From NCBI RefSeq assembly GCF_002205675.1, contig NZ_NISK01000005.1:1-64000 (forward strand): a DNA stretch of 64,000 bases, in the 5' to 3' direction. Below, one piece after another: positions 1 to 64,000 of this stretch (its first letter is position 1; each line of letters starts with the position of its first letter). Origin of the DNA: Sphingopyxis bauzanensis (lineage in GTDB: Bacteria; Pseudomonadota; Alphaproteobacteria; Sphingomonadales; Sphingomonadaceae). The notes under the pieces were generated by a model that did no database searches, was not told the DNA's origin, and worked only from the letters and a program-made list of their open reading frames with translations. Position numbers and translations under genes: made by a program.

Positions 1-995
1 TCCTGGAACCGTCGCTCGACCCGGGCTTTTCGGGATCGAGCTACGGGTTCCGCCCGGGACGCAGCGCTCATGACGCGCTGCGTCAGGCCCGGGACTATGT
101 GGCGGACGGGTATGGCACTGTCGTGGATCTCGACCTGGAGCAGTTCTTCGACCGGGTAAACCACGACATACTGCTGGCCCGTCTGTCCCGGCGCATTGGC
201 GACACGCGATTGCTCGCCATCATCCGGCGCTTCTTGCAAGCGGGGATGCTGGTGAACGGCGTGTGCATCGAACGGCAGGAAGGGACACCGCAAGGCGGCC
301 CGCTCTCGCCGCTGCTCGCCAATCTTCTGCTGGACGATCTTGACAAGGAACTGGAACGCCGGGGTCATCGCTTCTGCCGCTATGCCGACGACTGCAACAT
401 CTACGTTCGGTCAAAAGCTGCGGGGCAAAGGGTGATGGCGTCGGTGACTGCCTTCCTCGAAGGCAAGCTCCGGCTTCGCGTCAACCGGGAGAAGAGCGCT
501 GTCGCACCGGTCGAGGAACGCCAGTTCCTCGGCCACCGTCTCGGCATGGGCGGGCGTCTCGGCATTGCGCCGAAAAGCCTCGCCCGGATGAAGGAGCGCC
601 TGCGCGCTATCACGCGTCGAAATCGGGGCATCGCCCTGACGACGATGATCGCGCAGGTGAACGCCTTCACCACGGGATGGGTGACATATTACCGCCATGC
701 CCAGGCCCAGCACGCATTGAGGCAGATCGACTCGTGGCTCAGACGAAAGCTGCGCTGCGTCCGGCTGAAACAATGCAAGCGAACCATATCGATCGCCAAC
801 TTCCTCCAGGAAGCCGGCGTCCCGGAATGGCGCGCGTGGGTTCTGGCGCTTTCGGGCAAAGGATGGTGGCGACTGGCCGGCAGCCCCCAGGCCGCCGAAG
901 CCATGACCATCGCATGGTTCAACCGGCAAGGACTTGTCAGCCTCGCTCATCATCACGCAGCGCTGAACATTACCGGAAACCGCCGTGGTACGTAG
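1..995 (+). CDS. ltrA: Group II intron-encoded reverse transcriptase/maturase (5' truncated by window)
   Basis: The reading frame is open from base 3 and has no true start in the window. An internal ATG at 99 is not the start, because conserved RT sequence (SYGFRPGRSAHDAL) lies upstream in the same frame. Visible RT blocks in order are DLDLEQFFDRVNHD, GTPQGGPLSPLLANLLLDDL, the catalytic YADD in YADDCNIYV, and FLGH. After these comes the group II maturase domain (GWVTYYR). No HNH endonuclease motif is seen at the C-terminus, which runs into domain V of the intron RNA. The protein would bind the intron RNA to assist splicing and carry out target-primed reverse transcription. The catalytic residues are intact in the visible part. 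Confidence 0.93.
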   Translation, partial: LEPSLDPGFSGSSYGFRPGRSAHDALRQARDYVADGYGTVVDLDLEQFFDRVNHDILLARLSRRIGDTRLLAIIRRFLQAGMLVNGVCIERQEGTPQGGPLSPLLANLLLDDLDKELERRGHRFCRYADDCNIYVRSKAAGQRVMASVTAFLEGKLRLRVNREKSAVAPVEERQFLGHRLGMGGRLGIAPKSLARMKERLRAITRRNRGIALTTMIAQVNAFTTGWVTYYRHAQAQHALRQIDSWLRRKLRCVRLKQCKRTISIANFLQEAGVPEWRAWVLALSGKGWWRLAGSPQAAEAMTIAWFNRQGLVSLAHHHAALNITGNRRGT

Positions 996-1050
996 AACGT
1001 ATGCCCGGTGGTGTGGGAGGGGGGTTCCGTGAGGAATCCCCCTACCCGAT
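1..1050 (+). mobile_element. Group II intron, 3' portion (5' end outside window)
   Basis: The element enters from the left edge and ends in a typical group II intron 3' structure. Domain V is visible at about 979-1014: ACCGCC pairs with GGTGGT, enclosing a TACGT/ACGTA hairpin. A domain VI stem (GGGGGTTCC with GGAATCCCCC) at about 1020-1043 follows, and the element ends CCCGAT at 1050. The encoded reverse transcriptase occupies most of the visible part, and its stop codon lies inside the domain V strand. The 3' exon begins at 1051 within a GNAT acetyltransferase-like coding remnant, so the intron appears to have inserted into that gene. The 5' exon and intron domains I-III are not in the window. 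Confidence 0.85.
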
Positions 1051-1208
1051 TGGCTTCGCGCCCATGGACAACTTCCTGAAGTCCTCACTGTCCGATCAGA
1101 TCAAGGACGGCATGGTGACCGCGTGGATGGCGACGGCCAAAGGTCAGAACACCGTGCTCGGCTTCTACACGCTCGGTGCGATGGCGGTCCGCGCCGAATT
1201 CGGTCCGA
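1051..1208 (+). pseudogene. GNAT family N-acetyltransferase remnant (3' exon of the intron target)
   Basis: Directly after the intron end, a frame reads GFAPMDNFLKSSLSDQ, then TAWMATAKGQNTVLGFYTLG and AVRAEFGPKK. This resembles the start of GNAT acetyltransferases of the toxin-like group (pattern D-N-F-L-K...LGFYTL). The similarity stops near 1208 and the acetyl-CoA binding half is absent. The gene is therefore both intron-interrupted and truncated downstream. From 1209 to about 1360 I see no recognisable coding sequence. Confidence 0.6.
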
Positions 1209-1367
1209 AGAAAGGGCACCACTTGGCCAGTTGCGCGCATATATCCAGTTCTGAACGCCCGCACATTTGGCCCCGTTTACCAGAAGTTTGGATGAACATT
1301 TTCGCTACGAGCAGTGTTCCAAAAAGTCCGCTCAAGATTGACTTCTGCTGAAATGACGCCGCGACCC

Positions 1368-1399
1368 TTGCTTACATACATTTTCATTCCTATGAATGA
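1368..1399 (+). promoter_or_regulatory. Promoter/operator of the first Xre-RES module
   Basis: A sigma70-like promoter is readable: TTGCTT at 1368-1373, a 17-base spacer, and TATGAA at 1391-1396. A short inverted repeat, TCATTC (1384-1389) and GAATGA (1394-1399), overlaps the -10 element. That is where an autorepressing Xre-type antitoxin would be expected to bind. This is by eye; binding by the antitoxin is inferred. Confidence 0.5.
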
Positions 1400-1428
1400 T
1401 TGCATAGAAATTAATTCAGGAGAATGGC

Positions 1429-1803
1429 GTGGTAACGCAGCTCGCCTTGCAAGCGGATCAGGGCCGGGTTCTCACGGAAGCTGTCGCGCGCGTCGCGGCG
1501 TGCTGGAAATTGACCAACGACCAATTGGGCGCTGTCGTGGGCATTTCTGCCGCCACCGCGTCGCGTCTGCGTTCGGGCAGCTACCAACTTCAACGAGCCG
1601 AAAAGGCGTTCGAACTCGGGCAATATCTGGTCCGGCTATTTCGCAGCCTCGACGCCCTTATGGGAAGCGATGATGCCGCGTCGATTTCTTGGCTGAAATC
1701 CGAGAATATCGATCTGGGCGGCAGGCCGATCGATCTGATCCGCACGATCCGCGGCCTGAGCGACGTCGCCGACTATGTCGATGACTACCGCGCCCGCGTC
1801 TGA
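1429..1803 (+). CDS. MbcA/ParS/Xre-type antitoxin of a RES toxin-antitoxin pair
   Basis: 124 residues. The start is GTG at 1429, preceded by AGGAGA at 1419-1424. The N-terminal half has a helix-turn-helix typical of Xre antitoxins (LTNDQLGAVVGISAATASRL). The C-terminal half fits the MbcA/ParS toxin-binding domain (FRSLDALMGSD, then SENIDLGGRPIDLIRTIRGL ending in a tyrosine/aspartate-rich helix). The RES toxin gene starts inside its last codons, so the two are translationally coupled. Family knowledge: such antitoxins neutralise RES NAD-degrading toxins and repress their own promoter. Assignment is from sequence pattern plus context. Confidence 0.85.
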   Translation: MVTQLALQADQGRVLTEAVARVAACWKLTNDQLGAVVGISAATASRLRSGSYQLQRAEKAFELGQYLVRLFRSLDALMGSDDAASISWLKSENIDLGGRPIDLIRTIRGLSDVADYVDDYRARV

Positions 1804-2515
1804 GCGAACGCCGAATTCCGAGCATTTTCGCGCCTACCGCGGAAAGCTCTGGCGGATCGTCGAGGCGCAGCATCGCATTTCAACGAACCGTCTCGTCGCC
1901 GGTGCCCACGATCAGGCTTTGCTCGAACAACTTGTCGACGAGGTGAAGCCGAGCCTGCCTGCGGCGGCCCGCCAAATTCACTATCTGCTCGCGACCCCGT
2001 TTCGCTATGGGCACATGAGCAGTTCGAGGTTCCGCCGGGCCGGCGAGAAGCCAGGCATTTTCTATGCGGCGGAATCCATCGCCACGGCGATTGCCGAGAC
2101 GGCCTATTGGCGGCTTCGCTTTTACGCGCGATCGCCCGGATTTCAGCCGCCGAATACGACTGTCGAGCATTCGGCGATCAGTGTGACCATCGCGATGGAT
2201 CGCCTGCTCGATCTCTGTGCGCCGCCTTATCTCGAAGCTGCGTCGCTATGGATAGCGCCCGATGATTATTCGGCCTGCCAATTGTTCGCCGCCGGGGCGC
2301 GGGGAATCGATGCGCAGGCGGTACGTTATGCTTCGGTCCGCGACCTCCAGCACCGGGAAAATGTTGCGATACTCGATGCATTAGCCTTCCGCGATCGGGC
2401 GCCGCGAAATGCACAAACCTGGCATTTCCGATATGAGCTGGGGGAGCTGACCGCATTAGGCGCATTTCCGTCAAACGAGCGGTTCAGCTTTTGTCCTTCG
2501 GATTTCGGGCTCTGA
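1775..2515 (+). CDS. RES domain toxin
   Basis: Up to 246 residues. ATG codons at 1775 and 1781 are both possible and both overlap the antitoxin gene (29 or 23 bases). The RES core is seen as FRYGHMSSSRFRRAGEKPG followed by IFYAAESIATAIAETAYWR, the region that carries the conserved Arg, Ser and Glu of the fold. RES toxins studied so far (for example MbcT) deplete NAD+ by phosphorolysis or hydrolysis. The activity here is inferred from the family. The gene looks intact, unlike the neighbouring GNAT remnant. A distinct second RES toxin lies at 18705-19415. Confidence 0.87.
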   Translation: MSMTTAPASERTPNSEHFRAYRGKLWRIVEAQHRISTNRLVAGAHDQALLEQLVDEVKPSLPAAARQIHYLLATPFRYGHMSSSRFRRAGEKPGIFYAAESIATAIAETAYWRLRFYARSPGFQPPNTTVEHSAISVTIAMDRLLDLCAPPYLEAASLWIAPDDYSACQLFAAGARGIDAQAVRYASVRDLQHRENVAILDALAFRDRAPRNAQTWHFRYELGELTALGAFPSNERFSFCPSDFGL

Positions 2516-2721
2516 TCCGCCGAATTTGGTTACTTCTAGACCTGGCCGAATGTGGGCGTGTTGCCGTCAGGCGCCACGTCGTCCGGCGCGGCAGCGCAAA
2601 CCTGCCGAGCGGACTGACGACCGACCGAACAGTCTTCGTTGCGACCTTGAACCGGATTGTCTGAAAACGGCCATTGTCGCGTGACTGGGCGCCTCAGTGC
2701 AGCGCGGCGCCGTTTCTCCGC

Positions 2722-3783
2722 CTACGGCAGAATCGCCTGATAACGTGGGTCCAGATTAATCGCCTGTTGTTCGTCTGCGCTGGCGCGCTTGGTGTCGCCA
2801 TATTTCCGCAGCAGCACGCTGCGGTTGTAATAGGCGCGCGCCGACTTTGGCGATAGTTGTACCGCACGGTCAAGGTCGGCGAGCGCGGCCTCGCTGTTAC
2901 CTTGGCTATCATGCGCGAGGCCGCGGTTAAGATAGGCGACCGAAAGATTCGGCGCGGCGGCAATCGCCTCGCCGAACGCCGCGATCGCCTTGTCGAGATT
3001 GCCGTCCCAGGCCTGTTTGAGGCCATCGGAAAGATGGGCATCGGCCTGGCGTCGTACCGCTTTGGGAGCCTTGTCGGCGAGCCTCTGGCAACGCGGCAAG
3101 GCTTGGCGCGGGTCGTTCACCGTGCAGGCATTCCAGTCGCCGCGGCCGATCGCCCGGCTTTTCGAAACGCGCGCGCCGGTGACAACGACTTCTCGATTGT
3201 CGCGCGAATATTCGTCAGCCGACACGACCGAAATGGCGGTCGGAGCATCCTGCACCTCGGCTGCCGATCTTGCTCGTCCTTGGACCAACATGGGTGCGGT
3301 CTCTTGGGCACGCTTCGCCGGCGGCGGGGGCGGTGCGAGAGGTGCGGCCTGCGCGATCTCGATGCGCTTGCTCGTCGGCGCGGAATCCAGACGGGAGAGC
3401 GGCGGCGAGACCGCGGCTGCGGTGACCGGCGGCGTCGCCGCAGGACCTACGGCCGGTGCCGCAGCGATTTCGCGCTTAGCGGCTGGCGCCTCGACGTTCG
3501 TTTCCGGCAGAAGATGCTCGTCGGCTGCCGGTGTGACGGGAAGCGGACCCGTCCAGGCGAAGGGCAGGCCGATCGCGACGACCAGCGCTGCGGCGGTCAG
3601 CAACCCGGCCTGTGGGCGCTGAAGCATTTTCCACCAGGATGCCGCCGTACGCTGCGGCCTGGGCGTCGGAACGGGAGCGCCGTCGAAGCGCGCGAGCGCC
3701 CCGGCGATCGCGGCCTCGCGCGGTTTCGGCGCAGCTGGCGGCGGATCGGGCAACATCGCCCGGATGTCGTTGTCGCCGGTCAT
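2722..3783 (-). CDS. Membrane-anchored TPR protein with a TonB-box-like peptide
   Basis: 353 residues. A cytoplasmic Pro-rich N-terminus (1-57) is followed by one membrane segment (about 58-77) and a long Ala/Pro-rich linker. The linker contains NREVVVTGARVSKS at about 197-210, and TPR repeats follow at about 245-345 (AYLNRGLAHDSQGN, AYYNRSVLLRKYGD). The topology resembles the anti-sigma-like membrane protein that often accompanies an ECF sigma factor and a VWA protein. Here it is the last gene of a minus-strand series sigma factor-VWA-TPR, 148 bases after the VWA gene. The periplasmic VVVTG motif is unusual for a non-receptor (see findings). The function is not established. Confidence 0.75.
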   Translation of the reverse strand: MTGDNDIRAMLPDPPPAAPKPREAAIAGALARFDGAPVPTPRPQRTAASWWKMLQRPQAGLLTAAALVVAIGLPFAWTGPLPVTPAADEHLLPETNVEAPAAKREIAAAPAVGPAATPPVTAAAVSPPLSRLDSAPTSKRIEIAQAAPLAPPPPPAKRAQETAPMLVQGRARSAAEVQDAPTAISVVSADEYSRDNREVVVTGARVSKSRAIGRGDWNACTVNDPRQALPRCQRLADKAPKAVRRQADAHLSDGLKQAWDGNLDKAIAAFGEAIAAAPNLSVAYLNRGLAHDSQGNSEAALADLDRAVQLSPKSARAYYNRSVLLRKYGDTKRASADEQQAINLDPRYQAILP

Positions 3784-3931
3784 CGACGTTCTCCGCCGGT
3801 CGGCAGGCCTTCGCAGCCGTCTGGACTATGGGGAAGGAGGATCGACATTACCTTGCTTATACGCACAATTGCCTGGTGGTCGATACGGCGACGCTTGCGC
3901 AAAAGCGCCGCCGTATCGGAGTCCGTCCGCG

Positions 3932-5710
3932 CTATCGGTCGAGCCTCGCCATCGCTCCGGCGGTCTTCGCTGCGCGGACGAGATTGACCAGCTCCATGCG
4001 GTAACCGAACTCGTCACGCCCGCGCGCGTTGCCGACGATGCGGAGCACATCGTCAAGGGTCATCGGGCCATTGTATTTGCCGCCGCGGAGCAATTCGGCG
4101 AAGGATGCGACCCCCACGGCGAAGCGCGCATCCTGCGGCGCATCTTCAAAGTGCGCGAACTCCACACCGCGGTTGATCGGCGTCGAGATCAGCTGGCTCG
4201 TCCCAGATTTCGGCAGTTTGTAGCGGATCTTGACGAAGCCATATTCGCCCGCGCGGCCCGCATCGGCGTTCTGCGCGGCCGGCTTGGCATAGCGCAGACC
4301 GCCGATCGCGCGGGGCCCGCCGACGGGTACGATCTCATAGATTGCAGTCACCGTCTGGCCCGAACCGACATCGCCGGCATCGACCTTGTCATTGTCGAAA
4401 TCCTCACGCTTCAGCATCCGCGTCTCATATCCGACGAGCCGATATTCGGCGACGGTCGCCGGGTTGAACTCGACCTGGATCTTCACATCCTTGGCGATCG
4501 GAAAAAGCGTCGAGGTCGCTTCGTCGACGAGCGTTTTTCGCGCCTCAGCGAGCGTGTCGATATAGGCGGCCGCGCCATTGCCGTTCTGGGCCAGTGTCTG
4601 CATCAGCGCGTCGTTGTAATTGCCCATGCCGAAGCCGAGCACCGACAGGAAAATGCCCTTGCTGCGCTCGCGCTCGATATAACCCTTCAGCTCGTTCTGG
4701 TCGGTGATGCCGACGTTGAAATCGCCGTCGGTCGCCAGAATGACGCGGTTGACGCCGCGCGGATCAAGATTGCGCTCGGCGAGCGCATAGGCCTGGCGAA
4801 TGCCTTCGGCCCCCGCGGTGCTGCCACCAGCGCCAAGTTGGTCGAGTACCGCCAGGATCTTGCCCTTCTGGCTCGCCGGGGTCGGCTCGAGCGCGGTGCC
4901 CGCGCTGCCGGCATAGGTGACGATCGAGACCCGGTCGTTGCCATCAAGCTGTTCGAGCAGCATTGCGAGCGACTGTTTGACCAACGGCAGCTTGGCGGGA
5001 TCGTTCATCGAACCTGACGTGTCGAGCAGGAAGACGAGGTTCGCGCGCGGCCGCGTTTCGCGCCCGATCGCAAAGCCTTTGATGCCGACGCGCACCAGCT
5101 TTCGTCCCTGGGTCCAGGGGCTGGGGAACACTGCGACATTGGTGCTGAATGGCCGCTCAGCGCTTTGCGGCGCGGCATAATCATAAGGGAAATAGTTGAC
5201 CAGTTCCTCGGTGCGCACCGCCGCAGGCTGGGGCAGCGTGTTGCGGCTGAGCGATGCGCGAACGAAGGAATAGGAGGCGGTGTCGACATCGATCGAAAAG
5301 GTCGACACGGGTTCGTCGCGCGCGACCTTGAACGCATTCTGCTCGGTCGCCGTGAATTTGTCACGGCCCACGTCCTGATAAAAGGGTGTCGTCGCATCAG
5401 CGCGCGGCGCGACCGCGCGCACGAAGCTTCCCGTCGCGATTGCTTTGCCGGTGGTTGGCGGCGGCGGTGCAGGTGAACGTCTTTCGGATGAGATTGCGGC
5501 GACCGCAACCGGGGTATCCTGAAGGTTTTCCTGACGCTCCCGCCCGGTAACGACGATGTCGCGCGCTTCGTCGGTTTCGGCTCGCTGGGCGGTGACGACG
5601 ATATTCGGGGACGGTGCCGCGGAGGACGACGCGACGTCTTGCGATGGGGAGCAGGCAGTGACGAGTGAAATTGACAGCCCTGCGGTGAGCATCAGATGGA
5701 AACGGGACAT
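3932..5710 (-). CDS. VWA domain lipoprotein (YfbK-like) with TonB-dependent-receptor-like N-terminus
   Basis: 592 residues from the ATG at 5710, which has GGGAGA just upstream; a further ATG 18 bases upstream is less likely. The signal peptide ends in a lipobox (LVTAC, Cys20). Next come two TonB-box/plug-like stretches, NIVVTAQRAE (36-45) and DIVVTGRERQENLQDTPVAV (51-70). A YfbK/VWA N-terminal domain (FSIDVDTASYSFVR) precedes the von Willebrand A domain, whose MIDAS motif reads DTSGS (in NLVFLLDTSGSMND). The C-terminal part is DUF3520-like. It is probably an outer-membrane or periplasmic lipoprotein of unknown function. It lies between an ECF sigma factor gene upstream and a TPR gene downstream. 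Confidence 0.88.
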   Translation of the reverse strand: MSRFHLMLTAGLSISLVTACSPSQDVASSSAAPSPNIVVTAQRAETDEARDIVVTGRERQENLQDTPVAVAAISSERRSPAPPPPTTGKAIATGSFVRAVAPRADATTPFYQDVGRDKFTATEQNAFKVARDEPVSTFSIDVDTASYSFVRASLSRNTLPQPAAVRTEELVNYFPYDYAAPQSAERPFSTNVAVFPSPWTQGRKLVRVGIKGFAIGRETRPRANLVFLLDTSGSMNDPAKLPLVKQSLAMLLEQLDGNDRVSIVTYAGSAGTALEPTPASQKGKILAVLDQLGAGGSTAGAEGIRQAYALAERNLDPRGVNRVILATDGDFNVGITDQNELKGYIERERSKGIFLSVLGFGMGNYNDALMQTLAQNGNGAAAYIDTLAEARKTLVDEATSTLFPIAKDVKIQVEFNPATVAEYRLVGYETRMLKREDFDNDKVDAGDVGSGQTVTAIYEIVPVGGPRAIGGLRYAKPAAQNADAGRAGEYGFVKIRYKLPKSGTSQLISTPINRGVEFAHFEDAPQDARFAVGVASFAELLRGGKYNGPMTLDDVLRIVGNARGRDEFGYRMELVNLVRAAKTAGAMARLDR

Positions 5711-5820
5711 AGAAAGTCTCCCAGGCAACAGCGGTGCAAAATTGCCCGCATGTTCCTGAGATGCGCGGGCGCCGGAAATCCTTTGCGGCCTCGCGAATAA
5801 ATTCGGAAGAGATTTGAAGT

Positions 5821-6357
5821 TTAGTCCTCCGTACCGGCTTTGGGCGCAATCTTGCGCCGGACCTCATGCATCCGCCACGACACCGTCGCTTCGGCGATTC
5901 CCAGGACCTGTGCGGCTTCGCCATGCGTCAACTGTTGGCCCGCGACGAGGATCGCCGTGTCACGAAGCTCGGGCTTCAGCCGCGAAATCGCGCTTTCGAT
6001 CCAGATCGCGTCATAGAGATCGCGCCCGTCCGGCCCATTCGTCAGCCCCGCCATGACGCTCAGCTTGCCTGCGAAGCGCGTGAAAGCCGAGCGACGCCGG
6101 CGGAAATCACGGCAGGCGTTGAAGACGATGCTACAGAGCCATGTCGTAAACTTGGCGTCACCGCGAAAGTCGCCAAGCCTTTCGGCTAGGATGCAACAGA
6201 CGTCCTGCGCGATATCGTCGGCGTCGGCGCGCGACCCCGTCAACTGCCAGGCGAGGCCGTGGATGCGGTCATAATGGCGCCGAAGCAGTGCGGCGAAGGC
6301 ATCGCGGTCGCCGGCAATCGCCGCCTTTACGATATTTGGATCGTCGCCGACCGCCAT
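5821..6357 (-). CDS. ECF-type RNA polymerase sigma factor
   Basis: 178 residues. Region 2 is clear ([26 protein letters not shown], about 28-53, broken here by description), followed by [20 protein letters not shown]. Region 4 ends in a helix-turn-helix ([20 protein letters not shown]). It starts the minus-strand series that continues with the VWA lipoprotein (110-base gap) and the membrane TPR protein. That arrangement suggests it transcribes these genes, with the TPR protein as a possible partner at the membrane. No classic zinc-binding anti-sigma gene is adjacent. Nothing recognisable lies in 6358-6537. Confidence 0.9.
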
Positions 6358-6537
6358 ATGTCAGCGGCGTATGCGCTGCGGGCGATCGGGACTGTCAGCG
6401 AACGGGACGTAACTCCCGGACCAAATATGTCCCCCGCATCGCGCCATTGCGATGGTTGTGCCTCAACGGCCGTGCGAAGGCTATACCATAGTTGGTCCGG
6501 TTTTTTGGTTCGAGACCCACCACCGCTCCGGGCGGCC

Positions 6538-8643
6538 CTACTTCATCTCCACCAGTTCGCGCAGCAGGAAGGCGTGGAGCATTGCGGCGCGGACCGCGTC
6601 TTCGGCGTGATCGGCACCGACCGAATGGCCGCCCTCGATATATTCGTGGTAATAGACGCTGTTGCCGAGTTCTTTGAGCCGCGCGGCATATTTGCGCGCG
6701 TGGCCGGGGTGGACGCGGTCGTCCTTGGTCGACAGGTAGAGAAAGATCGGCGGGTATTTCACGCCTTTGCGCAGCGCCTGATAGGGCGAATATTTCGACA
6801 GGAACGCCCAATCCTCTGGCACGTCGGGATCGCCATATTCGGCCACCCATGACGCGCCCGCGAGCATCTTGTCGTACCGCCACATATCCTTGATCGGCGA
6901 ACCCGAGATGACCGCGCCATAGAGGTCGGGGCGCTGCGTCATCGCCGCGCCGACGAGCACGCCGCCGTTCGAGCGGCCCGAGATGGCGATCTTCCCCTTG
7001 GCGCTCACCCCGGTGGCCACCAGATCCTCGGCCACCGCGTGGAGATCGTCGAAGCTGTTCTGGCGCTTTTCGCGCAGCGCCGCCTGATGCCAAGCCGGAC
7101 CATATTCGCCGCCGCCGCGGATATTGGCGAGGACATAGGCGTTGCCGCCCTCGACCCAGTAGAGCCCGAGCGGCCCGGCGCGGTAAGGCTGCCCGGTGAG
7201 ATAGCCGGGCGTCTGCGCGGCGCGAAAGCCGCCATAGGCGTGGACGAGCGCGGGAACGGGACCGGTGGCGCCCTTTTTGCGGGCGAGGAAATAGGGAATT
7301 CTTGTGCCGTCCTTCGAGATCGCAAAGCGTTTCTCGACTGTCATCGCCTTGGCGTCGAAGGTCGCCGGCAGGCTCTGCACCGCTTGCGGCGCCTTATCTT
7401 CGGACACCGCGTAAAGGGTCGGGGGCGTCAGCATCGTCTCGGCGGTGGCGAGCACGATGTCGCGCTTGCCGATCGTCCCGGCGATGCCGACGGTGGCGTT
7501 GGCAGCCAGTGGCACCTCCTTCTGGCTCCATTTGCCGGTGGCCGGGTCGCGGCGCAGCGCGAACAGCTTGCCCTCGACATCGTCGAGCGCCTTCACCCAC
7601 AGGATGTTGTCGGTGGCCGAGACGCTCTCGATCGCCTGCGCCTTGGTCGGGGTCATCGCGGTGATGATGGGCACCTGGCGGTCGGCGGACATGTCGGCGA
7701 GCGACAGCGAGACGAGCGAGCCTGCGGGGATGTTTGCCCAATCCTGGTTCAGAAAGATCACCAGCTGGCCGTCGATGACGCCGCGGACGCTGGCGGTGTC
7801 GGGGACGATCGTCGAAATATAGCGCGAGGCATCGACGTTCGGCAGCTTGATGTCGGCGGTGTAGAAGGTTTTGCCGCGGCTGATCATCGGCCAGCGCTTG
7901 TCGCCGTCGGTGAAGGCAAAGACGTTCATGCCGACGTCTTCGGCTTCCCCCTCCGCCACCGTTTCGGCCGACGCCAGCGGGGTGCCCCGTTTCCAGCGCT
8001 TGACGATGCGCGGATAGCCCGAAGCGGTCATGCTGCCCGCGCCATAATCGGTCGCGACGAGCAGGGTGTCGGCATCCTCCCACGTCACGCTGCTCTTGGC
8101 CTGGGGAAGGATGAAGCCGTCCGTGACGAAGCTTTTCGTCGTACGATCCCATTCGCGCACGATGTCCGAATCGGTGCCGCCAGGGCTGAGCGAGACGAGG
8201 CAGCGGGTGTAGGCGGGGGCGAGGCAGTCGGCGGCGTGCCACACCCAGCTTTGCGCCTCCGTCTTGCCCAGCGCGTCGACGTCAATCAGCGTCGTCCACA
8301 CCGGCTTGCCCGCCAGATAGGCGTCGAGCGGGCTTTGCCGCCACAGCCCGCGCGGATTGGCGGCGTCGCGCCACAAATTGGTAATCATGTCGCCCATCAC
8401 CTGGCCGGGCATCGCAATCTGGCGGTCGTCGTCGAGGATGGCGCGGGCGCGCTGGCGGTCGGCCTCGAAACCGCGACGGCCGACGATCAGCGCGTCGGTG
8501 GCGGTATTTTCCCGTTTGACCCAGTCGAGAGCCTTTTCGCCCTCAATGTCCTCGAGCCAGAGATAGGGATCGGCTTCCTGCGCGGCGGCGACCGCGGTGA
8601 ACGAACAGCTGAGGGCAAGCGCGGCAAGACTGGCGCGGATCAT
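6538..8643 (-). CDS. Secreted prolyl oligopeptidase family (S9) serine peptidase
   Basis: 701 residues from the ATG at 8643, which has GGGAGA about 8 bases upstream; a longer upstream frame lacks a signal. A signal peptide (IRASLAALALSCSFTAVAAA) is followed by the S9A beta-propeller N-terminus (DPYLWLEDIEGEKALDWV). The C-terminal alpha/beta hydrolase domain has the nucleophile in GRSNGGVLVG, the catalytic Asp in STKDDRVHPGH and the catalytic His in EGGHSVGAD. The whole triad is present, so the enzyme is probably active, cleaving proline-containing oligopeptides in the periplasm. It is a single gene with its own upstream region. Confidence 0.92.
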   Translation of the reverse strand: MIRASLAALALSCSFTAVAAAQEADPYLWLEDIEGEKALDWVKRENTATDALIVGRRGFEADRQRARAILDDDRQIAMPGQVMGDMITNLWRDAANPRGLWRQSPLDAYLAGKPVWTTLIDVDALGKTEAQSWVWHAADCLAPAYTRCLVSLSPGGTDSDIVREWDRTTKSFVTDGFILPQAKSSVTWEDADTLLVATDYGAGSMTASGYPRIVKRWKRGTPLASAETVAEGEAEDVGMNVFAFTDGDKRWPMISRGKTFYTADIKLPNVDASRYISTIVPDTASVRGVIDGQLVIFLNQDWANIPAGSLVSLSLADMSADRQVPIITAMTPTKAQAIESVSATDNILWVKALDDVEGKLFALRRDPATGKWSQKEVPLAANATVGIAGTIGKRDIVLATAETMLTPPTLYAVSEDKAPQAVQSLPATFDAKAMTVEKRFAISKDGTRIPYFLARKKGATGPVPALVHAYGGFRAAQTPGYLTGQPYRAGPLGLYWVEGGNAYVLANIRGGGEYGPAWHQAALREKRQNSFDDLHAVAEDLVATGVSAKGKIAISGRSNGGVLVGAAMTQRPDLYGAVISGSPIKDMWRYDKMLAGASWVAEYGDPDVPEDWAFLSKYSPYQALRKGVKYPPIFLYLSTKDDRVHPGHARKYAARLKELGNSVYYHEYIEGGHSVGADHAEDAVRAAMLHAFLLRELVEMK

Positions 8644-8721
8644 CAATATGTCTCCCATGGGGTGTGGTGACGCTGTGCTAGCATCACCAGACACCGGAGG
8701 GGAAGGCTCTACCCCGCGCTT

Positions 8722-8829
8722 CGTCATTGCGAGCGGAGCGGGCCGAAGGTCAACCAATCCAGTGCGGCCTACGTAGGCTCTGGCGCAGGCGCTGGATTGC
8801 CGCGTCGCTTCACTCCTCGCAGCGACGAG
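8722..8829. repeat. Interspersed hairpin repeat, copy 1
   Basis: The stretch opens with CGTCATTGCGAGCGGAGCG, includes CCAATCCAG and CTGGATTGCCG, and closes with CTCCTCGCAGCGACGA, so its two ends are roughly complementary. A second copy lies at 39563-39667. It sits between the S9 peptidase start and the DUF4112 gene and is probably a REP/BIME-like mobile repeat of this genome. The two copies differ in the internal loop. Confidence 0.75.
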
Positions 8830-8835
8830 GAAGGT

Positions 8836-9282
8836 CTATTGATCGATGATGATCGTACCGGGGTGATGCTTGTCGAGGTGGCGCTTGATGATCTTCAGAT
8901 TGCGCGAGTTCGAGCGGAAGAACAGATCGAACGCATCGCCGACGAGCGGGATCGCGCCGAGCGCGGTGTCGATGCCCAGATTGCCCGCCATCCGCCAGAG
9001 CTTCCACTTCGGCATGCCCAGGTTGCGCGCTTCCCAGATCAGATAGGCGCCCATCAGACCGGCGATGACGTCGCCGACCACCGGCACCAGCCCGACAATC
9101 GCGTCGAGCCCGACCGGGCGGTTGATGCCGGGAATGACGAAGCTGCGTTCGAGTAGAATTTCCAGCGTCTCGACGCGCTTGCGCAGCGCTGCGGGGTCGG
9201 TGCGGTTCTCGATCAGCGCGTCGAAAATGGCGTCTGGATTGGGCGGCGAGGGGGCCATGGCGGTGCTTTCATAAAGCGCCAC
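8836..9282 (-). CDS. DUF4112 family membrane protein
   Basis: 148 residues, or 140 if translation begins at the internal ATG at 9258. The family pattern is clear: LLERSFVIPGINRPVGLDAI, VGLVPVVGDVIAGLMGAYLI and GNLGIDTALGAIPLVGDAFD. This gives hydrophobic hairpin segments with a Gly-Asp turn in each. It is probably a small inner-membrane protein with no assigned biochemical role. It ends 16 bases upstream of the repeat side and follows the OppA-like lipoprotein gene on the same strand with a gap of 15 bases, so the two may be co-transcribed. Confidence 0.85.
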   Translation of the reverse strand: MALYESTAMAPSPPNPDAIFDALIENRTDPAALRKRVETLEILLERSFVIPGINRPVGLDAIVGLVPVVGDVIAGLMGAYLIWEARNLGMPKWKLWRMAGNLGIDTALGAIPLVGDAFDLFFRSNSRNLKIIKRHLDKHHPGTIIIDQ

Positions 9283-9297
9283 GACGGCGCCAAGGAA

Positions 9298-10824
9298 TTA
9301 GTTGGGAGCGGCGATCACATGATTCAATGGGTGCTGCGCGCGACCGTTGGCGCGCAGACCGGTCAGCCGCTGCGCCGCGACCGACCAGCGGAGCGGCGTC
9401 GCGAGCGGGATGAAGGGGGTGTAGCGCGTCAGGACAACTTCGGCTTCCACCAGTTGCTCGGCGCGCTGGCCGATATCGATGTTGCGCATCGTTTGCTCGA
9501 TCAGGACTTGCGCGTCGCGATTGCACAGGGTGTCGCGCCGACACGACAGGCGGCGCAGCGCCCACAGTGGATCGTCATTGGGTGCGACCTCGTCGATCAG
9601 CCGCAGGTCGGCGGTCGATGCCATGGTGACGCGGCGGCTTGGCACGCCGATCGCGGCAAAATCGGCAGCCACATAGGCGAAGAGGATACGGCCACCCGGC
9701 GAGTCGGGCACAGCGATGCGGATCGGATCGATCTCGCGCCCCGCTGCCCGCCACGCGTCGACGACGCGTCTGGCCTGCGTCTGCCGCGATGCATCGTCAT
9801 ATCCCGCCCATGCGGGCAACATCGGCGCCGGTCCGCTATCGCGCGTGTGAACGTCGGGGCGGAGCGTCAGCTGTTCCTGCCACTCCTCCAGACCAAAGGC
9901 ATCAACCAGTCGCTCGCGCCGGATCGCACGGGCCAAGGCGTCGCGATTGGTGTCGGTCGCCAGAAAGCCTTCGGCGCGGATAAAGCTCAATCCGAACAGA
10001 CCGGGAGCGGGATCGACCACCAGCCGCGACCGCGCGATGTTCGACGCGGCGAAATAGGGGAGGGTGGAAAACCGGCCGCCAACCACGCCATCGGCATAGC
10101 CATTCTTGAACCGCGCCAGCGCTCCGGCGGGGGAGGTGCCGACGAGTTCGATCGATGCGGCAGGATCGTTCGCCGCTGCTTCGGCGGCCTCCGGGTCTTC
10201 GGCCAGCGGATCGGGAACGGGCGACAGCAAGATCGCGCGCCCGATCTTGCGCGCCCGCATCGGTCCCCAGCCCAAGCCCTTGTTGACGATCGCCATCGAC
10301 GGCTGCGCCAGCAGCTCGAGGATCGCAGGCTGCGGCACCGCCAGGCGGATTTCGATCACCGTCTCGGTCATCGCCCGGATCGTCTCGATCTCCGGAAAGT
10401 CGTTTTTGAGCATGTGGCGGCTCGCGGGCGCCAGATAGGTCCGCAGGATCGCCGTGACGTCCTTTGCGGTCACCTTGCGACCGTTGCTCCATTTCGCTTC
10501 GCGCAGACGAAAGATGTAGCTCCGCCCATCAGCGGTGACAGTCCAGCGGTCGGCCAGGCCGGTGTCGATCTGTCCCTCGCCATCATAGCTGACCAGCCCT
10601 TGCGAGGTGGCGTCAAGCAGCGCGGCATTGGTCGCGGACAGCTCGCCGTTTAGCGGGTTGGCGGCGGGATTGATCGACCCCATCGCGGCAATCCGCACCG
10701 GTCCACGTTCGCCGAACAAGCCGCAGCTGCCCAGCGAAAGCAGTAAGAGGCCAGCGGCGGCGGCGATCTGCGTCCAGTTCTGCGATCGGTTGATTGACGG
10801 CAACATCGCCGCCATCATAGACAT
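9298..10824 (-). CDS. Family 5 (OppA/DppA-like) extracellular solute-binding lipoprotein
   Basis: About 508 residues from the ATG at 10824; other in-frame ATGs lie just inside. The signal peptide ends in a lipobox (LLLLSLGSC). The mature part has the SBP-5 signature region (GLVSYDGEGQIDTGLADRWT, then YIFRLREAKWSNGRKVTAKD). Family members bind peptides or other solutes and pass them to ABC permeases. No permease or ATPase partner is adjacent, so this one may work alone or with a distant system. It reads away from tRNA-Leu, with 56 bases between them. Confidence 0.85.
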   Translation of the reverse strand: MSMMAAMLPSINRSQNWTQIAAAAGLLLLSLGSCGLFGERGPVRIAAMGSINPAANPLNGELSATNAALLDATSQGLVSYDGEGQIDTGLADRWTVTADGRSYIFRLREAKWSNGRKVTAKDVTAILRTYLAPASRHMLKNDFPEIETIRAMTETVIEIRLAVPQPAILELLAQPSMAIVNKGLGWGPMRARKIGRAILLSPVPDPLAEDPEAAEAAANDPAASIELVGTSPAGALARFKNGYADGVVGGRFSTLPYFAASNIARSRLVVDPAPGLFGLSFIRAEGFLATDTNRDALARAIRRERLVDAFGLEEWQEQLTLRPDVHTRDSGPAPMLPAWAGYDDASRQTQARRVVDAWRAAGREIDPIRIAVPDSPGGRILFAYVAADFAAIGVPSRRVTMASTADLRLIDEVAPNDDPLWALRRLSCRRDTLCNRDAQVLIEQTMRNIDIGQRAEQLVEAEVVLTRYTPFIPLATPLRWSVAAQRLTGLRANGRAQHPLNHVIAAPN

Positions 10825-10880
10825 GCCGTGCAAATCCGAAAGTGGGCATGCGGCTTGCCGTGAGCTCAAAATAGAAATGC

Positions 10881-10966
10881 TGGTGCGGACGGCGGGACTT
10901 GAACCCGCATATCCAGAGGATGGCAGATTTTAAGTCTGCTGCGTCTACCGATTTCGCCACGTCCGC
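10881..10966 (-). tRNA. tRNA-Leu (anticodon UAA)
   Basis: The reverse complement begins GCGGACGTGGCG and ends GTCCGCACCA, giving a 7-base acceptor stem and an encoded CCA. The anticodon arm is GCAGA-CTTAAAA-TCTGC with UAA at positions 34-36. A long variable arm fits leucine, and the T arm contains GGTTCAAGTCC. Confidence 0.95.
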
Positions 10967-11055
10967 ACGGTGCAGCCGGTCAAGCCGATGGGCTGATTCA
11001 CGTCAAGCGCTGTTTGCTGCTTCACCCGGTAGTCGTGCTCGGCTAGACGGCAGGG

Positions 11056-11994
11056 ATGACAGCAGTTCTTCAGATTTCCGGCCTCGGAAAAACCTATAAA
11101 AGCGGTCACGTCGCGCTCAGCGATGTCGATCTTTCGATCAACAAAGGCGAGATTTTCGCCCTGCTCGGGCCAAATGGAGCGGGCAAGACGACGCTGATCA
11201 GCATCGTCTGCGGTATCGTCACCGCCAGCGCGGGAACGGTGACCGTTGCCGGGCATGATCATGCGCGTGACTATCGCGCCGCGCGGACGATGATCGGGCT
11301 GGTGCCGCAGGAACTGCACACCGATGCGTTCGAAACGGTGCTGGCGACGGTCAGCTTCTCGCGCGGGTTGTTCGGAAAACCGCGCGATCCCGGCTTCATC
11401 GAGCAATTGCTGCGCGACCTGTCGCTATGGGACAAGCGCAATGCCAAGATCATGGAGCTGTCGGGCGGCATGAAGCGCCGCGTGATGATCGCCAAGGCAC
11501 TGAGCCATGAGCCCGACATCCTGTTCCTCGACGAGCCGACCGCGGGGGTCGATGTCGAGCTGCGCCGCGATATGTGGCAAATGGTCCACGGATTGCGCGA
11601 GCGCGGCGTGACGATCATCCTGACCACCCATTATATCGAAGAGGCCGAGGAAATGGCCGACCGCGTTGGGGTGATCAGCAAGGGGCGGTTGATCCTGGTC
11701 GAGGAAAAGCACGCACTGATCAAGAAATTGGGGCGCAAGACGCTGACGCTCAACCTCGCCGAGCCGCTCGTGACCGTGCCGGGCGAACTGGCCGACTGGA
11801 AGTTGGCACTGACGGGTGATGGGCATGAACTCGTCTATGAATTCGACAGTCAGGCCGAGGCGACCGGCGTGCCGTCGCTGCTGCGGCGGATGAGCGACAT
11901 CGGGATCGCGTTCAAGGATCTGCACACCAAACAAAGCTCGCTCGAGGATATCTTCGTCGGGCTGGTCCATGAAACCAAGGGAGAGGCCGCATGA
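11056..11994 (+). CDS. ABC transporter ATP-binding protein (ABC-2 exporter)
   Basis: 312 residues. Walker A is GPNGAGKTT, the signature is [15 protein letters not shown], Walker B is [12 protein letters not shown] and the switch His is in [16 protein letters not shown]-terminal extension of about 80 residues follows, as is usual for ABC-2/DrrA-type ATPases. Its stop overlaps the start of the permease gene (ATGA at 11991-11994), so the two subunits are translationally coupled. The substrate is not evident; the family exports drugs, polysaccharides or lipids. GGCAGGG serves as ribosome binding site right before the ATG. Confidence 0.95.
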
Positions 11995-12758
11995 CCGCGA
12001 ACTGGCGCGGCGTGCGCGCGATCTATGCGTTTGAACTCGCGCGCTTCGGGCGCACCGTCTGGACCAGTCTGGCGCTGCCCGTCATCACCACGGCGCTCTA
12101 CTTCGTTGTGTTCGGATCGGCGATCGGCGGCCGGATGAGTGAGGTTGGCGGGGTGCCTTATGGTGCCTTCATCGTCCCCGGGCTGATGATGCTGACGATG
12201 TTCACTGAAAGCATCAGCAACGCCTCGTTCGGCATCTATATGCCCAAATGGACCGGGACGATTTACGAGATGTTGTCGGCGCCGCTGTCGCCGCTCGAAA
12301 CGGTGATCGCTTATGTCGGCGCGGCGGCGACCAAGTCGGTGATCATCGGCGCAATCATCTTTGCTACCGCGCATCTCTTTGTCGATGTTCAGGTCGCGCA
12401 TCCGCTGCTGATGGTCGGCTTCATGCTGCTGATGGCGGTCACTTTCTGCCTGTTCGGTTTCATCATCGGCATCTGGGCGCAAAGTTTCGAGCAGTTGCAA
12501 GTGATCCCGATGCTGGTGATCTATCCGCTGACCTTCCTCGGCGGTGCCTTTTATTCGCTCGATATGCTGCCCGCGGCTTGGCGGACGGTGACGCTGTTCA
12601 ACCCCGTGGTCTATCTGATCAGCGGCTTCCGCTGGACCTTCTTTGGCAAGGGCGACGTCGGCATCGAGGTGAGCATGGCCGCGGTTGCGCTGTTCTTTGC
12701 GCTGTGCCTGGGCGTGATCTTCTGGGTGTTCCGGACCGGCTATCGATTGAAGAACTGA
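11991..12758 (+). CDS. ABC-2 type transporter permease
   Basis: 255 residues with six predicted membrane segments and the ABC-2 signature ([20 protein letters not shown], then [12 protein letters not shown]). It is the membrane partner of the ATPase whose gene it overlaps by four bases. In length and arrangement it matches YadH/NodJ-like permeases. The transported molecule is unknown. Confidence 0.94.
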
Positions 12759-12881
12759 CAGTCGCCAGCGTTGCCGGAGCAGCGCTGGCGGACGATGCCA
12801 GCCGTGATCGCGGCGCCGACGAAGTCGGCGCGCCAATTTTCGGGCGATCGAAATCATAGAGCGAAAAGGACGCGAAACTTA

Positions 12882-12904
12882 ACGCCAGCGACTGGGGCTG
12901 GCGT
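12882..12904 (-). terminator. Possible terminator of ihfB
   Basis: On the minus strand, 18 bases after the ihfB stop, a hairpin (ACGCCAG with CTGGCGT, 9-base loop) is followed by TTAAGTTT. The T-run is weak, so this is a tentative call. Confidence 0.4.
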
Positions 12905-12921
12905 CGCCGCGACCGACGATT

Positions 12922-13200
12922 TTAGTCGTTCAGCCGCTCGCGCATTTCCTTGCCGGGTTTGAAATAAGGCACATTCTTGGCCTTCACATCGACCGACGCA
13001 CCCGTGCGCGGATTGCGGCCGGTGCGTGATTCGCGCGCCCGGGTCGAGAACGCGCCAAAGCCGCGCAGCTCGACGCGGCCCCCCGCCGCCAGCTGCTCGA
13101 CGATGGAATCGAAAAACGTATCGACGATGCGTTCGACTTCGTCGACCCGCAAATCGCTGTTTTCGCTTGCGATCTTCTGAACCAGTTCTGACCGGATCAT
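12922..13200 (-). CDS. ihfB: Integration host factor subunit beta
   Basis: 92 residues, the usual length. The start ([18 protein letters not shown]), the arm region [20 protein letters not shown] and the DNA-intercalating proline in NPRTG identify the HU/IHF family. The beta-subunit assignment rests on the sequence and on its place downstream of rpsA, a conserved order in Proteobacteria. IHF bends DNA at specific sites for transcription, replication and recombination. A strong hairpin terminator separates it from rpsA, so it probably has its own promoter in 13201-13340. Confidence 0.93.
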
Positions 13201-13344
13201 CTGCTTCCCCTAGTTATAAGTCACGCATCTCCCGCCGAAGCGGGCGTCCGGTCGTTGCCGGTCCTTTCTTTGCGCGAGACCCCTCCCAACGCGCGCAGAA
13301 GGTATCACGAATCACTGTCTGGTCAAAATATATCACTGAAAGAA

Positions 13345-13377
13345 AAAGGCCCGCAGAGGGACACTCTGCGGGCCTTT
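13345..13377. terminator. Strong bidirectional-looking terminator after rpsA
   Basis: A perfect 14-base stem (AAAGGCCCGCAGAG with CTCTGCGGGCCTTT, 5-base loop) has A/T tracts on both sides. It lies 28 bases past the rpsA stop and isolates rpsA from ihfB. Confidence 0.85.
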
Positions 13378-13404
13378 AATTTCACCGGACGGCGGAGAGA
13401 AGAA

Positions 13405-15117
13405 TTAATCCTTCTTGCCGGCCTTCAGCGCTTCGCCGAGGATGTCGCCGAGCGAGGCGCCCGAGTCCGACGAACCATATTGTTCGACGGCCTGCTTCTC
13501 TTCGGCGATCTGCATCGCCTTGACCGAGAAGTTCGGCTTTTTCGAACGGTCGAAGCCGATGACCATCGCATCGAACTTCTGACCGACCTGGTAACGCTCG
13601 GCGCGCTGTTCGTCGCGGTCGCGGCCAAGGTCGGCGCGCTTGATGAAGCCGGTGGCGCCATCGTCGCCAGCCTGGACTTCGAGGCCGTTGTCGCGAACTT
13701 CGAGGACGGTCACGGTGACGACGTCGTTCTTCTTCACCGAACCCGCAGCGGCAACGCCGCCGCCAACGGCCGGAGCACCCTTTTCAAGCTGCTTGATGCC
13801 AAGGCTGATGCGTTCCTTCTCGACATCGACGTCGAGCACGACAACCTGCACGGCCTCGCCCTTGCGGTGGAGGTGCAGCGCTTCTTCGCCCGAGATGCCC
13901 CAGGCGATGTCCGACATGTGAACCATGCCGTCGACGTCGCCGGGCAGGCCAACGAACAGACCGAATTCGGTCGCGTTCTTGACTTCGCCTTCGACGACCG
14001 AGCCGACGGGGTGGGTGTCGGCGAATGCGCCCCAAGGGTTCGACTGAGCCTGCTTGAGGCCCAGCGAAATGCGGCGCTTGTCGCTGTCGACTTCGAGGAC
14101 GATGACATCGACTTCCTGGCTCGTCGAAACGATCTTGCCGGGGTGGACGTTCTTCTTGACCCACGACATTTCGCTGACGTGGACCAGGCCTTCGATGCCG
14201 GCTTCGAGTTCGACGAAGGCACCGTAATCGGTGATGTTCGTGACCACACCCGACAGCTTCGCACCGACGGGATATTTGGCGGCGACGCCTTCCCAAGGAT
14301 CGCTTTCGAGCTGCTTCATGCCCAGGCTGATACGCTGAGTGTCGCGGTTGATGCGGATGATCTGCACCTTGACGGTGTCACCGATGTTGATGACTTCGCT
14401 CGGGTGGTTGACGCGCTTGTAGCTCATGTCGGTGACATGCAGCAGGCCGTCGATGCCGCCGAGGTCGACGAACGCACCATAATCGGTGATGTTCTTGACC
14501 GCGCCTTCGATGATCTGGCCTTCTTCCAGGTTCAGGATCAAGCCCGAACGCTGTTCAGCGCGCGTTTCTTCGAGAATGGCGCGGCGCGACACGACGATGT
14601 TGCCGCGGCGGCGATCCATCTTGAGGATCTGGAACGGCTGCGGCAGGTCCATCAGCGGGCCGACGTCACGCACGGGGCGGATATCGACCTGCGAACCGGG
14701 AAGGAACGCCACGGCGCCGCCCAGGTCGACGGTGAAGCCGCCCTTGACGCGGCCAAAGATGACGCCTTCGACGCGCGCTTCCTTGTTGAATTCTTCTTCC
14801 AGGCGGTCCCAGGCGGCTTCGCGGCGGGCGCGGTCGCGGGACAGCATGGTTTCGCCATTGGCGTTTTCGACGCGGTCGACATAGACTTCGACTTCGTCAC
14901 CGACTTTGATGTCGGCCTTCTGGCCCGGCATCGCGAATTCGCGCAGCGGCACGCGGCCTTCGCTCTTCAAACCGATGTCGATGACTGCCAGGTCGTTTTC
15001 GATCGCGGTGACGGTGCCCTTGACGACGCGGCCTTCAAAGCCGCCGTCCGCACCACCAAGCGATTCATTGAGCATCGCGGCGAAATCGTCGCGCGTCGGA
15101 AAAGCCGTAGTGGCCAT
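13405..15117 (-). CDS. rpsA: 30S ribosomal protein S1
   Basis: 570 residues with six S1 RNA-binding repeats. The first two, divergent repeats bind the ribosome (VVKGTVTAIENDLAVIDIGL, VEGVIFGRVKGGFTVDLGG). The later ones are canonical (IEGAVKNITDYGAFVDLGG, LSGVVTNITDYGAFVELEAG, VEGEVKNATEFGLFVGL). It delivers mRNA to the 30S subunit. It lies downstream of cmk, as in most Proteobacteria, but a terminator-like hairpin and about 275 bases separate them, so it is likely transcribed on its own. A 700-codon open frame on the opposite strand is a GC-rich shadow. Confidence 0.98.
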   Translation of the reverse strand: MATTAFPTRDDFAAMLNESLGGADGGFEGRVVKGTVTAIENDLAVIDIGLKSEGRVPLREFAMPGQKADIKVGDEVEVYVDRVENANGETMLSRDRARREAAWDRLEEEFNKEARVEGVIFGRVKGGFTVDLGGAVAFLPGSQVDIRPVRDVGPLMDLPQPFQILKMDRRRGNIVVSRRAILEETRAEQRSGLILNLEEGQIIEGAVKNITDYGAFVDLGGIDGLLHVTDMSYKRVNHPSEVINIGDTVKVQIIRINRDTQRISLGMKQLESDPWEGVAAKYPVGAKLSGVVTNITDYGAFVELEAGIEGLVHVSEMSWVKKNVHPGKIVSTSQEVDVIVLEVDSDKRRISLGLKQAQSNPWGAFADTHPVGSVVEGEVKNATEFGLFVGLPGDVDGMVHMSDIAWGISGEEALHLHRKGEAVQVVVLDVDVEKERISLGIKQLEKGAPAVGGGVAAAGSVKKNDVVTVTVLEVRDNGLEVQAGDDGATGFIKRADLGRDRDEQRAERYQVGQKFDAMVIGFDRSKKPNFSVKAMQIAEEKQAVEQYGSSDSGASLGDILGEALKAGKKD

Positions 15118-15255
15118 AGAGATATATTCCTTACTTCATTTGTTCCGGCCAAGCGGTTGGTTCCGCTGGTCTTAATGGCCGATCTGTCCTGCCCGCCGGA
15201 TGCGATGCAGAACATCCTTCGGACCAGAGCGGACGGGGCAGGGGCAAAGCAGAAA

Positions 15256-15284
15256 GGGCGCGACGAGATTGCCTCGTCACGCCC
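15256..15284 (-). terminator. Probable terminator of the aroA-cmk transcript
   Basis: On the minus strand downstream of cmk, a 12-base stem (GGGCGTGACGAG with CTCGTCGCGCCC, one G-T pair) is followed by CTTTCTGCTTT. It sits in the 275-base gap between cmk and rpsA; the rest of that gap presumably holds the rpsA promoter and leader. Confidence 0.65.
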
Positions 15285-15392
15285 GACGCCCGGTTGCGGG
15301 CGGCGGTTGTCCATGCCTCGACCGGCTGAAAGGCCCGTCGGACCGGGCGCCTATAGGGCGCAAACCCTACAAACGCAAGGTAGAAAGCCGGT

Positions 15393-17371
<1,979 letters not shown>

Positions 17372-17471
17372 TTACAATCTGGCAAGGCGCACGCCGATTT
17401 GATGGACGCCGCGCAGGCAGCCGTCGCTCTCCACACATTCTATTCTGTTTCCAGAAGGTTACGAGGCATAT

Positions 17472-17795
17472 ATGATCAAGGCTGAATGGGGCACGAAACG
17501 CAGCTGCCCGAAATGCGCCACGCGATTCTATGATTTGACCAAGGATGATCCGGTCAACTGCATCAATTGCGGTTATAACTGGATCCCGGAATCGGTGCTG
17601 AAATCGAAGCAGTCGACCCCGTTCGAGGTCGAAAAGCCCGGCAAGACCGTCAAGGAAGAGGTCGTCGTCGACGAGGATCTGGATCTGGACGTCGATGTCG
17701 ACGAGGATAATGACTCGCCCGACAATGACGTCGACCTGGGCGGCGACGACGATCTGGGCGTTGCGACTGCGGATGACGACGACGTCGAAACCTGA
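17472..17795 (+). CDS. TIGR02300 (FYDLN acid) family protein
   Basis: 107 residues. The N-terminal half has a four-Cys zinc-ribbon-like arrangement (CPKCATRFYDLTKDDP and CINCGYNW) containing the FYDL signature. The C-terminal half is strongly acidic (DEDLDLDVDVDEDNDS). It is a conserved alphaproteobacterial protein without a proven function. It diverges from aroA, a linkage common in this class. Confidence 0.93.
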   Translation: MIKAEWGTKRSCPKCATRFYDLTKDDPVNCINCGYNWIPESVLKSKQSTPFEVEKPGKTVKEEVVVDEDLDLDVDVDEDNDSPDNDVDLGGDDDLGVATADDDDVET

Positions 17796-17804
17796 TTTTT
17801 GTTT

Positions 17805-17846
17805 CAAGGGGCCAAAAAGGCATCGTCCGATGCATTTGGCCCCTTG
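17805..17846 (+). terminator. Hairpin terminator after the TIGR02300 gene
   Basis: A perfect 12-base inverted repeat (CAAGGGGCCAAA with TTTGGCCCCTTG) begins 9 bases after the stop, with GATTTTTGTTT before it. An inner stem is possible too (GCATCG with CGATGC). There is no strong T-run after it, so termination is likely but not certain. Confidence 0.6.
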
Positions 17847-17923
17847 CATCAGCCGCCCGCACTGTTAAAGGCGGCAACCCGATCGCAGGCGCCACGATGG
17901 CGAGGGCGATCGAATGAAGATGT

Positions 17924-17999
17924 GGGGCCTTAGCTCAGCTGGGAGAGCGCCTGCATGGCATGCAGGAGGTCAGCGGTTCGATCCCGCTAGGCTCCACCA
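17924..17999 (+). tRNA. tRNA-Ala (anticodon GGC)
   Basis: The 76-base sequence runs from GGGGCCTTAGCTCAG to the encoded CCA. The anticodon arm is CCTGC-ATGGCAT-GCAGG with GGC at 34-36. The T arm reads GCGGTTCGATCCCGC. It marks the left border of a region rich in toxin-antitoxin modules. I found no obvious direct repeat of its 3' end further right in the window. Confidence 0.96.
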
Positions 18000-18084
18000 T
18001 TTTCACGCCAAACCTATTGAAATAGGTGGTTATTTGGGGCAGCTAATCGCTGTCCCCTCATTCTTACCAACATTTAATTCGCGG

Positions 18085-18627
18085 TTAGGCTGGCCTTTCG
18101 CTTGCGCTTTTGCGCTTGTCGGCCTGTTCGGGGGCCTGTGGTCCGCCCTCAAACTGGGACCAACGAAGCAAGAATCGGCTGCCTTTGACCTTGGGCAGCG
18201 ATTTGCGGTCGACCAATGTGCCGCTGACCTCGAAGTCCGGGGAAGTCCTGACAAGCAGCACCCTGCTGAAGTTCCGGCTCACACTGAGTCGCACCACTTC
18301 ATTTTGCTTGAAGGGGGTACTCGTCTTCAGTTCGACGAAATCATTGCCAAGGCGGTCATCGGAGCCTTGCGCGTAATTTTAGTGCAGCCTGATGCCGTAA
18401 GCGATCGCCCCATATAGTTCGCCGATGTCACCATAGACCTGAAGATGACGATCGGTCCGACGAAAATAGTCCTGCGCGGTGCCGAGAAGGTCTTGGAAGA
18501 TAGGTGCGAGGGACAGGTCGGCATCCGGGAAGCGGGCACGCAGTTGTCGCTGCTCATCTTGATAATTCAGCTCATCCCAGCTGATCTATTCGCCATCGTC
18601 CCATATCGCATTGTCCGGTCCCAGCAT
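18085..18627 (-). pseudogene. Unrecognised gene interrupted by two nonsense codons
   Basis: One reading frame stays coherent for 180 codons from the ATG at 18627 (MLGPDNAIWDDGE) to the stop at 18085. It contains TAG at 18588-18586 (codon 14) and TAA at 18381-18379 (codon 83). The protein-like stretches are QLRARFPDADLSLAPIFQDL, VYGDIGELYGAIAYGIRLH, LGNDFVELKTSTPFKQNEVV and SRNFSRVLLVRTSPDFEVSG. The flanking residues suggest that both stops replace tyrosine codons. I do not recognise the family; the FVELKT...LLVR pattern recalls small nuclease-fold or DUF proteins of mobile regions, but this is a guess. It lies between tRNA-Ala and the RES module. Confidence 0.6.
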
Positions 18628-18704
18628 GCCGCAATCCCCGAATGACCGACGAGCCGAAGCTCGCCGCAAAAGCTGAGGATCGGTTTAAGACGCTGCGAAT
18701 CGTC

Positions 18705-19415
18705 TCACACCTCAAGCCGATAAACTGGACCGTTTCCGTCGAGGCGAAGCTCGTGGATCATGTCGATCCGCGTCCCATTCCAGTGATAGCGAAAATGCCG
18801 CCCTTGCACTGGGATGGCGACCACGTCGGGCCAGAACGCCGCCACGCATTCGCCGCCGGGGTTTCTGACCGATGGATAGACGATGCCGTTGCCGCCGTCG
18901 CTCCGCCGGTCGCGCGCATAGGCCTGCGAGGACGCATAATCGTCGGGTGCAAGCAGGGCTGCAAAGCCGATACCCCTGATATCGTGCAACACGGTCCCGA
19001 CCGCGCCGACAAGCTCGCGCATGTCCGAAATCCAGCCAGGCTCGTCGCGGCTGTCTCCCAATCGCTGGGCTTGGTGAAAGGAAACCTCTGCCACTGCGGT
19101 TTCGAACTCGCGTGCAGCATAATAGGCACCGAAATGTCCGTCGTGGAAGCGGCCGGGTCGATCGGGCGAGCAATGCGTAAATGGCGCCATTACATAGCTC
19201 GCCCCGGCGCCGGCGACGCGGCGCGCCACGGGCACGAGATCGAGATTGCCGATCGTCTCGGCGATTCGGGGATTGGTCTTGGTTTCAGCCGCCGCGAGCA
19301 GCTCCCAATCTGCGGGATCGGCGAGATCTTCGAACAGGTCGATCGGCGGATATTTGCTCTCGATCAGCCGAACAGCCGACGGCCAATCGACGGGGGACAG
19401 CGGCGCGTCGGCCAT
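18705..19415 (-). CDS. RES domain toxin (second module)
   Basis: 236 residues from the ATG at 19415, which follows the antitoxin stop by 7 bases with GAGGCTCGG before it; a longer frame upstream overlaps the antitoxin gene and is less likely. The RES core is visible as RFHDGHFGAYYAAREFETAV followed by AEVSFHQAQ, with LLAPDDYASSQAYARDRRSD and NGIVYPSVRNPGG further on. The sequence differs strongly from the RES toxin at 1775-2515, so this is not a recent duplication. Activity (NAD+ depletion) is inferred from the family. The gene appears intact. Confidence 0.88.
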   Translation of the reverse strand: MADAPLSPVDWPSAVRLIESKYPPIDLFEDLADPADWELLAAAETKTNPRIAETIGNLDLVPVARRVAGAGASYVMAPFTHCSPDRPGRFHDGHFGAYYAAREFETAVAEVSFHQAQRLGDSRDEPGWISDMRELVGAVGTVLHDIRGIGFAALLAPDDYASSQAYARDRRSDGGNGIVYPSVRNPGGECVAAFWPDVVAIPVQGRHFRYHWNGTRIDMIHELRLDGNGPVYRLEV

Positions 19416-19422
19416 CCGAGCC

Positions 19423-19833
19423 TCACCAGGCGCTGCGGTAACTGTCGAGATAGCGGCGAACGCGCATGAGATCGGTGAGCTGCCCACCAAGCATCACCTC
19501 GAGCGCCGTTCGCTCGCCAAAGGCGCGGTTCGGCGCCTTGATCCAGCGATAGCCGCGGTCGGCCTCAGTATAGAGAAGTCGCAGCGCCTTGTGGATACCG
19601 ATCAGGTTCGACAAGCGCGCAGCAAGATCAACGTTCCAGCGTCCGTATTCGCCCTGTTTCCAGCGTTGATAGGTCCGTACGGCGATATCGCCAAGAAGGA
19701 CTGTCGCTTGCGCATCGGTCACCCCCCAATGGTCGAACAGGCGGATTACGGCGCGCTGCATCGCCTGCACTTCCTCGGTCGAAAATTCGCGTGCCTGGGG
19801 CGGCACCGTGCCTTTGATAGCTACCAGCTGCAT
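19423..19833 (-). CDS. MbcA/ParS/Xre-type antitoxin (second module)
   Basis: 136 residues from the ATG at 19833, preceded by AGAGG about 7 bases upstream. An in-frame ATG at 19860 lies inside the operator palindrome and lacks a ribosome site, so I reject it. A helix-turn-helix is seen in LFDHWGVTDAQATVLLGD and RTYQRWKQGE, and the MbcA/ParS C-terminus in RLSNLIGIHKALRLLYTEAD, with the typical WIKAPNRAFG loop. It is the first gene of the pair with the RES toxin and is probably autoregulatory through the palindrome at 19849-19887. Confidence 0.88.
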   Translation of the reverse strand: MQLVAIKGTVPPQAREFSTEEVQAMQRAVIRLFDHWGVTDAQATVLLGDIAVRTYQRWKQGEYGRWNVDLAARLSNLIGIHKALRLLYTEADRGYRWIKAPNRAFGERTALEVMLGGQLTDLMRVRRYLDSYRSAW

Positions 19834-19848
19834 AAGAACCTCTGTCGA

Positions 19849-19889
19849 GACAATTGGCATGAATATGATGATAACGTGCCAATTGTCAA
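19849..19889 (-). promoter_or_regulatory. Promoter and palindromic operator of the second Xre-RES module
   Basis: A perfect 11-base inverted repeat, GACAATTGGCA (19849-19859) and TGCCAATTGTC (19877-19887), is separated by 17 bases. On the minus strand a consensus -35, TTGACA (19889-19884), overlaps one arm, and a TATTCA/ATATTC -10 lies next to the other. A repressor bound here would block the promoter. It lies directly upstream of the antitoxin start at 19833. Confidence 0.75.
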
Positions 19890-19959
19890 GATCGCCGCGG
19901 AGCCGCGAGGTTGGGCGTCGTCGCTCAAATTGCCAGTCGACCAGATTTCCGCACTTCTC

Positions 19960-20375
19960 TCCACATAGAGTTCTTCATCTGCGGGGCCGGGCCCGAGCGA
20001 CAGAAGACCCACGGTCCGATCGAGCCATGGCGCATAATCTTGCGGGCGCAGGATAGGCGGCATCACATCACTCAAGCGCGCCAGCGTCGGTGTCGCCGGC
20101 GCGAGCTAGCCCGCACAATCCAGGCCAGGGCCGGGCTCGCGCCACAGGCCCGCCCGTCCGAACAGCGATGCATCCCACAGGCCGCACCAAGCGCGGCGCC
20201 GCTGGCCCGGTGCGCCATGGGGTAGGCGAAGGCATCGGCGAAGATGATGCAGCGCCGAAGCGACTGCGGGCGCGCGAGATGGCCGGCACCGGGTATCAAC
20301 ATGCGGGTGAAAAGCGTCGCGCGCTGTGCCGGGCGCTTGCGCGATGTTCAACGGTTCCGGCCCCGACGTCGCCAA
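19960..20375 (-). pseudogene. SRAP (YedK/HMCES-like) remnant, frameshifted
   Basis: Pieces of an SOS-response-associated peptidase-like protein appear in different minus-strand frames. They are a stretch ending SLRRCIIFADAFAYP (about 20250), LFGRAGLWREPG (about 20150), and SDVMPPILRPQDYAPWLD (about 20070-20020) followed by a degraded tail. In intact SRAP proteins these correspond to the RRC(I/L)xPADxF, GLW and MPxIL...WL blocks. The catalytic Cys2 start is not found. The remnant is squeezed between the RES module promoter and AbiEii. This is a pattern match by eye with moderate confidence. Confidence 0.45.
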
Positions 20376-20381
20376 CCGGCT

Positions 20382-21299
20382 TCAGGCGCCGACTATCCTG
20401 GTCAACGCGTCCAATTGCGCAGCGAACCGCTCGTGCTGCTTGTCGCGGAAAATCTCGAGGTTGCGGATTTTCCACTGCACAGCGGGCAGTGCTCCGACGT
20501 CGGCGGGAAGGCCGAGGAGCGTATAGTCGGGCGCGAGGGAAAAGAAGCCCGCGAGAAAGGCGCGCGCGTCGCCCTGCCGGGCGCGGGCCTGCACATCCTC
20601 GACGAGCCGGGCGCGCGCCGCGATGAGGTCGTCGAGCGCTATCGGCTCGACTGTCATGCCGAGGAATTCGCCGTCAAATTGGCTGGCAATGTCCTTGAGA
20701 TTCGGGTCGAGCAGCTCGTGTGGCGGGCGGTCGTGGCTGATCAGATAGACGAGGAAGGCTTGGAAAATGTCGTCGGTCAGGCCTTCATTGGCATAGAGAT
20801 GGCTTACGTCGAACAGATCGCGCGGGTGCTGCCGGTCGAGCGCCGCGGCGATTTTCCCCGCATAAAGATCGGGAAGCGCGACGAGTTGCATCTCGGCATA
20901 ACCGAACCGCTCCTCGACCGCTGCGTTGACGCCGCGAAGTTCAGGCGCGAACACCGTGCCGCGGAGCACCGGGCTGAGTTCGATTTTGATCTGCGCGCCG
21001 CCCGACCGCACGACGAGGCGCGTGCCATCCTTCGACCCCTGCACATTCACCGTGGCACCAAGGCGCCCCCGAAGCCGCTCGGCGATCCGGGCGAAGGCGG
21101 CGTGGATTGCGTCCAGCGAGGTTGCGCGCGTCTCGACGGGCAGATAGACGAGATCGATATCGACCGAGAGGCGCGGAAGTTCGCGCACGAACAGGTTGAT
21201 CGCGGTTCCGCCCTTGAGCGCAAAATCTTTCTCGGCTGCGATCTCGGGAATCGCACGCACGAGCAGCGCAACCTGCGCTGCATAGATGTCGGCGCTCAT
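20382..21299 (-). CDS. abiEii: Nucleotidyltransferase toxin of type IV AbiE system
   Basis: 305 residues. The nucleotidyltransferase signature is KGGTAINLF (29-37) with the metal-binding pair in LSVDIDL (Asp47, Asp49). AbiEii/DUF1814 blocks follow (LPDLYAGKIAAALDRQHPRD, LFDVSHLYANEGL). The start overlaps the AbiEi stop by four bases. Family knowledge: AbiEii toxins modify tRNA or other RNA with nucleotides and cause phage abortive infection, and AbiEi antitoxins repress the operon. The catalytic residues are intact. Confidence 0.92.
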   Translation of the reverse strand: MSADIYAAQVALLVRAIPEIAAEKDFALKGGTAINLFVRELPRLSVDIDLVYLPVETRATSLDAIHAAFARIAERLRGRLGATVNVQGSKDGTRLVVRSGGAQIKIELSPVLRGTVFAPELRGVNAAVEERFGYAEMQLVALPDLYAGKIAAALDRQHPRDLFDVSHLYANEGLTDDIFQAFLVYLISHDRPPHELLDPNLKDIASQFDGEFLGMTVEPIALDDLIAARARLVEDVQARARQGDARAFLAGFFSLAPDYTLLGLPADVGALPAVQWKIRNLEIFRDKQHERFAAQLDALTRIVGA

Positions 21300-22156
21300 C
21301 GACTCGTTCGCCCGGCGCTGCCCGAACCGCGCTCGCGGGGCACAGTTATTTGATAGGCGCGGTTATATTCGCCACCAGGCACGATCTGGCGTTTCCCCGA
21401 TCCGAGATCGATACCGCTCCGGTCGAGCTTGCGCGTCCAGCCCTGCTTTTGCTCGTCGGCGAGATAGAGGAAGAGCCGCTTCGCCTTGATGCTCGTGCAC
21501 GCGTTGAGCAGCTGCGTGGCGAGCCTCGGGCGCAGCGTCGTCAGTCCGTCGAATAGTTCGGCGCCGTGCGCGAAGCTGAAGGTTCCCGGCACCTCGTCGA
21601 GCACTTCGAGGATCGCGCGCTCGAGGCTAGAAACGCGAAGCTGGTGCTTATGCGCGACGGGGACGCCATCGCCGCTCGCGCCGGTAGGTGATATAGTCGA
21701 GGTTATAAGATCGAGCGTGCGCGTCTCGATACCGAGTTCGTCATCGGTGAAAAGCTTGCGGCTGCGCAGTTCGAGCTCGGCATCGAGTTCGAGCCGCGCG
21801 AGATAGGAGCGGACATAGCGCGCATCGCTATAGGCCCAGACCCGGCGCCGGCCCATCGGCGCATATTGCCAATAGCCCGCAAGCTCGAGCGCAGTCATTC
21901 CGCCTACATGGACCGCGACCGACAGGAGCGATTGCAGCGAGAGCAGCGCAAGCTCCCAGCGTACGACGGGGTCGCCCGTGCGATCGGGCTTTCGGTAGAG
22001 CCGCGATCCCGCGCGCTCCAGCCACCCGCGCTGGACATAATCCCGGATCGATGAGGACGAGAGACCGACTGCGTTCAGCCATGTGGCATCGACCACGAAC
22101 CCCTCGGGGAGATCGTGCATCACTTGGTTTAGAAGCGAGGCTCTTTTTGCGCGCAT
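21296..22156 (-). CDS. abiEi: AbiEi family antitoxin / transcriptional repressor
   Basis: 286 residues. An N-terminal winged helix fits the family (WLNAVGLSSSSIRDYVQRGW, then LERAGSRLYRK), as does the following TALELAGYWQYAPMGRRRVW. Translationally coupled to AbiEii. In type IV systems the antitoxin does not bind the toxin but counteracts it, and its N-terminus represses the promoter. The AT-rich stretch just upstream (22157-22260) is the likely promoter region. Confidence 0.9.
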   Translation of the reverse strand: MRAKRASLLNQVMHDLPEGFVVDATWLNAVGLSSSSIRDYVQRGWLERAGSRLYRKPDRTGDPVVRWELALLSLQSLLSVAVHVGGMTALELAGYWQYAPMGRRRVWAYSDARYVRSYLARLELDAELELRSRKLFTDDELGIETRTLDLITSTISPTGASGDGVPVAHKHQLRVSSLERAILEVLDEVPGTFSFAHGAELFDGLTTLRPRLATQLLNACTSIKAKRLFLYLADEQKQGWTRKLDRSGIDLGSGKRQIVPGGEYNRAYQITVPRERGSGSAGRTSR

Positions 22157-22858
22157 AGCCCGTTATATGGTGCAAAAGTAAACCAAGCGCAAGCTGTGGT
22201 TTAAATATGATCCATTAAATGCGCGATGAGTATATAAAATCCCGATCCTCTAAACTTCGGCCTGCGCACCGTAGACGCCGAGCCGGTCATTCAGGACAAC
22301 AAGCCCTGTGCGAAGACGGCCGTGTCGCACAGGATCGGTAAGGTTTGGCAGGCCCGCTTGTGTTTGTTGCAATCGCGGCCGCCCAAGCGCGGTGATCCCT
22401 CGCCGATCCGCATCGGCTGCATGATATCGATTATTTCGCCGCGATCCTGTGCCAGGGATGTCCGCTTTAAAGTCGAATTGCTAAGAAGGCAAAAATGCCT
22501 GTTTCTCAGGCATAAGAAGAACATGCCCTCTATGCTGAGTCCGCAAAAATGTCCGGAGCCCGCATATTATTTGCCGATCGGGGCTATATGGGAACGCCCA
22601 TTCCAGCGCGTAGCCGCGTCAATACCGCCACTTGGCGGAATTTCGGCGGCGCGGATTTTTCGCTCTCCTCGGGGCTCACCAACCCTTGACGGAGTGCGTT
22701 GCTGCGCGACATCGAGTCCGGGCTGGTGCGCCGCGACGAATGGTCGGGAGATGGCCAATGGGTCAAGTCGCGCGCGGCTGCTCGTGGCGGCGCGCGCGAT
22801 GTGGGTTGGCGAGGCCTCGCGACAGCTCGCGGGGTTGGCGGCGCGGGCGCCGGGTGGC
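22157..22858. other. Intergenic stretch without a supported gene
   Basis: About 700 bases between AbiEi and the PIN toxin. The left 100 bases are AT-rich and probably hold the AbiEi promoter. A small stem (TGCCTG with CAGGCA) lies near 22500. Open frames here show no family I recognise, and their codon use changes along the stretch, so it is probably debris of past insertions. Confidence 0.5.
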
Positions 22859-23275
22859 TCAGCGCAGACCGAGTGATTTTGCCACGGCGGCCGCCGTGAC
22901 GATCTTGGTCCGGCCATGACGCCCCAGGGATAGCAGGTCATTCTTGTCGCCGGTGACCAGCACGTCGGCTTGACTCGCCTCGCACAGCGCGAGCAGGAAA
23001 TCGTCCAGCGGATCCCGCGATCGCTCGACCGGCGGCAGCTTGAGGGGCATCTCGGCGAGCGCGGAAATCTGATTGATCAGCCGACCGACTTCGGACGATT
23101 TTACGAGCGCCCGGATTTTCGGTCGTCGTGTTACGTCGCGCAACTCATCGAGTTGAATTGAATGACTGATCAGTTCGAAGCGGCGGTCGAGCCATGCTTC
23201 GACGAGGCCGGATGCGACGCCCGAGGGCGTAATGAGTCCGCTCAGCAGAATATTGGTATCGAGAATGGCGCGCAC
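22859..23275 (-). CDS. PIN domain putative toxin (TIGR00305-like)
   Basis: 138 residues. PIN-fold acidic residues are placed as expected: Asp6 in AILDTNILLSGL, Glu in LDELRDV, Asp in SRDPLDDFLLALCEAS, and Asp in LVTGDKNDLL. The family is annotated as putative toxin-antitoxin PIN ribonucleases. The preceding ribbon-helix-helix gene ends 3 bases upstream, so they form one unit. Ribonuclease activity is inferred. Confidence 0.88.
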   Translation of the reverse strand: MRAILDTNILLSGLITPSGVASGLVEAWLDRRFELISHSIQLDELRDVTRRPKIRALVKSSEVGRLINQISALAEMPLKLPPVERSRDPLDDFLLALCEASQADVLVTGDKNDLLSLGRHGRTKIVTAAAVAKSLGLR

Positions 23276-23278
23276 GGA

Positions 23279-23539
23279 TCAGCGGCGATGTTCGGTCCAG
23301 AAGGAACCGCGCATCTCAGCGAGCTCTTCGTCGATCAGCTGTTCGATGTCGGTCCCCGGCGTGTCGGCATGGCGCGCCTGGATATCGCGGATCGTCTCAC
23401 GCAGAACCTCGCGATTGACGGCCTCCTCGACAAAGCGCGACAGATCGCCCTTCCGCCCGCCGCGCGTGGCAAGCAACGTACGCAAGGCGATATCGGTATC
23501 GCGCGATACTTTGAGGCTCCAGCGAGCAAGTTCACCCAT
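23279..23539 (-). CDS. Ribbon-helix-helix-like antitoxin paired with the PIN toxin
   Basis: 86 residues. The N-terminus RWSLKVSRDTDIALRTLLA followed by GDLSRFVEEAVNREVL matches a ribbon-helix-helix DNA-binding antitoxin, with a charged C-terminal tail (IEQLIDEELAEMR) for toxin binding. It is first in the pair, and a perfect 12-base palindrome sits 15 bases upstream of its start, consistent with autoregulation. Confidence 0.85.
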   Translation of the reverse strand: MGELARWSLKVSRDTDIALRTLLATRGGRKGDLSRFVEEAVNREVLRETIRDIQARHADTPGTDIEQLIDEELAEMRGSFWTEHRR

Positions 23540-23554
23540 AGATCACCTGTGTGT

Positions 23555-23566
23555 TTAGACGTCTAA
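23555..23566. promoter_or_regulatory. Palindromic operator of the RHH-PIN module
   Basis: TTAGACGTCTAA is a perfect 12-base palindrome between a TATATG -10-like element (minus strand) and the antitoxin start at 23539. It contains AGACGTCT, the same core that the RHH repressor MetJ recognises, which fits an RHH regulator. Confidence 0.65.
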
Positions 23567-24080
23567 GCGCATATAAGGCTGAACCGGTGCCGACGCAAGG
23601 CGGCACCGCAGCCGCTTCGGCAGCGGCGGCGGAGCGCGGGTGGTGGGGGGCGGACTCCGGCGGCGAAAGGCGTCGCCGCAAGTCGTGCTAACGGTTGGTC
23701 CGCGGATGCCGCGAGATCGTGCCTGTCGACGAAGCGGTCATCGCCGCGTCGGGGGTCGATTTCCGGATCTGGGGATCACAGGCCTTTTACATGCTGAGCG
23801 GATTATGGGCAGGTCCCGCCGCAGTCCGCCTTCTTCCAGCAGCGACGATTATCGCACCTGCTTCCACGAAACTCACCCACGCTCGGTTCCGCCCTTTCTC
23901 CCTATAAAACCTTGAAACTGTGAGATAAAAGCTTGTCGCCACGCGCCGTCCCCTCATTCGGGCCCCACATTTCACCCAGGTTTTTTGACGTCCTTCGGAG
24001 CTGTCTGGCGAAACCGCTGGCTTGCATGTGGTCTTTTGGTCGCGGCCGGACATATCCGCCGGCTCACAGTCGGTCGCCGC
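23567..24080. other. Intergenic stretch without a supported gene
   Basis: About 500 bases between the RHH-PIN promoter and the hipA fragment. Short open frames occur on both strands, but none shows a family signature. I see no tRNA-like or repeat structure beyond a small stem (CCGCTTCGGCAGCGG near 23610). Confidence 0.5.
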
Positions 24081-24629
24081 TCAGGGTCGAAAGTCGAGGT
24101 CGATCTCGGTCAAGCGAGTTCGGATCTCTTTGGCGGAAGCCGTGACGCCGGTCTCTTCCGCGATGTCCGTCCAACTCGAAAGACTCGCTCTAACTTCATC
24201 GATGATCTTGTTGGCGAGGGGCAGGGCGATGCCGTGCTTTTGTGCGAGCGTCGTCGCATGCGCACGCGTGGGCCGTCGACCTTCACCATCAACATCGAGA
24301 TAGTGTTCGCCACGCGGACCATGCGAAAAGGTGAGGTCGTAGGCCGGTGAGAGTCGCCACTGGCCTGCGTTGTCCATCAAATAAGCATGCTGACCTGCAT
24401 GGTCATCGCGATTCGATGACAAGATGTTGAAGACCATTCGGCGGTAGGCTTGCTCGACATCGCCCTGGTGGCGCGTGATGGCGCGCGTCGCCTGGAAAAA
24501 CTGATGATAGCCGATCGTTGGCGTATTCCAATGGGTGTGCAGCACGCCTGCAAACGAGGCGACGTGGAAACGCTGTCCCGGCGCGGGGCGATCAAATCGC
24601 TGCGTAGAGATCGGTCGCAAGGCCCGCAC
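24081..24629 (-). pseudogene. hipA: HipA kinase toxin, C-terminal fragment
   Basis: About 182 codons remain, against about 400 in intact HipA proteins. The retained part begins in the TQRFDR region and continues with QRFHVASFAGVLHTHWNTPT. It keeps the kinase catalytic/metal block FNILSSNRDDHAGQHAYL and the WRLSPAYDL segment. The N-terminal subdomain and ATP-binding lobe are missing, presumably by a deletion that joined the fragment to the end of hipB. The GTG at 24629 is only a formal start. Kinase activity is not expected. Confidence 0.8.
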
Positions 24630-24653
24630 GAAGGGGCACGCCCGCCTCGAGGA

Positions 24654-24950
24654 TCATGGGCGGCGGCCCTTGCGGGAAGCTTCAGACCTCTGGCGGGCAA
24701 GCAGCTCGTCGAGACTGCGCGCTTCGGGTTGGGGAAAGAGCTGTGATAGTGCGTCTTCGGCGCGCAGGGCGACGGCCGCCTTGACCATATCTTCCAACGA
24801 AGCCTTCCCTTCGGCCTCGAGGCGGCGCCAAGTTCGATAGGCGACGCCAGCACGGCTGGCAGCATCTGTCTGTGTCCAGCCGAACGCCGCACGACGTTGA
24901 CGAATGCGCTGGCCGATTTGCCGGGTCAGTTCCAACGGCGTTTCCAACAT
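24654..24950 (-). CDS. hipB: HipB-like Xre antitoxin/repressor
   Basis: 98 residues from the ATG at 24950. The helix-turn-helix is clear (IGQRIRQRRAAFGWTQTDAA, then SRAGVAYRTWRRLEAEGK). The start codon touches an 18-base palindrome and has no clear ribosome site, so it may be leaderless or use another start (for example 24998). Two matching palindromes (24950-24967 and 24991-25008) look like its operators. Its partner hipA is truncated, so hipB may persist as an orphan repressor. Confidence 0.82.
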   Translation of the reverse strand: MLETPLELTRQIGQRIRQRRAAFGWTQTDAASRAGVAYRTWRRLEAEGKASLEDMVKAAVALRAEDALSQLFPQPEARSLDELLARQRSEASRKGRRP

Positions 24951-25008
24951 TGTCCATATGTGGACAAAAATCGTTAGAAATGCAATAAAATTGTCCAAAT
25001 AAGGACAA
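24950..25008. promoter_or_regulatory. Twin HipB-type operators
   Basis: Two palindromes share TTGTCC-N6-GGACAA: TTGTCCATATGTGGACAA (24950-24967) and TTGTCCAAATAAGGACAA (24991-25008). Their centres are 41 bases apart, about four helical turns, which would let two repressor dimers act together. They cover the region just upstream of hipB. Confidence 0.8.
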
Positions 25009-25049
25009 TTTCCTGCTTCGCTACGAGCCGTTGCTTGTTATCGCAGGCT

Positions 25050-25490
25050 TTACCCGGCAACTTCGTCAAACAACGGTTCCAGCGCGATTGGGTCGGCCAA
25101 TGTGATGCGGTCGAGGATCGAGGCGGTGTCGTCGCGGACTTTCAGCATCAGGCTGCGCAGGCGGCATTCGGCTTCTGGAAGGCAATTCTTGCAATGTTCG
25201 TGCGCATTGCGCGCCGCGCAGGGGACCAGCGCTAGCGACCCGCGGGTCAGGCGGACAAGGTCGCCATAGCTGATGTCGATCGGCGATATGGCCAGCTGAT
25301 ACCCGCCGTCGCGCCCGCGTTGCGAAATCAGCAAGCCCTCGCGCGCCATTTCCGACAGGATCACAGTCAGGAATTTCGGCGGGATGTTTTGCGCTTCTGC
25401 AATATCCGCCAGCTGGACCTGCCCCTTGCCCCAATGATCGGCAAGATGCTGGAACGCGCGGATCGTATAGCGGGTCTTTTGCGAGAGCAT
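25050..25490 (-). CDS. Rrf2 family transcriptional regulator
   Basis: 146 residues. The winged helix matches Rrf2 (MLSQKTRYTIRAFQHLAD, QLADIAEAQNIPPKFLTVIL). A Cys cluster (CAARNAHEHCKNCLPEAEC) could ligate an Fe-S cluster as in IscR, RirA or NsrR. The target is unknown. The divergent secreted-protein gene starts 150 bases away. Confidence 0.9.
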   Translation of the reverse strand: MLSQKTRYTIRAFQHLADHWGKGQVQLADIAEAQNIPPKFLTVILSEMAREGLLISQRGRDGGYQLAISPIDISYGDLVRLTRGSLALVPCAARNAHEHCKNCLPEAECRLRSLMLKVRDDTASILDRITLADPIALEPLFDEVAG

Positions 25491-25639
25491 GGCGGGCTTA
25501 CTGTGACATATTCAGGCTTAATTCAACCTGTCTGGATGACATTTCGCCAAGAGTTGATGAAAATCACAGCGGGTGGCATGAACGCAGCCTATAAGCACCG
25601 TGATGCTGTCGGTTACGGCAATGATTTGGGGTAGAGCGG

Positions 25640-26200
25640 ATGATGCGTATTTTTCTAGGCGTTCCGGCGGTGCTGGCGGTGTGCATGCTGGCGGTGACCC
25701 CCGCGCAGGCGCAGTTCGGCAGCCTGCTTCGCAAAGCCACAACGCCCGCGCCAAAACCGAGCAGCGACGACAACGGCGGCTGCCCCAAGGGCAAAAAGGG
25801 TAGCAGCATCGGCCGCAACATCCTCGGCAATGTGCTGAACGATGCGGTCGGAGATGTGGCGAGCAAGGCCGGCGTGTACAGCTATGTGCCGATCAGCGAA
25901 GTCAGCGGGACGCTGACCGACGCGATCGCGTGCCGACTCGATCCGGGTGAGCAAGTGCAGGCGGCCGTCGCGACCGAGGAAGCAACGCGCGGTGAAGAGG
26001 TTGGCGCGACGGCCAACTGGACCAGCGCGACCCGTCCCGAAGTCAGCGGATCATCGACGGTGGCATCGATTAACGAAGAGGGCGGCGGGCGCAAGTGCAT
26101 GAACGTCAATGACTTCATCATCGTCGAAGGCGAAGAGACGCGGGTGACAAAACGCATGTGCAAAGGACCGGGTGAATCGCGTTATGTCCTGGCGGCGTAG
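25640..26200 (+). CDS. Secreted protein of unknown function
   Basis: 186 residues (two adjacent ATGs at 25640 and 25643). A signal peptide ends at AQAQ. The mature protein has a region rich in Gly/Asn (GRNILGNVLNDAVGDVASKA), four cysteines, and ends MNVNDFIIVEGEETRVTKRM. The C-terminus resembles surface-antigen-like domains of alphaproteobacteria. The following ClpP-like gene overlaps its end, so both are likely exported partners. Confidence 0.75.
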   Translation: MMRIFLGVPAVLAVCMLAVTPAQAQFGSLLRKATTPAPKPSSDDNGGCPKGKKGSSIGRNILGNVLNDAVGDVASKAGVYSYVPISEVSGTLTDAIACRLDPGEQVQAAVATEEATRGEEVGATANWTSATRPEVSGSSTVASINEEGGGRKCMNVNDFIIVEGEETRVTKRMCKGPGESRYVLAA

Positions 26201-26897
26201 AGCGGCACGCTGCGGCATTTCGCTGGTCGCGTTCGGCAGCCTGACCGCCGCCGCCGCGGTCGATCCGGTCAACCCGACCTGCCCGCTCAACCCCAATTGG
26301 TCGAGCCATCCGACGATGAAGCTGACGGTGGAAAAGCGTGGCGGGATGAAAGTCCTGCTGGCCGAGGGGCGGATCGACCCCGGATTGCCCGACCGGCTGA
26401 CCGCCGCGTTGAAGGCTAATCCCGACGTCGGCGAAATCTGGCTGCGCTCCCCAGGCGGCGACGCTCGCGCGGGCAATGCGGCGGGGCGGATCATCCGCTC
26501 CAATCTCGGCGTTACGACTCGGATCCCTGCGGGCTGGGCCTGTTTCAGCGCCTGCAATTTCGTGTTCATGGGCGGCGCGCCGCGCGTCATCGAGCCCGGC
26601 GGTCACTTCATGGTCCACATGTTTACGCGCACCGGCGACCGTTCGGCGATCGACATGAGCGTCGCGATGGGAACTGACGCGACGCGCGAACTAATCGGTG
26701 ACATCGAACAGGATTCGGCGCTGCTGGCGAGTGAAGACAATGATTTCCTGATCCGCATGGGGATCTCGCGAAAATTGCTGACCGAAGTCATGTATCGCCA
26801 GCAGGCGGTGGCGACCGAGGAAAATAAATCGACCCGCCGCTGCCTGACACTCGCTGAAGCACTGAAATATGGGGTGACCTACGCGCCCGAGGAATGA
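26172..26897 (+). CDS. Periplasmic ClpP/crotonase-fold protein (COG3904-like)
   Basis: 241 residues from GTG 26172, or 237 from ATG 26184; both overlap the previous gene. A twin-Arg-containing signal region (MSWRRRAARCGISLVAFGSL) precedes a ClpP-like fold: EIWLRSPGGDARAGNAAGR, then GWACFSACNFVFMGG with the putative nucleophile Ser, then HFMVHMF with a candidate His. In the family the SAC motif corresponds to the protease active-site loop. The substrate is unknown; the coupled secreted protein upstream is an obvious candidate partner. Confidence 0.78.
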   Translation: MNRVMSWRRRAARCGISLVAFGSLTAAAAVDPVNPTCPLNPNWSSHPTMKLTVEKRGGMKVLLAEGRIDPGLPDRLTAALKANPDVGEIWLRSPGGDARAGNAAGRIIRSNLGVTTRIPAGWACFSACNFVFMGGAPRVIEPGGHFMVHMFTRTGDRSAIDMSVAMGTDATRELIGDIEQDSALLASEDNDFLIRMGISRKLLTEVMYRQQAVATEENKSTRRCLTLAEALKYGVTYAPEE

Positions 26898-26968
26898 TCG
26901 GGTTGCGTGTGTAGCGTTGCAAACTGAAACGAATGTCGTAGATTGGCGGGCAAATAGGAGAGGCTGCC

Positions 26969-27571
26969 ATGAACGAGATGACGCATGACCATGCGACCTT
27001 CCGGTCGATGATCGACGGGACGCAGGAAGATTGGGACATCATCGCGCGCGAACAGAAAGAATTCGCGCCGCAGAATGGCAAGCGCGTCCTCGACCATCTC
27101 AAGCTGCTCGGCGGCGATTATGGCGGCTTTCCGGTCGACCGGCTCGAGCATTGCCTGCAAACTGCGACGCGCGCGCACCGTGATGGTCGTGACGAGGAGT
27201 ATGTCGTGATGGCGCTGCTCCACGACATCGGCGACACGCTGGGCGCGTTCAACCACCCCGACGTCGCGGCGGCGATATTGAAGCCGTTCCTGTCAGAAGA
27301 GAATCTGTGGATCGTCCAGCATCATGGCATTTTCCAGGGCCATTATTTCTTCCACTACATCGGCCTCGACCGCGACATGCGCGACCAGTTCAAGGACAGT
27401 CCACACTATGCGGCGTGCGCCGAATTCTGCGAAAAATATGACGCGCCGGCGTTCGACCCCGACTACGATAGCGAGCCGCTGGAATTTTTCGAGCCGATGG
27501 TGATGCGGATCTGTTCGTATCCGAAAACGAGCATCTACAAGAAGGTAATGGTCGAGGCAGAGGCGGAATAG
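26969..27571 (+). CDS. HD domain protein
   Basis: 200 residues. The HD phosphohydrolase motif is seen as LEHCLQTATRAHRDG and VVMALLHDIGDTLG, with later His residues in VQHHGIFQGHYFFHYIG that can complete metal ligation. The closest pattern is the phosphonate-utilisation HD family (PhnZ-like, HD plus Glu/Tyr insert), but the substrate cannot be assigned. A ribosome site AGGAGAGG precedes the ATG. It is followed by two palindromic repeats. Confidence 0.85.
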   Translation: MNEMTHDHATFRSMIDGTQEDWDIIAREQKEFAPQNGKRVLDHLKLLGGDYGGFPVDRLEHCLQTATRAHRDGRDEEYVVMALLHDIGDTLGAFNHPDVAAAILKPFLSEENLWIVQHHGIFQGHYFFHYIGLDRDMRDQFKDSPHYAACAEFCEKYDAPAFDPDYDSEPLEFFEPMVMRICSYPKTSIYKKVMVEAEAE

Positions 27572-27580
27572 TTTGCAGCT

Positions 27581-27649
27581 GCCATCCCAGCGAAAGCTGG
27601 GATGGCTATCATCCTTTCCGAACGCAAGCGGTCCCAGCTTTCGCTGGGA
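27581..27649. repeat. Pair of palindromic REP-like elements
   Basis: The first hairpin (27581-27606) has 11-base arms (GCCATCCCAGC with GCTGGGATGGC) around GAAA. The second (27632-27649) has 7-base arms (TCCCAGC with GCTGGGA) around TTTC, so the two units are in opposite orientation. They separate the convergent HD and enoyl-CoA hydratase genes and may also stop transcription from both sides. Confidence 0.8.
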
Positions 27650-27661
27650 TGCCGAGCTTCC

Positions 27662-28465
27662 TTATTTCCCCTTAAACTCGACTTTCCGCTTCTCGACAAA
27701 CGCCATGATGCCCTCAACCGCATCGGCGCTGTTGCCAGCGATAAACTGCCCCTTGGCTTCGGCATCGAGCGTGTCGGCATAGCTTTGCGACAGGCCATCG
27801 CGCAGCACCTTGCGCATGGTCCCCAGCGACACCGTCGGTCCGTTGGCAAGCCGCGCCGCCAGCGCGCGCGCTTCGCCCATCAGCTCGGCATCGTCGACGC
27901 ATTTATAGACCATGCCCCAATCGGCGGCCTGCTCGCCCGAAATCTTCTCGCCCAGCATCATCATCTGCGTTGCGCGCGGCAGGCCGATCAGGCGCGGCAG
28001 CAGCCACGACGAACCGCCGTCGGGGACGAGCCCGATATTGACAAAGGCTTGCAGGAAATAGGCGCTCTTGCCCGCGATCGCGAAATCACCCGACAGCGCA
28101 AAGCTGCACCCGACCCCGGCGGCGGGGCCGTTGACCGCGGTGACGACCGGGATGTCGAGGTTCGCGAGCGCCAGCAGCATCGGGTTGTAGTGGTTGCGCA
28201 GCGCCTTGCGGCTGTTGGCGCCGCCGCCAACCGCCGACGATGTGCGATCGCCGCCCAGATCGGCCCCCGAGCAAAATCCGCGCCCTTCGCCGGTGATCAG
28301 CAATGCGCGCGCGCCGAGCAGCGGCAGGTAATCGAGCGCGCTGCGGATGTCGTCGGCCATCGCGGGCGGCATCGAATTGAGCCGGTCAGGGCGGTTGAGC
28401 GTGATCGTCGCGACATTGTCGGCGATGTCCAGCTTGATCGTGTCGAAGTTCGGGATATCGGTCAT
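27662..28465 (-). CDS. Enoyl-CoA hydratase/isomerase family protein
   Basis: 267 residues from the ATG at 28465. Crotonase-fold blocks are clear: VATITLNRPDRLNSM, the oxyanion-hole region GRGFCSGADLGG, and VVTAVNGPAAGVGCSFALSG. The second catalytic Glu position of hydratases reads IGLVPDGGSS, with Asp instead, as in PaaG-like ring-opening isomerases. It is therefore more likely an isomerase than a simple hydratase. A LiuR-like palindrome lies just upstream, linking it to acyl-CoA catabolism. Confidence 0.9.
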   Translation of the reverse strand: MTDIPNFDTIKLDIADNVATITLNRPDRLNSMPPAMADDIRSALDYLPLLGARALLITGEGRGFCSGADLGGDRTSSAVGGGANSRKALRNHYNPMLLALANLDIPVVTAVNGPAAGVGCSFALSGDFAIAGKSAYFLQAFVNIGLVPDGGSSWLLPRLIGLPRATQMMMLGEKISGEQAADWGMVYKCVDDAELMGEARALAARLANGPTVSLGTMRKVLRDGLSQSYADTLDAEAKGQFIAGNSADAVEGIMAFVEKRKVEFKGK

Positions 28466-28492
28466 GGGGAAGAATCCTCTCGCAGGCACTTT

Positions 28493-28514
28493 ACCTTTAC
28501 GTTCACGTAAAGGT
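28493..28514. promoter_or_regulatory. LiuR-like palindromic operator
   Basis: A 22-base palindrome with 9-base arms (ACCTTTACG and CGTAAAGGT) around TTCA starts 28 bases upstream of the crotonase start. The core TTTACG-N4-CGTAAA matches the binding pattern known for MerR-family LiuR regulators of branched-chain amino acid and acyl-CoA catabolism. No liuR gene is in the window. Confidence 0.65.
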
Positions 28515-28561
28515 GTGACTCATTTGGCGGGCGAGTGCAAGGGGGAAGGCGGCGTCGGGCT

Positions 28562-29443
28562 TTAGGACGTTGTTTCGTGCGCGAGTGCGTCGATCAGCCA
28601 GCCCTTGAAATGCGACATCGCGCCGCTTTCGGGGCGCGACATCAGGCGGGTGAGCCAATAGCGACCGGCGTCGATTCCGATCTTGAAAGGCTGGGTCAGC
28701 ACTTCGGATGCAAGTTCGCGGGCGAACATGGCGGGCGGCGCGAGGGCGATGCCAAGCCCCGCGGCGGCCGCAGCGGCCATCAGGGCCGAGCTGTCGAACA
28801 TCGGGCCGCGCAGCAACGGGGCGGGGACGCCAGCGGCGGCAAACCACCGCGTCCATTCGTCGGCGCGGTATGAGCGCAGCAGGCGTTCGGGTATCAGGTC
28901 GGCGGGGGTCTTGAGCCGCGCGGCGATGGCGGGGGGGCAAAGCGGGGTCATCGGCGCGGCAAGCAGTGGTTCGGCGTGGGTGCCGTGCCAGGCGCCATCG
29001 CCGAAGCGGATCGCGAAATCGAGCGCCTCGCCGGCGAGGTCGACGCGGTTGTTGTTGGTCGAGATGCGCAGGTCAATGCCCGGATGCGCGCGGGCAAAGG
29101 CGTCGAGGCGCGGAAGCAGCCAGCCGGTGGCGAAGGTGCCGACGACCCCGACCTTCAGCACCTCGCGGAAGCGGCCGCCGCTATACTGGTCGAGCGTCGC
29201 GGCGATGCGGTCGAAGGCGTCGGCGACGACGGGGACGAGTGCATGCCCCTCGTCGGTCAGCGCAAGGCCGCGCGGGAGGCGGTGGAAAAGGCGGGTGCCG
29301 AGGCGGCGTTCGAGCTGTGCGACCTGATGGCTGACCGCGCCCTGGCTGACGCAGAGTTCGATCGCGGCGCGGGTGAAGTTGAGGTGGCGCGCGGCGGCGT
29401 CGAAGGCGCGCAGGGCGTTGAGTGGGAGCTGGGCGCGGTCCAT
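28562..29443 (-). CDS. ampR: LysR family regulator, AmpR/GcvA-like
   Basis: 293 residues from the ATG at 29443 (MDRAQLPLNALRAFDAAARH); the longer upstream frame lies inside a hairpin repeat. The helix-turn-helix is NFTRAAIELCVSQGAVSHQV and the following RGLALTDEGHALVPVVADAF closely resembles AmpR. It diverges from the metallo-beta-lactamase gene, the standard ampR-bla layout, so it likely controls that gene in response to cell-wall fragments. The palindrome at 29554-29570 is a candidate site. GcvA-type function is the alternative. Confidence 0.82.
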   Translation of the reverse strand: MDRAQLPLNALRAFDAAARHLNFTRAAIELCVSQGAVSHQVAQLERRLGTRLFHRLPRGLALTDEGHALVPVVADAFDRIAATLDQYSGGRFREVLKVGVVGTFATGWLLPRLDAFARAHPGIDLRISTNNNRVDLAGEALDFAIRFGDGAWHGTHAEPLLAAPMTPLCPPAIAARLKTPADLIPERLLRSYRADEWTRWFAAAGVPAPLLRGPMFDSSALMAAAAAAGLGIALAPPAMFARELASEVLTQPFKIGIDAGRYWLTRLMSRPESGAMSHFKGWLIDALAHETTS

Positions 29444-29477
29444 TGGGTCACTTTGCTTTCTCGGCCTATGTCGCCTC

Positions 29478-29547
29478 GTCACCCCGGCCTTGATCCGGGT
29501 CCATGCGGCGGCGATGGCTTATGGATCCCGGACCAAGGCCGGGTGAC
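29478..29547. repeat. Long hairpin repeat in the ampR-bla intergenic region
   Basis: The ends are complementary over most of 25 bases (GTCACCCCGGCCTTGATCCG against GGATCCCGGACC...GGCCGGGTGAC). This GTCACCCCGGCC-type element is a common palindromic repeat in alphaproteobacterial intergenic DNA. Confidence 0.75.
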
Positions 29548-29553
29548 CAAACT

Positions 29554-29570
29554 CATGAGAAATTCTCATG
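29554..29570. promoter_or_regulatory. Palindrome upstream of the beta-lactamase gene
   Basis: CATGAGAAATTCTCATG is a perfect 17-base palindrome 70 bases upstream of the lactamase ATG. It carries a T-N11-A-type LysR symmetry and is the best candidate for AmpR-like regulator binding. Confidence 0.6.
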
Positions 29571-29640
29571 GCTTTGTCGAGAAATGATGCTTTGTCCGGC
29601 GCGGTCCGGCTTGGCAGTTTGGCCGCGAAGGGAGACGAAA

Positions 29641-30513
29641 ATGTTCGAAGCAATCAGTCTGTTGGCGTGGCTTGCCGCGACGAGCGGGGCGCCAGTGCTG
29701 GCGGTCGATCCGCTCACCCAGCCGATCACAACGTCGCGGACCGCCGAATGGTTGGCGCCTGCGCCGCCTGAAAAAATTTATGGCAACAGCTATCTGGTCG
29801 GGTTCGGCGGCATGAGTGTGGCGTTGATCGACACCGGGGACGGATTGGTGCTGGTTGATGGCGCGCTGCCGCAAGCGGCGCCCGCGATCCTGGCCAATGT
29901 CCGGAAGCTGGGGTTCGACCCCAAAGACATCAAATTTATTCTGAGCACCGAGCCGCATTTCGACCATGCCGGCGGGCTCGCGGCGCTGGCGCGCGACACC
30001 GGCGCGACGGTGGTGGCGAGCGCGCGCGGGATTGAGGGGTTGAAGTCGGGACGCCACGCCGCCGACGATCCGCAGCTCGCTTATGGCGGCAGCTGGCCCG
30101 CGGTGACCACGGCCACGCGTGTGATGGCGGATGGTGAGGTGCTCAAGCTGGGCAAGCTGGGGATCACCGCCCATGCGACTCCGGGGCATACGATGGGCAG
30201 CATGAGCTGGAGTTGGCCGGCGTGCGAGGACAACGAGTGCAACGCGATCGTGTTTGCATCGAGCCTGAATCCCGTGTCGGCTGACGATTATCGGTTCACC
30301 GGCGCTGCGGGGGCGCCGTTCATTGCGGCCTTTGCGCAAAGTTACCGGACGATGGACGCGCTGGCCTGCGACATCCTGATTTCGGCGCATCCCGACAATG
30401 CGGGCGAGGGGCGGTACAATGCGAAGCCGGGGGCGTGCCGCGCCTATGCCGATCGGTCGCGCCAGGCTTTGGCGAAGCGGTTGGCGGAGGAGAAGGCGGG
30501 GGCCGCAAAGTAA
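29641..30513 (+). CDS. Subclass B3 metallo-beta-lactamase with active-site glutamate (B3-E type)
   Basis: 290 residues from the ATG at 29641, after GGGAGACGAAA. An N-terminal signal-like segment is followed by the MBL fold. The metal motif, normally HxHxDH, reads E104-P-H106-F-D108-H109 (STEPHFDHAGG). The other ligands are present: His183 (TPGHTMG) and His250 (ISAHPDN). SSLNPVSADDYRF matches the B3 Ser221 region. The layout EWLAPAPPEKIYGNSYLVG is typical of B3 enzymes. A Glu in place of the first zinc-1 His is known from a few enzymes, including one from Sphingobium indicum. Its role would be periplasmic beta-lactam hydrolysis, under the divergent AmpR-like regulator. Confidence 0.88.
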   Translation: MFEAISLLAWLAATSGAPVLAVDPLTQPITTSRTAEWLAPAPPEKIYGNSYLVGFGGMSVALIDTGDGLVLVDGALPQAAPAILANVRKLGFDPKDIKFILSTEPHFDHAGGLAALARDTGATVVASARGIEGLKSGRHAADDPQLAYGGSWPAVTTATRVMADGEVLKLGKLGITAHATPGHTMGSMSWSWPACEDNECNAIVFASSLNPVSADDYRFTGAAGAPFIAAFAQSYRTMDALACDILISAHPDNAGEGRYNAKPGACRAYADRSRQALAKRLAEEKAGAAK

Positions 30514-30654
30514 CGGGTTGTTGATCCTCGCTGCCGCGTAGCGATGGTGAGGTGGCCGTCCGCAGGAGTGAAGGAGGGGCGGAGACGCACCATTGCTGCC
30601 CCTCCACCTTTCGGTCCCCCTCCCCATGACGTCGTCACGGCGAGGTTTATGCGT

Positions 30655-31818
30655 CTATTTATCGACGACCAGACAGGCCTGTCCGCCCTTGCTGAGCGAG
30701 GCGCAGAAGTTGTTGGCTTCGCCCTTGTTGGCAAAGCCCCCGGTCTGGAGGCGGGTGACCTTCCCGGTCTTGACGTAGGTCGGCTGGCGCGCAGCGACGG
30801 CTGGGTATTTTTTGCCGAGCGTCAGCCAGAGGTTGCGCGCATTGGCCTCGACCCCGAAAGCGCCGAGCTGGGCGCGCCAGGGACTTTTACCGCCGGTAGA
30901 ACGCGGCGGCGTCGGGGTTTCGCGGACAGCGATGGGCGCGTTGTTGATGGGCGGTTTGGCTTTGGCCGCAGCGGGCGGCAGCGTGCCGCTGGCGGGAGGC
31001 GGGGCGTAGGTCGTGCCGGGCTTGCCCTTGGCGGTGCCCGCAGCCGCGGCGGCTTCGGCGGCAGCGCGTGCAGCAGCTTGCGCGGCGGGCGTCGAGGGCG
31101 CCGCGGGGGCGATTACCGGTGGCGGCGTATAGCCGGCGCCGGGCACCGAAGCCGGCAGGCTGGCGGTCTTGATTGGTGAGGCGACGGCGGGTTTCGCCGC
31201 GGGCGGCGGCGCAGCGGTCACCGCGGACAGGCGCGCGCGCGCCTCGTTTTTTTCGATTTCGGGCAGCATAGCCAGACCGCGCTGGCGCTGTTCGAGCGGG
31301 ATCAGGCTGTCGAGCTGGGCAAGGCGTTCCGATGCGATGCCAAGCCCGGCGTCGCTGGCGCGTTTGGTCAGCGCATAGGCGCGCGGCCAGTCCTGCGCGG
31401 CGAGGTCGCCGTTGAAGTGCGCGGTGCCAAGGACATATTGCGCCCGCGGTTCGCCGCGTTCGGCCGAGCGGAGGATGAACGGCATCGCTTCGTCGCGGCG
31501 GTTGGCGGTGAACAGGACGAGGCCCAAATTATCCTCGGCCTGCAAATGCCCCTGTTTGGCGGCGCGGCGATACCAGGCTTCGGCTTGCGCCAGATCGGTG
31601 GGAACGCCGCGGCCAAGCTTGTATGCTTGCCCCAGATTGAACTGGGCATCGGCATCGCCCGCGAGCGCAGCGGGACGCCATTCGGCGACAGCGCCCTGAT
31701 AGTCGCCGCGCTGCCAGGCATCGACGCCATCCTTGACGTCGGCGTGGGCGGGCGCGGTCAGCATCGTTGCCGCGATCAGCGGCAGTGCCAGCGAAATGGC
31801 GGTGCGGAATTTGCGCAT
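30655..31818 (-). CDS. Periplasmic SEL1-repeat protein with C-terminal SPOR domain
   Basis: 387 residues from the ATG at 31818 (GGAGA upstream). A signal peptide ends APAHA. SEL1/TPR repeats follow at about 25-150 (AQFNLGQAYKLGRGVPTDLA, EAWYRRAAKQGHLQAEDNLG), then a long Ala/Pro-rich linker. The SPOR domain is at about 310-387 (WRAQLGAFGVEANARNLW, ending CASLSKGGQACLVVD). SPOR domains bind denuded peptidoglycan at the division site, so a septal role is likely. It is divergent from the parA-like gene. Confidence 0.9.
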   Translation of the reverse strand: MRKFRTAISLALPLIAATMLTAPAHADVKDGVDAWQRGDYQGAVAEWRPAALAGDADAQFNLGQAYKLGRGVPTDLAQAEAWYRRAAKQGHLQAEDNLGLVLFTANRRDEAMPFILRSAERGEPRAQYVLGTAHFNGDLAAQDWPRAYALTKRASDAGLGIASERLAQLDSLIPLEQRQRGLAMLPEIEKNEARARLSAVTAAPPPAAKPAVASPIKTASLPASVPGAGYTPPPVIAPAAPSTPAAQAAARAAAEAAAAAGTAKGKPGTTYAPPPASGTLPPAAAKAKPPINNAPIAVRETPTPPRSTGGKSPWRAQLGAFGVEANARNLWLTLGKKYPAVAARQPTYVKTGKVTRLQTGGFANKGEANNFCASLSKGGQACLVVDK

Positions 31819-32060
31819 CTTACTCTCCAATGACCTGCATCGCCGCAGTCCCCGCGCGTTTCCTAGCGTGAAATGGCTAACACCGCGTTAGCAACATGCA
31901 TCCTGCGCCGTATCTGATCCATTTTGGGACAATGTCGCTTGAGGCCTTGTTTACCATGATGGCGAGCGGGCCGTTCACCTTCTTTCCATCATCGTTAACT
32001 CAATTTTAGCGCCCCCCATGGCATTCCACCGCCAATTCGTGGTTTTTCAGGGGGACAGCT

Positions 32061-32783
32061 GTGCGCGTTTTGGCATTGGCTTCACAAAAAGGCGGGTCGG
32101 GAAAAACGACCTTGTCGGGGCATCTCGCGGTACAGGCACAGCTAGCGGGCGCAGGTCCGGTCGTCCTGATCGACATCGATCCGCAGGGTTCGCTCGCCGA
32201 CTGGTGGAACGAGCGCGAGACCGATCTGCCGGCTTTTGCCCAGACCACCGTGGCGCGGCTCGCGTCTGACCTGGAAATTCTGCGCCAGCAGGGCTTCAAA
32301 CTCGCGGTCATCGATACGCCCCCGGCGATCACCATGGCGATCCAGAGCGTGATCTCGGTCGCCGAACTGATCGTCGTCCCGACCCGGCCGAGCCCGCATG
32401 ATCTGCGCGCCGTCGGTGCCACCGTCGATCTGTGCGAACGCGCCGGCAAGCCGCTGGTGTTCGTCGTCAACGGCGCAACGCCCAAGGCCAAGATTACCAG
32501 CGAAGCCGCCGTCGCATTGTCGCAGCACGGCACCGTCGCCCCGATTACCTTGCACCACCGCACCGATTATGCCGCGTCGATGATCGATGGCCGCACCGTG
32601 ATGGAAGTCGATCCCAATGGCCGCTCGGCCGAAGAGATCCGCCAGCTGTGGACCTATATGAGCGACCGGCTCGAAAAGAATTTCCGCCGCACCATCTTTG
32701 CCGCGCCGATCCCGACGCAGGGCAATTATGGCGCGGTCCGTCCGATGGGCGGTGGCTTTGGCCGCCGCATCGCTGGCCAGTGA
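32061..32783 (+). CDS. ParA family ATPase
   Basis: 240 residues from GTG 32061, with AGGGGGA before it. The deviant Walker motif is KGGSGKTT; later blocks are VLIDIDPQGSLADWW and LAVIDTPPA. The small size and missing N-terminal DNA-binding extension place it with Type Ib-like ParA proteins rather than the chromosomal ParA. It positions cargo on the nucleoid or membrane. The next gene starts 18 bases downstream and is the likely partner. Confidence 0.9.
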   Translation: MRVLALASQKGGSGKTTLSGHLAVQAQLAGAGPVVLIDIDPQGSLADWWNERETDLPAFAQTTVARLASDLEILRQQGFKLAVIDTPPAITMAIQSVISVAELIVVPTRPSPHDLRAVGATVDLCERAGKPLVFVVNGATPKAKITSEAAVALSQHGTVAPITLHHRTDYAASMIDGRTVMEVDPNGRSAEEIRQLWTYMSDRLEKNFRRTIFAAPIPTQGNYGAVRPMGGGFGRRIAGQ

Positions 32784-32800
32784 CGGGAGGGATCGGAACC

Positions 32801-33481
32801 ATGGGCGAACCCAAACCTCTCGCATCGCTGAGCGCCGGCCTCTTGGCCCGCAAGGGCGGCGCACGGCCCGCCATGCGCCGTCAGCCGCTGGGCAGTGGCC
32901 CCGCACCCACCAACGCCGTCGGTTATGACGACCTTGGCTGGAACGACATGGGCTATGACGTCGATCCTGATCAGTCAGGCGAACCGGCGCGGATGCTCGA
33001 CCTGAAACCTTTGCTGACCGGTTCGGTGCCGGCGCATAATGTCGAGGCTGAACAAGCGCTCGAAGCCAGCGTGGGTCACGAGCTGACCGATGCGGTTGCC
33101 GAAGATTATGCCGCGGAAGATTATGGCGCCGATGCTTTTGAAGCCGAAGCGCATGACATTCCCGAAATCGTTCGCCAGCAGGAATCGCTGATCGACCGCG
33201 TCGCCGCCGTGGCGCGCAAGGTCGAGGCGCGGCCCGAAGCGAAGCCAAAGAAGGAAAAGGCGCCGCGCGCACTCCGCGCTCGCGAAAAAGCGGCGTTCAC
33301 ACTTCGCCTCGATGCCGAACGCCATCTGCGCCTGCGCCTTGCAAGTGCCGTGACCAACCGGTCGTCGCAGGTGATCCTGACCGACTTGCTCGACGAATAT
33401 CTGACGACGCTGCCCGAAATCGACGCGATGGCGAGCCGCCTGCCGGCGGCCCGTCCGACGCGCCAGACGATGCCGCGCTGA
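32801..33481 (+). CDS. ParA-associated protein with RHH-like C-terminus
   Basis: 226 residues from the ATG at 32801. The N-terminal half is low-complexity and acidic (ASVGHELTDAVAEDYAAEDY). The conserved C-terminal stretch FTLRLDAERHLRLRLASAVT then NRSSQVILTDLLDEYL has the beta-helix-helix pattern of a ribbon-helix-helix fold. It may act as the DNA-binding or adaptor partner of the ParA upstream. I know no named family for it. Confidence 0.7.
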   Translation: MGEPKPLASLSAGLLARKGGARPAMRRQPLGSGPAPTNAVGYDDLGWNDMGYDVDPDQSGEPARMLDLKPLLTGSVPAHNVEAEQALEASVGHELTDAVAEDYAAEDYGADAFEAEAHDIPEIVRQQESLIDRVAAVARKVEARPEAKPKKEKAPRALRAREKAAFTLRLDAERHLRLRLASAVTNRSSQVILTDLLDEYLTTLPEIDAMASRLPAARPTRQTMPR

Positions 33482-33504
33482 ACCAGTCCAAAGGGGACCA
33501 TAAG

Positions 33505-34902
33505 ATGAACCGCAAAATGCTGATGAACCTCGCCGTTTCGGGCTTTGTCCTGAGCGTCGCCACCGGATGCAGCGGGATGGGCGCGATGGCCGATGCGCCG
33601 GCGCGCGCCGCGGGCAAGCCCCAAGTCGCCGCCAAGTCGGCGGATCAGGCGCGCGCCGCGCTCGAAGCCGGGAAAGTCAGCAAGGCGGTCGGCTTGGCCG
33701 AAGCGGCGGTTGCCGGAAGCCCGCGCGACGCGAGCTATCGTGCGCTGCTGGGGCAGGTCTATCTCAACGACGGTCGTTTTGCGTCCGCCACTTCGGCACT
33801 GAGCGAAGCGATGGAATTGGGCGCGACGGACAGCAATACGATTATCGCGCTGACGCTGGCACTGATTGCGCAGGGCAAGGGCGCCGAGGCGATTTCGCTG
33901 CTGCAGGCGCACCGCGACACGGTGCCGGCATCGGACATCGGGCTGGCGTTGGCGCTGGCCGGAGATAGCGAAGGCGCGATCTATGTACTGACCGACGCGG
34001 CGCGCGCGCCCGACGCAAGCGCGCGGACGCGGCAGAATCTGGCGCTCGCCTTTGCCTTGTCGGGGCGCTGGGCGCAGGCGCAAATCCTGGCGTCGCAGGA
34101 CCTGTCGCCCGCCAAGCTGGAAGCGCGGATGATGGAATGGTCGAAACTGGCCGAAACGCCGAACTCGCAGCTACGCGTCGCGAGCCTGATCGGCACCAAG
34201 GCACAGGTGGACGGCGGAATGCCGGTTCGTCTGGCGCTGAGCAATTATGGCGAGACGCAGATGGCTGCGGTTGACGCACCAGCACCGGTCGAACTCGCAA
34301 GCGCCGATCCGGCGCCGGTCGCCGCCTATGCGCCGCCGCCGCCGGTGCTGGCCGACGCCAGCAGCGCGATCCGCAGCATTGAACTGCCGATGCCCGAACG
34401 TAACGCCGATGGGGTCGTGCCGGTCACCGAACTGCCGCAGCCGAAGGCCGCGAGCGAAGTCATCATGGCCGACGCCGCTCCCTATCGCACCGCTCCGCGC
34501 GACGCGAGCGAGGGGCGTATCCGTCCGGCGCAGCAGCAGGCGCTCGAACTGGCGACCGTGCTGATCCCGCAGGCAATCGCTTTCAACGCGCAAAAGCCAA
34601 GCGGTTGGGCGGTGCAGCTGGGCGCCTATGACAGCCTGGGCATCGCCAAGGAAAAATGGGGCGGGCTGAAAAAGCGCAGCGCCATGCTGGCGAATTTCCC
34701 GGCATCGAGCCACGCCGCGACGGTCAAGGGCCGCACCTTCTACCGCCTGACCGTCAACGGTCTGGCAACGCGCGCCGATGCGACGAGCCTGTGCAACGAG
34801 CTGAAGGCGCATGGCCAGACCTGCTTCATCCGCGCGATGGGCGGTAGCGAGAGCATCCAGTGGGCGTCGAAAGCCAGCCCGATGCGGATGGCGTCGCGCT
34901 AA
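33505..34902 (+). CDS. TPR lipoprotein with C-terminal SPOR domain
   Basis: 465 residues. The signal peptide has a lipobox-like VATGC. TPR-like repeats occupy about 45-190 (ASYRALLGQVYLNDGRFASA, TRQNLALAFALSGRWAQAQI), similar to pilotin-type TadD proteins. A linker rich in Ala/Pro leads to a SPOR domain at about 368-445 (WAVQLGAYDSLGIAKEKWGG, ending CNELKAHGQTCFIRAM). It lies 23 bases after the ParA-associated gene, in the same transcription unit. The pairing with another SPOR protein across the divergent promoter suggests a shared role at the septum. Confidence 0.87.
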   Translation: MNRKMLMNLAVSGFVLSVATGCSGMGAMADAPARAAGKPQVAAKSADQARAALEAGKVSKAVGLAEAAVAGSPRDASYRALLGQVYLNDGRFASATSALSEAMELGATDSNTIIALTLALIAQGKGAEAISLLQAHRDTVPASDIGLALALAGDSEGAIYVLTDAARAPDASARTRQNLALAFALSGRWAQAQILASQDLSPAKLEARMMEWSKLAETPNSQLRVASLIGTKAQVDGGMPVRLALSNYGETQMAAVDAPAPVELASADPAPVAAYAPPPPVLADASSAIRSIELPMPERNADGVVPVTELPQPKAASEVIMADAAPYRTAPRDASEGRIRPAQQQALELATVLIPQAIAFNAQKPSGWAVQLGAYDSLGIAKEKWGGLKKRSAMLANFPASSHAATVKGRTFYRLTVNGLATRADATSLCNELKAHGQTCFIRAMGGSESIQWASKASPMRMASR

Positions 34903-34932
34903 CGCAAAGCCTCCGCGCGGCGGGCCGAATCG

Positions 34933-34969
34933 AAAAAGGGGCAGGGCCACATGGTCCCGCCCCTTTTTT
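34933..34969. terminator. Rho-independent terminator of the parA-SPOR operon
   Basis: The stem AAAAAGGGGC with GCCCCTTTTTT (further pairs inside) is followed by T-run TTTTTT on the plus strand and has A's before it. It lies between convergent genes and could serve both. Confidence 0.85.
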
Positions 34970-35002
34970 CATGTTCGTTCGCAAGTGATGCATTTGAACA
35001 GC

Positions 35003-36226
35003 TCAGCGTATACGCAATCCACCCTTCCACATCGCTGTCGCACGGCCTTGCACGGGCATGCCGTCGAACGGGGTGTTGCCCGCATAGGCGGCCATTTTCT
35101 TCGCATCGACCTGCCACGGGGTGCCGTCGTCGATCAGGATAAGATCGGCCTCCATTCCCACCTTTAGGCGCCCGGCGTCGAGGCCGAGCAGGCAGGCGGG
35201 GGTGGCGGCGAGCATGTCAAACAGGCGGCTGGGCGTGACAAGGCCGTCGCGTACCAGATTGAGCCCGAGCGCCAGCAGCGTTTCGGCGCCTGCCATGCCG
35301 GGGAGCGCCTCGGCGAAGGGCAGGCGCTTGTCCTCGGGGCCGCGCGGGTCGTGGCCCGATGACAGGACGTCGATCGTCCCGTCGGCAGCTGCGGCGAGGC
35401 ACGCCTGACGATCGTCCTCGCTGCGCAGCGGCGGCGACAGGCGCGCGAAGGTGCGAAAATCGCCGATCGCGGTGTCGGAGAGGAACAGATGCGCGGGGGT
35501 GATGCCGCAGAGGACGGGTAGCCCCTTCGCCTTCGCCGCGCGTATCAGATCGAGGCCGCGGGCGGTGGTGACCTGGCGGAAATGAACGGGGGCGCCGGTT
35601 TCCTCGACGAGGGCGAGGTCGCGCGCGATAGCGATCGCTTCGGCGATCGCGGGGGCCGAGGCAAGGCCGAGGCGGGTCGCCATTTCACCATCGGTCGCGA
35701 CCGCGCCGGCGGTAAGACCTTCATCCTCGGCGTGGATGATCGTGACGAGGCCGAGCGAAGCGGCGTAGGCGAGGACGCGCCGCATCACGCCGCTGTCGGC
35801 GATGCGGCTGCGGCCGGTGGCGACGGCGCGGGCGCCCGCGCTTTTCATCAGGCCGATTTCGGCGAGTTCCTTGCCCGCGAGGCCTTTGGTCGCAGCGGCG
35901 AGCGGATGGACCCACAGGTCGGGTTTGCCGCCCTTGGCCGCGCGCTCGACGAGGCCCGGGTGGTCGAGCGGCCCCGCGTCGGGCATCAGCGCGGCGCGGG
36001 TGATGCCGCCGAAGTGAAAGGCGGGCTTGTCGGTCGCGAAAACGCCGAGGTCGATGATGCCGGGGGCGAGCCATTGGCCTTTGGCATCGACGGTTTCGGT
36101 ACCGTCGGGGATCTCGGTCGGGTCGAGCGCGGCGATACGGCCGTCCGCGACGAGCAGGCTGCCCGGACGCGGCTTGTCGCCATCGATCAGCTGCGCGTTC
36201 GCGATAAGGAGTGGTTTCAATTCCAT
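35003..36226 (-). CDS. pyrC': Non-catalytic dihydroorotase-like subunit (PyrC')
   Basis: 407 residues from the ATG at 36226. The amidohydrolase fold is clear, but the metal-binding HxH that should follow PGxIDLxxH is absent: here it is [12 protein letters not shown] (Gly61-Val62-Phe63). The later HVS-type His is Gln ([11 protein letters not shown]), and the catalytic DHAPH is replaced by SGHDPRGP. Such proteins are known as non-catalytic DHOases that form dodecamers with ATCase, as in Pseudomonas. The start overlaps the pyrB end by 10 bases. An active dihydroorotase must be encoded elsewhere. Confidence 0.9.
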
Positions 36227-37212
36227 CCCGCGACCCCCCGCTGGCGGCGCGTCAATATGTCGAGGCACGCCATGCGAACCGCGACCCCCATTTCGACCTG
36301 CTCGGTGATCGTTGAACGGGTGGGATGGTCGGCGACGCTGCTGTCGATTTCGACCCCGCGGTTCATCGGGCCGGGATGCATGACGATCGCGTCGGGTTGC
36401 GCTTTTTCGAGGCGTTTGGGGGTGAGGCCATAGAGCGCATGATATTCGCGCGCGCTGGGCAGGTAAGCACCGTCCATGCGTTCATTCTGGAGGCGGAGCA
36501 TCATCACGACGTCGGCATCCTTCAGCCCTTCGTCCATGTCGGTGAAAGTGGTGACATGCATGCGGTCGATCGCCGGCGGGGTGAGCGTCGGCGGGGCGAC
36601 GACGCGCACCTCGTTGCCGAGCAAGGTGAGCGCGAGGATGTTCGAGCGCGCGACGCGGCTGTGGAGGACGTCGCCGCAGATCGCGACGGTGAGGCCTTCG
36701 ACCTTGCCCTTGCGACGGCGGATGGTGAGCGCATCGAGCAAAGCCTGCGTCGGATGTTCGTGGCGGCCGTCGCCCGCGTTGAGCACGGGGCAGTCGACCT
36801 TGTCGGCGATGAGCTGCACCGCGCCCGAGCTGCCGTGGCGGATCACCATCGCATCGGCGCGCATCGCGTTGAGCGTCATCGCAGTGTCGATCAGCGTCTC
36901 GCCCTTCTTCACGCTCGACTGCGCCGCGTGCATGTTGACGACGTCGGCGCCGAGGCGTTTTCCGGCGATTTCGAAAGAAAGCAGGGTCCGCGTCGAGTTC
37001 TCAAAAAAGGCGTTTATGATGGTGAGGCCGGCGAGGCGGTCGTCATGCTTGGCGGCGCCGCTGCGGTTGAGGTCGACCCACTCCTCGGCGGCGTCGAGGA
37101 CGTAGCTGATCTCCCACGGGGTCAGCTGGGCGATTCCGATCAGGTGGCGATGGCGAAAGGCATCGCCGCCGGGCGGATAGTCGCTGGCGGGTCGGGTTGT
37201 TGATGTTGTCAT
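36217..37212 (-). CDS. pyrB: Aspartate carbamoyltransferase catalytic subunit
   Basis: 331 residues from the ATG at 37212; a longer frame would start at 37251 inside the preceding gene. Carbamoyl-phosphate motif [20 protein letters not shown], then [35 protein letters not shown] and the C-terminal [12 protein letters not shown]. It catalyses the first committed step of pyrimidine synthesis. It is followed by the inactive pyrC', its probable structural partner. Confidence 0.96.
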
Positions 37213-37243
37213 TAAAGGGGAGCGTTTAGGCAGGACGAGGCAA

Positions 37244-37552
37244 TTACGCAAGCGCCGCGGCGATCAGCGGTCCCAACAATCCGAGCACCCAAAGCGCGAG
37301 CAGGATCAGTTCGAGGACAAGCAGCGTCATCATCTGCATCGCGAAAGGCTGTTTGCGCGTCTTGTGCCGAACGAGGCGTGAAGCTGCGAAGGTGCCGATC
37401 GCGCCGCCAAAAAAAGCCCAATGCAGCAGGGCTGCCTCGCTGATCCGCCGCGCGCCCGCTTCGGCGCGATGTTTGTCGATTATCATCAGCGCGAAGGCGA
37501 TGACATTGGCGGCGATCAGCCAATAGAGGATATATCCGGTGACACGGTCCAC
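37244..37552 (-). CDS. DUF1294 family small membrane protein
   Basis: 102 residues with three membrane segments. The family signature [20 protein letters not shown] then [24 protein letters not shown] is clear. The function is unknown. It lies between ruvX (2-base gap) and pyrB, probably in one transcript. Confidence 0.9.
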
Positions 37553-37554
37553 GA

Positions 37555-38013
37555 TTAACGCGTCATCGCATCAATCGCGCCTTGCAGGATGAAGGCGGCG
37601 GCGGCGCTATCGATCCGTTCGGCGCGTTTGGCGCGGCTGACGTCGGCGGCGATCATCGCGCGCTCGACCGCGGCAGTCGACCAGCGTTCGTCCCAGAGCA
37701 GGATGGGCAGGCCAAGCGGCAGGAGGTTGCGCGCGAAGGCGCGGGTGCTTTGGGTGCGCGGGCTGTCGCTGCCGTCCATGCTGAGGGGGAGGCCGACGAC
37801 AAGGCCGATAATGTTGTGGGCGGAGAGGACGGATTTTAGCGTTTCGAGGTCGGCGGCGAATTTCTTGCGGATGATCGTCTTGTCGGGGGTCGCGAAGCTC
37901 CAGTTCATATCACAGGTCGCGACGCCGATGGTCTTGGTGCCGACGTCGAGGCCCGCGAGGCGACCGCCGGTCGGGAAATGGGCGGCGAAGTCGGGGGCGG
38001 CGGTGGTGATCAT
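37555..38013 (-). CDS. ruvX: Putative pre-16S rRNA nuclease / Holliday junction resolvase family
   Basis: 152 residues. The YqgF/RuvX blocks are [35 protein letters not shown] and [16 protein letters not shown], with acidic catalytic residues present. In E. coli the homologue matures 16S rRNA 5' ends. It is first gene of ruvX-DUF1294-pyrB-pyrC'. The IS110 element sits directly upstream, so its native promoter region may have been altered. Confidence 0.93.
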
Positions 38014-38162
38014 CGGACTGCCTCTAATTCCAAAACATAGGGTAATCGCGGGGCGGTGATCACCGTTGCGGTTGCGATGCGTAGGCAGGGTGGTTGCCCC
38101 CCGATAGGTTGAAAAACGGGCTCACGATTGACACCGGGCCCAGCAACAAACGGGAGACAACC

Positions 38163-39188
38163 ATGAAGCAGTTTATCGGCCTCGACGTATCTTTGAAAGA
38201 CACATTTGTATCGGTGCGTGAAGACGGCGAACGGATCTGGCGCGGCAAATGCCCGTCTGATCCCAAATTGATAGCAGAGCTTGTCCGCAAGCGAGCTGCG
38301 AATGTGGAGCGTGTCGTGTTCGAGACGGGGCCTCTGTCTGTCTGGTTCTATCATGCGCTGAGACAGGAAGGATTGCCCGCTATCTGCATTGATGCCCGCC
38401 ATGCCAAAGCGGCGCTCGATATGGCCCGAAACAAGACCGATGCGAATGATGCGGACGGCCTGGCGCATCTTGCGGAGGTTGGCTTTTACCGCGAGGTACG
38501 CGTGAAGAGCTTTGACAGCATGCTGACCCGCACGCTGATTGCGGCGCGCAATCAGCTGCTGAAGGCGACGACCCAGATGTTGAACCAAATCCGTGGTCTG
38601 ATGAAGACGTTCGGCCTGATTGTTCCCAAGGGGGCTGGCCGTGTGTTCGAGGGCCATGTGCGCAGCCTGCTGGCGAGCAACGCAGGGCTCGAACAGATCC
38701 TCCTGCCGGTTCTTGAGGCCTGGCGAGGCATGCGCGCCCGCGCTGCAGAGTTGAGCAAGCAGCTCGTTGCATCCGCTCGCGCGAGCGAGCAATGCCAATT
38801 GCTTTCGTCGATTCCGGGGGTCGGCACGGTGACCGCCTCTTCGTTCGTTGCGGCAATCGAGGACCCGAAAAACTTTCGGAAGTCGCGTTCGGTTGGTGCT
38901 TGGGTCGGCTTGACGACCAGGCGTTACCAGTCGGGCGAAGTCGATTATGACGGTCATATATCCCGGCGCGGCGACAGTCATCTGCGCGGGCTGCTGTACG
39001 AGGCGGCAGTCGTGATCCTCACGCGCACCACGGCGGACAGCGCGCTGCGGATCTGGGGCCTCAAACTCAAGGAAAAGATCGGCTTCAAGCGCGCGGCCGT
39101 CGCGGTCGCGCGCAAGCTCGCTGTCATCATGCATACTATGCTTCGTACGGGTGAACTGTTCGACCGTTCGATCGCTGCCGAGGTCTGA
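38163..39188 (+). CDS. IS110 family transposase (DEDD recombinase)
   Basis: 341 residues from the ATG at 38163 after GGGAGACAACC. The RuvC-like DEDD domain gives Asp in FIGLDVSLKD, Glu in VFETGPLS, and the Asp cluster in NKTDANDADGLAHL. The C-terminal Tnp20 domain (SIPGVGTVTASSFVAAIED, then GAWVGLTTRRYQSGEVDYDG) carries the serine characteristic of this family (SRRGDSHLRGLLYEAA). It appears intact. IS110 enzymes are guided by an element-encoded bridge RNA. Confidence 0.95.
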   Translation: MKQFIGLDVSLKDTFVSVREDGERIWRGKCPSDPKLIAELVRKRAANVERVVFETGPLSVWFYHALRQEGLPAICIDARHAKAALDMARNKTDANDADGLAHLAEVGFYREVRVKSFDSMLTRTLIAARNQLLKATTQMLNQIRGLMKTFGLIVPKGAGRVFEGHVRSLLASNAGLEQILLPVLEAWRGMRARAAELSKQLVASARASEQCQLLSSIPGVGTVTASSFVAAIEDPKNFRKSRSVGAWVGLTTRRYQSGEVDYDGHISRRGDSHLRGLLYEAAVVILTRTTADSALRIWGLKLKEKIGFKRAAVAVARKLAVIMHTMLRTGELFDRSIAAEV

Positions 39189-39199
39189 CATGAGCAATA

Positions 39200-39545
39200 T
39201 GACAGCAAGGACCATTATCCGATAAGCTGAACTTCCCTATCGTTTGCGCCCATGCTGTGGGCGCGCCGATCCGTCCCTGTCGGGACGCGGACAGAATCAT
39301 TCCGTTAATGAGGCTGCACCGCCATCATCTCAATGGCGCAGTGCGTCTAAAACATTGGAAGATTCCGGCCCACGAAGACCTATCCTGCGGCGGGCATGAC
39401 TCGACCGCGTAAACGACCCTGTACCCGACAAACGGAATGACCGGCGCGGCCGAAGCTGAAGGCTCTGACAACTTCTCTCACTATATCACCTGCGATGACC
39501 TCATCGCAGATCGAAGATTTGTGTTCAAAATTATACTTGACCGGG
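39200..39545 (+). ncRNA. Candidate IS110 guide (bridge/seek) RNA region
   Basis: The non-coding DNA after the transposase contains consecutive hairpins: GCGCCCA with TGGGCGC, GTCCC with GGGAC, and the perfect palindrome TGCGATGACCTCATCGCA at 39491-39508. In IS1111-type members the guide RNA is encoded downstream of the transposase. This is only a structural hint and no boundaries can be set. Confidence 0.35.
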
Positions 39546-39562
39546 GCGCGATTAAACGACCT

Positions 39563-39667
39563 CGTCATTGCGAGCGGAGCGGGCCGAAGACGGCCGTAGG
39601 CCAACCAATCCAGAGCGGATTACGCAGGCTCTGGATTGCCGCATCGCTACGCTCCTCGCGATGACGA
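39563..39667. repeat. Interspersed hairpin repeat, copy 2
   Basis: It opens CGTCATTGCGAGCGGAGCGG and closes CTCCTCGCGATGACGAGG, with complementary ends and inner CCAATCCAG/CTGGATTGCCG. It matches the copy at 8722-8829 with changes in the middle. It lies between the IS element and the DUF3089 gene. Confidence 0.8.
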
Positions 39668-39669
39668 GG

Positions 39670-40959
39670 CTAGGATCTGGGCGCCTGCGCTGTGGCGGGT
39701 TCTGCTCGGGCCACCGGTTCTGCCGCCGGCGGCACCGGCGACGGCTTGCCCTCAAAAGTCGCCAGGCGCCGCAAAGCATCGGCGCGGACGTTCGCCCAGA
39801 ACAGGGTGATGTCATACACATGGTAATTGTTGCCCGGCAGCACATACCCCGCGACGACGTAATTCTTTGCGACGTCGGCATCGCCGATCATCAGCAGGCC
39901 CCGCGTGTCGTCGCATTTGGCGCCGATCTTGCCCGCGATCAGCGACCCGCTCTTGAAGCCCTCGGTGGGTTTGAGCGTGCCGAGATTGGCCTCGGGCGCC
40001 GCTGCGGCATCGGGGGTGCCGGTGAGCGGGTTGGTGCACAGCATCCGCGTGTCGGCGCGCGGGCGGCCGTCGAAGCCGATCGTGCCATCATAGGCGCTCG
40101 TCACCATTGCGGGGTCAGCGGGGTCGGCAAAGGTCGCCCAGCCGAGGATGCAGCCCTTTTGATCGGCGGTCTGGCACGCGGGCAGACCGAGCGCCGCCAT
40201 GTCGGTGTCGAGGCTGATCGGCCAGCCGATGACATAGGCGGCGACGATCCGCTTCGCGAGCGGGCTTCCTGCGATCTTGTTCTTGAGCAGGGTGGTGAGA
40301 TGAAGCGCGCCCTGGCTGTGGCCGGCGAGGATGATCGGTTTGTTCTTGGGCTGGGCGGCGACAAAGGCGTCGAAGGCGTCCTCGACATCGCGATAAGCGG
40401 CGTCAATTGCCTTGCCCGCGGTCACCCGGTCCTCGGCGAGGAAGGCGCCGAGGGTCGCCTGACGGTAGCGCGGCGCCCAGATGTCACCCGCGTCGGCAAA
40501 AGCGCTCGCCATGCCCTGCACGAACAGATTGGCGCGGTGATCCGAATCGCGGTCGGCGAGCGGCGCGTTCCAGCTCGAACGACTATAATAGCTGGTCGGG
40601 TGAACGAAAAAGACTGCGGCGTCGCCCTTTGGCATCGCCGGAGCGGTGGTTTCGGCGGCATCCGCGGACGGAATCAGCTGGTCGCGCGACTGCGCTTCGG
40701 CGCTGTCGGGCGTCGATCCTTCGGCGGCGGGGCGCCAGGCCGACGGGTCTCCATCGATGCCGGGACGCGCGAACCACATTTTGACATCGTCATAGGCGTT
40801 GGGCGCAACCGCGACCTGCCGCTTGAACTCGGCGCTCGGCACAAAGGCGGTGCGCGCGACCCAGCCGGGAAAAAGCTGGTACACGACCCCGGCAGCGAGG
40901 ATCAGCAGGATGATCGCGGCAATGACGTATAGAAATTTGCGGGCCAATGGGGGCTCCAT
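39670..40959 (-). CDS. DUF3089 family alpha/beta hydrolase-like membrane protein
   Basis: 429 residues from the ATG at 40959. One N-terminal membrane anchor (FLYVIAAIILLILAAGVVYQ) is followed by the DUF3089 fold: DAAVFFVHPTSYYSRSSWNA, and the nucleophile elbow in ILAGHSQGALHLTTLL. The product is probably a periplasm-facing serine hydrolase with unknown substrate. A C-terminal Pro/Ala-rich tail ends the protein. It is divergent from the DUF4153 gene with about 75 bases between. Confidence 0.87.
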   Translation of the reverse strand: MEPPLARKFLYVIAAIILLILAAGVVYQLFPGWVARTAFVPSAEFKRQVAVAPNAYDDVKMWFARPGIDGDPSAWRPAAEGSTPDSAEAQSRDQLIPSADAAETTAPAMPKGDAAVFFVHPTSYYSRSSWNAPLADRDSDHRANLFVQGMASAFADAGDIWAPRYRQATLGAFLAEDRVTAGKAIDAAYRDVEDAFDAFVAAQPKNKPIILAGHSQGALHLTTLLKNKIAGSPLAKRIVAAYVIGWPISLDTDMAALGLPACQTADQKGCILGWATFADPADPAMVTSAYDGTIGFDGRPRADTRMLCTNPLTGTPDAAAAPEANLGTLKPTEGFKSGSLIAGKIGAKCDDTRGLLMIGDADVAKNYVVAGYVLPGNNYHVYDITLFWANVRADALRRLATFEGKPSPVPPAAEPVARAEPATAQAPRS

Positions 40960-41033
40960 GGGGGAGAGAAGGGAGACGGACTGGTGCGCTGTTTGGCTTG
41001 CGCTGGCCAGCGAAACAAGCCCAGATGTGGGGT

Positions 41034-42794
41034 ATGACAGACGCGCCCGCAACCGGCACCGCCGCCGATTCGCCCCGAGTTTCCGCACGCCTTGACGATA
41101 ACGATCCGCCATGGCCGCTGCGACCGTGGATCATGGCGGCGATTTGTGCCGCGGCGGGGCTCGCGTTCCACGCGCTGGTCGATCATCCCTACGAGGACGC
41201 GCTGGCGCAATGGCGCAGCGCGCTGGCGACCGCGGTGGCGGTGGCGGCGGTGGTGTTCGTGCTCGGCGTCGAGTTGCGCCGCTGGCACTGGGCACTGGGT
41301 TTCGCGCTGCTTTGGGGCATCGTGCTGGGGCTGATCGCGTGGCGGACGGCGGCGTATAATTTGCAGGGCAGCCCGATCGAATGGCCGTTCTGGTCGGGGA
41401 TGCTCGCGGTGCTGGTCGCGACGCCCTTGTTCCAGACGCGGCGCGATGTCGCGCCCGACTGGCGCTTCTGGAAGTTGTGGGCGATGCCCTATGATCGGCT
41501 GCACAGCCATGCGTGGACCGATGCGGTGATCGGCGCGGCGAGCTTGGCGTTCGTCGGCATCGCGTTCCTGCTGACCTTCCTGATTTCGGAAATGTTCCAC
41601 CTGATCGGCATCGACCTGATCCGCGACCTGCTGAACGACGAATGGTTCGGCTGGATGCTCGCGGGGGCGTCATTTGGCGGCGCGGTCGGCTTGCTGCGCG
41701 AGCGCGACAAGCTGGTTTCGACCTTGCAGCGGCTGGTGATGATTGTGCTGGCGGTGCTGGCGCCGGTGCTCGCGGCGGCGCTGGTGATCTTCCTGCTGTC
41801 GCTGGCGGGGACGGGGCTGGCGAAGCTGTGGGCGTCAGGCTTTTCGACGGCGGCGCTGATGCTGGCGGCGGCGGCATTCGCGGTACTGCTCGCCAATGCC
41901 GTGATCGGCAATGGCGTCGACGACCGCGCGACGAATCCGTTGCTGCGCTGGGCGGCGCCGGTGCTGGCGGTGGCGGTGCTGCCGCTCGCGGGGATCGCCT
42001 ATTATTCGATGCAGCTGCGGATCGGCCAATATGGCTGGACTCCCGAGCGCATCTGGGGGTTGATCGCGACGCTGATAGCCTTGGCCTATGGCGCGATCGG
42101 CCTGTGGTCGGTCGTGAAGGGGCGGCGCGATTTCGACGATGTGCTGCGCCCGTTGCAGCAGAAGCTGGCGATCGGCGTGGCGTTGCTGGCGCTGTTCCTG
42201 GCGTTGCCGATCCTCGATTTCGGGGCGATTTCGACGCGCGACCAGATGGCGCGGCTCACGTCGGGGACGACGAAGGTCGAACAATTTGACTGGGCGGCGA
42301 TGGCCTATGATTTCGGGCCGAGCGGGCGCGCGGCGCTCAAGGAGCTGACGAGGTCACCGCAGAAGGAGCGCGCCGACGCGGCCAAAGCAGCGCTGGCGGC
42401 GAAGAATCGCTGGGATCTGACCGGACCGAAGGGGCCGGTCTTGCTCAAGCCGCTTGCCGAGCGGCTCCGCGTCATTCCCGCCGAGCGTGCGCTGCCCCCC
42501 GAGGCGCTGGAGCGCATCGCCGGCACCTATATGTGCAGCCGCGCCAAGGCGTGCGTCGCGGTGTGGCTGGCCGATGACCGGATCGGGGTGCTGGGGCAGA
42601 ATGCGCCGGGCGAGGCGACGAATTTCGATTTCGTGACGCTGAACAAGGACGGGCGCTGGGTGCAGGGCGATATCGGCCGCGATACGCGCCCGACGCGCTC
42701 CGTGGACCTGTCGAAAGCGACGGTGACGGTCGAGACGATCGAGCAGCGGCATATCGTGGTGGATGGCGTGCCGGAATCGGGGGCGTTTGAGTGA
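41034..42794 (+). CDS. DUF4153 multi-pass membrane protein
   Basis: 586 residues from the ATG at 41034 (GGGGT upstream; ATG 41025 also possible). The N-terminal two thirds contain about eleven hydrophobic segments with DUF4153 features (FLLTFLISEMFHLIGIDLIR, MLAGASFGGAVGLLRERDKL). The C-terminal third is soluble (ALKELTRSPQKERADAAKAA, YMCSRAKACVAVWLADDRIG). The function is unknown. Confidence 0.85.
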   Translation: MTDAPATGTAADSPRVSARLDDNDPPWPLRPWIMAAICAAAGLAFHALVDHPYEDALAQWRSALATAVAVAAVVFVLGVELRRWHWALGFALLWGIVLGLIAWRTAAYNLQGSPIEWPFWSGMLAVLVATPLFQTRRDVAPDWRFWKLWAMPYDRLHSHAWTDAVIGAASLAFVGIAFLLTFLISEMFHLIGIDLIRDLLNDEWFGWMLAGASFGGAVGLLRERDKLVSTLQRLVMIVLAVLAPVLAAALVIFLLSLAGTGLAKLWASGFSTAALMLAAAAFAVLLANAVIGNGVDDRATNPLLRWAAPVLAVAVLPLAGIAYYSMQLRIGQYGWTPERIWGLIATLIALAYGAIGLWSVVKGRRDFDDVLRPLQQKLAIGVALLALFLALPILDFGAISTRDQMARLTSGTTKVEQFDWAAMAYDFGPSGRAALKELTRSPQKERADAAKAALAAKNRWDLTGPKGPVLLKPLAERLRVIPAERALPPEALERIAGTYMCSRAKACVAVWLADDRIGVLGQNAPGEATNFDFVTLNKDGRWVQGDIGRDTRPTRSVDLSKATVTVETIEQRHIVVDGVPESGAFE

Positions 42795-42960
42795 GTATTG
42801 ATCGTCCCTGTCGCGCAGCGATGGGAAGGTGGCAGCGGCAAAGACTCAGACGGAGGGCCATGACCGCCATAGCCCCGCCACCGCCGCCTGCGGCGGCGGT
42901 CCCGCTGGCGCTGCGTGCCGTCTGCGACGCCCCCATGACTTCCTCAGCGGGAGGATAGAG
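42795..42960. repeat. GC-rich intergenic element (AGCGATGGGAAGGTGGCAG type)
   Basis: The stretch contains CGCAGCGATGGGAAGGTGGC and a hairpin CCGCCGCC with GGCGGCGG. A related sequence, CGTAGCGATGGTGAGGTGGC with GGAGGGGC, lies at about 30530-30590 after the lactamase gene, so both may be copies of one intergenic repeat. The similarity is partial. Confidence 0.4.
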
Positions 42961-43022
42961 AAGGTTGAAGCGATCCCGCGGGAATGCTAGCGGCGCGGCT
43001 TCCCCGCAAAGGCAGGACCCCA

Positions 43023-43325
43023 ATGACAATCGATCAGGCAACGGTCAGAAAAATAGCGTCGCTGGCGCGCATCGCGATCAGCGATGCGGAAGCCGCCGCG
43101 ATGGAAGGCGAACTCAACGGTATTTTGGGCTGGGTCGAACAACTCGGCGAGGTCGATGTGACCGGGGTCGAGCCGATGACCGCGGTGATTCCGAACACGC
43201 TGCGGCTGCGCGACGATGTCATCGACGCCGACCCGCTGACCGGTGGCAACCGCCGCGACGATGTGCTGGCGAATGCGCCGGCGGCGATGCACGGCTTTTT
43301 CGGCGTGCCCAAGGTGATCGAATAA
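43023..43325 (+). CDS. gatC: Aspartyl/glutamyl-tRNA(Asn/Gln) amidotransferase subunit C
   Basis: 100 residues from the ATG at 43023. The family pattern [20 protein letters not shown] followed by [19 protein letters not shown] and LRDD is complete. It stabilises GatA-GatB of the heterotrimeric amidotransferase that makes Gln-tRNA(Gln) and/or Asn-tRNA(Asn). Its stop overlaps the gatA start by one base (TAATG). Confidence 0.95.
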
Positions 43326-44824
43326 TGACCGAACTGACCAACCTGACCGTCGCGCAGATCCGCGACGGGCACCGCGCGGGCGATTTTTCCGCGGTCGAAG
43401 TGGCGGAGGCGTTCAGTGCCAATGTCGCGGGGGCGAAGGCGCTCAATGCGTTTATCGTCGAGACACCCGAGCATGCTCTTGAAGCCGCGAAGCAGGCTGA
43501 TGCCGACCGCGCGGCGGGGACGCTGAAGCCGCTGTCGGGCGTGCCGATCGGGATGAAGGATTTGTTCTGCACCGATGGCGTGCAGACGACCGCGGCGAGC
43601 CATATGCTGGAGGGTTTCATCCCCCGCTATGAATCGACCGTCAGCCAGAAATTGTGGGACGCGGGCGCGGGGATGCTGGGCAAGCTGAACCTCGACCAGT
43701 TCGCAATGGGGTCGTCGAACGAGACGAGCTATTTCGGCAATGTGATCTCGCCATGGCGGCGCAAGGATGGCGGCAATGCCGCGCTCGCGCCGGGCGGATC
43801 GTCAGGCGGCTCTTCGACCGCGATCGCGGCGCGGCTGTGTCCCGCAGCGACCGGCACCGATACCGGCGGCTCGATCCGTCAGCCTGCGGCGTTCACGGGC
43901 ATTTCGGGGATCAAGCCCACCTATGGCCGCTGCTCGCGCTGGGGCATCGTGGCGTTCGCGAGCTCGCTCGACCAGGCGGGGCCGATGGCGCGCGACGTGC
44001 GCGACTGCGCGATCATGCTCGAAAATATGGCGGGCTTCGATGCGAAGGATGCGACGAGCCTGAATCTGCCGGTACCCGATTGGGAAGCGGCTTTGTCGAG
44101 CGATCTCAAGGGCAAGACGGTCGGGATTCCCAAGGAATATCGGCTGGAGGGCATCGACCCCGACATCGACGCGATGTGGGATGCGGGGATCGCGATGCTG
44201 AAGGATGCGGGCGCCGCGGTCGTCGAGATCAGTCTGCCGCACACCAAATATGCGCTGCCCGCCTATTATATCATTGCCCCCGCCGAAGCGTCGTCGAACC
44301 TCGCGCGCTATGACGGCGTGCGCTACGGTTTGCGCGACCTGCCCGCCAAGAACTCCTCTGGGGGGGGCGCGGGGTTGCAGGACATGTATGCCGCGACGCG
44401 CGCCGAAGGTTTTGGGCCCGAGGTCAAGCGCCGCATCATGATCGGCACCTATGTGCTGTCGGCGGGCTTTTACGATGCCTATTACACGCAGGCGCAGAAG
44501 GTACGGACGCTGATCGCGCGCGATTTCGAACAGGCTTTTGCTTCATGCGATGTAATCCTCGCACCGACCGCGCCGTCGGCGGCGTTCGGGCTGGGCGAGA
44601 AGATGGCCGATCCGCTGGCGATGTACCTCAACGACGTGTTCGCGGTGCCCGCGAGCCTTGCGGGACTGCCCGCGATGTCGGTCCCTGCGGCGCTGAACCG
44701 CGAAGGGCTGCCACTGGGTCTGCAGATCATCGGCAAGGCATTCGACGAGCAGAGCGTGCTGAACGCCGGGCTGGCTATTGAAGAGCGGGCGGGCTTCAAC
44801 GCTCGCGCCGAGAAGTGGTGGTAA
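43325..44824 (+). CDS. gatA: Glu-tRNA(Gln) amidotransferase subunit A
   Basis: 499 residues from the ATG at 43325. The amidase-signature triad is visible: Lys in [11 protein letters not shown], cis-Ser in [10 protein letters not shown] and the nucleophile Ser in [13 protein letters not shown]. It releases ammonia from glutamine for transfer through GatB. It is the middle gene of gatCAB. Confidence 0.97.
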
Positions 44825-44825
44825 G

Positions 44826-46292
44826 ATGAGCGATTATCGCATCAAGGGCGAAACCGGTGAGTGGGAGGTCGTGATCGGCCTCGAGGTCCACGCCCAGATC
44901 ACCACCAACGCCAAGCTGTTTTCGAGCGCCGCAACGGCGTTCGGGGCCGAGCCGAACACGCAGGTGTCGCTGGTCGATGCCGCGATGCCGGGGATGCTGC
45001 CGGTGCCGAACCGCGAATGCATCCGCCAGGCGGTGCGCACGGGAATGGCGATCGAGGCGCAGATCAACAGATGGTCTCGGTTCGACCGCAAGAATTATTT
45101 CTATGCCGACCTGCCGCAGGGTTATCAGATTTCGCAGCTTTATCATCCGCTTGTTGGCGAAGGTGCGATCACCGTCGAGGCGGACGAGAAGGCGGGTATT
45201 CCCGAACCCAAGGTGATCGGGGTCGAGCGGATCCATGTCGAGCAGGACGCCGGCAAGCTGATGCACGACCAGCATCCGACGATGTCTTATGTCGATTTGA
45301 ATCGCAGCGGCGTCGCGTTGATGGAGATCGTGTCGAAGCCCGACATGCGCTCGCCCGCCGAGGCCGGAGCCTATGTCCGCAAATTGCGTGCTATCCTGCG
45401 CTATGTCGGCTCGTGCGACGGCAATATGGAAGAAGGGTCGATGCGCGCCGACGTCAATGTCAGCGTGCGGAGACCCGGCGACGAATTCGGCACGCGCACC
45501 GAGACGAAGAACGTCAATTCAGTGCGCTTCGTCATGGCGGTGATCGAAGGCGAGGCAAAGCGCCAGGTCGAACTGATCGAAAGCGGCGGCACCGTGGTGC
45601 AGGAAACGCGCCTCTACGATCCCGACCGCAATGAGACGCGCTCGATGCGGTCGAAGGAAGATGCGCATGATTATCGCTACTTCCCCGATCCCGACCTGCT
45701 GCCGCTCGAACTGGACGACGATTTTCTGGTCGAATGCCGCGAAAGCCTGCCCGAACTGCCCGATGCCAAGCGCGACCGCTATCTGGCGCTGGGGATATCG
45801 CCGTATAACGCCGATGTTCTGACCGCCGAGGTTGAGGCGGCGCGCTGGTTCGACACGTTGCTCGATGCGGGCGCCAAGCCGGTTGCGGCGGCGAACTGGG
45901 TGACGAGCGAGCTGTTCGGCGCGCTCAATCGCATGGGCCGCGACCTGACCGATTCGCCGGTATCGCCGCAGCAGGCCGCCGAGTTGCTAGGGTTGGTTGC
46001 CGACGGCACGATTTCGGGCACGATTGCGAAGCAGGTGTTCGAAAAGATGCTCGAAAGCGGCGGCGGCGCTGCCGAAATCGTCGAGCGCGACGGGCTGAAG
46101 CAGACGAGCGACACCGGCGCGATCGAGGCGGAAATTGCCAAGATCCTGGCCGCCAATGCCGACAAGGTCGAGCAGTATAAGGGCGGCAAGGAAGCGCTGT
46201 TCGGCTTCTTCGTCGGCCAGACGATGAAGGCGATGCAGGGCAAGGCAAACCCGCAAGTGGTCAACGAGCTGCTGAAGAAGGCGCTCGGCTGA
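44826..46292 (+). CDS. gatB: Asp/Glu-tRNA amidotransferase subunit B
   Basis: 488 residues from the ATG at 44826, one base after gatA. Conserved blocks include [23 protein letters not shown]-like [17 protein letters not shown] and the C-terminal tRNA-binding YqeY-like tail ([20 protein letters not shown]). It activates the misacylated tRNA and accepts ammonia from GatA. Operon gatC-gatA-gatB. Confidence 0.97.
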
Positions 46293-46382
46293 TCCTCCGT
46301 TGTAATCGAGTTCACAGTCAATTCAGGGCCTTCGATCGCATAAGCGCCTAAATCGGCGATGAAATGCGATGCAGGACTGATC

Positions 46383-46854
46383 ATGAAACGAACGACGGTG
46401 GCGTTTGGGAGTGCGCTGATACTCGCGCTGAGCGGTACTGCGAGCGCGGCGCTCGCGGTGAACGACGGCTAGGACTGGACGAGGCGGGTCAACGAAGTCG
46501 GCGTGTCCGACGCGATCCTCGCCTATGAAGTCGATGGCACCGACGACAGTCGTTGAATTTTCGCTCCGAGCAGGGCGGCAATCGCATCTTTGCGGGGATT
46601 TCTGGCGAGGCGCCGGATCTCAGCGCGATCGAGTTGCGTCGGGCAGCGCGAAGCTGCGCGTCACCGGCAAGACCGAAATCGACGAAATGCGGTTCTTCCG
46701 GTCGCAGGAAATCGCCGGTGGATCGCCGCTGATCCGCGCCTTTGCGACCAACGGCTGGCTACGCATGACTGCCAAAGGCCGAGCGGTCGACATGGCCGCA
46801 ACCGAGACCGGCAACCAGGCGATCAGCCGCCTCGTGGCCTTCTGTACCGAGTAG
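46383..46854 (+). pseudogene. Decayed secreted protein gene
   Basis: A signal peptide-like start, MKRTTVAFGSALILALSGTA, is followed by AALAVNDG, an in-frame TAG at about 46470, then DWTRRVNEVGVSDAILAYEV and a stop near 46555. Coding sense continues in another frame with GSAKLRVTGKTEIDEMRFFR and ends SRLVAFCTE at 46854. At least one nonsense codon and two frame changes make it inactive. The family is not recognised. Confidence 0.6.
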
Positions 46855-46861
46855 CGAGGGC

Positions 46862-48550
46862 CTAGTTGGCCGCGCGCCAGACGCTGCGGCCTTCCTTGAT
46901 CGTTTCGCGGACTTTGATGCCCTTGATGTCATCAACGGGCGTCGTCAGTGGGTTGCGGTCGAGAATGACGAAGTCGGCGAGTAGTCCCGCCTTGATTCGG
47001 CCTTTGCGGCCCTCCTCGAAAATTTGCCACGCTGGGCCGGTGGTGAGGGCCTGTAACGCGGCATAGGCGTCGATGCGTTCATCCGGTCCGCTGACGATGC
47101 CGGTCGGCGAAACGCGCGCCATCGACGTCCACAGCATGAAGCGGGTGTCGAGCGGAGTGACGCTATAGTCGCTGTGGTTCGACGGGGTCAGCCCCGCGGC
47201 ACGCGCCGAGCGCAAGGGGCTGATGAAATCGACGACCTCGGTGGGGAAGTTGGTGCGGTGGACGTCGCCCCAATACCATGCATGGTTCGAGAAATAGGCA
47301 GGGCCGACGCCGATGCGGGCGTAGGCGGGCAGCTGGTCGCGGCGCTGGAACTGCGAGTGGATGACGACCGGGCGGCGGTTGTCGGTGGCGTTGATACCGA
47401 GGGCGTCGAAGCCGCGCACCGCCATGTCGATCGCGGCGTCGCCATTGGCGTGGACGAACAGCTGCCAGCCGCGGTCGTGGACCTTCTTCGCCTGCGCGAT
47501 GAAGTCGGCTTCGGATAGGATCGGTTCGCCGTGCCAGGGGTGGTGACCCTCCGGGCTGCCGCGCTGGTAATCGCGCGTGAAGAAGCCGGTGCGGCCCTGT
47601 ACCGATCCGTCGAGGACGAACTTGATCCCCTGCAATTTCACATGCCCCTGATAGGCGCCGAATTTCAGGTCGGGATTGGCGAGCAGCGCGTCGAGGCCGG
47701 TCGAGAAGGGGAGGAGAGCAAGGTCGATCTTGAGGCGTTCGCGCGCCGCGGCACTGGTCAGGAATGCGATGTCGGGCGGCAGCGTCGCACCGTCCTGCGC
47801 GTGGGTATAGCCCTCAGCGAAATAGGCGCTTTGCGCGTCATCGAGCGCGGCGAGTTTTTGCTCGGCGGTCGGCTGCGGCAATTTGGCGAGGAGGAGGAAC
47901 ATCGCCTTTTCGAGCAGGACTCCGTTCAGCTTGCCCATGTCATCGCGCAGCATCATGCCGCCGGGCGGGACGGGGGTGGCCTCGTCGATGCCAACAGCCT
48001 TCAGCGCCGCGCTGTTGGCGACAGCGCCGTGAAGCGAGACGTGAAGAACGACGAGCGGGCGATCGGGGGCGACCGCGTCGAGTTCGGCGCGGGTGATGTA
48101 GCGTTTCTCGGCCAGCACCTCCTGATCGAACTGCCAGACGGTGGTCCAGCCGCCGGGTTTGGCGGGGCTGCGCGCGACATGGCTCCGAATAACGGCCTGA
48201 ACGCCCGGAATGTCGGTGATCGCGCCGTGCGCCGTGTCGCGCAGGTCGAGGCCGCCCGCGCTCATCGTCGCGACGGTGAAATGCGAGTGGGCATCGATGA
48301 AGCCAGGGAGCAGCGTCGCGCCCTTCAGGTCGCGGACGGCGACATCCTGGCCCGCGGCGGCGCGGGCTTCCTTTTCGGACCCGGCGAAGGTGATGCGGCC
48401 ATCGCGCGTCACGACCGCCTCGACGGTCTGCGGTGTGTCGCCGTCCATCGTGACGATCGGTCCGCCGCGATAGAGTGTCGCGCTCTCTTGCGCGCTGGCG
48501 GGCGCGGCGATGGTCAACAGCAGCGCGGCGATGCCGGTCGATAAGTTCAT
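46862..48550 (-). CDS. Secreted amidohydrolase (YtcJ-like)
   Basis: 562 residues from the ATG at 48550 (GGAGAGACAT upstream). A signal peptide ends APASAQ. The metal-binding HxH is in LLPGFIDAHSHFTVA. YtcJ-type blocks (GYTHAQDGATLPPDIAFLTS, HANGDAAIDMAVRGFDALGI, VIHSQFQRRDQLPAYARIGV) and the C-terminal FVILDRNPLTTPVDDI are present. Substrate unknown; a periplasmic deacetylase-like hydrolase of amide bonds is likely. Confidence 0.92.
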   Translation of the reverse strand: MNLSTGIAALLLTIAAPASAQESATLYRGGPIVTMDGDTPQTVEAVVTRDGRITFAGSEKEARAAAGQDVAVRDLKGATLLPGFIDAHSHFTVATMSAGGLDLRDTAHGAITDIPGVQAVIRSHVARSPAKPGGWTTVWQFDQEVLAEKRYITRAELDAVAPDRPLVVLHVSLHGAVANSAALKAVGIDEATPVPPGGMMLRDDMGKLNGVLLEKAMFLLLAKLPQPTAEQKLAALDDAQSAYFAEGYTHAQDGATLPPDIAFLTSAAARERLKIDLALLPFSTGLDALLANPDLKFGAYQGHVKLQGIKFVLDGSVQGRTGFFTRDYQRGSPEGHHPWHGEPILSEADFIAQAKKVHDRGWQLFVHANGDAAIDMAVRGFDALGINATDNRRPVVIHSQFQRRDQLPAYARIGVGPAYFSNHAWYWGDVHRTNFPTEVVDFISPLRSARAAGLTPSNHSDYSVTPLDTRFMLWTSMARVSPTGIVSGPDERIDAYAALQALTTGPAWQIFEEGRKGRIKAGLLADFVILDRNPLTTPVDDIKGIKVRETIKEGRSVWRAAN

Positions 48551-48704
48551 ATGTCTCTCCCCGGCGCACATGGTGGCGGTCGGGGAGGGCGGAGGTCAAG
48601 TCTCTCTATGCAACCGATCGCTGTCGCTGATGCAGCAAAACAACCCAGAGCGGATTACACCGCCCTGGGTTGCCTTGCTGAGCTCGCGAATGCGCGAACG
48701 CGAA

Positions 48705-48926
48705 TTAGATTTGCTGCGGCGGAAATTCGTCGGGGCCGCGGCCGGGCTCGGTCATATCGCCGCCGCCGCCCGGATTGCCGGGTATCTCCATCGGCTGACC
48801 CGCGGGGTCTTCCTGCGGCGTTGGCTGCACCGGATGCTCGGGCGGCGACATCGGTTCGATGGTGTCAGGCTTGGGTTTGGGGAAGGGGTCGGTGGCGCGA
48901 ACGTGCAGGCTGGATGCAAAGGTCAT
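48705..48926 (-). CDS. Small proline-rich protein of unknown function
   Basis: 73 residues from the ATG at 48926, preceded by GGGAGAGCCCAT. The sequence is dominated by Pro, Gly and Glu (PMSPPEHPVQPTPQEDPAGQ, then EIPGNPGGGGDM). The good ribosome site supports it, but no family is recognised. A hairpin (ACCCAGAGCG with CCGCCCTGGGT) follows at about 48649-48672 and may terminate it. Confidence 0.55.
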   Translation of the reverse strand: MTFASSLHVRATDPFPKPKPDTIEPMSPPEHPVQPTPQEDPAGQPMEIPGNPGGGGDMTEPGRGPDEFPPQQI

Positions 48927-49093
48927 ATGGGCTCTCCTTGCCTTATCAACGAATGGGCGCGGTGCGCGTTCCCCCGCAGAAAAGTCGGGCTTTGTGCCCT
49001 TGCCCTCGGCGGCGCGTCTGCTATAGCCCCGCGCGGCCCGCACGGGCGTGCGCGGCACAGCGCACGGCTTTGTGCACCCGGCCGACAGCCTCT

Positions 49094-49178
49094 GCGGGCG
49101 TGGCGGAATTGGTAGACGCGCTGGTTTTAGGTACCAGTATCGCAAGATGTGGGGGTTCGAGTCCCTTCGCCCGCACCA
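49094..49178 (+). tRNA. tRNA-Leu (anticodon UAG)
   Basis: The sequence begins GCGGGCGTGGCGGAATTGG and ends CGCCCGCACCA with an encoded CCA. The anticodon arm CTGGT-TTTAGGT-ACCAG has UAG at 34-36, and a long variable arm is present. It lies 100 bases upstream of tig. Confidence 0.95.
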
Positions 49179-49278
49179 GTTCCGACGATCTGATGGGGAT
49201 AGAGCCGGGATAGGGGAACCCCGCCATGTGGCCGGGGTTCATCGATTCGAGATTTTGAGCAAGGATAAGACCAAGGCA

Positions 49279-50889
49279 ATGAAGACCGTCGAAACGCTGA
49301 ACGAAGGCCTGAAGCGCGAATATCGCGTGACCATCACCGCCAAGGACATCGACGCCCGCGTCGACGACGAGGTGAAGAGCATGGCGCCGACCGTGCGCAT
49401 GCCCGGCTTCCGCCCCGGCAAGGTGCCGCCGAACCTGATCCGCAAGATGCACGGGCCCGCGCTGTCGGCCGACGCGCTAAACAAGGCGATCGACGCCGGG
49501 GTTCGCGACCTGATGGCCAAGGAAAAGCTGCGCCCCGCGTTGCAGCCCGCGGTCACGCTGGCCGATGGTTATGAAACCGGCAAGGACGCCGAAGTCACCG
49601 TCGCACTCGAAGTGCTGCCCGACATCAAGACCCCGTCGATCGACGGGCTGAAGCTCGAACGCCTGACCGTTCCCACCGACGACAAGGCGGTGATGGCCAA
49701 GATCGAAGAATTCGCTGCGCAGATGAAGCGCTTCGAAGAGGCGCCGAAGACCAAGAAGGCCGCCGCGGGCGACCAGGTCATCATCGATTTTGCCGGCAGC
49801 GTCGACGGCGTCGCCTTCGACGGCGGCACCGGCGAAGACATGGCGGTCGAAATCGGTTCGGGTCAGCTGATCCCGGGTTTCGAAGACCAGCTGATCGGCG
49901 CCAAGGTCGGTGACGCGAAGACCGTCAAGGTGACCTTCCCCGCCGAATATCCGGTCGAGAAGCTGAAGGGTGCCAAGGCCGAATTCGCCGTGACGGTGAA
50001 GGAAGTGAAGGTTCCGGCGGCGTCGAAGATCGACGACGAGTTCGCCAAATCACTCGGCCTCGAAAGCCTCGACAAGCTGAAAGAGCTGATGAAGGATCAG
50101 GTCGAGCAGGAACTGAACGGCCTGACGCGCACCTATATGAAGCGCAAGCTGCTCGATCAGTTGGCCGCTGCGCATGATTTCGACGTCCCGCCTACGATGG
50201 TCGAGGCCGAATTCGCCCAGATCTGGCAGCAGCTGGAGCAGGAAGTCGAAAACGAAGACGATCCCGCCGCCGCGAAGGCCGAGCTGGAAGCCGACCGCGA
50301 TGACTATCACGCGATCGCGGTGCGCCGCGTGCGCCTTGGCCTGCTGCTGTCTGAAATCGGCCAGGCACATGGCGTGCAGGTCAGCCAGCAGGAAATGCAG
50401 CGTCTGATCATGCAGGCGGCGCAGCAGTATCGCCCCGAAGATCGCGGCCGCTTCATGGACTATGTCCAGCAGGACGCGCTCGCCGCGGCGCAGCTCCGCG
50501 CCCCGTTGTATGAAGACAAGGTCGTCGACTTCCTGTTCGAAAAGGCCGAGATCAGCGACCGCGAAACCACCCGCGAGGAACTAGAAGCGGCGATCGAAGC
50601 CGATGACGACAGCGGCCATGTCCATGGCCCGGGCTGTGGCCACGACCATGATCACGACCACAAGCCGGCCAAGAAGGCGGCGGCGAAAAAGCCCGCAGCC
50701 AAAAAGGCCGACGTGAAGGAAGAAGCCGCCGAGGCCGCCCCCGCGAAGAAGGCACCGGCTAAGAAGGCTGAAGCCAAGACGGAAGACAAGCCTGCCGCTG
50801 CAACAAAGAAGGCTGCCCCGGCCAAGGCGGAGGTTGAAAAGCCTGCGGCCAAGAAGGCGCCTGCGAAAAAGGCCGCTGCCAAGAAATAA
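49279..50889 (+). CDS. tig: Trigger factor with extended His/Lys-rich tail
   Basis: 536 residues from the ATG at 49279, about 100 longer than the E. coli protein. The ribosome-binding N-terminus has the signature RMPGFRPGKVPPNLIRKM. The PPIase domain follows (GDQVIIDFAGSVDGVAFDGG), then the C-terminal chaperone arms. After about residue 440 a tail begins with HVHGPGCGHDHDHDH, a possible metal-binding stretch, and continues as Lys/Ala/Pro repeats (KKAAAKKPAAKKADVKEEAA). It catches nascent chains at the ribosome. The usual clpP-clpX neighbours are not downstream here. Confidence 0.96.
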   Translation: MKTVETLNEGLKREYRVTITAKDIDARVDDEVKSMAPTVRMPGFRPGKVPPNLIRKMHGPALSADALNKAIDAGVRDLMAKEKLRPALQPAVTLADGYETGKDAEVTVALEVLPDIKTPSIDGLKLERLTVPTDDKAVMAKIEEFAAQMKRFEEAPKTKKAAAGDQVIIDFAGSVDGVAFDGGTGEDMAVEIGSGQLIPGFEDQLIGAKVGDAKTVKVTFPAEYPVEKLKGAKAEFAVTVKEVKVPAASKIDDEFAKSLGLESLDKLKELMKDQVEQELNGLTRTYMKRKLLDQLAAAHDFDVPPTMVEAEFAQIWQQLEQEVENEDDPAAAKAELEADRDDYHAIAVRRVRLGLLLSEIGQAHGVQVSQQEMQRLIMQAAQQYRPEDRGRFMDYVQQDALAAAQLRAPLYEDKVVDFLFEKAEISDRETTREELEAAIEADDDSGHVHGPGCGHDHDHDHKPAKKAAAKKPAAKKADVKEEAAEAAPAKKAPAKKAEAKTEDKPAAATKKAAPAKAEVEKPAAKKAPAKKAAAKK

Positions 50890-50908
50890 GCTTCATACGA
50901 AGCCGAAC

Positions 50909-50947
50909 AAAAAGGCCGGTCGGAATTTTCCGCCCGGCCTTTTTTTT
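50909..50947 (+). terminator. Rho-independent terminator of tig
   Basis: AAAGGCCGG with CCGGCCTTT (extended inward by CGG/CCG) starts 20 bases after the stop and ends in nine T's. Confidence 0.92.
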
Positions 50948-51045
50948 GTGGTGGCTTGCGATCGGGCGGTCAAATTCAATCTGGCAAGATGGCATTCCCG
51001 TCGGCAGCGGGCCGTGATACCGTCGCGTATCGGGGAGAATGTGCC

Positions 51046-52170
51046 ATGCGCCATGAGATTGCCGCTGTTGTCCTTGCCGCTTCGGCGGCCGTGTCGATGC
51101 CCGCTGAAGCCCAGCAGCCAGGCCGATTGATTTCGGCCGCACCGATCCAGGACGCTCCGACCGGGATGCAGGCGTGGCGGGTACAATATTGGACAAGTAA
51201 TGAGAGCGGCGTCCCGCTGGCCGTGACCGGCATCGTTGCGGCGCCGATGGAGGCGATTCCGTCCCGCCCGCGCCGGGTCATCGCCTGGACCCACGGCGCG
51301 TGGGGCGTCGCCGAAAAATGCGCACCCTCGCTCAGCCCGAACTTCTTTTCCGCGACTGCGGCGATCGACGCAGTCAGTCGCGGTTATGTTGTTGTCGCGC
51401 CTGACTATATCGGCCTCGCCAGTCCGACGATGCACCCCTTCCTCGTCGGACCCGACACCGCGCATTCGGTTCTCGATGGCGTGCGTGCAGCGCGCGAAAT
51501 TGCGGGCGCCGCGGCGGGCAGCGACTTTGCCGTTTGGGGCGAATCGCAGGGCGGCCATGCCGCGCTGTGGACCGCGACGGCCGCGCGGTCCTATGCCCCT
51601 GATCTGAACCTTGTCGCTACCGCAGCCGCTGCGCCGCCGACCGATCTCGCCGCCAATCTGCGCGACGGTAGCGACAAGAATGCCCGCGCGCTGTTGTTGT
51701 CTTTTGCGCTGCACAGCTGGTCCACGCTATACGGCTTTTCGATGGACGGCGTCGCCAACCGCACCAATCAGGGCATCATCACCCGGCTGGCGCAGAATAA
51801 TTGCGTCAGCCTCGACAAGAAGCCCAAGCTCGGCACGATCCTGGGCATCCTGACCATCGTCCGCGCGACGAAGAACAAGGACATCGCGACGATCGAACCC
51901 TTCGGCAGCTTCGCGCGCGCCAACAGCGTCGATGCGGCGCGGGTGCCGGGGCCGCTGCTGATCGCGCAGAGCCGCAACGACACGATCGTCGCGTCCTCGG
52001 TCACGCGCAAGTTTGCGAAAGCAGTATGCCGGCGCGGGACGGGTGTCCGCTGGATCGACATGAACGGCGATCATGGCAACAGCGCCCGCGAAAGTGCGCA
52101 GGAAACAATCGGCTGGATCACGTCGCGCTTCGACGGCAACCCGGCGCCGAATGATTGTCGGCAGGTTTAG
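51046..52170 (+). CDS. Secreted lipase-like alpha/beta hydrolase
   Basis: 374 residues from the ATG at 51046 (GGGGAGAATGTGCC upstream). A signal peptide ends PAEAQ. The fold resembles the secretory lipase (LIP) family: VIAWTHGAWGVAEKCAPSLS, GYVVVAPDYIGL, and the nucleophile elbow AVWGESQGGHAAL. The catalytic Asp is probably in SRNDTIV and His in NGDHGN. It is a probable periplasmic or extracellular esterase. Confidence 0.9.
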   Translation: MRHEIAAVVLAASAAVSMPAEAQQPGRLISAAPIQDAPTGMQAWRVQYWTSNESGVPLAVTGIVAAPMEAIPSRPRRVIAWTHGAWGVAEKCAPSLSPNFFSATAAIDAVSRGYVVVAPDYIGLASPTMHPFLVGPDTAHSVLDGVRAAREIAGAAAGSDFAVWGESQGGHAALWTATAARSYAPDLNLVATAAAAPPTDLAANLRDGSDKNARALLLSFALHSWSTLYGFSMDGVANRTNQGIITRLAQNNCVSLDKKPKLGTILGILTIVRATKNKDIATIEPFGSFARANSVDAARVPGPLLIAQSRNDTIVASSVTRKFAKAVCRRGTGVRWIDMNGDHGNSARESAQETIGWITSRFDGNPAPNDCRQV

Positions 52171-52175
52171 TCTGC

Positions 52176-52643
52176 CTAGTCGAAGGTTCGAGGATCGACC
52201 GAGTCTTTTCCGAACCAGACGCGGGCGTCGGGTCGGAACAGGAAAAAGATCGAAAGCGCCGTCAGCATAGTGCTGACAAGCGAAATCGCGAGCGCAAGCC
52301 CCGTCGGCGACGTCGGATCGTTGAGCGACGCAAGCGTCGAGACGGCGCCAAATCCCATTACCGCTACATAGATCCATTTGGCGATATTGCTCGCCTTTCG
52401 GGCCACGAAATACCAGAGAAGGATCGATATTGCGAAGCCAATTCCCAGTGCGGTGCCGACGAAGATTGCAGCCGATTCGACCATCGGTGCGATGGCCGGA
52501 TCGCTCCTCAGCGAGCCGATGATCTTTGGCCAATGAAGCGCCAGACTTCCGGCGCCGAGCAGCATGGAGGCCCAGAAACTGCGCTCGAAGTTTATAATGG
52601 ATGCCGGACGTGCCACGGTTTGATCCTCACTCCACCCAATCAA
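52176..52643 (-). CDS. Small membrane protein of unknown function
   Basis: 155 residues with four hydrophobic segments (ASMLLGAGSLALHW; SAAIFVGTALGIGFAISILL; WIYVAVMGFGAVSTLAS; LAISLVSTMLTALSIFFLF). No family is recognised. Its start overlaps the end of era by 17 bases on the same strand, so it may be cotranscribed with era-rnc-lepB. Confidence 0.65.
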   Translation of the reverse strand: MIGWSEDQTVARPASIINFERSFWASMLLGAGSLALHWPKIIGSLRSDPAIAPMVESAAIFVGTALGIGFAISILLWYFVARKASNIAKWIYVAVMGFGAVSTLASLNDPTSPTGLALAISLVSTMLTALSIFFLFRPDARVWFGKDSVDPRTFD

Positions 52644-53520
52644 GCCCCATGTCGCGGTACACGCTGCGGTCCTCGTCCCAGTTCGCCTTGACCTTCACAT
52701 GCAGGAACAGGTGGACGGGACGCCCCAGCAATTCGGCAAGCTCGGCGCGGGCCTTGCTGCCGATTTCCTTGATCCGTTCGCCCTTGTGGCCGAGGATGAT
52801 CGCGCGCTGGTTGTCGCGCGCGACCAGAATTTGCTGGTGGATTTCGGCGCTGCCGTCGGGGCGCGTGGTGAATTTCTCGGTCTCGACGGTCGACTGGTAC
52901 GGCAGTTCCTCATGGAGCTGGCGAAAGAGTTGTTCGCGGGTGATTTCGGCGGCGAGCATCCGCTCCGGGGCGTCGCTGACTTCATCTTCAGGAAAATGCC
53001 AATGACCCTCGGGCATCAGCTTTGCCAGCGTTGCTTTGAGTTCGGGGACGCCATCGCCGGTGCTCGCCGAGACAAAGAAGGTCTCGTCAAAGGCGACACG
53101 CTCGTTGAGCGTCGTCGCGATTGTCAGCAGCTTGTCCTTGCGGGTCAGGTCGACCTTGTTGAGCACGAGGAACTTCTTTTCGGGCCGCCCCTCGATCCCC
53201 TGCAGCACGCGCTCAGCGCGCTCGCCGAGTTTTGCAGCGGCGTCGATCATGACCAGGATCGCCTCGGCCTGGTCGAGGCTGTTCCACGCCGCTGCCACCA
53301 TCGCGCGGTCGAGGCGGCGGGTGGGGGCGAAGATGCCCGGCGTGTCGATCAGCACGATCTGGGTTTCGCCGTCCATCGCGACTCCCATCAGCCGCGTGCG
53401 TGTCGTCTGCGCCTTGGGGCTGACGATCGCGACCTTCTGGCCGACGAGTGCGTTGACGATCGTCGATTTGCCCGCGTTGGGCGCGCCGACGACGGCGACA
53501 AATCCGCAGCGGTGGGTCAT
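52627..53520 (-). CDS. era: GTPase Era
   Basis: 297 residues. G1 is [15 protein letters not shown]3 DTPGIF, G4 NKVD; the C-terminal KH domain has [14 protein letters not shown]. It aids 16S rRNA processing and 30S maturation. It overlaps rnc by four bases in the conserved lepB-rnc-era order. Confidence 0.97.
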
Positions 53521-54197
53521 GATTTCATTCCTTCGAGTTCGGCGAGCAATGCCGCCGCTGCGGCCTTCTCGGCCGCCTGTTTGCTGGTGCCTTCGGCCTC
53601 GGCGCGGGCGAGCTTGCCGACGCTGACCGCGACGCGGAAGCGCGGCGCATGGTCCGGCCCTTCGCGCGCGACGATTTCATATTCGGGCGGACGGCGTTTG
53701 CGCGCCAGGGCCCATTCCTGCAGCGCCGCCTTGGGGTGCTTGGGCGCCTCCGCCTGCCCGTCGACCATGTCGCCCCAATGCGCGAGGATGAAGGCGCGCG
53801 CGGTGTCGATGCCTTGGTCGAGATAGAGGGCGCCGATCAGCGCCTCGATCGCGTCGGCGGCGATATTGTCACTATAGCGGCCACCGTCGTTACGCGCCTG
53901 CGCACCAAAGCGGATCAGGTCGGTAAGGTTCAGCCGCTGCGCAATCGCGGCGCAGGTCGCGCCCGACGCCAGCACATGCAGCCGCGAAGACATCTCGCCT
54001 TCGCTGGCGGTTGGATAGCGGGTGTAGAGTTCGGAGGCGATGACAAGGCCGAGGACGCGGTCACCCAGAAACTCCAGCCGCTGATAATCGGCGCGCCCGG
54101 TGCTGCCATGGGTCAGCGCCAGTTCGTACAGCGCCAGATCGTCCGGGGTGCTGCCGAGGATTTCGGCGAGCGCCCCGGTGTCGAGCTTATCGGTCAA
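53517..54197 (-). CDS. rnc: Ribonuclease III
   Basis: 226 residues. The catalytic signature is [15 protein letters not shown], the second acidic region [19 protein letters not shown], and a double-stranded RNA-binding domain ends the protein ([20 protein letters not shown]). It processes rRNA precursors and other duplex RNAs. It overlaps both lepB and era by four bases. Confidence 0.97.
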
Positions 54198-55087
54198 AAA
54201 CCGTCCCCGATGCGGCTCCAGCGTGCTGCGGTGAACCAGCTGATCGGGTTGATCCAGCTCGCTGACCCGTCGGTCGAGAACATCCCGACCAGCGCCTTGC
54301 CAACCAGATTTTCCTCAGGAACGAGGCCTATCCCTTGATTTTCCATCGCCGGGAAACGGCTGTCGGCGCTGCGGTCGCGGTTATCGCCCATCATGAACAA
54401 ATGGCCTTCGGGAACGACGACGAGCGGGGTATTGTCCTCGGCGATCGGGGCGACGTCGAGGATCGCATAGCTTTTTCCGCTCGGCAGCGTTTCGCGATAT
54501 TGCTTGTACCGGCACTGGCGCAGGCCGTCGGCGGCGACTTCTTCGAACTCCATCGAGTAGCAGGGCAAGGTGCCCATCGCGCGCGACGCCTCGACCATGT
54601 TGGCGGTTACGGGGATGACGAAATCGGGCATGGTTTCGCGCTTCAGCGGCTTGCCATTGAGCCAGACGATGCCGTCCTTCACCTGGACACTGTCGCCTGG
54701 CACGCCGATGACGCGCTTGATATAATCATTGTCCGCGCTTGGCGGTGCCTTGAATACTGCGACGTCGCCGCGTTCGGGGGTGCGTGCGAAAACACGGCCC
54801 GGGATCAGCGGCACGCTGAACGGCAGGCTATATTTCGAATAGCCATAAGCCATTTTATTGACGAGCAGATAGTCGCCGATCAGCAGCCGCGGCTGCATCG
54901 ATTCCGATGGGATGTTGAACGGCGACAGGAAAAAGCTGCGGAAAATCAGCACCGCGATCGCGAGCAGCGCGAGGAAGCGGATGGTGTCGACCGCTTCTTC
55001 CTTTGCCGACACCGGCGCGGGGGTCGGCGCGGACGGGGCGGGTTGGCTGGCGGGCGCGTTATCGGCGGTAAAGCTGGCTTCAGTCAT
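54194..55087 (-). CDS. lepB: Signal peptidase I
   Basis: 297 residues from the ATG at 55087. A Pro/Ala-rich N-terminus precedes one membrane segment ([19 protein letters not shown]). The catalytic Ser is in [19 protein letters not shown] and Lys in [23 protein letters not shown] is conserved. It cleaves signal peptides of exported proteins. It starts the lepB-rnc-era operon. Confidence 0.97.
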
Positions 55088-55194
55088 GCCGCGGCATTGG
55101 CGATGAATAGGTTGCCACGTCAAGCAAATATCGGCGGATGACGCTGGTGTCGCAGGAGCGGGATGCTTAGAGTGGGACGGACATCTCATCCCCG

Positions 55195-55268
55195 TTCGTA
55201 TCGAGCGAAGTCGAGACATCCATGGGTGGCGCATGCCCTCCCGGTGTCTCGACTTCGCTCGACACGAA
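55195..55268. repeat. Hairpin repeat between lepB and pgi
   Basis: Two 24-base arms with a single mismatch (TTCGTATCGAGCGAAGTCG on the left; its complement CGACTTCGCTCGACACGAA on the right) surround a 26-base loop. This TCGAGCGAAGTCGAGA palindrome is a widespread sphingomonad-type intergenic repeat; a partial relative, CCTGAGCTTGTCGAAGGG, occurs at 59718. Confidence 0.85.
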
Positions 55269-55289
55269 TGGACTTTAGAGGAATTTCGC

Positions 55290-56795
55290 ATGCCCACCGC
55301 CGACCAAGCCTGGCAGGCACTCGCCGACTGGCAGCCGCAGAAACTGACCGACCTGGTCGCCGCCGATCCGGAAGCACGGTTGCAGGCGCTGGTGCGTAGC
55401 GTAGCGAACATCCGCTTCGATTTCGCCAAAACCCATCTCGACGATGCGGCGATGGCGATCCTGTCCAATCTTGCCTCAACGCAGGATTTCGACGGGCGGC
55501 GCAAGACGCTGTTTTCGGGCGGCATCGCCAATCCGACCGAGAACCGCGCCGCCGAACATAGCGCCGAACGCGGCGACGGCGCTCCGGACTCAGTCCACCG
55601 CGCGCAGGCGCTGCATCAGCGGATGCGGATGATGATCGATGCGATCGAGGCGGGCGCATTCGGCGAGATCCGCCACCTGCTGCACATCGGCATCGGCGGA
55701 TCGGCGCTCGGCCCTGACCTGCTGGTCGATGCGCTGGGGCGCCATAGCAACCGCTATGACGTCGCGGTGGTGTCAAACGTCGATGGCGCGGCGCTCGATG
55801 AGGTGTTCGCCAAGTTCAGCCCCGAACATACGCTGGTCGCGGTCGCGTCGAAAACCTTCACCACCACCGAAACGTTGATGAACGCCAATTCGGCGTTGCA
55901 GTGGCTCGATGAAGCGGGGGTGGATGATCCGCTCGGCCGCTTCATCGCGCTGACCGCCAGCCCTGAACGCGCGATCGAATGGGGGATCGACGAGACGCGC
56001 ATCCTGCCGTTCAACGAGAGCGTCGGCGGGCGCTATTCCCTATGGTCGTCGATCGGTTTCCCCGCCGCGCTCGCGCTGGGCTGGGATGCGTTCGCGGATA
56101 TGCTCGAGGGGGCGGCGGAGATGGACCGGCATTTCCGTCTTGCCAACGGTGCGGACAATATCGGCCTGCTCGCCGCCTTTGCCGATCAGATTTACGCCAA
56201 CCGGCTCGGGTGCCAGACGCGCGCGGTGTTCGCCTATGACGAGCGGCTGCGGCTGCTGTCCAGCTACCTGCAACAGCTGGAGATGGAATCCAACGGCAAG
56301 TCGGTGACCTTCGATGGCAAGCCGCTGACCCGGCACAGTGCTCCGATCACCTGGGGCGGCGTCGGCACCGACGCACAGCATGCGGTGTTCCAGCTGCTCC
56401 ATCAGGGGACGAACCTTGTCCCCGTCGAATTTGTCGTTGCCCGAGAGCCCGACCATCTGCTCGACGACGCGCATCACGAGACGCTGGTCGCCAATTGTAT
56501 CGCGCAGGGGGCGGCGCTGATGACCGGACGCAAGAGCGACGATGGTGCGCGCAATTATCCGGGCGATCGCCCGTCGACGACGATCCTGCTCGATCAGGTA
56601 ACCCCGCACGCGCTGGGCGCGCTGATCGCCTTTTACGAACATCGCGTGTTCGCCAATGCGGTGCTGCTGGGGATCAACCCGTTCGACCAGTTCGGGGTCG
56701 AGCTGGGCAAGGAGATGGCGAAGGGGCTGGCCGAGGGAACCGTGGAGTTCGACCCGGCGACGCGGGCGCTGATGGCGGCGGCGCTAGGTGAATGA
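55290..56795 (+). CDS. pgi: Glucose-6-phosphate isomerase
   Basis: 501 residues from the ATG at 55290. Conserved blocks are HIGIGGSALGPDLLVDAL, VASKTFTTTETLMNA, ESVGGRYSLWSSIG, and the C-terminal GINPFDQFGVELGKEMA. It interconverts glucose- and fructose-6-phosphate. It is a single gene 21 bases after the hairpin repeat. Confidence 0.97.
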   Translation: MPTADQAWQALADWQPQKLTDLVAADPEARLQALVRSVANIRFDFAKTHLDDAAMAILSNLASTQDFDGRRKTLFSGGIANPTENRAAEHSAERGDGAPDSVHRAQALHQRMRMMIDAIEAGAFGEIRHLLHIGIGGSALGPDLLVDALGRHSNRYDVAVVSNVDGAALDEVFAKFSPEHTLVAVASKTFTTTETLMNANSALQWLDEAGVDDPLGRFIALTASPERAIEWGIDETRILPFNESVGGRYSLWSSIGFPAALALGWDAFADMLEGAAEMDRHFRLANGADNIGLLAAFADQIYANRLGCQTRAVFAYDERLRLLSSYLQQLEMESNGKSVTFDGKPLTRHSAPITWGGVGTDAQHAVFQLLHQGTNLVPVEFVVAREPDHLLDDAHHETLVANCIAQGAALMTGRKSDDGARNYPGDRPSTTILLDQVTPHALGALIAFYEHRVFANAVLLGINPFDQFGVELGKEMAKGLAEGTVEFDPATRALMAAALGE

Positions 56796-56904
56796 GACCG
56801 CGCCACTGTCTGTGATGGCAAAAATCGATTGGCATCGCGGCGCCGCGTAACCACATAGGCGCCGGCTGCGAATGCCAGCCAATTCCATTTCAGGGGTCTC
56901 CCAC

Positions 56905-58251
56905 ATGAGCAATTTCGACTTCGACCTGTTTGTCATCGGTGCCGGATCGGGCGGGGTCCGCGCCTCGCGCGTCGCCGCCTCGCACGGCGCACGCGTTGCG
57001 GTGGCCGAGGAGTATCGGGTCGGCGGCACCTGCGTGATCCGCGGCTGCGTGCCGAAGAAGCTGCTCGTGTACGGCGCGCATTTTGCCGAAGATCTAAAGG
57101 ACGCGCGTCATTTCGGGTGGGATGTCCCCGACTGCAAGTTCGACTGGGACCGGCTGCGCGACAATGTGCTCGCCGAGGTCACCCGGCTCGAAGGGCTATA
57201 CGGTCAGACCCTGGAAAATCACAAGGTCACGCTGTTCAAGACGCGCGCGACGCTCATCGGGCCGCAAAAGGTGCGGCTGGCCGACGGCCAGGAAATCAGT
57301 GCCGAACGCATTCTGATCGCGACCGGCGGCTGGCCGTTCGTCCCTGAATTTCCGGGCAGCGAACATGCGATCACCTCGAACGAAGTGTTCCATCTCGACA
57401 AGCTGCCAAAGCGCGTCGTGATCGCGGGAGGCGGCTATATCGCCAATGAGTTTGCCGGCATCTTCAACGAATTCGGCAGCAAGGTGACGATCGTCAACCG
57501 CGGCGACACGATCCTGCGTGGTTATGACGAGCAGATCCGCGACCGCTTGTTGCAAATCTCGATGACCAAGGGCATCGAATTCCGCTTCAACGCGCCGTTC
57601 GAGTCGATCGAGAAGAAGGAGGACGGTTCGCTGACCGTCCATCTGGGCAATTGCGATCCGATCGACGCCGACATCGTCCTGGTCGCCGCGGGCCGCGTGC
57701 CGAACACCAAGGGGCTGGGGCTGGAAGATGCCGGGGTCGAACTCGACAAGGATGGCGCGATCCAGGTCGACGAGACCAACCAGTCGTCGGTGCCGAGCAT
57801 CTATGCCGTCGGCGACGTCACCAACCGCATCCAGCTGACCCCGGTCGCAATCCGCGAGGGGCAGGCCTTTGCCGACAGTGTGTTCGGCGGCAAGCCGACG
57901 GTCGTCGACTACGCCAATGTCCCGAGCGCGGTGTTCAGCCACCCGCCCATCGGCGCGGTCGGGATGACCGAAGCCGAGGCGCGCAACAAGCTCGGCACCG
58001 TCCGCGTTTACACGAGCGATTTCCGCGCGATGAAGAATGTCCTCGCGGGTCGCAACGAACGCGCGCTGTACAAGATGATCGTCAATGAGGCGACCGATCA
58101 GGTTGTCGGGCTGCACATGATTGGACCCGATGCGCCGGAGATACTTCAGGCGGCGGCGGTTGCGGTGAAGGCCGGGCTGACCAAAGCCGATTTCGACGCG
58201 ACGGTGGCATTGCATCCGAGCATGGCGGAAGAGCTGGTGTTGTTGAAGTAG
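56905..58251 (+). CDS. gor: Glutathione-disulfide reductase
   Basis: 448 residues from the ATG at 56905. FAD motif FVIGAGSGGVRASRVAA; redox pair in GGTCVIRGCVPKKL; NAD(P)-binding region VVIAGGGYIANEFAGIFNEF; C-terminal active-site HPSMAEE. It keeps glutathione reduced with NADPH. It is a single gene ending at a strong hairpin. Confidence 0.95.
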   Translation: MSNFDFDLFVIGAGSGGVRASRVAASHGARVAVAEEYRVGGTCVIRGCVPKKLLVYGAHFAEDLKDARHFGWDVPDCKFDWDRLRDNVLAEVTRLEGLYGQTLENHKVTLFKTRATLIGPQKVRLADGQEISAERILIATGGWPFVPEFPGSEHAITSNEVFHLDKLPKRVVIAGGGYIANEFAGIFNEFGSKVTIVNRGDTILRGYDEQIRDRLLQISMTKGIEFRFNAPFESIEKKEDGSLTVHLGNCDPIDADIVLVAAGRVPNTKGLGLEDAGVELDKDGAIQVDETNQSSVPSIYAVGDVTNRIQLTPVAIREGQAFADSVFGGKPTVVDYANVPSAVFSHPPIGAVGMTEAEARNKLGTVRVYTSDFRAMKNVLAGRNERALYKMIVNEATDQVVGLHMIGPDAPEILQAAAVAVKAGLTKADFDATVALHPSMAEELVLLK

Positions 58252-58256
58252 AAGTC

Positions 58257-58278
58257 CCCCTCCCGCTCGCGGGAGGGG
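58257..58278. terminator. Hairpin terminator between convergent gor and the ScfR-like gene
   Basis: CCCCTCCCGC and GCGGGAGGGG are fully complementary around TC; the run after it (ATAAGATTA) is only weakly T-rich. It likely stops transcription from one or both sides, and also matches a common GC-rich repeat. Confidence 0.6.
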
Positions 58279-58284
58279 ATAAGA

Positions 58285-59694
58285 TTACCCTATCCGATAC
58301 GGCACCACATCACGCCGATCCGGGTCCACCAAAATCGGCCGATCGCTCGGCGGAAAGGCGCGCTGGTCGCAATCGTCGCGCGGGCAGATGCGGCATGACA
58401 GGCCGATGCGCGTCGCGGCTTGCGGGGCGGTGACGTCGACCCCGTCGGCATAGACGAAGTCCCCGGCATATTGCGCCTCGCACCCCAGCGCGACGGCATA
58501 GCGGCGCGGGCTGCGCGCATAGCTGCCCGACGGTTTCACCAGTCCCTTGGCCATCGACACATAGCGCAGCCCGTCGGGCGTTTCGGCGAGCTGGAACAAT
58601 ATGCGGTCAGGGATCGCGGCGGCTTCATGGACGATCCACAAGGGGCAGGCGCCGCCGAAACGCGCGAACTGCAGCCGCGTTGCGCTGTGCCGCTTGGTGA
58701 TATTGCCCGCCATGTCGACGCGGCAGAAAAACATCGGAATTCCGCGCGCGCCGGGGCGCTGGAGGGTCGAGAGGCGGTGGCAGGCCTGTTCGAAACTGAC
58801 CCCATAGTCCATCCGCAGCCGGTCGATGTCGTGGCGCACCGCGCGCGCGCTGGCGCGGAAGGGGGCGTAAGGCATCAGCACCGCGCCCGCGGCATAGTTG
58901 GCGAGGCCGACGTGGAGGAGTTGGCGGGCTGCGGCAGTGCGGAGCGGACTGGCCTCGACCACCGCCGCAATCTCGCGCGCCAGTGCCAGCGCGGCCAATT
59001 GATGCGCCAGCTGAAAGCGGCGGCTTTCCGCTGGCTGCGACGGATCGATCACCAGATGGCGCATCGTCGCGTCGAAATCGCGCAGGCTTTGCGTCTGGGT
59101 ATAGACGATCGAAATGCCAAGCGCATCGCGCAGCCGCCGCTCGATCGTCTCGATGGACGGGGACGGGTCTTTGCCGCGCAGCTGCCCCGCCAGCGCCTCG
59201 GCGGCGCGGTCGATGCTGTCGACATAATTGCCCGCGTCGTGAAACCAGTCGCGCACCTCTTCCCACGGCAGGCGGCTACCCTCGGCGGTGCCGCCGGTCA
59301 GTGCTTCGTCGATGATCTGGAGACGCTGCCCCGCGCGGCGATAGGCGGCGTGGAGCGCGACGAACTGGTCGGCGAGCTGTGGCTGTTGGAGAGCGGCGCG
59401 TTCAAGCTGTTCGGGGGGCAGGGGGGATGCGGCGAACAGCGGGTCGGCGGCGGCTTCGCGCAGCGCGCCCGCGCGGCGGTCGCCCGCGTCGGCGGCGACT
59501 TCCTCCCATTCGAGCGGGAACAGCTTTTGCAGGCGGTCGAGCAAGGCCGGGGTAAGCGGGCGGTCGTCATGCTCGATTTGGCTGAGGTAGGATGTGGAGA
59601 TGGCGAGGGCGGCGGCGAACTCGGCCTGCTTGATACCGCGGTCTTGGCGGAGGGTTTTAAGGCGTGCGCCTGCGAAGATGCGGTTGCGGTTCAT
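58285..59694 (-). CDS. Short-chain fatty acid-responsive Xre regulator (ScfR/RamB-like)
   Basis: 469 residues from the ATG at 59694. The N-terminal helix-turn-helix is GARLKTLRQDRGIKQAEFAA followed by LAISTSYLSQIEHDDRPL. An IrrE-like (DUF955) region lies in the middle (RFQLAHQLAALALAREIAAV), and the C-terminal DUF2083 part has a Cys cluster (LSCRICPRDDCDQRAF). The family (RamB, PrpR/MccR, ScfR) senses acyl-CoA and controls glyoxylate, methylcitrate or methylmalonyl pathways. It diverges from pccB over 212 bases containing TTGCAA boxes, so regulation of the pccB operon is likely. Confidence 0.9.
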   Translation of the reverse strand: MNRNRIFAGARLKTLRQDRGIKQAEFAAALAISTSYLSQIEHDDRPLTPALLDRLQKLFPLEWEEVAADAGDRRAGALREAAADPLFAASPLPPEQLERAALQQPQLADQFVALHAAYRRAGQRLQIIDEALTGGTAEGSRLPWEEVRDWFHDAGNYVDSIDRAAEALAGQLRGKDPSPSIETIERRLRDALGISIVYTQTQSLRDFDATMRHLVIDPSQPAESRRFQLAHQLAALALAREIAAVVEASPLRTAAARQLLHVGLANYAAGAVLMPYAPFRASARAVRHDIDRLRMDYGVSFEQACHRLSTLQRPGARGIPMFFCRVDMAGNITKRHSATRLQFARFGGACPLWIVHEAAAIPDRILFQLAETPDGLRYVSMAKGLVKPSGSYARSPRRYAVALGCEAQYAGDFVYADGVDVTAPQAATRIGLSCRICPRDDCDQRAFPPSDRPILVDPDRRDVVPYRIG

Positions 59695-59812
59695 GCCGTG
59701 CCTTTCACTCCGTTCGCCCTGAGCTTGTCGAAGGGCTGTTCTTCTGGCGGCGTCAAAGAAAAAAGAGTGGCGCTTCGACGCACAGCACGAACGGTTCGAA
59801 TTCAGTCCTAGT

Positions 59813-59841
59813 TTGCAAAATATCACTTTGCAACTTTGCAA
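59813..59841. promoter_or_regulatory. Three TTGCAA boxes in the regulator-pccB intergenic region
   Basis: TTGCAA occurs at 59813-59818, 59828-59833 and 59836-59841, each preceded by T (TTTGCAA). RamB/ScfR-type regulators are known to recognise TTTGCAAA-like sites. The boxes lie between the divergent ScfR-like and pccB genes, so they are probable operators for both. Confidence 0.75.
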
Positions 59842-59906
59842 GTTCGCATTTGCTTGGCGAGCCTTAAGCGGGCAGACGAAAGTTTGAAGTGCGTTGGGAG
59901 AGCCGA

Positions 59907-61439
59907 ATGTCCGCCAATATCGCCGAAATGGAACGCCGCCGCGCCGCCGCTGCCTTGGGCGGCGGGCAAAAGCGCATCGACGCGCAGCACAGCAAGGGCA
60001 AGCTGACGGCACGCGAGCGGCTCGACGTGCTGCTCGACGCGGGCTCGTTCGAAGAGCTCGACACCTATGTCGAGCATAATTGCACCGATTTCGGGATGCA
60101 GGACCAGATCATTCCCGGCGATGGCATCGTCACCGGATCGGGGACGATCAACGGCCGCCTCGTCTATGTCTTCAGCCAGGATTTCACCGTCTTTGGCGGG
60201 TCGCTGTCCGAGCGGCACGCGCAGAAGATGATGAAAGTCATGGACAATGCGATGAAGGTCGGCGCGCCGATCATCGGGATCAACGACAGCGGCGGCGCAC
60301 GCATTCAGGAGGGCGTCGCGTCGCTCGGCGGCTATGCCGAGGTGTTCCAGCGCAATGTACTGGCGTCGGGGGTGGTGCCCCAGATCAGCCTGATCATGGG
60401 GCCGTGCGCGGGCGGGGCGGTTTACAGCCCGGCGATGACCGACTTCATCTTCATGGTCAAAGACAGCAGCTATATGTTCGTCACCGGCCCGGATGTGGTC
60501 AAGACGGTGACCAACGAGGTGGTGACACAGGAAGAACTCGGCGGCGCGATCACGCACACGACCAAGAGCTCGGTGGCCGACATCGCGTTCGAGAATGACA
60601 TCGAGGCGCTGCTCGCGACGCGCGATTTCTTCGATTACCTGCCCGAAAACAACCGCAGCGGGGTGCCGGTGCGCCCGACGAGCGATCCGTTCGACCGCGC
60701 CGAGCCCAGCCTCGACATGCTGATTCCGCCCAATGCCAACCAGCCCTATGACATGCACGAGTTGATCCGAAAGACGGTCGACGAGGGCGATTTCTTCGAG
60801 GTGCAGCCGGCGCATGCCGGCAATATCATCTGCGGTTTCGGGCGCATCGAGGGGCGCACGATCGGCATTGTGGCGAACCAGCCGCTGGTGCTTGCGGGGG
60901 TGCTCGACATCAATTCGTCGAAGAAGGCGGCGCGTTTCGTGCGTTTCTGCGATGCGTTCGAAATCCCGATCATCACTTTCGTCGACGTCCCCGGCTTCCT
61001 GCCCGGCACCGCGCAGGAGTTCAACGGCATCATCAAGCATGGCGCGAAGCTGCTCTTCGCTTATGCCGAGGCGACGGTGCCGAAGATCACGGTGATCACG
61101 CGCAAGGCCTATGGCGGCGCTTACGACGTGATGGCGTCAAAGCATCTGCGCGGCGATTTGAACTATGCGTGGCCGACCGCCGAAATCGCCGTGATGGGCG
61201 CGAAAGGCGCGGTCGAGATCATCTTCCGCAGCGACATCGGCGACCCCGAAAAGATCGCGCAGCGCACGAAGGAATATGAGGACCGTTTTGCGAACCCGTT
61301 TGTGGCGGCGTCGCGGGGGTATATCGATGAGGTTATTCACCCGCATAATACGCGCAAGCGGATTGCGCTGGGGCTGCGCAAGCTACGGAACAAGAGCCTC
61401 GAGAATCCTTGGAAGAAGCATGATAATATTCCGCTGTGA
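59907..61439 (+). CDS. pccB: Propionyl-CoA carboxylase beta subunit (carboxyltransferase)
   Basis: 510 residues from the ATG at 59907. Carboxyltransferase motifs: [60 protein letters not shown] and [20 protein letters not shown]. It transfers carboxybiotin to propionyl-CoA to give methylmalonyl-CoA. The biotin-carrying alpha subunit gene is not in the window. It is the first gene of the methylmalonyl-CoA unit. Confidence 0.96.
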
Positions 61440-61471
61440 GCGTCGGTGCTCGCCGAGGGCTTGGGTGGGTC

Positions 61472-61849
61472 ATGTCTAACCCGACCCACCCCATTGCCGC
61501 ACTGTCGCGTACTCTCATCGCCGCTGTGTTCATGCCGGCCTTGGTCGTCTTGGCGTGGTGGAAGGCCGCCGACTTTGATCCATATGCCATGTCCTTTTTC
61601 ACGAAGACTTACATCGAGCCAACGCCGAGCATGCCTGGTGAGATGCGCATTTTCGCAGCGATTGTCATTGGCTTGGGAATTTTTCTGCTTGCCGCCCTTG
61701 CCAATGGGCTGTGGCGCGGGAGGGTGACTTTTCGCGAGATATGGATGGCAATGTGGATGGGATTGCTGGTCATGGCTTTTGGAGGTGCGTTTTTTGTTGC
61801 TGCCGACAACGCAGAAGAGGCGATAGCCGCACGGGAGAACGAGCAATGA
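61472..61849 (+). CDS. Small membrane protein in the pccB operon
   Basis: 125 residues from the ATG at 61472 with three hydrophobic segments (LIAAVFMPALVVLAWW; IFAAIVIGLGIFLLAALANG; MWMGLLVMAFGGAFFVAAD). No family is recognised. Its stop overlaps the epimerase start (ATGA), so it is part of the operon. Its base composition is slightly less GC-rich than its neighbours. Confidence 0.75.
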   Translation: MSNPTHPIAALSRTLIAAVFMPALVVLAWWKAADFDPYAMSFFTKTYIEPTPSMPGEMRIFAAIVIGLGIFLLAALANGLWRGRVTFREIWMAMWMGLLVMAFGGAFFVAADNAEEAIAARENEQ

Positions 61850-62289
61850 AATTAGGCCGCCTCAACCACATCGGTGTCGCAACGCCGTCGATCGCCGATA
61901 GCATCGTCTTTTACCGCGACGTGATGGGCGCGGCGAAAATTCACGAGCCCTTCGACCTGCCCGAGCAGGGGGTGAAGGTGTGTTTTGTCGATACGCCCGG
62001 CGCCGACGGGGCGCTGAACGGGACGCAGATCGAGCTGGTCGAGCCGATGCACGGCAACACCTCGATCGCGGGGTTTTTGGAGAAGAACCCGGCGGGGGGG
62101 CAGCATCATATGTGTTACGAAGTGCCCGACATTCACGCAGCCAAGGCGGCGTTCGAGGCGCTGGGCAAGCGGGTGCTGGGTGAGCCGCGCATCGGGGCGC
62201 ATGGGACGTTGATCTTTTTTCTGCACCCCAAGGATATGGGCGGGGTGCTGACTGAGATTATGGAGACGCCGAAGGGCGATCACCGATGA
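61846..62289 (+). CDS. mce: Methylmalonyl-CoA epimerase
   Basis: 147 residues from the ATG at 61846. The VOC fold shows the family pattern GRLNHIGVATPSIADSIVFY, with metal ligands His in LNHIGVA, Gln/Glu in GTQIELVEP, His in GGQHHMCYEV and Glu in VLTEIME. It interconverts (S)- and (R)-methylmalonyl-CoA, the step between PccB and the mutase. It overlaps both neighbours by four bases. Confidence 0.94.
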   Translation: MKLGRLNHIGVATPSIADSIVFYRDVMGAAKIHEPFDLPEQGVKVCFVDTPGADGALNGTQIELVEPMHGNTSIAGFLEKNPAGGQHHMCYEVPDIHAAKAAFEALGKRVLGEPRIGAHGTLIFFLHPKDMGGVLTEIMETPKGDHR

Positions 62290-62900
62290 TCTTTTACGAC
62301 ACTCCCAATCCCGCTCCCAACCCACGCCGCGTTCGCATTTTCGCTGCCGAAAAGGGCATCGACCTCCCGAGCGAGACGATCTCCATTGTCGCGGGGGAGC
62401 ATAAGGTGCCAGCATATCTCGCGATCAACCCGCGCGGCCAGACCCCGGCGCTGAAGCTCGACGATGGGACAGTGCTCACTGAAAGCGTCGCGATCTGCCG
62501 CTATCTTGAGGCGCTGCATCCGGGCACGCCGCTGTTCGGCACCACGCCTGCCGAAATCGGCGCGATCGAAATGTGGATTCGCCGCATCGAGCTGATGGTG
62601 ATGGAGCCGATCGGCAAGATATGGGTCCACACCCACCCGTTTACGGCACGACTGCCGATCCAGCGGTTTCCCGAATATGGCGAGAGCAATCGCGCGCGCG
62701 CGCTCGACGGGTTTGCGATGTGCGATGCGGCGCTTGGATCGTCGCCATGGCTCGCGGGTGATGCGTTTAGCATGGCGGATATCCTGCTGCTCACAACCGT
62801 CGATTTTGCCGCGTTCATCGGCATTCCGCTCCCCGAAGACCTCGCCCATTTGCGCGCATGGCACGACCGTGTGTTGGCTCGCTCCAGCGCGAAGGCTTGA
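62286..62900 (+). CDS. Glutathione S-transferase family protein
   Basis: 204 residues. The thioredoxin-like N-terminus ([20 protein letters not shown]) carries the cis-Pro block [20 protein letters not shown] and the GSH-binding [12 protein letters not shown]. The C-terminal helical domain ends in [20 protein letters not shown]. It is coupled to mce by a four-base overlap and precedes the mutase. The role in propionate metabolism is not evident. Confidence 0.92.
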
Positions 62901-62911
62901 AAGCAAAGATC

Positions 62912-64000
62912 ATGACCGACAAACCCACCCTCGACCAATGGGTCGCCGCCGCCGCCAAGGAAGTCAAAGGCAAGGACCTGACCTGGCACACCGCCGAAGG
63001 GATCGACGTCAAGCCGCTCTATACCGCGGAGGATGTCACCGCCGACCCCGGCCTGCCCGGTTTCGCGCCCTTTACCCGCGGCGTGCGCGCGTCGATGTAT
63101 GCGGGGCGGCCTTGGACGATCCGGCAATATGCGGGCTTTTCGACCGCCGAGGAATCGAACGCTTTCTATCGCCGCAACCTCGCCGCCGGCCAAAAGGGTC
63201 TCAGCGTCGCGTTCGACCTCGCCACCCACCGCGGCTATGACAGCGACCATGTGCGCGTCACCGGCGATGTCGGCAAGGCGGGGGTCGCGATCGACAGCGT
63301 CGAGGATATGAAGATCCTGTTCGACGGCATCCCGCTCGACCAGATGTCGGTGTCGATGACGATGAACGGCGCGGTGATTCCGATCCTGGCGTTCTTCATC
63401 GTCGCGGGCGAGGAGCAGGGGGTCGATCGCAAGCTGCTCGACGGGACCATCCAGAACGACATTCTGAAGGAGTTCATGGTTCGCAACACCTACATCTACC
63501 CGCCCGAGCCGAGCATGCGGATCATCAGCGACATCTTTGGTTACACGTCGCGCGAGATGCCCAAGTTCAACAGCATCTCGATTTCGGGCTATCATATGCA
63601 GGAAGCCGGCGCGACGCAGGTGCAGGAGCTGGCCTTCACCATCGCCGACGGCATGGAATATGTGAAATATGGCGTCGCGTCGGGGCTCGACATCGACAAG
63701 TTCGCCGGACGGTTGAGCTTCTTTTTTGCGATCGGCATGAATTTCTTCATGGAAATTGCCAAGCTGCGCGCGGCGCGGGTGCTGTGGCATCGCGCGATGA
63801 CGACATTGGGCGCGCAGGACGAGCGGTCGAAGATGCTGCGCACGCATTGCCAGACGTCGGGCGTCTCGCTGACCGAGCAGGATCCATACAACAATGTGAT
63901 GCGCACGACGATCGAGGCGATGGCGGCGATGCTCGGCGGTACTCAGTCGCTGCACACCAACGCGCTCGACGAGGCGATCGCGCTGCCGACCGATTTCTCG
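62912..64000 (+). CDS. scpA: Methylmalonyl-CoA mutase (3' end outside window)
   Basis: The first 363 codons are present, starting at the ATG at 62912 and open to the window edge. The substrate-binding TIM barrel is clear: [100 protein letters not shown]. The C-terminal cobalamin-binding domain lies beyond 64000. It isomerises (R)-methylmalonyl-CoA to succinyl-CoA with adenosylcobalamin. The short N-terminus indicates a bacterial single-subunit or large-subunit form. Confidence 0.96.

Follow-up and report, generated by a model that had tools for sequence, protein, structure and literature searches.

A B3-E metallo-beta-lactamase gene of Sphingopyxis bauzanensis is divergent from an AmpR-type regulator gene and preceded by a conserved promoter box

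In Stenotrophomonas, Okazaki and Avison reportedly showed in 2008 that the L1 and L2 beta-lactamases are induced through an AmpR-type regulator. The likeness to the locus described here is that of a B3 enzyme under an AmpR-type regulator; there, however, the regulator gene lies beside L2, whereas here it lies beside the B3 gene. The AmpR-AmpC systems of Pseudomonas, Citrobacter and Agrobacterium likewise consist of a divergent AmpR-type LysR gene and a beta-lactamase gene, together with AmpG- and NagZ-type genes, but their target is a class C serine enzyme, whereas the target here would be a B3-E metallo-enzyme for which induction is proposed. According to the accessible parts of the two papers, AmpC activity in Agrobacterium is AmpR-dependent and induced by ampicillin (PMC9238390), and Caulobacter crescentus BlaA is constitutive, with the suggestion that mechanisms other than AmpR may act in alphaproteobacteria (PMC13046382). 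A divergent pair of LysR regulator and B3 gene, as seen here, is also described for Phytobacter, where CARR represses CAR-2; in the accessible part of that report CARR is poorly similar to AmpR, and neither piperacillin nor ampicillin relieved the repression (PMC12434095). The B3 variant with the ligand set EHH/DHH has been named B3-E, and in the portion of the text available SIE-1 of Sphingobium indicum (7luu) is its sole characterised member, in which the tetrahedral Zn1 site is preserved and the two zinc ions lie further apart, with a likely two-zinc mechanism and a preference for cephalosporins; Glu, unlike Gln, apparently did not arise several times (PMC10318434). A letter of 2020 counted, in the part available, 90 EHH/DHH proteins and stated that B3-E enzymes confer resistance in E. 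coli (PMC7381538).

The window, a stretch of 64,000 nucleotides of S. bauzanensis DNA, holds the features collected in Table 1. The bla open reading frame begins with ATG and encodes 290 amino acids with the metal motif EPHFDH. An earlier note on this DNA had read Glu as the first zinc ligand with the other five in place, and this was confirmed, as the remaining ligands (His106, Asp108, His109, His183 and His250) are kept. All six are invariant in an 18-row alignment. Its assignment to the B3 family also held: the protein scored 257.6 bits with NCBIfam model NF033105 (subclass B3; cut-off 240), its closest solved structure was 7luu (E 1.1e-132), and a Foldseek search with the AlphaFold model (mean pLDDT 89.2; residues 1-14 below 50) returned 7luu at the top (TM 0.89/0.97, 73% identity in the structural alignment). 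The likeness that the note had drawn to the S. indicum enzyme was borne out as well, with Glu at standard position 116 in both. The canonical HHH/DHH set of B3 is thus replaced by EHH/DHH, and because Glu104 stands in place of the first His, the window enzyme is a B3-E variant and not a canonical B3 enzyme. SIE-1 and the window enzyme share ligands, fold and clade; the difference is that SIE-1 has been characterised biochemically and the window enzyme is known from its sequence. An upstream ATG inside the conserved box was also considered as the start of bla and rejected, since the putative promoter comes only after it and 29641 has a Shine-Dalgarno sequence ahead of it. The enzyme leader (29641-29703) is without basic residues, which is unusual for a signal peptide, and several genus-mates are alike.

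Table 1. Features of the bla locus, with positions in the window
Feature	Position	Strand	Basis
ampR-like LysR-type regulator gene, divergent from bla, 293 aa (stop codon 28562-28564)	28565-29443	-	Pfam, NCBIfam, solved relatives
Inverted-repeat element, REP-like by eye, between regulator start and box	29483-29543	.	Sequence, pattern search
17-bp dyad CATGAGAA-A-TTCTCATG with LysR-type T-N11-A motif (29556-29568)	29554-29570	.	Pattern search, 46 promoters
Conserved 30-bp regulator/promoter box (consensus CTCATGGCTYTGTCGAGAAATGATGCTTTG)	29565-29594	+	Genome scan, footprint with controls, information content of 46 sequences
Putative bla promoter TTTGTC ... GGCA	29591-29616	+	Fixed spacing in 46 loci
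Putative Shine-Dalgarno sequence AAGGGAG of bla	29628-29634	+	Sequence reading
bla, B3-E metallo-beta-lactamase gene	29641-30513	+	ORF and translation, NF033105, 7luu match, AlphaFold
Glu104 codon GAG (standard position 116; first Zn1 ligand position)	29950-29952	+	Sequence reading

The spread of the Glu residue was followed through genome searches at several levels. With the enzyme query P0001, 207 of the 397 family genomes had a match at E <= 1e-20; the 69 family loci taken from these matches in two samples of 29 and 40, mostly the best-scoring ones, held 33 Glu and 36 His enzymes, and unsampled matches may hold more Glu cases. Glu occupied the same position at all 29 other family loci of the first sample (L003-L031). 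A scan of named genomes (best 80 of 290 matches) and a class-level search (matches in 9 of 385 genomes, that of the window included) located Glu loci in Sphingopyxis, Sphingobium, Novosphingobium, Blastomonas, Sphingomonas, Sphingosinicella, Altererythrobacter, Caulobacter and Janthinobacterium, and at one further alphaproteobacterial locus (L152). A phylum-level search matched 8 of 398 genomes at E <= 1e-55, among them the window's genome and G042; the six other loci were all of the His type, one of them (L198) being L042 again. Altogether, Glu was found at 63 distinct loci including the window, encoded by GAG in 40 and by GAA in 23. Against these loci, and against the 90 proteins in the accessible part of the 2020 letter (PMC7381538), the earlier statement that Glu is known only in a few B3 enzymes does not stand. 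Altered zinc-1 affinity, which had also been proposed, is disfavoured by analogy, as the accessible account of the SIE-1 structure suggests a preserved tetrahedral Zn1 site (PMC10318434).

An enzyme tree of 111 rows was built with residue columns 116-117 omitted; four duplicate loci and L002 were left out, every second His row of L035-L071 was retained, and the low-scoring MBL-fold rows were reduced to four, which served as outgroup. The 64 Glu rows, including SIE-1, formed one clade (support 100/99) that needed a single change, and the window enzyme lay inside it, in common descent with SIE-1; the comparison with characterised B3 enzymes that the earlier note had called for thus came out in favour of its assignment. 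Because the Glu rows form one supported clade, the residue is inherited and not a local oddity, in agreement with the single origin given in the accessible part of PMC10318434. The window enzyme, SIE-1 and SMB-1 also fell together in a group of 96 rows (99/97), outside of which stood the four outgroup rows, across a weak branch (70/24). The residue after Glu was Pro in 59 of the 64 rows, Ala in four and Val in one. By ligands and tree position, then, the window gene is a further member of the already described B3-E type, close to SIE-1, and its Glu residue is genuine and conserved but has been described before. At the Janthinobacterium loci L099-L102 the B3-E enzyme has EAH instead of EPH and is without a divergent regulator. 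Because these loci have Glu, THIN-B was considered as a hidden B3-E enzyme, and the idea was dropped when three of the four Janthinobacterium proteins scored 213-247 bits over the matched stretches, against a THIN cut-off of 700. At another locus (L153), a B3-like protein has the motif HPHFDY, with the second-site His121 changed to Tyr.

The earlier note overlooked the divergent AmpR-type regulator beside bla. The encoded protein matched the Pfam models HTH_1 (PF00126, 81.4 bits) and LysR_substrate (PF03466, 119 bits). Its best NCBIfam model was PenR (NF041130) at 389 bits, and the PenR identity was not assigned, as the model's own cut-off is 625. Its nearest solved relatives were the AmpR effector domains 5mmh and 3kos (266 and 223 bits), followed by full-length GcvA (181). 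The structures 3kos and 3kot differ at three positions, Thr103, Ser221 and Tyr264, and the regulator keeps these as well as Gly102 and Asp135. The three positions lie in what we take to be the AmpR effector pocket. Among 49 linked regulators (47 beside Glu and two beside His enzymes), Gly102 was kept in 47, Thr103 in 46, Asp135 in 48, Ser221 in 46 and Tyr264 in 48, with one row uncovered at Asp135, Ser221 and Tyr264. Judged by its closest relatives, the regulator is an AmpR-type LysR protein.

The arrangement is widespread among B3-E loci. A regulator gene of this kind was divergent and within 500 bp of the match start at 47 of 63 distinct Glu loci; with four duplicates included, the count is 50 of 67. 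Within the sampled family loci the pairing was found at 26 of 33 Glu loci and at 0 of 36 His loci, a His sample that consisted mostly of best-scoring matches and missed more distant B3 genes adjoining such a regulator; overall, 2 of 59 His-type loci had it, both in Luteimonas. At the remaining 16 of 63 Glu loci no such regulator was found within 1.4-2.5 kb of upstream sequence, and the enzyme may therefore not depend on one.

The intergenic region of the linked loci has a strongly conserved control site. Of the 47 linked Glu loci, 46 had the box with at most 8 mismatches in 30 (median 1), the exception being L031 with 13. Three of the 16 unlinked Glu loci reached this limit (L087-L089), L095 having 9 mismatches, and none of the 59 His loci did, nor the single Gln locus. 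Because the consensus of the box was drawn from loci of the linked set, the exact score there is partly by construction; this does not apply to the contrast with the remaining sets. Mononucleotide-shuffled upstream regions gave about 15 mismatches on average. A second site of the box was sought in the genome and none was found, with one match at up to 3 mismatches and 0 control hits. The dyad pattern had one match in the window against 0.07 expected, and its T-N11-A motif was conserved across the 46 aligned promoters (T in 46 of 46, A in 45 of 46), in which the distances from the dyad to TTTG and GGCA are fixed. A scan of 29400-30700 with the sigma-70 consensus found no promoter between the regulator and bla. 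In the Sphingomonas loci L087, L088 and L089 the box is kept (5-7 mismatches) and no regulator was found in 2.5 kb upstream. With 3 matches in the window where 1.6 would be expected, the inverted-repeat pattern is not above chance and gives no sign of a dispersed repeat, and several genus-mates are without the element, with an intergenic region of about 100 bp instead of about 200; the element might alter expression of the regulator.

To see what such regulators adjoin in general, the family genomes were searched with the regulator itself, and 47 of 397 genomes, the window's included, had a match at E <= 1e-85. A beta-lactamase gene adjoined 46 of these 47 regulators: 27 were B3-E, 12 were class A (divergent, with the motifs STFK or SSFK, SDN or SDG, and KTG) and seven were other B3 genes, four with Gln and three with His. 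The notion that the regulator tracks Glu as such was therefore too strong, as Gln- and His-type B3 genes outside the first sample are adjoined as well. Regulator relatives beside class A and Gln- or His-type B3 genes had 58-68% identity. The B3-E box was weaker at the 19 non-B3-E beta-lactamase loci (6-16 mismatches), and the ten partner enzymes scanned from these loci all passed a class A or B3 cut-off. At L177 (G043:C15:162900-167800; 71% identity) no beta-lactamase gene is adjoined; instead, the regulator and the box, with 3 mismatches, precede a gene for an alpha/beta-hydrolase, possibly a partner replacement. The Gln-type B3 genes at L186-L188 share their strand with the AmpR-type regulator and are not divergent from it, and at L191 a His-type B3 gene that is split over two frames and looks broken lies beside an AmpR-type regulator.

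In a regulator tree of 72 rows (without the short L092 and with the addition of three plasmid copies), the regulators of 48 of 49 B3-E partners fell in one clade (99/99) together with that of L177, and that of L031 lay outside on a long branch; several deep branches of this tree are weak and two long branches (L194 and L196) meet. Partner labels needed 8 changes on the tree, the outgroup row being counted as its own label. Enzyme and regulator distances were correlated (r 0.783, n=46; 0 of 2000 permutations as high). Furthermore, the Caulobacter enzymes and regulators had the same nearest relative outside Caulobacter, L026, which suggests that the two genes were transferred jointly.

The host genome also has genes for parts of the cell-wall pathway. 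Over the matched stretches, an AmpG-type gene (TIGR00901, 412.8 bits; cut-off 350) and a NagZ-type gene (NF003740, 217.9 bits; cut-off 207) were present. The AmpD match was partial, covering residues 69-173 of the 183 of the E. coli protein, and the AmpD-like stretch of 109 amino acids scored 106.7 bits, under the cut-off of 143. Elsewhere in this genome a class A-like gene (G000:C23:248030-248905) scored 199.5 bits, just under the cut-off of 200.

Taken together, we consider it probable that the locus is a two-gene, inducible, cell-wall-sensing beta-lactamase module made up of the B3-E enzyme and the divergent AmpR-type regulator. Family, ligands, divergent arrangement, conserved box and the AmpG- and NagZ-type genes are what can be read from the DNA itself. 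The enzyme would act in the periplasm, most likely with two zinc ions, Zn1 held by Glu104, His106 and His183 and Zn2 by Asp108, His109 and His250, and would open beta-lactam rings much like SIE-1. The regulator is predicted to bind the dyad and the adjoining conserved box. If it works as AmpR does, a cell-wall precursor would keep it a repressor, and wall fragments arising from beta-lactam damage and entering through AmpG would turn it into an activator of bla. Because the enzyme is paired with an AmpR-type gene and the control site is strongly conserved, beta-lactam wall damage probably turns the enzyme on in the host.

It is also conceivable, if unlikely, that the LysR protein acts as a simple repressor or senses a different signal, and that the enzyme is not inducible by beta-lactams. 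CARR/CAR-2 would be the precedent, being a divergent LysR/B3 pair without beta-lactam induction in the accessible part of the report (PMC12434095), as would the constitutive C. crescentus BlaA described in the available part of PMC13046382. However, the portion of the CARR paper available gives that regulator as poorly conserved with AmpR (PMC12434095), whereas AmpR is the closest relative of the window regulator and the pocket residues are kept; its relatives lie beside class A and B3 genes alike, and AmpR-dependent AmpC activity is known from another alphaproteobacterium, Agrobacterium (accessible part of PMC9238390).

Far less plausible is a drifted MBL-fold hydrolase with a physiological substrate other than a beta-lactam, for which one can point to the zinc ligand changes of weakly active B3 enzymes such as the RQK type (available part of PMC10318434). 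SIE-1, from the same clade as the window enzyme, is active on all major beta-lactam classes in that same portion of the paper (PMC10318434), B3-E genes gave resistance in E. coli according to the part of the letter available (PMC7381538), beta-lactamases make up 19 of the 20 partners read beside related regulators at loci other than B3-E, and the invariance of the six ligands likewise argues against drift. A base-calling error has a negligible chance given that Glu recurs at 63 distinct loci, as does a non-lactamase MBL-fold protein of the glyoxalase II type, in view of the NF033105 score above cut-off and of the enzyme tree, which included MBL-fold outgroup rows and no glyoxalase II; nothing was found in favour of either, and both were rejected. 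The two-gene inducible module is thus the reading retained.

That bla is paired with an AmpR-type switch gene and has a conserved box is a more useful result than the residue, and inducibility is directly testable. In the literature searched, with most subscription papers outside its coverage, no paper on an AmpR-B3-E pair was found, which is weak evidence of novelty. A divergent regulator is also present in Sphingobium fuliginis L082, the nearest tree row to SIE-1. Set beside the constitutive BlaA of C. crescentus and the AmpR-AmpC pair of Agrobacterium, 47 of 63 B3-E loci apparently have AmpR-type control, so that the enzyme could go unnoticed in susceptibility tests that use no inducer.

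Whether bla is an intrinsic gene of the lineage, as the earlier note supposed, was answered in part. Seven of the 11 same-genus genomes among the family matches carry the Glu enzyme with its regulator, and a SPOR-domain gene lies downstream of bla in 14 of 14 distinct genus loci, adjoining or within about 1.9 kb, so that the window copy looks like a settled, ordinary chromosomal gene; the other four genomes have a His-type B3 gene instead, and relatives lie on large plasmids. Somewhat more guardedly than for the module itself, we lean towards a wider history in which one AmpR lineage in sphingomonads, and by transfer in some Caulobacter, has swapped its partner repeatedly (class A serine, B3-H, B3-Q and B3-E), B3-E being held by essentially one regulator clade with its own conserved operator; alphaproteobacteria would then have a second induction circuit that senses the cell wall, one that has a metallo-enzyme as its target and is already carried on a conjugative plasmid. 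A plasmid search matched eight records, five of them at 29-38% identity; the best three are sphingomonad plasmids that carry the same cassette of Glu enzyme, regulator and box. Two of these were typed as non-mobilizable, and the third, pTomMM15b (L164, AP027316.1), was typed as conjugative and has the B3-E/AmpR pair near a relaxase gene.
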